DNA of 34,029 nt. Origin: Devosia equisanguinis (GTDB taxonomy: Bacteria > Pseudomonadota > Alphaproteobacteria > Rhizobiales > Hyphomicrobiaceae). The notes beneath the pieces are model-generated. The model was not told the origin of the DNA, did not search any database, and saw only the letters and a program-made list of their open reading frames with translations. The stretch spans positions 1-34,029 of the forward strand of contig CAMDPA010000002.1 in assembly GCA_945903565.1 (NCBI GenBank), in the 5' to 3' direction. Made by a program: the position numbers and the translations under genes. Position 1 is the first letter of the stretch, and each line of letters opens with the position of its first letter. This document shows, one piece after another, positions 1-34,029 of this stretch.

Positions 1-208
1 CGGCGCGCTGGGCACGCGCTTCCGACAGGCCCAGCGCAGGGTAGTCGCCCAGTGCAAAGAGGTTCTCCTTGCCCGCGATCTTGTAGCGGTAGCGCCAGAG
101 CTTCGAGCCGGTTGGGCGCACTTCCAGATAGAGCCCGCCACCATCGGTAAGCTTGGTGGTCTTGGAGCTGGCTTTGGTGCTGCGGATCTTTGCGTCGGTT
201 AGTGCCAT
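1..208 (-). CDS. Tyrosine-type integrase, P4-like, N-terminal arm-DNA-binding (DUF4102) domain; truncated by window edge
   Basis: Reverse complement from ATG at 208 reads MALTDAKIRSTKASSKTTKLTDGGGLYLEVRPTGSKLWRYRYKIAGKENLFALGDYPALGLSEARAQRA, the typical start of P4-family integrases; open through position 1. Confidence 0.93.
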   Translation of the reverse strand, partial: MALTDAKIRSTKASSKTTKLTDGGGLYLEVRPTGSKLWRYRYKIAGKENLFALGDYPALGLSEARAQRA

Positions 209-213
209 CTGGA

Positions 214-254
214 GCGGGTACCGTTGTTTCGATACCCGCTTTGATACCCGCTTT
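214..254. repeat. Perfect 12-bp tandem repeat GATACCCGCTTT x2 (231-242, 243-254) plus inverted copy GCGGGTACC (214-222) upstream of the integrase
   Basis: Read directly; GCGGGTA(C/T)C pairs with GATACCCGC. Confidence 0.85.
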
Positions 255-463
255 TGCGGTGGATGCCCACGGACAAGCGCGGAGCGCTATGGCGAATAAT
301 TGTGGAGAGTCAGTGCGATTTCGCGCGGTATCGGACGGTGATGGACGGTCACGGACCTCGATGCTGATTTTCGATCAGGATCAGCATGGGGACGTCGAGC
401 GCCTATCGGTTCCAATTCTACTTTATTGACCGATAGTAGCTGTCGTCCGCTGCCAAAGCCATC

Positions 464-492
464 GGCGGCGCGGCTTATGGCGGCGCGGCTTA
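464..492. repeat. 15-bp tandem duplication GGCGGCGCGGCTTAT/C overlapping the lpdA stop codon
   Basis: GGCGGCGCGGCTTA at 464-477 and 479-492. Confidence 0.8.
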
Positions 493-1890
493 CATATGGA
501 TTGGCCGCTTGGCGACCGCCAGCGCGGCTTCCTTGACCGCTTCGGTCAGCGTCGGATGAGCGTGGCAGGTGCGCGCCAGGTCTTCGGCCGAGCCGCCGAA
601 CTCCATGACGACTGCGGCTTCGGCAATAAGTTCGCCGACGTGCGGGCCGATCATGTGGACGCCGAGGATGCGGTCGGTCGTGGCGTCCGCCAGCACCTTC
701 ACGAAACCGTCGGTGGTCTTGTTGACCTTGGCGCGGCCATTGGCGGTGAACGGAAACTTGCCGGCGTTGTAGGCGATGCCGGCGGCCTTCAGCTCCTCCT
801 CGGTCTTCCCGACGGTGGCGACTTCGGGGGCGGTGTAGATGACGCCGGGGATCACGCCGTAGTTCACGTGACCGGATTGGCCGGCGAGAATTTCGGCGAG
901 CGCGACGCCTTCGTCCTCGGCCTTGTGCGCGAGCATCGGGCCGGCAATGACATCGCCGATCGCGTAGACACCGGGAACGCTGGTGGCGAAGTGCGCGTCA
1001 ACCTTCACGCGGCGGCGCTCGTCCAGTGCGACGCCGGCTTCGGCGAGGCCGAGGCCTTCGGTGTAGGGCACCCGACCGATGGCGACGAGCACGACGTCGG
1101 CGTCGAGCACGCTGGCCGCCCCACCGGCGGCTGGTTCAACCGTGACCTGGTGACCCTTGGGTGGGCCGCCTTCGACCTTCGTGACTTTGCTCGAGAGCTT
1201 GAACACGAAGCCCTGCTTTTCCAGGATGCGCTGGAACGAGCGGGCAACGTCGAGGTCCATGCCAGGCAGGATGCCGTCGAGGTATTCGACGACCGTAACC
1301 TGAGCGCCAAGCCGCCGCCACACCGAGCCGAGCTCCAGCCCGATCACGCCCGCGCCGACGACCAGCATGCGTTTTGGTACGACGGGCAATGTCAGCGCGC
1401 CGGTCGAGGAGACGATGGTCTTTTCGTCAATGTTGATACCCGGCAGGCGCGCGATATCCGAGCCGGTGGCGATCACGGTCGCCTTGGTGTCGAGCACCTT
1501 CTTCTCGCCGTTGATGAAGGTGACTTCGACCTTCCCCGTGCCGAGCACGCGGCCGGTGCCGTGAAAAGGCTCGATCTTGTTCTTTTTGAGCAGGTAGGCG
1601 ACGCCATCGACGTTACCCTTCACACCCTCGTCCTTGAAGGCCAGCATCTTCGCCAGATTGAGCTTCGGCGCGACTTCGATGCCCATCGCCGCGAAGCCGT
1701 GGCCAGCCTCATCGAAGAGCTCGCTGGCATGCAGCAGTGCTTTCGAGGGGATGCAGCCGACGTTGAGGCACGTGCCGCCATGCGTGGCGCGCTTCTCGAC
1801 GACGGCGACTTTCATACCGAGCTGGGCTGCCCGGATGGCGCACACGTAGCCGCCGGGGCCGGTGCCGATGACGATGAGATCGTAGGACAT
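490..1890 (-). CDS. lpdA: Dihydrolipoyl dehydrogenase (E3 of 2-oxoglutarate dehydrogenase)
   Basis: GTGPGGYVCAIRAAQLG FAD motif, GGTCLNVGCIPSKALL redox disulfide motif, C-terminal HAHPTLTEA. Confidence 0.97.
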   Translation of the reverse strand: MSYDLIVIGTGPGGYVCAIRAAQLGMKVAVVEKRATHGGTCLNVGCIPSKALLHASELFDEAGHGFAAMGIEVAPKLNLAKMLAFKDEGVKGNVDGVAYLLKKNKIEPFHGTGRVLGTGKVEVTFINGEKKVLDTKATVIATGSDIARLPGINIDEKTIVSSTGALTLPVVPKRMLVVGAGVIGLELGSVWRRLGAQVTVVEYLDGILPGMDLDVARSFQRILEKQGFVFKLSSKVTKVEGGPPKGHQVTVEPAAGGAASVLDADVVLVAIGRVPYTEGLGLAEAGVALDERRRVKVDAHFATSVPGVYAIGDVIAGPMLAHKAEDEGVALAEILAGQSGHVNYGVIPGVIYTAPEVATVGKTEEELKAAGIAYNAGKFPFTANGRAKVNKTTDGFVKVLADATTDRILGVHMIGPHVGELIAEAAVVMEFGGSAEDLARTCHAHPTLTEAVKEAALAVAKRPIHM

Positions 1891-1942
1891 GGGACTCTTG
1901 GTTTGTGGAGTTGGAGGAGAACTTGGGACCGCCGCGGCGAGG

Positions 1943-2233
1943 TCATACCATCATCAGCTTGTGGATTTCTGCTTGCCGTTCACAATCGCGGCGCAGACCA
2001 TCCGCGCTCAAGTCGATTTCGTAGCCATCCTTGTTGAACCAGGAAATGGAGTGGCCGTATTCTTCTATTTGGAACGCGGCGAAGTTCACCGGCTTCTGGA
2101 GCCACATGAAGATCTTGCCTTTGGCGATCAGCGGCCGCAAATCGACGACACCCTCATATCCGTCGAGGAAAGCGATCTTCAGAACGCCGTGGATGACGAC
2201 CTCGGCGCTCTTAATCCGGGGAAGCTTCTTCAT
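1943..2233 (-). CDS. DUF2442-like small protein
   Basis: 96 aa MKKLPRIKSAEVVIHGVLKIAFLDGYEGVVDLRPLI...; overlaps the upstream DUF4160-like gene by 4 nt (2230-2233). Confidence 0.8.
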   Translation of the reverse strand: MKKLPRIKSAEVVIHGVLKIAFLDGYEGVVDLRPLIAKGKIFMWLQKPVNFAAFQIEEYGHSISWFNKDGYEIDLSADGLRRDCERQAEIHKLMMV

Positions 2234-2484
2234 TCTATCGGCTCCACGGGCTCCAGCGAAATGGCCTGCTCGAAGGCGCGGCGCAGCTCAGCTTGTCTAC
2301 TTTTCGCCCATTTAACTACTTTTCGCTTCTTGGCCAAAGGTATGGAGCCTGCTGTGACCTTCAGCGTCTCGATGTCCATCACGGCTTGATGCTCGGCAAT
2401 GCGAAGATGGATGTGGGGCGGTGGGTGCTCGTTGGCATAGACTTGGATTTTGACGCCTTCTACTGTAGCAACCGTCGGCATCAC
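2230..2484 (-). CDS. DUF4160-like small protein (putative toxin-antitoxin-like partner of DUF2442)
   Basis: 84 aa MMPTVATVEGVKIQVYANEHPPPHIHLRIAEHQAVMDIETLKVTAGSIP; HPPPHIH signature. Confidence 0.82.
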   Translation of the reverse strand: MMPTVATVEGVKIQVYANEHPPPHIHLRIAEHQAVMDIETLKVTAGSIPLAKKRKVVKWAKSRQAELRRAFEQAISLEPVEPIE

Positions 2485-2575
2485 TCAATATCCCTGATCG
2501 GTCACACGGAAGGCGCATATGTACTCGTCGGGGCCGATGAAGATGACGATGAAACAGTAGGATGTTAGGCTCGCG

Positions 2576-2977
2576 CTAGTCCTGCTGGTCTGCGGGCCAT
2601 TGGGCCGGATCATCGACTGGCTGGGGCAAGCGCCCGGCAAGCCACTCAGCAGCCTGGTCTGGCGTGAAGCTTGGATCACGGCTTTCAATGACCCAACACA
2701 GAAACTCGGGTCCCCCATTCAAGTACGGCGGCGGAGACACGGGCATGAACAAGGCCGGAAGCCGCTCGTCCGGCGACAAGTAGTTCAAGACATGGCCAAG
2801 CTCCTGCACCGTGTTCCATGCCAACGGATGTTTGATGTCGATTGAAAGCTTGACCCACCAGTTGTCGTTTTCAAAGCGCCCGCTGCCAAAGGCCAAGCCA
2901 GCGGAGCTGATGGCAGGAACGCGGGCCAGAAACGCGAGCAACACTGCAAAGTGAGGAGCATGTCCCTGCCCGTTCAT
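2576..2977 (-). CDS. Conserved-looking hypothetical protein
   Basis: ORF from internal ATG at 2977: MNGQGHAPHFAVLLAFLARVPAISSAGLAFGSGRFENDNWWVKLSIDIKHPLAWNTVQELGHVLNYLSPDERLPALFMPVSPPPYLNGG...; lies between odhB and the DUF4160-like gene. Confidence 0.65.
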   Translation of the reverse strand: MNGQGHAPHFAVLLAFLARVPAISSAGLAFGSGRFENDNWWVKLSIDIKHPLAWNTVQELGHVLNYLSPDERLPALFMPVSPPPYLNGGPEFLCWVIESRDPSFTPDQAAEWLAGRLPQPVDDPAQWPADQQD

Positions 2978-2988
2978 GCACGTTCCCC

Positions 2989-4221
2989 TCAAAGCTCCAG
3001 CACGAACCTTTGCGGGTCTTCCAGGCACTCCTTGACGCGCACCAGGAACGTCACGGCTTCCTTGCCGTCGACGATGCGGTGGTCGTAACTGAGCGCCAAG
3101 TACATCATCGGCCGGATCACGACCTGGCCGTTGCGGGCCACGGGGCGGTCCTCGATCTTGTGCATGCCGAGGATGCCGGACTGTGGCGCATTCAGGATCG
3201 GCATCGACATCATCGAGCCGTAGACGCCGCCGTTGGAGATCGTGAACGTGCCGCCCTGCATGTCCTCGATGCTGAGCTTGCCATCGCGGGCGCGGCGGCC
3301 GTAGTCGGCGATCGAGCCTTCGATCTCGGCGAGGCCCATGCGGTCGGCCTCGCGCACCACGGGCACCACGAGGCCCTTGTCGGTGCCGACCGCGACGCCG
3401 ATGTGGTAGTAGTTCTTATAGACGATGTCGGTGCCGTCGATCTCGGCGTTGACGGCCGGGATTTCCTTCAGTGCCTGGATGCAAGCGCGCACGAAGAAGC
3501 CCATGAAGCCGAGCTTCACGCCATGCCGCTTCTCGAAGATGTCCTTGTACTGCGTGCGCAGCGCCATCACCGCGCTCATGTCGACGTCGTTGTAGGTCGT
3601 CAGCATCGCCGCGGTGTTCTGCGCCTCTTTCAGGCGGCGCGCGATGGTCTGGCGCAGCCGCGACATCTGCACACGCTCTTCGCGGGCGGCGTCGTTGGCG
3701 GGAGAGGGCGCGCGCATCCGGGCTGCGGGCATCGGAGAGGCTACGGCGGGTACGGCCGGCATCGGCCGGGCGGCAGGCGGTTGCGCGGTCAGCGCGTCGC
3801 CCTTGAGGACCTGGCCACGCTTGCCCGAGCCGTCGACGCTGGCTGCAGCGATGCCCTTTTCGTCGAGGATCTTTCGGGCGGCGGGTGACGGCGGCATTGG
3901 GGCCGCCGTGGTAGCCGGTGCTGGCTGCGGTGCGGCCGGTTTAGGTGGAGCGGAAGCGGGTGCCGCATTAGCAGCGCCGGCTGCGCCTTCGCGCACGGTG
4001 CCGAGTATGCCCCCAGGCGAAACCGTCGCCCCCTGGTCGGCCTTGATGTCGGCAAGCACGCCTGCGGCGGTTGCCAGAACCTCGAGTGTGACCTTGTCCG
4101 TCTCCAGCTCGCACAACGGCTCGTCCATCTTGACGGCATCGCCGGGCTTCTTGAACCAGCGCCCGACCGTTGCCTCGGAGATGCTTTCGCCGAGTGTGGG
4201 AACCTTGATCTCGATGCTCAT
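2989..4221 (-). CDS. odhB: Dihydrolipoyllysine-residue succinyltransferase (E2 of 2-oxoglutarate dehydrogenase)
   Basis: [22 protein letters not shown] lipoyl domain with ETDKV, E3-binding segment, catalytic [19 protein letters not shown]; true start at 4221 inside the longer ORF. Confidence 0.97.
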
Positions 4222-4240
4222 GACAGTTTCCGGTGAAAGG

Positions 4241-4355
4241 GTGAGTGGCGAGTGGTGCGTTGTGCGTGGTGCGTGGTGCGTGGTGAATGGCGGCAAGGCA
4301 GGTCGGCTCAGATTACCACTCACCATTAACCACTCACCACTCACCATCCACCCTT
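4241..4355. repeat. Inverted arrays of degenerate heptamer GGTGMGT: about 7 units at 4241-4290, about 5 units in opposite orientation at 4315-4355
   Basis: Left GGTGAGT GGCGAGT GGTGCGT TGTGCGT GGTGCGT GGTGCGT GGTGAAT; right strand reads CCACTCACCATTAACCACTCACCACTCACCATCCACC. Confidence 0.85.
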
Positions 4356-4359
4356 TGGT

Positions 4360-7344
<2,985 letters not shown>

Positions 7345-7579
7345 GGGAACCCTTGGAAAGTGGTTGCGATGGGAGCGGACGCGAATACGCGCGCAACGAA
7401 ACGCCTGTTCGAGGCGGTTATTAGCCACGTCCACAGCGCAAGTACAGCCGGATCGACGTTGTATGGCGGGGGGCAGATGAGCGCAGCATGAATAAGCGCT
7501 GCGAGGTCAGCGGAATGAACAGAATCATCGCAGGATCGGGTGCGGAATGCCCGGAATTACGGCATGTCCCGCTTAGTCC

Positions 7580-7664
7580 GTAGGCTGGGTCAAGCGCAGC
7601 GCGACCCAGCTTTTTCCGGAACTACAATTATTGCTGGGTCGCGCAAATGCTTGACACAGCCTAC
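7580..7664. repeat. Imperfect inverted repeat, arms of about 31 nt (GTAGGCTGGGTCAAGC...GCGACCCAGC), abutting the sucD stop; possible terminator or dispersed palindromic element
   Basis: Left arm 7580-7610 and right arm 7633-7664 are reverse complements apart from a small internal difference; loop 7611-7632. Confidence 0.8.
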
Positions 7665-7667
7665 GAC

Positions 7668-8567
7668 CTACCCCTTCAGCACCTTCGACAGCGTCGTGCC
7701 GAGCGCGGCCGGGCTGTCGGCCATGGCGATGCCGGCCGACATCATGGCCTCGATCTTGTCCTCGGCCTTGCCTTTGCCGCCCGAGATGATCGCGCCCGCA
7801 TGGCCCATGCGGCGGCCGGGAGGCGCCGATGCGCCCGCGATAAAGCCGGCCATCGGCTTCTTGCGCCCCTTGGCGGCCTCGCGCTTGATGAAATCGGCCG
7901 CTTCTTCCTCGGCCGAGCCGCCGATTTCGCCGATCATAATGATGGAGTGTGTATCGGGGTCGGCCAGGAACATCTCGAGGACGTCGATGAACTCGGTGCC
8001 CTTCACGGGATCGCCGCCGATGCCGACCGCTGTCGACTGGCCAAGGCCCGCGTCGGACGTCTGCTTGACCGCTTCATAGGTCAGCGTGCCCGAGCGCGAC
8101 ACGATGCCGACGGTCCCCTTCTTGAAAATGTTGGCGGGCATGATGCCAATCTTGCAGGCGTTCGGCGTCAATACGCCAGGGCAGTTCGGCCCGATCAGGC
8201 GCGACCAGGAGCCGGCCAGCGCGCGCTTCACGCGCACCATGTCGAGCACCGGGATGCCCTCGGTGATGCACACGATCAGCGGGATTTCCGCGTCGATCGC
8301 TTCCAGAATGGCGTCTGCCGCATAGGGAGGCGGTACGTAAATCGAGGTCGCGGTCGCGCCGGTCTTGGCTTTAGCCTCCGCGACGGTATCGAAGATCGGC
8401 ACGTTCCCGAGCTTGGCGTCGGGGTGCTTGGCCCCGCCTTTGCCGGGCGTCACGCCGCCGACGATCTGCGTCCCGTACTCCATTGCCTGGATGGTATGGA
8501 ACGTACCCTGACTGCCGGTGATGCCCTGGCAGATCACTTTGGTATTCTTGTCGACGAGGATTGCCAT
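7668..8567 (-). CDS. sucD: Succinate--CoA ligase [ADP-forming] subunit alpha
   Basis: [44 protein letters not shown]. Confidence 0.96.
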
Positions 8568-8662
8568 GAAGTGCCCCTGTTTGGTCGGGGCTGCTTGTGG
8601 GACAGAAATGGTCCGGGATCAAGTCCACCGATTGTCCGGGCTGACGAGGGCAAGCGAGCGCA

Positions 8663-9082
8663 TCAAACGCCAGCAAACGGATTGAGTGCGCGCACGGTGC
8701 CATAGCTTTGCCCGTGGTTCAGATCCTCGGTGTATAAAATCGGTGCCTGCAGTCGTTCAGCTGCGGCAATTACAGCTGCGTCCCAGTAGCTGATTCGGTA
8801 GCGCTCGGACAAAATGATCGCGGCCTTGATCAATGCCATATCGGTCTCGACCAAGGGCAATTGCTCGAGCCGCTCGATCCAGGCAAGCGCACGTGACGCG
8901 CTCAACCCGATATGAGCCTTGCGCCGGACGTTGACATAAAATTCCTGAAGCACTTGGCTCGAGGTGCCGAACTCATCCCCGGCTATGAGGTCGCGCGCCC
9001 GCTTTCTTTTGGGCTCGGCGTGTTCCCGGCCCATCGCTGCGTAAATCAGTATGTTCGTGTCCAGGAAGTACGGCACGCTCAT
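8663..9082 (-). CDS. PIN-domain (VapC-like) ribonuclease toxin
   Basis: MSVPYFLDTNILIYAAMG...SSQVLQEFYVN...ISYWDAAVIAAAERLQAPILYTEDLNHGQSYGTVRALNPF; acidic PIN residues present. Confidence 0.9.
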   Translation of the reverse strand: MSVPYFLDTNILIYAAMGREHAEPKRKRARDLIAGDEFGTSSQVLQEFYVNVRRKAHIGLSASRALAWIERLEQLPLVETDMALIKAAIILSERYRISYWDAAVIAAAERLQAPILYTEDLNHGQSYGTVRALNPFAGV

Positions 9083-9305
9083 GGGTTGCTTCCCGGCTCC
9101 ACGTCCAATCGGGTCCAAGCCGGCCGTCCGACTCGTCGCTCAACCGCGCCAACTCCGCGCGCGCGCTGGCGCTCTGAGCCCGTTGACGTGCCAGATTGCC
9201 CAGGTACTCGCGAACGAGAGCATTGACCGTCGTCTCCCGCTCAGCCGCGATCTTGCGGGCCTCCCGGAGCACATCCTCTTCAATGGCGAGCGTGATGTTC
9301 TTCAT
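8973..9305 (-). CDS. VapB-like antitoxin (ribbon-helix-helix-type N-terminus); reading frame runs into vapC
   Basis: MKNITLAIEEDVLREARKIAAERETTVNALVREYLGNLARQRAQS... from ATG at 9305; first in-frame stop at 8973-8975, inside vapC. Confidence 0.75.
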   Translation of the reverse strand: MKNITLAIEEDVLREARKIAAERETTVNALVREYLGNLARQRAQSASARAELARLSDESDGRLGPDWTWSREATHERAVLPGHEHTDLRSDGPGTRRAQKKAGARPHSRG

Positions 9306-9375
9306 GTTACACAGGATATGTGTGACTGTGGAACATGTCAATGTTGGATCAGGCTGTCGCAAGGGCGGCAACACC

Positions 9376-10398
9376 CTATTTCTGCTGCGGCAGCTTGACG
9401 CCCGCGTCCTGGATGACCTTGCGGTACATCGGGACTTCGCGCTGCAGGCGTTCCATGTGGCCCTTGCCTGGCCGCGCTTCGACCTTGAACCCGGACTTGA
9501 CGAACTTTTCGCGCATGTCCGGTTTGGCGAGGATTGCAAGCATCTCCTTCTCGATGCGGGCGACGATCTCCGGAGGTGTCTTGACCGGAGCGGACAGCGC
9601 GACGTAGTTGTCGAACACGTAGTCCTTGTAACCGACCTCCAGCATTGTCGGGACGTCGGGCAGATCATGCCAGCGCTTCTCACCGGTGACCGCGAGCGCA
9701 ACCGCCGTGCCCGCCGAGACGTGCGCCCGCGCCGTCGAGATCGCGCCGCAATAGCATTGCACCGAGCCGCTCAGCAGCGCCTGCATCGCCTGTCCGCCGC
9801 CGGTATGGAACACCGTAGCCATCTGCTTGATGTCCTCGCGCAGTTTCAGCAGCTCGGTGGCCAGATGCGGCGTGTTGCCGACCGGCGGGGTGGCGAAGTT
9901 GAACTTGGACGGGTCCTTCTTCACGAGTGCGATGAAGTCCTTCATCGTTTTGGCGCCGAGGCTGGGCTGGACGCAGTAGATGTTGGGCGTTGTTGCGATC
10001 TCGGTGATCGGCGCGAAGTCCTTCAATGCATCGTAGGGGATATTGTCGAACAGGCTTGGGTTGATGGCGTAGCCGCTGGTGGAGATCAGCAGCGTGTAGC
10101 CGTCCGCATCGGCGCGCGCCGCGCGGCCCATGCCGATATTGCCGCCGCCGCCGCCAACATTTTCGACGATCACTGAACCGCCCAACGCTTCCTGCAGAGC
10201 GGGCGCGATCAGCCGTGCCGAAACGTCGGATGGGCCGCCAGGTGTGTTCGGCACGATCAGTTTGATCGGCTTGTCGGGATAGGCAGCAAAGGCAGCCGTG
10301 CCGCGCAGGATAGCGGGGGCTGCGAGGCCGGCGGCGGCGATCAGTCCCGCGCGGCGGATAAGGTTTCGGCGGGTCAAGGCTCTATTGGATCGCGGCAT
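9376..10398 (-). CDS. Tripartite tricarboxylate transporter (TctC/Bug family) substrate-binding protein with a Tat-like signal
   Basis: MPRSNRALTRRNLIRRAGLIAAAGLAAPAILRGTAAFAAYPDKPIKLIVPNTPGGPSDVSARL...VIVENVGGGGGNIG. Confidence 0.92.
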   Translation of the reverse strand: MPRSNRALTRRNLIRRAGLIAAAGLAAPAILRGTAAFAAYPDKPIKLIVPNTPGGPSDVSARLIAPALQEALGGSVIVENVGGGGGNIGMGRAARADADGYTLLISTSGYAINPSLFDNIPYDALKDFAPITEIATTPNIYCVQPSLGAKTMKDFIALVKKDPSKFNFATPPVGNTPHLATELLKLREDIKQMATVFHTGGGQAMQALLSGSVQCYCGAISTARAHVSAGTAVALAVTGEKRWHDLPDVPTMLEVGYKDYVFDNYVALSAPVKTPPEIVARIEKEMLAILAKPDMREKFVKSGFKVEARPGKGHMERLQREVPMYRKVIQDAGVKLPQQK

Positions 10399-10537
10399 GC
10401 TGTCCTCCCTATTGCCCATCCTGTTTGCGAAATGCGGGCTTGGACGACGATCCTATGCGGAGCGGTTGGTAAGCTCAACGCTGTGTGAGTACGCAACTCG
10501 CATCGTAGTATTATAACGCCGCGCACAAAGTTCGACT

Positions 10538-10701
10538 CGTCATCCTCGACCGAAGTAAGCCGAAGGCGAACGAGCGTCGGGGACCCAGCACAAGACTCGT
10601 GCGAAGCACGCACTATTGTATTGACGCCTTCGGCGACTTCTTGTGCTGGGTCCCCGACGCGGCTGCGCGCGTGAAGCGGCGCTCGCCGGTCGAGGATGAC
10701 G
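10538..10701. mobile_element. Palindromic MITE-like intergenic element, copy 1 (complete)
   Basis: 15-bp perfect termini CGTCATCCTCGACCG (10538-10552) / CGGTCGAGGATGACG (10687-10701); internal 20-bp perfect inverted repeat GTCGGGGACCCAGCACAAGA (10576-10595) / TCTTGTGCTGGGTCCCCGAC (10639-10658). Confidence 0.8.
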
Positions 10702-10861
10702 GGTTGAAGGTTTCGCTCGACGGTATGAGGCCAATGAATTGGAGAGCAAGACGCGGGAGGCGAGCGCACACGTGCCGAGATAGGCTCTGGCAAGGTTCAG
10801 ACTATTCCGTTTGCGGAGATCGGCGTGCCGAGGGCTCGGCGACGAACAGGAAAACAAGGCG

Positions 10862-11938
10862 ATGACGGCTGACATTCCCGTCCATATGGAAACCGATGAG
10901 CAACGCTGGCGCGCCGTCGCGACGCGCGACAAATCGGTGGATGGCCGGTTCTATTATGCCGTCCGCACGACCGGCATCTATTGCAAGCCGTCCTGCCCGT
11001 CTCGTCTCCCGAACCGCTCGAACGTGACCTTCCACGACACGATCGAAGGGGCCGAAGAGGCTGGCTTCCGCGCCTGCAAACGCTGCCGGCCCGATGCCGT
11101 GCTGAGCGAGGGAGCGGAATCCCAGGCCGTGACGGCGGCTGCACGCATGATCGAAGAGGCGATCGCCAGGGAATGCAAAGTACCTGGGCTCGATGCGTTG
11201 GCGGCGAAAGCGGGGTTCTCGATGTTCCACTTCCACCGCATGTTCAAGAGCGTGCTCGGCGTCACACCGAAGGCCTACGAGGCCGCGATCAGAGCACGAC
11301 GCGTTGGCGCGGCATTGAACGACGGGGGGCGAGTGACGGATGCCATCTACGACGCGGGCTACTCATCCAGCAGCCGGTTCTACGAAACCGCTACCGCCAG
11401 ACTCGGCATGGCACCACGCGCACGGCGGGATGGCGGCGACGGGGAAACGATCCGCTACGCCTTCGGTGAAACGACGCTCGGCCGGGTGCTGGTCGCTGAA
11501 ACCGGGCGCGGCGTCTGTGCGATCCAGCTCGGCACCCGCGATGCCGACCTCGTTGCCGAGCTGACGCTGCGCTTCCCCAAGGCGACGCTCGTCGTCGACG
11601 CTGCCAACCTTGCCGATCGCGTGGTGGCGGTCGTTGCGTTGATCGAAAAACCCGGTCCGCATCAGCTGCCGCTCGATGTGCGCGGCACCGCGTTCCAGGA
11701 GCAGGTGTGGCAGGCGCTGCAGTCGATTCCCGCCGGGGAGACCGCGACATACACCAAAATCGCTGTCGCGGTTGGCCGCCCCAAAGCGGTGCGTGCGGTC
11801 GCGGCGGCCTGTGCCGCAAACCCAACGGCGGTAGCTATCCCCTGCCATCGTGTGGTGCGATCCAACGGCGACGTGTCCGGGTACCGCTGGGGTGTCGCGC
11901 GCAAGACCAAGCTGTTGACGCGCGAGCGCAAGAAATAG
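10862..11938 (+). CDS. ada: Bifunctional transcriptional regulator / methylated-DNA--protein-cysteine methyltransferase Ada
   Basis: GIYCKPSCPSRLP...ACKRCRP zinc/methyl-acceptor domain, AraC-type HTH, C-terminal AIPCHRVVRSNGDVSGYRWG. Confidence 0.95.
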   Translation: MTADIPVHMETDEQRWRAVATRDKSVDGRFYYAVRTTGIYCKPSCPSRLPNRSNVTFHDTIEGAEEAGFRACKRCRPDAVLSEGAESQAVTAAARMIEEAIARECKVPGLDALAAKAGFSMFHFHRMFKSVLGVTPKAYEAAIRARRVGAALNDGGRVTDAIYDAGYSSSSRFYETATARLGMAPRARRDGGDGETIRYAFGETTLGRVLVAETGRGVCAIQLGTRDADLVAELTLRFPKATLVVDAANLADRVVAVVALIEKPGPHQLPLDVRGTAFQEQVWQALQSIPAGETATYTKIAVAVGRPKAVRAVAAACAANPTAVAIPCHRVVRSNGDVSGYRWGVARKTKLLTRERKK

Positions 11939-11986
11939 CCGCCGCCTACCAAAGTAGGGATCGCGACGACTGCTGCTTGCGCAAGA

Positions 11987-12460
11987 TTATTCCTGCTTGC
12001 CCTGGATCAGTCCGGTCAGCGAACCGAACAGGCCGGGCTGGCAATTGCCGTTGGGGCCCATGACGACGCCGCTCTCGCCGCGCATCCGTGCATCCTGAAG
12101 CGCGCGTTCGCAGAATGCGGCGTGGCGCTTTTCGCGATCGGCCTTCGATTGCGCCCGGCGGTCTTCCGGATCGACCGGCCAAGCTTCGCCCCCAGGCGCA
12201 GCGGCGAGCGAGCCGGTGACAGGCTCGGGGAGTTTGTCGTGAGATGGCGGCAGCACCAAGCCTGGGCGGGCTTCGACCTTGGTGTCGGCAAGCCGTTTTT
12301 GGCCGGAGCCCGAAAGGCCCATCGCATCGAACACGCCGCCTTGCAACTCGACGCCATCGAAGCCACTGCAGCCACCCGCAAGCGTTGCAACGCCCAAGGA
12401 TGCCGCAAGAGCAAGCGTTCTGCAGGAGTTCATCAGGCGGTTGCGAGTTAGGCTCGACAT
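11987..12460 (-). CDS. Putative lipoprotein of unknown function
   Basis: MSSLTRNRLMNSCRTLALAASLGVATLAGGCSGFDG signal peptide with LAGGC lipobox. Confidence 0.75.
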   Translation of the reverse strand: MSSLTRNRLMNSCRTLALAASLGVATLAGGCSGFDGVELQGGVFDAMGLSGSGQKRLADTKVEARPGLVLPPSHDKLPEPVTGSLAAAPGGEAWPVDPEDRRAQSKADREKRHAAFCERALQDARMRGESGVVMGPNGNCQPGLFGSLTGLIQGKQE

Positions 12461-12564
12461 CGCAAAATCCCCCGGGCGGCGGTTCGCGCCTGCCCACTTA
12501 TCCATGCCGCCTAGCTGGAACTTCAGCCCGGCAGCGAATGCACCACCCCGCGATTGCCCGCACT

Positions 12565-13113
12565 TTAGGGCGCATTTGCGGCGCCCTGACGACTCGGGAC
12601 GAACGAGTCGTACAACAGCCCGATCACGCCCGCAACGATTGCCACGTCGGCAATATTGAATACGTACCAGGAATAGTTAAAGGCGTGAAGGAGGTAGAAG
12701 TCGGCCACACCGCCTAGCCAGAGCCGGTCGATCGCGTTGCCGATCGCGCCGCCCACGATCATGCCGACGCTGATGGCCATCAGTTGGCCGGTCCCCGCAC
12801 GTGCGATCCACACCAGCATGGCAAGTGATGCGACGAGGGCGAACAATGAAAGTGCAAACTGCGGCACGGCCTCGCTTCCGATATTGTAGCTAACGCCTTT
12901 GTTGATCACGTAGACGAGGTCGAGGAACGGCGTCACAGTTACCGGACCGTGTTCCCGGACGCGGTCCTCGATACGGAATGACTTGATCATCCAAATCTTG
13001 TTGGACTGGTCGGCAGCCAATGCGACGAGTGCGGTCGACAGGCAGAGCCGCGACAATGGCCCCCACAGCCAGCCACAGATGCCAGAACCGCTCGATTTTC
13101 CGATCTCGTCCAT
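12565..13113 (-). CDS. lspA: Lipoprotein signal peptidase (signal peptidase II)
   Basis: AADQSNKIWMI, VGGAIGNAIDRLWLGGVADF and VFNIADVAIVAGVIGLL carry the LspA catalytic Asp motifs; an upstream ATG at 13143 is also possible. Confidence 0.9.
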   Translation of the reverse strand: MDEIGKSSGSGICGWLWGPLSRLCLSTALVALAADQSNKIWMIKSFRIEDRVREHGPVTVTPFLDLVYVINKGVSYNIGSEAVPQFALSLFALVASLAMLVWIARAGTGQLMAISVGMIVGGAIGNAIDRLWLGGVADFYLLHAFNYSWYVFNIADVAIVAGVIGLLYDSFVPSRQGAANAP

Positions 13114-13163
13114 GGCTGTCCTGTCAATCATTCGATGACTCACGTCAAGAGCGCCGCCCGCTT

Positions 13164-13185
13164 AAGGCCTGAGTTGGGCCTTTTT
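13164..13185 (+). terminator. Possible intrinsic terminator or attenuator in the leader of the first FHA gene
   Basis: AAGGCC-TGAGTTG-GGCCTT followed by a T tract (GGGCCTTTTTAT). Confidence 0.4.
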
Positions 13186-13233
13186 ATCGCCCTGTTGGCT
13201 CGGCACGGTGACAGTATTGCTCGGGGACACTTC

Positions 13234-13857
13234 ATGTCAGCGACCGCAAAGGCCATCGTGCTTCTGGCCGCCGTGACAGCATTGCTGCTCGCGGAACCGC
13301 CGGTTGCGCTGGCCCAGGCAACAGAACTGGGCAGGCCGGCCAATTGGGCCGAGACGCTGGATGCCGGCCTGGCGATGGTCGGTCGGGTGACCTCGAATGT
13401 AACGACGTGGGTGGTCACGGGATACGCGCGCCGCCCGCTCGTCATGATCGGCCTTGGTGGCGTGCTTCTAATACCTCCGTTGGCGATTGCGGGGCTGTTG
13501 CTCTACCGCCGCCGCCCACGGGAGCGTGAAGCGCCAGCCGATGCGGCACTCGCCATCGCGTCCGTGGCCTGGATCGAAGTCGATGGCAAAGGGATGATCG
13601 CGATGCCGTCGGGCCGGGACATCATGCAGATCGGGCGCGAACAGGACAACGATATCTGCCTGGATGACGACAGGGTACATCGCTACCACGCCATCATCGA
13701 GCGCGCGCATGGCCGGGGCTATACAATTACCGACATCGGCGGCCCCGACGGCAACGGCCTCTGCATCAATGGTGCACGCCTGGAGTCGGGCATGCTCGCC
13801 GACGGCGATACGATCGAGCTGGGGAGCTCGAAACTGAGATTTGCGACCGCGGCGTAG
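13234..13857 (+). CDS. Membrane-anchored FHA-domain protein
   Basis: Signal-like N-terminus, TM segment PLVMIGLGGVLLIPPLAIAGLLLY, FHA core MQIGREQDNDICLDDDRVHRYHAIIE...NGLCINGARLESGMLADGDTIELG. Confidence 0.85.
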   Translation: MSATAKAIVLLAAVTALLLAEPPVALAQATELGRPANWAETLDAGLAMVGRVTSNVTTWVVTGYARRPLVMIGLGGVLLIPPLAIAGLLLYRRRPREREAPADAALAIASVAWIEVDGKGMIAMPSGRDIMQIGREQDNDICLDDDRVHRYHAIIERAHGRGYTITDIGGPDGNGLCINGARLESGMLADGDTIELGSSKLRFATAA

Positions 13858-13910
13858 CGGTTTGAAGTGGCGTGATCGGGAAGGCCCAACTGGGAGAGGG
13901 AGACACATAG

Positions 13911-14663
13911 ATGAGCATCGATAACGACCGCGGCGGTCCCGCGCGGATGGCCCAAGGAATTCTGGGCTCACTCCGGGAAGCGCTCGCGGCCGCCAGCCGC
14001 GACGAGACGGCGCGTGCACCAGCCGAGGCCGTGGCGCGGCCGGCTACTGTCCCTCCAGCATTACCCGTCAGCGAGAGTAGAGAGGATCAAGCCGTGATGA
14101 TGCGACCAGCAGCTCCCAGCGCCGCCGATGCCGCCCGCGAAGCGCGCGGTGGAACGCCCAACATTCCGCCCGCCGATGCCCCGCCAACCACACGCGTGAT
14201 CCGTGCGGCAAAACCCGCTGGTCCGGCTGACGGCGATGCGACCGCGCGCACCCGGTTCGTGCGTGGCAAGCAGCCGATCGCGCGGCAGAGTTTTCATCAG
14301 GATCCCGTGGTCGGCTGGCTTGTGATCGTCGGCGGCCCGGGCCTTGGTGCGCACAAACCGATCTACGAGGGTAACAACACGGTCGGTCGCGGCCCGAGCC
14401 AGCGCATCGCGATCGACTTCGGCGACGATGCGATCTCGACCGAGGAGCAGGCCTATATCCGCTACGAGGGCGCCGACCGCAGCTTCCTGTTCGTACCGAA
14501 CCTCGCCAAGACCAACGTCGTCGCGGTCAACGACAAGCGGCCGACGTCAGCCGTGACTTTGAACGCGATGGATGTCATCACGATGGGCCGCACGCAGCTC
14601 GTGTTCGTGCCGTTCTGCGGGCCGGAATTCGACTGGGCCGACATCAGCGAAACCAAGGGTTGA
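13911..14663 (+). CDS. FHA-domain protein with long disordered N-terminus
   Basis: Ala/Pro-rich N-terminus then WLVIVGGPGLGAHKPIYEGNNTVGRGPSQRIAIDFGDDAISTEEQAYIRYEG. Confidence 0.8.
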   Translation: MSIDNDRGGPARMAQGILGSLREALAAASRDETARAPAEAVARPATVPPALPVSESREDQAVMMRPAAPSAADAAREARGGTPNIPPADAPPTTRVIRAAKPAGPADGDATARTRFVRGKQPIARQSFHQDPVVGWLVIVGGPGLGAHKPIYEGNNTVGRGPSQRIAIDFGDDAISTEEQAYIRYEGADRSFLFVPNLAKTNVVAVNDKRPTSAVTLNAMDVITMGRTQLVFVPFCGPEFDWADISETKG

Positions 14664-15451
14664 TGCTTACCTATCTTGCCGCCATCGCCGCCAGCCAAGG
14701 CGCGCGCCAACAACAGGAGGATGCCGCCGCGCTCTGGCCGGGCCCGGCGACGTCTCCGCCTGCGTTCGACCAGCCGCCGGAGGAAGGCCGTCTGGTCGCC
14801 ATCCTGGCCGACGGCATGGGTGGCCACGCGGGTGGCGCCTTGGCGAGCCGCATCGTCTGCGCGCACTTTTTCGAGGCCTTCGCGGGGGCGCCCTTTTCCG
14901 TGCGAGAGCGGCTCGAAACGGGTCTATGGGCCTGTAACGATGCGATCGCGCAGCAGGTTTCCGGAAATCGTGCGCTCGACGGCATGGGGGCAACGCTTGT
15001 CGGGGCGGCGTTCGGTCCCGATGGCTTGGAGTGGGTGAGCGTCGGCGATAGCCCGCTCTATCTGTGGCGGGACGGTGAGATCGCGCTCGTCAACGAGGAT
15101 CACTCGCTGGCGCCGCTGCTCGACGAGCTGGCGCGGGCCGGCAAGATTTCAGAGAACGAGGCACAGACCGATTCGCGCCGCAATATGCTGCGTTCGGCGG
15201 TCACGGGGGAGGATATCGAGCTGGTCGATCTCGCGGCAAAGCCGCTGGCGCTGTTGCCCGGCGATTGCGTGATCCTGGCCAGCGACGGCATTCATACGAT
15301 CGACGAGACCGAAATCTCACGGATCGTCGCGGCCTATCTGGCCGACGGCCCGCAAGCTGTCGCCTCGGCGCTGGTTCGAACGGTCGATAACGTGCGTGAC
15401 CCGCACCAGGACAACGTTACGGTGGTGGTCATCGTCCCGCAGGTCGACTGA
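14663..15451 (+). CDS. PP2C-family serine/threonine phosphatase
   Basis: LADGMGGHAGG, GMGATLVGA, SVGDSPLYL, NEDHS, LASDGIHTI, DNVTVVVI motifs; start overlaps the upstream stop (TGATG). Confidence 0.93.
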   Translation: MLTYLAAIAASQGARQQQEDAAALWPGPATSPPAFDQPPEEGRLVAILADGMGGHAGGALASRIVCAHFFEAFAGAPFSVRERLETGLWACNDAIAQQVSGNRALDGMGATLVGAAFGPDGLEWVSVGDSPLYLWRDGEIALVNEDHSLAPLLDELARAGKISENEAQTDSRRNMLRSAVTGEDIELVDLAAKPLALLPGDCVILASDGIHTIDETEISRIVAAYLADGPQAVASALVRTVDNVRDPHQDNVTVVVIVPQVD

Positions 15452-15459
15452 CGCGCGAC

Positions 15460-15576
15460 TTAATCCTTCGCGCGGTCAGCGGCAGCGACGCGGCGCTCCA
15501 TCAATCCAAGTACGATCGCCCCGGTGACCATCAGTGCATTTAGGCCGACGAAGCAGGCAGCCAGAACCGTGAACAT
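15460..15576 (-). CDS. Predicted 38-aa single-TM membrane microprotein
   Basis: Reverse strand: GGAGGATCACTCCC-ATG...TAA, MFTVLAACFVGLNALMVTGAIVLGLMERRVAAADRAKD; below the ORF-track size cut-off. Confidence 0.55.
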   Translation of the reverse strand: MFTVLAACFVGLNALMVTGAIVLGLMERRVAAADRAKD

Positions 15577-15887
15577 GGGAGTGATCCTCCGTGTTGGGGG
15601 CGTCGAGCCGGGCCGAACCGGAGGTGTGGACATTGAACGTGATCGCGAGCCGAGCCCACCTTGGATCCGCGATTTTTCTAAGGTTTATTACTAAGGAATT
15701 AAAACTACAAGCTATCCTGATGGCCGATACAGAACGGCCACAAGCGATGTCCACCGCTATTTTATTGGTTGGCGCTTGCGGCGAGCTTTGCTGGCTATGC
15801 GCGGTATCGGTTGCGGCGGGCCGAGCAACCGAATAATCCTGCGGCTCCGTTGCAGAGTGCGCATTCGATCGTCGAGGAACCACCCGC

Positions 15888-16538
15888 ATGAAGATCTTCA
15901 CCTACTGGCGTTCGCTCGCGACGTTCCGTGTGCGCATGGCGCTGAACCTCAAGAACCTCAAGGCCGAGGAAATCGAGGTCGATCTTTCCGCCGGCCATCA
16001 GATGAAGCCGGAGTTTGCCGCCATCAATCCGATGAAGGCGATTCCTGTGTTCATCGACGACGACGGCACGACGCTGCATCAGTCGTTGCCGATCATGGAA
16101 TACCTCGACGAGCGCTATCCCGATCCGGCCCTGATGCCGCGCGATCCCGCCGGCCGCGCGCGGGTACGGGCGCTGGCACAGATGACGGTGGCGGACAGCC
16201 ATCCGCTGGTGGTGCCGCGCGTGCGCGCTGATCTCGCCAGCCGCTTTGGCGCGACGCCCGAGCAGGTGACGCGCTGGGCGCAGACGTGGCTGATCGCGGG
16301 CCTCGATGCCTACGAGACCACACTGAAGCGCGACAAGGAAACCGGCGACTTCTGTCACGGCAACGCCATCACGATCGCAGACATCTGCCTGGTCAGTCAC
16401 GCCGCCGGCACGCGCTTTTTCGAAGGCACGATCGACGGACATCCCACGGTCAAGCGCATCGTCGAGCGCTGCCTTGCTGACGAGCGTATCGCGCGTGCGC
16501 ATCCCTTGCGTCAGCCCGGTGCGCCCAAATCGGTGTGA
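15888..16538 (+). CDS. maiA: Maleylacetoacetate isomerase / zeta-class glutathione S-transferase family
   Basis: MKIFTYWRSLATFRVRMALNLKNL...INPMKAIPVFIDDDGTTLHQSLPIMEYLDERYPDPALMP. Confidence 0.85.
   Translation: MKIFTYWRSLATFRVRMALNLKNLKAEEIEVDLSAGHQMKPEFAAINPMKAIPVFIDDDGTTLHQSLPIMEYLDERYPDPALMPRDPAGRARVRALAQMTVADSHPLVVPRVRADLASRFGATPEQVTRWAQTWLIAGLDAYETTLKRDKETGDFCHGNAITIADICLVSHAAGTRFFEGTIDGHPTVKRIVERCLADERIARAHPLRQPGAPKSV
16483..16538 (+). repeat. Direct repeat copy A: 56-bp 3' end of maiA
   Basis: AGCGTATCGCGCGTGCGCATCCCTTGCGTCAGCCCGGTGCGCCCAAATCGGTGTGA; 51/56 identical to 17724-17779 by manual alignment. Confidence 0.9.
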
Positions 16539-16824
16539 GCCGTTGGGGCTCGCGCCTCGAACGGACCTGCGTTTGGACTTTTTGCAATCTGGGCCGGACT
16601 TCGAGAAACGGCAGGGCGAGGGGCGCTGTGCGACAACATACGGTGCCCCGCATCCTCATCCCGGTCGCCCGCGCCTTCAGGAGCCTACTTGGTGTCTACC
16701 AGCGTCTTAAGGACCTCTCGATGGGGTCCGCGGGGCCTCTGAGTCGTAGGATCGCCGAGCCGGACGCTTGCAGGGCGCAAGCTGTGAAGCTGGAAAATCA
16801 ACCCGTAATAGCGTATCCTGAGCG

Positions 16825-17139
16825 ATGAAGGAGCAAAGCCTAATCATGGGCCGCGAGGACATCATTGCGCGCATACGGGAGCGAGCCGAGGCCGTCAGAG
16901 CCTTGGGCGCGACGGCGCTTTACATTTACGGTGCGCGAGTGCGCGGTGATGAGAGGGCCGACAGCGACCTCGACGTGTTTGTGGACTTCGATCCTACAAA
17001 GTTCGGGTTCGTCGAACTTGTCGAACTCGAGGACATGCTGTCCCGCGAGCTTGGCCTAAAGGTTCAGCTCGGTACCCAAGATGCACTGCACCCGCTGATG
17101 AAACCGGCCATCGAGCGCGATGCCGTGCGGGTATTGTAG
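16825..17139 (+). CDS. MNT-family minimal nucleotidyltransferase
   Basis: ALGATALYIYGARVRGDERADSDLDVFVDFDPTKFGFVELVELEDMLSRELGLKVQLGTQDALHPLMKPAIERDAVRVL. Confidence 0.92.
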   Translation: MKEQSLIMGREDIIARIRERAEAVRALGATALYIYGARVRGDERADSDLDVFVDFDPTKFGFVELVELEDMLSRELGLKVQLGTQDALHPLMKPAIERDAVRVL

Positions 17140-17147
17140 AGCCTCCG

Positions 17148-17486
17148 ATGCAAGACGACCTGATCCCGCTGCCTGACATCCTCAAGGAAATCGATGTCCT
17201 GCATTCGGTCCGGGATCGCACGACCCTCGATGATTTTAAAGCCAGTGCCTCCGATGTGCGCGCCACGTCCTATTCGATTATGGTGATATCAGAGGCCGTG
17301 CGCCGCATTCCGGCGGAATGGCTCGATGAATTTCCGGCGACGCCGTGGCACGCCATCCGAACAATCGGCAACAAGCTTCGCCATGAATATCAGCACATCA
17401 GCGAAATCATCCTTTGGGGCGTCATCGCGACTCATTCAGCCACGCTGAAAACGACCATTGAGGAAATGCTCGTCAGACATAGTTAA
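17148..17486 (+). CDS. HEPN-domain (DUF86/HepT-like) protein
   Basis: Starts 9 nt after the MNT stop; SYSIMVISEAVRRIPAEWLDEFPATPWHAIRTIGNKLRHEYQHISEIILWGV. Confidence 0.9.
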   Translation: MQDDLIPLPDILKEIDVLHSVRDRTTLDDFKASASDVRATSYSIMVISEAVRRIPAEWLDEFPATPWHAIRTIGNKLRHEYQHISEIILWGVIATHSATLKTTIEEMLVRHS

Positions 17487-17508
17487 GCCAACCCGCATGG
17501 ACACTGGC

Positions 17509-17640
17509 CGTCATCTTCGACCGAAGTGAGCCGAAGGCGAACGAGCCTCGGAGACCCAGCGCAAGGCTCGCACCAAGCCCGCACTGTGAACATGATTTCC
17601 AGTGCCCTCTGTACGTCTTGCGCTGGGGCCGCGTCGCACA
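17509..17640. mobile_element. Palindromic MITE-like element, copy 2 (degenerate, right terminus missing)
   Basis: 17509-17578 matches 10538-10607 at 61/70 positions by manual alignment; right inner arm GTCTTGCGCTGGG is recognisable but the terminal CGGTCGAGGATGACG is absent. Confidence 0.75.
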
Positions 17641-17723
17641 CGGTTTGCCAGCAGGGGAAATTCTTGTGACGTGCCCTCGTCGGTCGGTGCTGAGTTCCCT
17701 TCGCGCGACGCCCCACATTCCCA

Positions 17724-17779
17724 AGCGCATCGCGCGCGCGCATCCATTGCGTCAGCCCGGTGCGCCCAAATCAGCGTGA
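17724..17779 (+). repeat. Direct repeat copy B: duplicated maiA 3' end (pseudo-terminus)
   Basis: AGCGCATCGCGCGCGCGCATCCATTGCGTCAGCCCGGTGCGCCCAAATCAGCGTGA; encodes RIARAHPLRQPGAPKSA* versus RIARAHPLRQPGAPKSV* in maiA. Confidence 0.9.
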
Positions 17780-17788
17780 CGGCGGTAA

Positions 17789-18646
17789 TCACTCCGCGAA
17801 CAGCGCATCGGCAGCGGCAATGTACGCCGCCGGTCGCTCACGCGGCAGGTTATGTCCGCATTGACCGAGCAAGTGCACGTCCGCGTCCGCCAACCGCGCG
17901 GCGAGTTTTATCGTCGTCTCCGCCGCCGGACATGGCTGGTCGTTGCGCCCGTGCAGCATCACCACCTTGGCGCGGATCGCGGCGAACTCCGCGTCGGTGA
18001 TGACGCCGGCATCGAGATAGCGCTGGCGTGGCGCGGCGAACATGTCAGCGAAATACGTCGCGTAATCGCTGCCGCTGAGAAAGCGCAGGCGGTCCTCGAT
18101 CATCGCATCGGTGACGGCGGCGGGATCGTGCACCATGCGTTGCATTGCCGCCCGTAGAGCGCCGGTTTCGGCCGGCGCCGACCAGAACGCATCGAGCGCC
18201 ATCGGCAGCACATAGGGCGCACCGACGCTGCTCGATGTCAGCACCTTCGTGATGCGCGGGCAGCGCGCCGCCAGCTCGAGCGCGACGGCGCCGCCCATCG
18301 AGTGACCGGCAACGCCACATGGCCCCGGTGGCAATAGGTCAAGCATCGCTTCGGCTTGCCGCACCCAAAGCTCGACGTCGAAGTAGGGCGGTGCGGGTTT
18401 GCGGCCGGAATTGCCGAAGCCGATGAGATCGGTCGCGACGATCCGGAACTTCGTAGCCAGCGGCTCCAGCACCGGTCCGAAATTGCCCTGGATCGACGTG
18501 CCCGGGCCGACCCCATGCAACATCAGGAACGGGAAGCCGGAGCCGCCTTCCCAAAAGTGGACCTTGATGCCGTCGAACTCGGTCAGTCTACTTGCCAACA
18601 CGTGTTGCCTCCAGCCTGCCCCTGAGCAGCGCGCTTCCCGGCTCAC
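17789..18646 (-). CDS. Alpha/beta-hydrolase (meta-cleavage-product-hydrolase-like); start may be GTG near 18601
   Basis: FPFLMLHGVGPG, GVAGHSMGGAVALELA nucleophile elbow, MLHGRNDQPCP, LGQCGHNLPRERP. Confidence 0.88.
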   Translation of the reverse strand: MSREARCSGAGWRQHVLASRLTEFDGIKVHFWEGGSGFPFLMLHGVGPGTSIQGNFGPVLEPLATKFRIVATDLIGFGNSGRKPAPPYFDVELWVRQAEAMLDLLPPGPCGVAGHSMGGAVALELAARCPRITKVLTSSSVGAPYVLPMALDAFWSAPAETGALRAAMQRMVHDPAAVTDAMIEDRLRFLSGSDYATYFADMFAAPRQRYLDAGVITDAEFAAIRAKVVMLHGRNDQPCPAAETTIKLAARLADADVHLLGQCGHNLPRERPAAYIAAADALFAE

Positions 18647-18697
18647 CGAATCACGACGATCGCCGCAGCCGTGAGTCCGGACAGAAAATTGTGCTTC

Positions 18698-19150
18698 CTA
18701 AAGCGTCCAGCCGATCTTGCGGTCGAGCGAATACGGGCCCGGGCCGCGCAGCGCGATGGCAAGGAAAATCGCGCCCCATAGCAGCGTGAATTCGTAGCCG
18801 CGATTGAGCCACGAGAAGCCATTGCCCCAATAGATCATCGTGATGATGAGCATCTGGATTGCCGCAGCCGGTGCGAAGAAACGTGTGAGCAGCCCCAGCG
18901 CGATGCAGATGCCGCCGACGAACTCGATGCCGATCAGCACATAGGTCCACATCAGTGCGGGCTCGAACCCACGTTCGCCGACGGCCTTGGCCGCAATTGC
19001 GGGGCCCCGCGCGATCTTGCCCCAACCGTGCACGGCAAGCGTCAGCCCCGCGGCGACGCGAACGATCAGCCAGGAGAGCGGCTCGACGATGTTATAGAAC
19101 GGCCGCAGGAACGGCAGCAGCAGCTTGGGCTCGCCCGTAGTGCTCGACAT
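18698..19150 (-). CDS. DoxX-family membrane protein
   Basis: MSSTTGEPKLLLPFLRPFYNIVEPLSWLIVRVAAGLTLAVHGWGKI...GGICIALGLLTRFFAPAAAIQM. Confidence 0.88.
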   Translation of the reverse strand: MSSTTGEPKLLLPFLRPFYNIVEPLSWLIVRVAAGLTLAVHGWGKIARGPAIAAKAVGERGFEPALMWTYVLIGIEFVGGICIALGLLTRFFAPAAAIQMLIITMIYWGNGFSWLNRGYEFTLLWGAIFLAIALRGPGPYSLDRKIGWTL

Positions 19151-19248
19151 GTTTCCCCCTTGAACCGGCCACGTCGTTGGCGGTGGCCTGATCGCAGTGT
19201 AGTCGCACGTCGAGCCTTCGCAAGTTGCCTTTCCTGAGAGCGCTCCGG

Positions 19249-19308
19249 CTCGCGCCGCTGGCGCGAGTGGGGCCAGCCCCACAGCCCCGCTGGGAGGAGA
19301 CCTCCCAG
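19249..19308. repeat. Cluster of three consecutive perfect stem-loops
   Basis: CTCGCGCC-GCT-GGCGCGAG (19249-19267), GTGGGGC-CA-GCCCCAC (19267-19282), CTGGGAGG-AGA-CCTCCCAG (19290-19308). Confidence 0.85.
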
Positions 19309-19374
19309 ACCCACCCTTCTTTACGCTTTAGATTGTGCGGTTCGCGGCAAGGTGCGAGACCCTACACGTGCCGA

Positions 19375-21699
19375 TTATTCCGCCGCCATCTTCGGCGCGG
19401 CACCTTGCAACGCCTTGAGAACACGCGGTGGCGACATCGGCTGCTCGCGCATCCGCACGCCGGTGGCGTTGTAGATCGCGTTGGCGATGGCCGCGATCGG
19501 TGGGATGATCGGGACTTCGCCGACACCACGCACGCCGTAGGGATGCAGCGGGTTCGGCACCTCGACGATTTCCGCGCTGAGCGGGGGCAGGTCCGAGGCG
19601 ACGGGTACGCGGTAGTCGAGGAAGCCGGGGTTCAACAGCCTGCCCTTGTCGGAGTAGATGTACTCCTCGTTGAGCGCCATGCCGATGCCCTGCGCCGCCG
19701 CGCCATGCCACTGACCCCGTACGAACTCGGGATACACGGCCTTGCCCGCGTCCTGGACGATCGTGTAGCGCAGCACCTTCACAGCGCCGGTCGCGCGGTC
19801 GACCTCGACATCGCAGATGTGCGTGCCAAAGCCTGGCCCCTGACCGGTGACGTTGATCTCGGCGTGGCCGGCGATGGTGCCGCCGTACCATGCCGCCTCG
19901 CGCGCGATATCCGCGACCGACATCGGTTTGAAGTCGCCGACGTTGGCGCCTGCGGGCCGGGCGTGGCCATCCTCCCACACGACTTGATCGGGCTTGACGT
20001 TCCACTTCTTGGCGGCAACGTCGATCATGCGGGTGATCGCATCGCGCGCGCATTTGACGGCGGCCATGCTGCCCGCCGCCGTGCCTCGACTACCCGCCGT
20101 CATGAAGTTGAAGCCGAGCGATGAGGTATCGCTGGGGACTGCGCGCACGCGGTCGTGGGGTACGCCGAGTTCTTCGGCCACGATCATCGCCAACGCCGCG
20201 CGCCCGCCGCCGGTCACGTCGACCGTGCCGTAAATGAACGACGCGGTGCCGTCCTCGTTGATGTTGAGGGTGGCGGAGGTCTCCATGCCGATCGTGAACC
20301 AGAACGCCGTGGCGATACCGCGCCCCTGATTGGGTCCCAGCGGAACCTTCATGTGCGGATGCGCCTGCGCGGCCTTCAGTGTTTCGATGTAACCGATCGG
20401 GCCGAGCTTGGGTCCGAAGTGGGTCTGCGTGCCCTCCTTCGCCGCGTTCTTGAGGCGGAACTCGATCGGATCGATCTTCAGCTGCTCGGCAATCTCGTCG
20501 ACCACCGTCTCGACCGCGAAGGCGACCATCGGCGCGCCCGGCGCGCGGTAGGCCGCCACCTTCGGGCGGTTGCACACGACGTCGTTGCCGACGACGAGCA
20601 CGTTCTCCAGATCGTAGCGCGTGAAGACAGTGACGGCGCACAACGGCAGCGAGGAGCCCGGGAAGCACCCGGCCTGATAGTTGAGCAGCGCCTCGCCGGC
20701 GACGAGGCGGCCGTCCTTGGTCGCGCCCATCTTGACCTTGACGTGCGTGCCCGACGTCGGACCCGTGGCGCGGAACACCTCGTCGCGCGTCATCACCATC
20801 TTCACGGGACGGCGCGCCTTTTGCGACAGCTTCACCGCCAAGGGTTCGAGGTACACGTTGTTCTTGCCGCCGAAGCCGCCGCCCAACTCGCACGGCGTGA
20901 CCTTCACCTTCGAGACGTCCATCTTGAGCAGCTTGGCGATCTGCGAGCGGAACACGAAGTGGCCCTGCGTCGCGGTCCACACCTCCGCCACGCCGCCGTC
21001 CGTGTAATTGGCGATCGAGGCCTGCGGCTCGATGTAGCCCTGGTGCGTCGCCTTGGTGCGGAACTCGCGCTCGATGATGATATCGGCTTTGGCAAACCCG
21101 GCCTGGATGTCGCCGAGTTTGCTCGTCAACACGGCGGCGATGTTGGACGGTTTCGTCGGCGGTGGCTGTACACCCTTGGTGATCTGCTCTTCATGTAGAA
21201 GCGGAGCGTCCGGTTTCATCGCTTCTTCCACGTCGATGACGTGTGGAAGCACGTCGTAGACCACGTTGATGAGCTTCAAAGCGGCCTTGGCGATCGACTC
21301 CGATGTGGCGGCGACGGCGGCTACGGGGTGGCCGTCGTACAGCACTTTCTCGCGCGCCATCATGTTGCGGGTGACGTCGCGGAAGTTGATCATCAGCTCG
21401 CCGGATGCGGCGTGCTCGACAACCATGTCCGGGAAGTCGTCGCGGGTCACAACCGCCTTCACACCGGGCAATTTCTCGGCTGCGGAGATATCGATCGAGC
21501 GCACCCAGGCGTGCGCATGCGGGCTGCGCAGAACCTTGCCGATCAGCTGTCCGGGCAGGTTGATATCGGCGGCGTAGCGGGCGCGACCCGTGACTTTATC
21601 CACGACGTCGGAGCGCAGGTTAGGATTGCCACCGACGATCTTGAGGTTTTTCTTCTCGTACTTGAGCGCCGTGCCGAACGGTGTTGGTGCCTTACCCAT
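19375..21699 (-). CDS. Xanthine-dehydrogenase/CO-dehydrogenase-like molybdopterin-binding (large) subunit
   Basis: VDKVTGRARYAADINLPGQLIGKVLRSPHAHAWVRSID; CELGGGFGGKNNVYLEPLAVKLSQ; KVAAYRAPGAPMVAFAVE; VRGVGEVPIIPPIAAIANAI. Confidence 0.94.
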   Translation of the reverse strand: MGKAPTPFGTALKYEKKNLKIVGGNPNLRSDVVDKVTGRARYAADINLPGQLIGKVLRSPHAHAWVRSIDISAAEKLPGVKAVVTRDDFPDMVVEHAASGELMINFRDVTRNMMAREKVLYDGHPVAAVAATSESIAKAALKLINVVYDVLPHVIDVEEAMKPDAPLLHEEQITKGVQPPPTKPSNIAAVLTSKLGDIQAGFAKADIIIEREFRTKATHQGYIEPQASIANYTDGGVAEVWTATQGHFVFRSQIAKLLKMDVSKVKVTPCELGGGFGGKNNVYLEPLAVKLSQKARRPVKMVMTRDEVFRATGPTSGTHVKVKMGATKDGRLVAGEALLNYQAGCFPGSSLPLCAVTVFTRYDLENVLVVGNDVVCNRPKVAAYRAPGAPMVAFAVETVVDEIAEQLKIDPIEFRLKNAAKEGTQTHFGPKLGPIGYIETLKAAQAHPHMKVPLGPNQGRGIATAFWFTIGMETSATLNINEDGTASFIYGTVDVTGGGRAALAMIVAEELGVPHDRVRAVPSDTSSLGFNFMTAGSRGTAAGSMAAVKCARDAITRMIDVAAKKWNVKPDQVVWEDGHARPAGANVGDFKPMSVADIAREAAWYGGTIAGHAEINVTGQGPGFGTHICDVEVDRATGAVKVLRYTIVQDAGKAVYPEFVRGQWHGAAAQGIGMALNEEYIYSDKGRLLNPGFLDYRVPVASDLPPLSAEIVEVPNPLHPYGVRGVGEVPIIPPIAAIANAIYNATGVRMREQPMSPPRVLKALQGAAPKMAAE

Positions 21700-21702
21700 G
21701 GT

Positions 21703-22182
21703 TCAAGCTCCCCTCATCTCTTTGGCGGCGTCCATCACCGCTTCGACAACGTTGTTGTAGCCCGTGCAGCGGCACAAATTTCCGGCGAGGTAGTAGCGCA
21801 CTTCCTCTTCGGTCGGATTGGTGTTGCGCTCGAGCAGGCTGCGCGCCGCCATCAGCAGGCCCGGCGTGCAGATGCCGCATTGCAGGGCGACATGCTCGAT
21901 GAACTTGCGCTGCAGCAAGTGCAGATTCTCGCCCTTCGCCATGCCTTCGATGGTGTCGATCGACGTGCCCTGCGCCTCGACGCCGAGCATCAGGCACGAG
22001 CAGACGAGCACGCCGTCGACGGTAATGGAGCACGCGCCGCAATCGCCGGTTCCGCAGCCCTCTTTCGTGCCGGTCAGCTCCAGCTCGTCGCGCAGCACAT
22101 CGAGCATGGATTGTTGTGGCTCGCACAGGAAGTCGACGGCATCGCCGTTGATGACGGTGCTTACGTGATGCTTTTTGGGCAT
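21703..22182 (-). CDS. (2Fe-2S)-binding small subunit of molybdenum hydroxylase (CoxS/XdhC-type iron-sulfur subunit)
   Basis: KEGCGTGDCGACSITVDG, LQCGICTPGLLMAA, GNLCRCTGYNNVVEAV. Confidence 0.95.
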   Translation of the reverse strand: MPKKHHVSTVINGDAVDFLCEPQQSMLDVLRDELELTGTKEGCGTGDCGACSITVDGVLVCSCLMLGVEAQGTSIDTIEGMAKGENLHLLQRKFIEHVALQCGICTPGLLMAARSLLERNTNPTEEEVRYYLAGNLCRCTGYNNVVEAVMDAAKEMRGA

Positions 22183-22307
22183 TGGGCTCCCTCGCTGTAT
22201 GAGCTCGGGCCGCGGTGCGGCCTGCCGGATCGATTGGCTCGGCTGGGATACTAGACGCGCGACAGCTTGGACGCCAGCGGCCCAACAGCGGCCAGACAGG
22301 CAGTCTT

Positions 22308-23150
22308 TCAGCCGGCTGGCGGGCGCCAGCGCTGGAAGTGGCGCTCGATGCGCTGCAGGATCGCGGAGATGCCTATGCCGGCGACCGCGATGACGATCAC
22401 GCAGGCGAACAGCAGGTCGGTCTTGAACGACATGCCGGCTTGGCCGACGAGATAGCCGACGCCCTTGCTGCCGGCGAAGAACTCACCGACCACCACGCCG
22501 ATCAAGCCATGTGCGAGGCCCTGGCGCAGGCCGACGATGATGAACGGTACCGACGAGGGCAGCACCACCGTGCGGAACAGATCCCACTGCGTCGCGCAGA
22601 ACGATCTCGCCGCGCCCAGCAGCTGGTCGTCGGTGGTGCGCACACCCGCCATTACGTTGAGCAGGATCGGGAAGAACGCGGACAGGAACACGATCACGAC
22701 CTTGGAGGCGAAGCCCAAGCCGAACCACATCACGATCAGCGGTACGAACACGATGCGCGGTGTCGAATAGAGGCTGGTGATGAACGGGTCGAGGATCAGG
22801 CGGGGCAGCTTGTACCAGCCGAGCAGGATGCCGAGCGGGATGCCCAAAGCGGCCGCGATGCCGAAGCCGGCGGCGAAGTTTTGTGCGGAAAAAACGATAT
22901 GCTCGATCATATCGCCTTCGCCGGCAAGGCCGCTCCATAGCCGGGCGAAAATCGCCGAGGGCCCGCTGAAGAACAGCGGATCGATCCGGCCCGCTGACCA
23001 CATCAGCTCCCAACCAGCGAGCACGATCGCAACCGCCAGGCCACCGACGATCAGCGCCTCGTTACGCGCGTAAAAACTCACGCGTGGACGGATCGGCGCA
23101 TCGGCAGATATCGCGACCGTCACATCGGCTTGCGTGTCGGGAAGGCTCAT
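22308..23150 (-). CDS. ABC transporter permease (SsuC/TauC-like)
   Basis: MSLPDTQADVTVAISADAPIRPRVSFYARNEALIVGG...; binding-protein-dependent transport motif region GAARSFCATQWDLFRTVVLPSSVPFIIVGLRQGLAHGLIGVVVGEF. Confidence 0.92.
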   Translation of the reverse strand: MSLPDTQADVTVAISADAPIRPRVSFYARNEALIVGGLAVAIVLAGWELMWSAGRIDPLFFSGPSAIFARLWSGLAGEGDMIEHIVFSAQNFAAGFGIAAALGIPLGILLGWYKLPRLILDPFITSLYSTPRIVFVPLIVMWFGLGFASKVVIVFLSAFFPILLNVMAGVRTTDDQLLGAARSFCATQWDLFRTVVLPSSVPFIIVGLRQGLAHGLIGVVVGEFFAGSKGVGYLVGQAGMSFKTDLLFACVIVIAVAGIGISAILQRIERHFQRWRPPAG

Positions 23151-23998
23151 GGCGTCACCGCCGGGTCCGCTCCGCCACGCACAAGGCCGGCGCGTTCGGC
23201 CTCCTCCTCGATCAGCGCCCAGATGTCGTCGAGCAGCGCCAGAAACTCCGGACGGCGCTTGATGGCAAGCTGCCTGGGCCTGGGGAAAGGCACCTTGAAT
23301 TCGGCCTTCAACCGGCCTGGCCGTGTGCCGAACACCAGCACGCGATCGGCGAGATAGACGGCTTCGTCGATTTGATGCGTGACGAACAGCACGGTTTTGG
23401 AATGCTCCTGCCAGATCCGCATCAGCTCGGCCTGCATGAATTCGCGCGTCTGCGCATCGAGTGCCGCGAACGGCTCGTCCATCAGCAGGATTTCGGGATC
23501 GGTGGCGAGGGCGCGGGCGAGGTTCACGCGTTGTTGCATACCGCCCGACAGCTCGGCGGGAAAGCGCCGCTCGAAGCCCTTGAGGCCGACCAGCTCGATA
23601 AGGCCTTGTGCGCGCGCGGCCATTTCGGCTGGGGTGAATCTGCGATGTAACTGCATGCCGTAGGTTACGTTGTCGAATGTCGTGCGCCAGGGCAGCAGGC
23701 GGGCCTGCTGGAACACCATGGCTCGGTCCTGTCCTGGCCCCGAAATTGACCTTCCCGCGATCTCGATGGCGCCGTGGTCGAACGGCAGCAAACCCGCGAC
23801 GATGTTGAGAAACGTCGTCTTGCCACAACCTGACGGACCGACAATGCAGACGAACTCGCCGTCGGCGATGTCGAGGTTAATGTCGGAGAGAGCTGCCAGC
23901 GGTGTATCCTCGCCACTGGCCCAGAAGTGCTTGGCGACGTGGCGCGCGGAGAGTTTTGCGGAGCGCGATGGTTTGGTGCTGGCGTTGGCGGCGTCCAT
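23147..23998 (-). CDS. ABC transporter ATP-binding protein (SsuB/TauB-like)
   Basis: VGPSGCGKTTFLNIVAG Walker A, ELSGGMQQRVNLARALATDPEILLMDEPFAALD; 4-nt overlap with permease. Confidence 0.96.
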   Translation of the reverse strand: MDAANASTKPSRSAKLSARHVAKHFWASGEDTPLAALSDINLDIADGEFVCIVGPSGCGKTTFLNIVAGLLPFDHGAIEIAGRSISGPGQDRAMVFQQARLLPWRTTFDNVTYGMQLHRRFTPAEMAARAQGLIELVGLKGFERRFPAELSGGMQQRVNLARALATDPEILLMDEPFAALDAQTREFMQAELMRIWQEHSKTVLFVTHQIDEAVYLADRVLVFGTRPGRLKAEFKVPFPRPRQLAIKRRPEFLALLDDIWALIEEEAERAGLVRGGADPAVTP

Positions 23999-24000
23999 GG

Positions 24001-25053
24001 TCAGCGAAAAGCCTCCGCGCGCATCCGCTCGATCTCCGGCTTGATCGAGGGGCCGTAGAGGTGCTCGATGAATCCCTGATCGATCAGCCGGTCGATCACG
24101 CTCTGGTCGAGCGCCTTGCGGAAGTCGAAGCCGACGAGCTCCGGCGACTCCGCCTTGCCGCGCTCGACGATGCCATCGAGGCTCGATTTCGTGATGTAGG
24201 GCACCCGCTCGAATACCTGCGCTTTATGGGCCTCATCGTAGAGCCGCTCGACGAGAGACTGCTCGGCCTTGAGATACTTCCGCAGTGTCGCGACAGTGAA
24301 AGCCTTGTCGTCGTAAAAGCGCTTGATGGCTTCCATGTGGGCCTTCATGAAGGCATCGACCTGACCGGGATTGTCGGCCAGCGCCTTGCGCCGGATCAGG
24401 TACGTTGTCGCGGTCTTGATCGAGCGGTGATCCGACAGGCGGCCAAGCACGGTGTAGCCTTCGTCCGCCAGGATGAAGTGATCCGGTGGCGTCAGCATCG
24501 CGGCATCCGCCGTGCCGACGCGAACCGCCAGGGCACGCTGTTGTGGAGCGCCGGCGGGTATCCAGTTGATGCCCTTGGTCTCGACCTTCAACGCATTGAG
24601 CAGCGCCAGCGCATAGTGATACGGGGGATCTCCGGGGCGGCCGATCGCGATGCGCTTGCCGGTCAGCGCTTTCGCGTCGGGGATCGATTTGGCGCCGACC
24701 AGCACGAATTGCCCGATCTGCAACGGACTGGAAATGACAACGAGGTGCTGGCCTTTCATGGCCGCGAGCAGCGCGGTGTCGAGACCGAGATTGTGCGCGA
24801 ACGCCTCGCCAGATGCGACCGCGGCCGGGCCCGCGGGATGCAGCGCGAACATCACCTTCATGTCGAAGCCGTGCTTGGCGAAGTAGCCGCCATCCTGGGC
24901 GAGCCAGACCGGCCAGCTCGTGGTCCCCGTGGTCGGGTAGACCATCATCGCCGGCAGCGGCGGCGCCGTGGTCTGCGCTAGGGAAGGAACGGGGGCGGCG
25001 TATGCAAGCATCGCAGCAAGCATGATGCCGGGCACTTGCCTGGTCCACCTCAT
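24001..25053 (-). CDS. ABC transporter substrate-binding protein (NMT1/SsuA-like)
   Basis: MRWTRQVPGIMLAAMLAYAAPVPSLAQ signal; GTTSWPVWLAQDGGYFAKHGFDMKVMFALHPAGPAAVASGEA. Confidence 0.9.
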   Translation of the reverse strand: MRWTRQVPGIMLAAMLAYAAPVPSLAQTTAPPLPAMMVYPTTGTTSWPVWLAQDGGYFAKHGFDMKVMFALHPAGPAAVASGEAFAHNLGLDTALLAAMKGQHLVVISSPLQIGQFVLVGAKSIPDAKALTGKRIAIGRPGDPPYHYALALLNALKVETKGINWIPAGAPQQRALAVRVGTADAAMLTPPDHFILADEGYTVLGRLSDHRSIKTATTYLIRRKALADNPGQVDAFMKAHMEAIKRFYDDKAFTVATLRKYLKAEQSLVERLYDEAHKAQVFERVPYITKSSLDGIVERGKAESPELVGFDFRKALDQSVIDRLIDQGFIEHLYGPSIKPEIERMRAEAFR

Positions 25054-25142
25054 CGTCCCCTCCATGTGCTGCAGCATTTGCGGGAATGGTAACCCAGGTG
25101 TGCGCTGGATCATAGTTGCTCGCAAGCCTCAGTCATCAAGCC

Positions 25143-26600
25143 TCAGTCCTGAAGCCGGCAGCCCAGCAGTTCCTCGACCATCGCGGTCGCCTTGCGCTTG
25201 TCGTAGCGGAGGTAGACGCCCGCCGTGATCGTGTCGGGGCTGCCAGAATGCAGACGCTCGTAGAGTTGCTGGCGTCCGCCGAACGCATCGCCGGTCAGCT
25301 CCCATGCAAGCTTGCAGAGACGGGTGCGGGCGAGCGCATTGACGCCCCGGCCACGGGCATAGACATCGAGCAGCGGTTTTAATTCAGGCGTAACAAGATC
25401 GTTCTCGCCGGGCAGAAAGATCAACGAACTCGTGCCGATATGTTCGATGATGCTGACGATGCGCTCCGACACCATGCCGATGAAGGCGCGCTTGTGTAGG
25501 AGGTTGCCGGGTGCGACCAGGCCACCCTTGGTTGTGACATGGTCGATCTCGGCGACCCGCACGAGATCCTGGAAGATGCGCTTGTAGGTGACAAGCTCGC
25601 CAAGTTCGACCTGAACCGCGGGCCGCTGATCGATACCGGCAGTCGTCGCCAGCAGATGCGCTACGCCGATCAATAACTCGAGCCGGGCAAGCAGCTGGAT
25701 CGCTGCGGCATATCCAGCCCACGCCATAACCCGCGTGCGATAGACGGTATTGGCGACTTCCGGCGCGCGCGCGAGGAACACGCGCTCCCACGGCACGAAC
25801 ACGTCGTCGAAGATTACCAGCGCGTCCTGCTCGTCGAAGCGGGACGAGGCGGGGTGCGAGAAAGGCCCCCGGTTCGCGAACGATGAGCGGCAGACGATCT
25901 TGAGGCCATCGGTTGCGATCGGTACGGCGAACCACAACGCGTGATCGCGCTCGCGCGGATTTAGTATGTAGGTTGGCGCAACAAGGATCTCGTTGGCGTA
26001 GGCGGGCAGCGTGGCAAGCCGCGCACCCCGTACGACAATGCCACCGTCAAGCTCCCTGACGATCCTCACGCAACGGTCGGGATCCTGCTCAGGCCGCAAC
26101 GACCTGTCCATCGATGGGTCGTGCAGCGCGTGCGCCAGACACAAATCGTTGTGCGAGGCGAACCGGTGATAAGTGCTCGCATTTTTCGCGAACGCGGGAT
26201 CGAGACGTTCGAGCTCGTCGGACGCGTCCTTGAAACCGACCGTCATGGCGGCGCAGAAATCGGGATAGCGGCCCATCATGCCGTAGCTCTGCTGGGCCCA
26301 TATCTCCGCATTCGCACGCCGCTTCTGGAGATCGGCGGCGGAGCGTGGCTCGAGATACGAGTAAGACACCCGTACGCCGCTGGGTTCGAGAAACGTCATC
26401 GAATCGCGCGTGCCGGGCGCGTGCTGCAGGTCGTAGATCCGGGCCATCTCGTGGGCGAGGTCGCGGAACTGTGGGTGCTGCGTGACGTCGGCGATCCGCT
26501 CGCCGTCGAGCCACACGGCACGGCCATCGCGAAGGCTGTCGAGATAGCGCTGACCGGTCAGCACGCCGGGGCCGATGGGTTCGCTGTTCTCTGCCTTCAT
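25143..26600 (-). CDS. 4-hydroxyphenylacetate 3-hydroxylase (HpaB)-family flavin-dependent monooxygenase
   Basis: GVLTGQRYLDSLRDGRAVWLDGERIADVTQHPQFRDLAHEMARIYDLQHAP; RFDEQDALVIFDDVFVPWERVFLARAPEVAN; 485 aa. Confidence 0.92.
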   Translation of the reverse strand: MKAENSEPIGPGVLTGQRYLDSLRDGRAVWLDGERIADVTQHPQFRDLAHEMARIYDLQHAPGTRDSMTFLEPSGVRVSYSYLEPRSAADLQKRRANAEIWAQQSYGMMGRYPDFCAAMTVGFKDASDELERLDPAFAKNASTYHRFASHNDLCLAHALHDPSMDRSLRPEQDPDRCVRIVRELDGGIVVRGARLATLPAYANEILVAPTYILNPRERDHALWFAVPIATDGLKIVCRSSFANRGPFSHPASSRFDEQDALVIFDDVFVPWERVFLARAPEVANTVYRTRVMAWAGYAAAIQLLARLELLIGVAHLLATTAGIDQRPAVQVELGELVTYKRIFQDLVRVAEIDHVTTKGGLVAPGNLLHKRAFIGMVSERIVSIIEHIGTSSLIFLPGENDLVTPELKPLLDVYARGRGVNALARTRLCKLAWELTGDAFGGRQQLYERLHSGSPDTITAGVYLRYDKRKATAMVEELLGCRLQD

Positions 26601-26630
26601 TCGCGCCTCCGACACGCCCGCCCTCGCCCG

Positions 26631-26651
26631 CTTGGGAGGCGACCTCCCAAG
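26631..26651. repeat. Intergenic palindrome CTTGGGAGG-CGA-CCTCCCAAG, related to 19290-19308
   Basis: Both copies read TGGGAGGNGACCTCCCA followed by a CCCAC...CTTCTTT tail. Confidence 0.75.
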
Positions 26652-26724
26652 CCCACGCACTTCTTTGCCTATCAAAGCGGGAGTTTGGGGGAAATCCAAG
26701 CGAGGAGGGGCGGCCAGCGCCCAA

Positions 26725-27876
26725 CTACTTCGACTGTGGCCAAACTTCGTCGGCGATCTCGACGATGTGGCGGAGCTTCGCCATCTGCTCTTGCTCGGAG
26801 AGGAGATTGCCGCCGGTGTGGCTGGCGAAGCCGCACTGGGCGCTGAGGCACATCTGCTCGAGCGGCATGTACTTCGAGGCTTCTTCCAGGCGCTTTTTGA
26901 TCGCGCTCTTGGCTTCGAGTTGACCGAACTTGGAAGTAACAACGCCAAGCACGATCCGCAGGTTGCCTTTAGGCACGAACCGCAGCGGCGCGAAGTCGCC
27001 CGATCGCGCGTCATCGTACTCGAGGAAGAAGCCGTCGACCTTCAGCGCGTTGAACATCGCTTCGGCGACCGGCTCGTAGCCGCCCTCCGCGTGACCGCGG
27101 CTCAGCGAATTGCCCCGGCACAGATGCACGGTGATCTTCATGTCCTTGGGACGGTCTGCGATCGCGGCGTTGATCAGGCGGGCATACAGGTGGGGCAGCT
27201 TGTCGGGGTCCTCGCCGAGGCTCTTGACCCGGTCGCGCATGCCGGCATCGCAGAGGTAGGCGAGATTGGTGTCGTCGAGCTGCAGATAGCGGCAGCCGGC
27301 GGCGGCGAGGTCCATCACCTCGGCCTTGTAGACGGCGATAATGTCTTCAAAGAACTTGTCCATGTCGGGATAAACGGCGGCATCGACGCCGCCACGCCCG
27401 CCGCGGAAATGCAGCATGCTCGGCGAGGGGATCGTCACCTTAGCCGTGCGCGTCGTTACGCCCTTGAGGAACTCGAACGACTTGCGCTGAATGCCGCCCT
27501 CCGGCCAGCCCAGCCGGGCGACCGTCTTGGGCGTCGGCGGCTGCCAGTCGCGCACGACAGTGCCGACGGGCGTATCGGCCTTGGGATGGGAGACCGATGT
27601 CGGCAACTGCACGACGCCCTTGATCGAGGTCAGGAAGTCGCCCGACCATGATGTGCGGCGGAAGTCGCCGTCGGTAATCGACTTGAGGCCGGCCTGTTCC
27701 TGCATTGCGACGGCGGCGCGGATCAGCCGGTCCTCGACCTCTATGAGAGCGGCCTGGGTGATCTCACCCTTGGCTTTGCGTTCGCGGGCGGTCTTGAGCT
27801 CTGCCGGCCGCAGCAGGCTGCCGACCTGGTCGGCACGGAAGGGGGCGTGGTCGTTGGATTTTGGCGAGGCGGTCAT
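26725..27876 (-). CDS. Cobalamin-independent methionine synthase C-terminal-domain (MetE-C/UROD-like) methyltransferase
   Basis: FRADQVGSLLRPAELKTAR; apparent zinc-ligand set in VHLCRGN, FFLEYDD, CLSAQCGFAS; no MetE N-terminal half. Confidence 0.88.
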   Translation of the reverse strand: MTASPKSNDHAPFRADQVGSLLRPAELKTARERKAKGEITQAALIEVEDRLIRAAVAMQEQAGLKSITDGDFRRTSWSGDFLTSIKGVVQLPTSVSHPKADTPVGTVVRDWQPPTPKTVARLGWPEGGIQRKSFEFLKGVTTRTAKVTIPSPSMLHFRGGRGGVDAAVYPDMDKFFEDIIAVYKAEVMDLAAAGCRYLQLDDTNLAYLCDAGMRDRVKSLGEDPDKLPHLYARLINAAIADRPKDMKITVHLCRGNSLSRGHAEGGYEPVAEAMFNALKVDGFFLEYDDARSGDFAPLRFVPKGNLRIVLGVVTSKFGQLEAKSAIKKRLEEASKYMPLEQMCLSAQCGFASHTGGNLLSEQEQMAKLRHIVEIADEVWPQSK

Positions 27877-28180
27877 GGTTGGTTGAGCCGTGTCGTTGGT
27901 GGTTGCAGCAAGACGTCCGCGGCGGTCTCGTTTGACGAAGCCTTGGCGCGAGGGAAAATGATGGCGCAGGCCTTACCGCGTTTGGTGGTGGCTTGTCTTG
28001 CTCGCCATCCGCCAACGCGTCAATCCGCCAGGAAGACAAAGCTGCCCGGCGGTGAATGCGTGCCTGATCCTGATCATGGGACGGGTTTCCAATAGGATGC
28101 TTCCCACTGGTGCGCGCAGGCCACCTGATCGTGTAGGGTGTCATATCGCTCAAATGACAACATCGAGGGAACGCATCGCC

Positions 28181-29020
28181 ATGGACCGCGCCGCATCCAT
28201 CACCATTGGCGACATCGAGATCACATCGGTTTGGGACGGTACGCTGAAAGCATCGCTCGATTCGATCCTGCGACTCGATCCCAAGGAAGCTGCCCGGCTT
28301 GTCGCGGCGGAGCATGAGGAAACCGGTGTCGATCCGTTAGTGCTGCCGGTGCGCGCTTTTCTGATCCGCACAGGCAGCCGTCTCGCGCTCGTCGACACCG
28401 GCTCGGGCAATACGAAGGGACCGACCATGGGGCATCTGCCGCGCAGCTTCGCAGCGCTGGGCGTGGCCGCTGGCGATATCGGCTGCGTGCTGATGACCCA
28501 TCTTCACATGGACCATATCGGCGGGCTCATCGACGAGAGCGGGAGGCCGAGCTTTCCCAACGCCGAACTCGTGCTGCACTGCGAAGAAGCCAGCTATTTC
28601 CTCGACACGGCGGAGGACAAGCTCGATGCCCGCTCGCGCCGCAATCTCGATTTTCAGCGCCTGGCCGTCGCCGCTTATGGTGATCGCGTGCGCCGCGTAG
28701 CCGACGGCGAAGGCCTGCCCGGTGTTGTCGCGCGGCTGGCCCCCGGCCACACACCCGGACATACGTGTTGGGAAGTGACGTCGCAGGGAAAGACGGCAGC
28801 GGTGTTCGGCGATGTCGTTCATCTCGGCGCGGTACAATTGGCCCGGCCATCGAGCGCGATGATCTACGACGTCGATGCCAGCCGTGCCGCGCAAACCCGC
28901 AGCGATTTGCTGGCCAGGATTGCGCATGACGACATCCTGGTCGCTGGCGCACACTTGCCGGCCGGGGGGCTCGGCCGGATCGTCAAGGCTGGTGAAGGCT
29001 ACCGCTTCAAGGCTTGTTGA
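28181..29020 (+). CDS. MBL-fold metallo-hydrolase
   Basis: VLMTHLHMDHIGGLIDESGRPSFPNAELVLH; APGHTPGHTCWEVTSQGKTAAVFGDVVHL. Confidence 0.92.
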   Translation: MDRAASITIGDIEITSVWDGTLKASLDSILRLDPKEAARLVAAEHEETGVDPLVLPVRAFLIRTGSRLALVDTGSGNTKGPTMGHLPRSFAALGVAAGDIGCVLMTHLHMDHIGGLIDESGRPSFPNAELVLHCEEASYFLDTAEDKLDARSRRNLDFQRLAVAAYGDRVRRVADGEGLPGVVARLAPGHTPGHTCWEVTSQGKTAAVFGDVVHLGAVQLARPSSAMIYDVDASRAAQTRSDLLARIAHDDILVAGAHLPAGGLGRIVKAGEGYRFKAC

Positions 29021-30083
29021 GTTTGCCGTGCCGTTCGGGCGAGGCCGTATTGTGAGCACCATACAGCACAATCAATGCCTGAGCTGCGATCGATACCGCG
29101 ATTACCGCAGGCTGCTTGCTCTTGATCTCGCCGAGCCCGATTGGGCAAACCACCTGCTCTAAACGCGTGCCCGGCACGCCGTCCCGGGCAAGGCGAGCCA
29201 GCAGCCGCTCGCGTTTGACGCGGGATCCGATCACGCCGAGATAGGCAATACCGCCCGTCTCGAGCAGCGCCCGGCAGATCGCCAGATCGAGGTCGTGCGA
29301 AGCGGTCATGACCGCGTGATATCCACCGGCTGCTGCCGCCCGTGCGATCTCAGCCGGATCGGCGCAGCCGATCGCCCTGACGCCTTGCGGTATGCCGACT
29401 GGGAAATGAGCAGGCTCCAAATCGACCCAGGTCAAATCGAACGGTAGTTCCGCGAGCAGCCTGACAAGCGCTCTTGCGGCTAGACCAGTACCGTAGACAT
29501 AGAACGGCGCACGACGCGCCGCGAACCGCTCCACGACGGCCGGGGCGTCCCCCGGTAGCCCAACCTGAGCAATCGTCAATTGCGGCTCGTTGCGAAACCT
29601 CGCCACCGCCTCATGCCAAGAAGTCGAGATTTCAAAGCCCTCCGCGTGCGGCGATGGCTCGAGAGACGGCAAGACCGGAGGTAGGCCCGCAGCGAAGGGC
29701 CGCGCGAGCAACAGTTCACCTATTTTGTCCGCACGCAGACGAGAGAGTGCTTCGATTTCTCCCGGACCGAACGCCTCAACGAGCAGTACGACGCTGCCGC
29801 CCGTCCGTTCGCCCAGAACGGGGCCGGTCTCGAAGCGCAGCACCGCGCGTGGCCAGCTCGGATTGCTGCCCGGGGCAACGACCTGCGAGATCAGCACGCG
29901 GGCGGACGCGATCGCCTCGCGTTCGATCGCCCCGCGCCCGATCTTGCCTTCCGCCGTGCTCATGGAAACGAGCATGTCGGTACCCGCGGCACGTGGCGTG
30001 GGGCCGCTGACCTCTACGATCACCACACGTGCGGCGGCGCCATCGCGGGCGACACTTTCGGAAATGCGTTGCAGCCAATCCAT
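29007..30083 (-). CDS. xdhC: XdhC/CoxF-family molybdenum-cofactor maturation protein
   Basis: MDWLQRISESVARDGAAARVVIVEVSGPTPRAAGTDMLVS; YLGVIGSRVKRERLLARL; CPIGLGEIKSKQPAVIAVSIAAQALI. Confidence 0.9.
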   Translation of the reverse strand: MDWLQRISESVARDGAAARVVIVEVSGPTPRAAGTDMLVSMSTAEGKIGRGAIEREAIASARVLISQVVAPGSNPSWPRAVLRFETGPVLGERTGGSVVLLVEAFGPGEIEALSRLRADKIGELLLARPFAAGLPPVLPSLEPSPHAEGFEISTSWHEAVARFRNEPQLTIAQVGLPGDAPAVVERFAARRAPFYVYGTGLAARALVRLLAELPFDLTWVDLEPAHFPVGIPQGVRAIGCADPAEIARAAAAGGYHAVMTASHDLDLAICRALLETGGIAYLGVIGSRVKRERLLARLARDGVPGTRLEQVVCPIGLGEIKSKQPAVIAVSIAAQALIVLYGAHNTASPERHGKLNKP

Positions 30084-30248
30084 CGCCACGCTTGAAGGTT
30101 GTCTCCCGGTGTTGTCAAAACGCGCGGCGTATCGTGAAGGCCAGCGCATTGGCGGCATTGGTATGGGGGATCGGCGGCGCGCACAAGCTGTTGCCGGGCT
30201 GGCGTTGCCGGATTGCCGCCCACGCTGGCCGCTGTCGTCCGGCGCACA

Positions 30249-31505
30249 TCACGCGATCGCGCGGCCCGTTGTGCAGACACGGACGAGGAACTCCATCAGC
30301 GTGCGCGTCGCGATCTCGACGTCATCGGCTTTGACGGCTTCGTCGGGATGATGGCTGACTCCGCCTTTGCAGCGTACGAACAGCATGCCGATCGGACACA
30401 GCTTGATCATGGCGAGACCGTCATGCCCGGCCCCGCTCGGCAGCCCATAGGCTGTTTGCCCCAGCGCATCGGCGGCGGTTGTCAGATGACTGATGAAGCG
30501 TTGATCGCAGGTCGCGGATTTCTCGCCATATGTCTCGACCATGTTCACGGTCAAGTGGCGGCGGCGGGCAATCGAGCGAAGCTCCTGATCGATCTGCTGG
30601 ATGCCACGGCGGCGCGTTCGATCGACGGGGCTGCGAATGTCGAGCGTCAATATTGCTTCGCCGGCCACGACATTGACGGCGCCCGGCTTCGCGGTGATCT
30701 GGCCGACGGTGGCGACGAGACCGGCGGTTTCTCGTGCCATCCGTTCCACCGCCAGCACCATTTCGGCAGCACCCGCCAGGGCGTCGCGCCGCTGCGGCAT
30801 CGGTACCGTACCCGCGTGACCAGCTTTTCCGGTCACCTCGATGCGAAAACGGTTGGCGCCGCTGATCGCCGTCACCACCCCGATCGGCAGCCCCTCCGCT
30901 TCGAGCACCGGCCCTTGCTCGATGTGAACCTCGACATAACCCAGCACCGCGCCTGGATCGCGAGCTACCTTTTTGAGTTTGGCGGGGTCGCAGCCGAACT
31001 TGGTCAACGCCTCCTTGAGAGGGACGCCATCGGCGTCCTTGATATCGAGCACGTCATCGTCGAGCGTCCCAGCAACCGCGCGCGAGCTCGTCAGGGTTTT
31101 CGGGAAGCGCACTCCCTCCTCGTCGCCGAATGCCAGCACCTCGACCGCAAACGGCAAGCATTTTCCCAGCCGCCGCAACTCCGCCATCGCTTCAATTGCC
31201 AACACGACGCCGAGGCAGCCATCGTAACGGCCCGCGTTGCGCACGGTGTCGATGTGCGAACCGATCAGCAATGTCCTGGCACCGCTCGTGGCGCCATCGG
31301 CCCGGCCGACGACCGTGCCAGCGGCGTCGTGGGACACTGCAAGCCCGGCATCCCTCATCCAGCCGGCCACCACGTCGGCCGCCGCGCGATGCTCCTTCGT
31401 GAGGTAAAGCCGCGTGACCTCGCCGGGAACGCTGGTGATGGCGCCCAGCTGATCCAGGCGCCCCATAATTCTGGCCGCGAGCGTATGTCTGGGCTGACGA
31501 GGCAT
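30249..31505 (-). CDS. M20-family Zn-dependent amidohydrolase (allantoate amidohydrolase / N-carbamoyl-L-amino-acid hydrolase-like)
   Basis: LLIGSHIDTVRNAGRYDGCLGVVLAIE; FGDEEGVRFP; YVEVHIEQGPVLEAEGLPIGVVTAI; PSGAGHDGLAM; GGVSHHPDE. Confidence 0.9.
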   Translation of the reverse strand: MPRQPRHTLAARIMGRLDQLGAITSVPGEVTRLYLTKEHRAAADVVAGWMRDAGLAVSHDAAGTVVGRADGATSGARTLLIGSHIDTVRNAGRYDGCLGVVLAIEAMAELRRLGKCLPFAVEVLAFGDEEGVRFPKTLTSSRAVAGTLDDDVLDIKDADGVPLKEALTKFGCDPAKLKKVARDPGAVLGYVEVHIEQGPVLEAEGLPIGVVTAISGANRFRIEVTGKAGHAGTVPMPQRRDALAGAAEMVLAVERMARETAGLVATVGQITAKPGAVNVVAGEAILTLDIRSPVDRTRRRGIQQIDQELRSIARRRHLTVNMVETYGEKSATCDQRFISHLTTAADALGQTAYGLPSGAGHDGLAMIKLCPIGMLFVRCKGGVSHHPDEAVKADDVEIATRTLMEFLVRVCTTGRAIA

Positions 31506-31799
31506 CCGCCGGTTACGCCGTTCTTGGTCCCGTTCGACGATTAAAACGCTGAAACAGGTGTTGAGTATGTGCTGCACTCCATCTATCCGTCCCAAGATGA
31601 ACCCGCCATATGTTTCGTGACGGTTCGGTTACGGCATGTTGCCAGTCGAACACAGGAATTCCACGTGGCCACGTCCGTTGCCTCCCCCGGCACGATAGGG
31701 CACTGTATGTGCCGCTTCTCACCTCCGGTGGACCGCCATCCCGGCTCATGAGGTTCGTGGAAGCTTGTGCTAGCAAGAGCTCAGCGCCTGGAGATCGTC

Positions 31800-32264
31800 A
31801 TGCCGGAGATTGCCGTCGAGATTAATGGGCGAAGTATCAAGCGGCATGTGGAAGCCAACCTACTGCTCGCCGACCTGTTGCGCCGCGACATGGGGCTGAC
31901 CGGCACGCATGTCGGATGCGACACCGCGCAGTGCGGCGCATGCACGGTGCATATCGACGGAAACGCCGCCAAGGCCTGCAATGTCTTTGCCGTGCAAGTC
32001 GACGGCGCGAATGTAACGACCATCGAAGGTCTATCGAAGGGCGCCGACTTACACCCCGTCCAGGCGGCCTTCAAGGAAGCGCATGGCCTGCAGTGTGGCT
32101 TCTGCACGCCTGGCATGGTGATGGCGGCGGTTGATCTCCTGACCAAGAACCCGAGCCCGACCGAGGCCGAGATCCGCGCTGGTCTCAAGGGCAATATCTG
32201 CCGCTGTACGGGCTATCACAACATCGTCAAGGCCGTGCAGATCGCGAGCGGGCAAATCGTTTGA
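31800..32264 (+). CDS. (2Fe-2S)-binding small subunit of a second molybdenum hydroxylase (CoxS-like)
   Basis: [81 protein letters not shown]. Confidence 0.95.
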
Positions 32265-32267
32265 CCG

Positions 32268-32345
32268 AGTGGGAAGTGACGCACGATGCGCCCTCGACAC
32301 CTTTCCACTTTCCCCACTCACCACTCTCAATTCCCTACTCCCTCG
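32268..32345. repeat. Degenerate period-7 CCACT-rich tract with opposing GTGGG-rich segment between the coxS-like and coxL-like genes; related to 4241-4355
   Basis: GAGTGGGAAGTGACG versus CCACTTTCCCCACTCACCACTCTCAATTCCCTACTCCCTCG. Confidence 0.6.
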
Positions 32346-32361
32346 AACTAGAGGATTCTCC

Positions 32362-34029
32362 ATGCCCCCCAACCCAACCGGCATCGGCGCCGCTGTTAAA
32401 CGCCGCGAGGATTTCCGCTTCCTCAAGGGGCTCGGCCGTTATACCGACGACATCGAGATCGCCCAACAGACGCACTGCTATTTCCTGCGCGCGAGCGTCG
32501 CTCATGCCCGCATCGAGGTCATCGACACAAGGCTTGCGAAGGCTGCGCCCGGCGTGATCGCGATCTACACCCAAGCCGATATCGACGCGTCCGGTCCGGT
32601 TGGCGGCATTCCATGCGGCTGGCTCATCACCAGCAAGGACGGGAGTCCAATGAAGGAGCCCAAGCACCCGATCCTCGCATCGGGCAAGGTGCGCCACGTC
32701 GGCGATCCCATCTTGGCGGTGATCGCGGAGACGCTGGCCGAGGCCAAGGCGGCGGCCGAGCTGGTGCACTTGGACATGACCGAACTCAGCCCTGTCATCG
32801 ACATGAAGAAGGCGATCTCGGCCGGTGCTGGTACGCCCGTCCACGACGAGGCGCCTGATAACCTGTGCTACGATTGGGAGCTGGGCGATAAAGCCGCTGT
32901 CGATGCCGCGTTCGCCAAGGCTGCGCACATCACCAAGATTGATCTGGTCAACAATCGACTCGTGCCCAATGCGATTGAGCCGCGCGCCGCGATCGGTCAC
33001 TACGAGATCGCGACCGGCGATTACACGCTCTACACCACCAGCCAGAACCCGCACGTCATCCGCCTGCTGATGGGCGCGTTCGTGTTGCAGATTCCCGAAC
33101 ACAAGTTGCGCGTTTATGCGCCCGACGTCGGCGGCGGTTTCGGCTCGAAGATCTACCACTACGCGGAAGAAGCGCTCGTGACCTGGGCGTCGAAGCAGAT
33201 CCTTCGCCCGGTCAAGTGGACGGCGGAACGCTCGGAATCGTTTGTTTCTGACGCACACGGCCGCGATCACGTCACGCACGCGGAAATGGCGTTCGACAAG
33301 GACGGCACTATTCTCGCGCTGAAGTGCGAGACACTCGCCAATATGGGCGCGTATCTGTCGACGTTCGCGACGTGCGTACCGACATGGCTGCACGGTACAC
33401 TGCTGGCCGGCCAATACCGCACGCCGGCGATCCACTGCAACGTCAAGGCGGTGTTCACGAACACGGTGCCGGTCGATGCCTATCGCGGTGCGGGCCGTCC
33501 CGAGGCGACATTTATTCTCGAGCGGACACTGAGCAAGGCGGCGGCGGAGCTCGGTATCGACCAGGCCGAAATCCGGCGCCGCAACTTCATCCGGCCCGAC
33601 CAGTTCCCGTATCAGACGCCGGTGGCCGTCGTGTACGATACCGGCGATTACGGCGCGAGCATGGATCTGGCGCTGAAGATGGCCGACTACGCCGGCTTCG
33701 AAGCTCGCCGTGCCGCCGCGAAGGTCAAAGGCAAACTGCGCGGCGTGGGGGTCGCCAGCTACATCGAAGCCTGCGGCATCGCGCCGTCGAGCCTCGTCGG
33801 CTCGCTCGGCGCCCGTGCCGGACTGTTCGAGGCCGCAACCGTGCGCGTCAATCCGACCGGAAGTGTCACCGTTTTGACGGGCTCGCACAGCCACGGCCAG
33901 GGCCACGAAACGACGTTTGCCCAGGTCGTCGCGGACAAGCTCGGTATCCCCATCGAGAGTGTCGATATCGTCCACGGCGACACCGCGCGCGTACCTTTCG
34001 GCCTGGGCACCTATGGCTCGCGATCGATC
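32362..34029 (+). CDS. CoxL-like molybdopterin-binding large subunit (form II type), truncated by window edge
   Basis: [33 protein letters not shown]...[15 protein letters not shown]...[19 protein letters not shown]; 556 codons open to window end and therefore absent from the ORF track; AYRGAGR rather than form I AYRCSFR. Confidence 0.95.

Follow-up and report, generated by a model that had tools for sequence, protein, structure and literature searches.

The relic of a P4-type integrase island with an MNT-HEPN gene pair lies beside a duplicated maiA 3' end in Devosia equisanguinis

Results

The window, that is, the whole stretch of 34,029 nucleotides of Devosia equisanguinis DNA that was analyzed, contains a short islet between two convergent genes. 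To its left lies maiA (15888 to 16538, plus strand), an intact gene encoding a maleylacetoacetate isomerase of the GST fold (NCBIfam TIGR01262, 208.5 bits against a cut-off of 171), the protein of which is 82 to 84% identical to those of congeners G002 and G003. To its right lies a convergent alpha/beta hydrolase gene (17789 to 18646, minus strand; PF12697/PF00561), with orthologues in congeners G001 to G003 (71 to 73%). The islet itself holds the remains of an integrase gene, an MNT and a HEPN gene, and two dispersed repeats, and it is followed by a second copy of the maiA 3' end.

The terminal 56 bp of maiA (16483 to 16538, plus strand; copy 1, the functional end) recur as a direct repeat at 17724 to 17779 (copy 2, an orphan end), 10 bp from the hydrolase stop codon, with 51 of 56 positions identical (91%), as the sequence-only reading had reported. 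Since the next-best match to this 56-mer on either strand of the whole window reaches only 30/56, the repeat is not a product of chance. The homology is bounded exactly by the TGA stop codon on the right and by AGCG on the left, and maiA itself is left intact; the longest run identical in both copies is 26 bp, TTGCGTCAGCCCGGTGCGCCCAAATC. It is likewise confirmed that four of the five differences are synonymous (CGT/CGC twice, CCC/CCA and TCG/TCA) and that the fifth, GTG/GCG, replaces V with A at the end of MaiA. The further step of taking this mostly synonymous divergence as a sign of a foreign allele, a gene end carried in by an element, is rejected here as weak. The synonymous excess (P = 0.027, assuming neutral change of one copy) is poor evidence, and it calls for no selection on copy 2, if part of the change fell in the functional copy; when polarized against the congeners, one change falls to copy 1, two (including the sole replacement) fall to copy 2, and two are ambiguous.

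Beginning ~44 bp behind maiA and lying just upstream of the MNT-HEPN genes, positions 16582 to 16806 (plus strand) contain what is left of a P4-type tyrosine integrase gene, a piece of its C-terminal region, as seen by local alignment, tblastn, and translation. The relic corresponds to the final ~75 codons of the Rhizobiales bacterium Ga0077524 integrase: its local alignment score is 78, whereas 300 dinucleotide shuffles averaged 22 and never exceeded 33, and tblastn returns 9e-13, spread over two frames. The ~330 N-terminal residues are absent, and the remainder contains a frameshift and stops. The catalytic Tyr codon is kept, while the HxxR box (HDLRR to CNLGR) and the second active-site His (LNH to LIP) are gone, leaving a truncated gene without a functional set of catalytic residues. 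The islet had previously been read as free of integrase or transposase and, therefore, as mobilized in an unusual manner; the absence of an integrase and the unusual mobilization are both contradicted by this relic, which lies directly behind maiA.

When 60 relatives were searched at the DNA level, the islet was matched, at 77 to 78%, by two genomes from other genera of the same family: the Rhizobiales bacterium Ga0077524 MAG (G035:C298, LNDR01000298.1) and the Hyphomicrobiaceae bacterium SB17 MAG (G028:C115, WBUN01000051.1). In both, an intact tyrosine integrase gene (Arm-DNA-bind_3, Phage_int_M, and Phage_integrase domains) stands directly upstream of MNT and HEPN genes, in the same order and direction as in the window, and it is through homology to these two enzymes that the C-terminal relic is assigned to the P4-type class. 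The Ga0077524 match, 78% identical over 875 bp, runs upstream past MNT into the integrase gene. Between the window and Ga0077524, DNA identity is 66% for the relic, 84% for MNT, and 83% for HEPN, while in the control comparison of Ga0077524 with SB17, in which all three genes are intact, the corresponding values are 71% (integrase C terminus), 79%, and 80%; the integrase has thus decayed and the MNT-HEPN pair has been kept. By this comparison, the integrase has lost at least two thirds of its length while the pair was retained. The window differs from the intact tRNA islands in that its integrase is a dead fragment, that no tRNA or tRNA att site is nearby, that the flanking repeat is of maiA, and that the polarity is reversed.

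The 4.56-kb element of Ga0077524 (L066:4284-8898) is bounded by two perfect 55-bp copies of a tRNA-Pro 3' end in direct orientation (4284-4338 and 8844-8898), and the fact that neither copy runs into a full tRNA suggests a locus of stacked islands. In SB17 (L067:7279-13259), int-MNT-HEPN is directly followed by the Lamassu genes LmuA, LmuC, and LmuB (PADLOC E-values of 1.8e-45, 8.4e-10, and 6e-117, respectively), which places the lineage among defense islands. The cargo of the intact int-mntA-hepT relatives is defense, and their sites are tRNA 3' ends, mostly those of tRNA-Pro(GGG). The islet represents a type that is already known, a P4-type integrase island with an MNT-HEPN pair, present here as a relic. 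A HEPN profile search of the genome contigs matched only the int-MNT-HEPN genomes Ga0077524 and SB17; no maiA or HEPN relative was found in viral contigs, and neither the plasmid DNA search, the phage protein search, nor the Rfam search gave a match.

The sequence-only reading had also described a MITE-like repeat, which resolves into two dispersed palindromic families. Family A (17490 to 17642, plus strand; predicted fold of -62.6 kcal/mol) exceeds 10 copies across the genome and also occurs in the congeners. Family B, for which over 25 genomic matches are known, is represented by its left half only (17678 to 17733, plus strand). The right half of B is absent where copy 2 starts: the B consensus goes on as CCCGAGCGATGCGTCGGG, while the window passes into maiA copy 2 at AGCG (17724 to 17727). 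These ~4 bp are common to the B consensus and the maiA end and fall within the 3 to 10 nt range adopted for microhomology, and the boundary looks like a microhomology join. On the other hand, half-length B copies are present elsewhere in the genome (~2 of 18 aligned), so the B/maiA break may predate the join and need not mark the breakpoint. Both families are separate, intergenic repeats. With dozens of copies over many contigs, including one at 10538 to 10614 of the window, they have a REPIN- or MITE-like look.

To place the junction in context, we compared three congeners, G001 to G003. In none of them does maiA adjoin the hydrolase gene, the two being on separate contigs in unrelated contexts, and in G002 and G003 it is an acyl-CoA ligase gene that faces maiA in convergent orientation. 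Neither an empty site with a single maiA end nor a complete second maiA beside the hydrolase gene was seen in these congeners. The orthologue of this ligase in the genome under study is on another contig (C100), where it is followed by repeat sequence and then by the contig end. This end (L149:3022-3268), at the position held by maiA in the congeners, consists of a repeat and an apparent IS end common to contig C489. The genome also has a second gene of the maiA family, a paralogue on contig C274. At ~40 other maiA-family loci across the order, there was no nearby integrase and no second 3' end (best match, 36/60), and none of these loci adjoined the hydrolase gene.

The target preference of the integrase lineage was examined in its 30 nearest family integrases. 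A tRNA 3' end lies at most ~700 bp upstream of int in 27 of them, 3 being ambiguous, and the tRNA strand is opposite to int in 27/27 cases; the integrases closest to the relic mostly target tRNA-Pro(GGG). At maiA, the int-proximal copy is a complete gene parallel to int, so that both the type of target and the polarity differ from those of the lineage. There are no tRNA genes in the window. The tRNA-Pro(GGG) gene of the genome is on a separate contig (C72), and a link to it was considered and rejected, as no convincingly matching int fragment was found beside that tRNA.

Discussion

The arrangement described above is, in our view, probably best accounted for as the relic of a small P4-type int-mntA-hepT genomic island that reached the maiA-hydrolase junction by general or illegitimate recombination rather than by the action of an integrase at maiA. 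On this view, the maiA repeat is probably a scar left by recombination rather than the site at which the relic integrase landed. Two routes can be envisaged for an island fragment that would have ended up between maiA and the convergent hydrolase gene: (i) a diverged donor segment, comprising a maiA allele and the islet, would have recombined through maiA homology on the left, with joining on the right at the AGCG microhomology within the old maiA 3' end (homology-facilitated illegitimate recombination, HFIR), and (ii) the maiA end would have been duplicated, with a deletion following. After either route, maiA would be complete, the islet would follow it, and 56 bp of displaced maiA end would remain beside the hydrolase gene. 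Copy 2 abutting a half-length B repeat at ~4 bp of microhomology suggests an old scar of general recombination or of duplication and deletion. HFIR, which has been documented with anchors of 3 to 10 nt (PMC8504540, PMC6382021), would cover the intact maiA, the diverged orphan end, and the microhomology junction in one transfer, while duplication-deletion would take more steps. The window resembles the documented cases in having one side in homologous sequence and the other in a short microhomology join; it differs from them in that HFIR is deduced here from anatomy alone, neither a donor (maiA followed by the islet) nor a recipient (maiA beside the hydrolase gene) having been found among the genomes compared. 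Several features run against an origin by general or illegitimate recombination: the relic ~44 bp behind maiA, the flanking direct repeats, and the homology ending at the stop codon have the look of a classical att duplication, and the repeat length of 56 bp is close to that of the 55-bp att repeat of Ga0077524.

The duplication-deletion branch of this explanation can also be stated separately, with copy 2 as what remains of a second, full-length maiA, arisen as a tandem or segmental duplicate, that lost its 5' part, from repeat B up to codon 198, by deletion, and with the island fragment inserted independently in the intergenic space. We regard this as unlikely, if the first of the alternatives to be considered. 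Copy 2 is joined directly to the half-length repeat B, the genome has kept a maiA paralogue on C274, and the differences polarize partly to copy 1 and partly to copy 2, as is expected from divergence in place. The space between the copies, however, holds no further trace of a second maiA, and the sequences downstream of either copy are dissimilar, so that a simple tandem duplication would need extra deletions.

Next in order, and doubtful, is site-specific integration at the maiA 3' end by the relic integrase or by a second, lost one, in which an attP carrying its own maiA end recombined with attB, making copy 1 attL, the restored end, and copy 2 attR. Genomic islands at the 3' ends of protein genes, such as icd and guaA, are known. 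As in those islands, the gene is kept whole by the duplication of its end, and the islet contains an integrase relic, here beside copy 1; the direct repeats are at a gene 3' end, their homology ends at the stop codon, and their 26-bp identical core is flanked by differences on both sides. In contrast to those islands, the present integrase lineage offers no evidence of the use of protein genes, and there is no second example at maiA. A single integration step of this kind would explain the repeat, yet it conflicts with the behavior of the integrase's relatives: the nearest intact enzymes target tRNA-Pro antiparallel to int and leave a displaced fragment beside int, whereas at maiA the full gene is beside int and parallel to it, and none of the sampled genomes has an integrase at a maiA locus. 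Given that the relatives insert at tRNA 3' ends in the reverse polarity and that ~40 maiA loci are without an insertion, the relic integrase is unlikely to have created the maiA repeat; the weights that we give to these readings are a matter of judgement. The proposal of the sequence-only reading that an element inserted at the maiA terminus with its own version of the gene end, therefore, survives in part: a mobile island was acquired, as the relic integrase attests, while its insertion there by that integrase is disfavored. A bolder reading, in which a tRNA-Pro-targeting lineage of P4-type integrases switched to the maiA 3' end with reversed polarity and with a diverged maiA end on board that keeps the enzyme intact, seems to us improbable; if true, such a target switch would make maiA a new site of island integration.

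Finally, an artifact in which strain variants were joined in a metagenomic or draft assembly is very improbable, since the ~4-bp overlap at the B/maiA junction and the 26-bp identical run are both too short for a false join, even in an assembly of 577 contigs with 4.6% contamination and with repeat B present in many copies.

What appeared to be an integrase-free mobile islet thus becomes a standard one in decay, with a rotting integrase and a conserved toxin-antitoxin-like pair. It follows that a duplicated gene end can lie next to an integrase relic without being the att site of that integrase, and that the target and polarity of intact related elements are worth checking before an att site is assigned.

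The conserved pair consists of an MntA-like MNT nucleotidyltransferase gene (16825 to 17139, plus strand; likely starting at the internal ATG at 16846) and a HepT-like/DUF86 HEPN gene (17148 to 17486, plus strand), and matches to PF01909 and PF01934, respectively, together with alignment, bear out the earlier identification of both between the repeat copies. The adjacent genes, in antitoxin-toxin order, resemble the type VII HepT/MntA toxin-antitoxin system, for which the motifs GSX10DXD and RX4HXY have been defined (PMC7641770), and differ from it in both motifs. In the MNT protein (window positions 16930 to 16974), GA replaces the catalytic GS, giving GA-X10-DLD where both intact relatives have GS-X10-DLD, and the protein scores 35 bits against the NCBIfam MntA model, under its cut-off of 60. 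The HEPN gene is still open, and in its product GNKLRHEY stands where RX4HXY would be expected; the same holds for the HEPN proteins of both intact relatives, in which the R is likewise absent; the HEPN profile had no match in the PDB. Since a change of GS to AT abolished toxin modification in a published archaeal pair, it is plausible that adenylylation has been lost in the window pair. The genome contains a second MNT-HEPN pair (C9:3568-4400), located among fatty-acid beta-oxidation genes, in which MNT retains GSX10DXD and HEPN has GNLLRHEY for RX4HXY.
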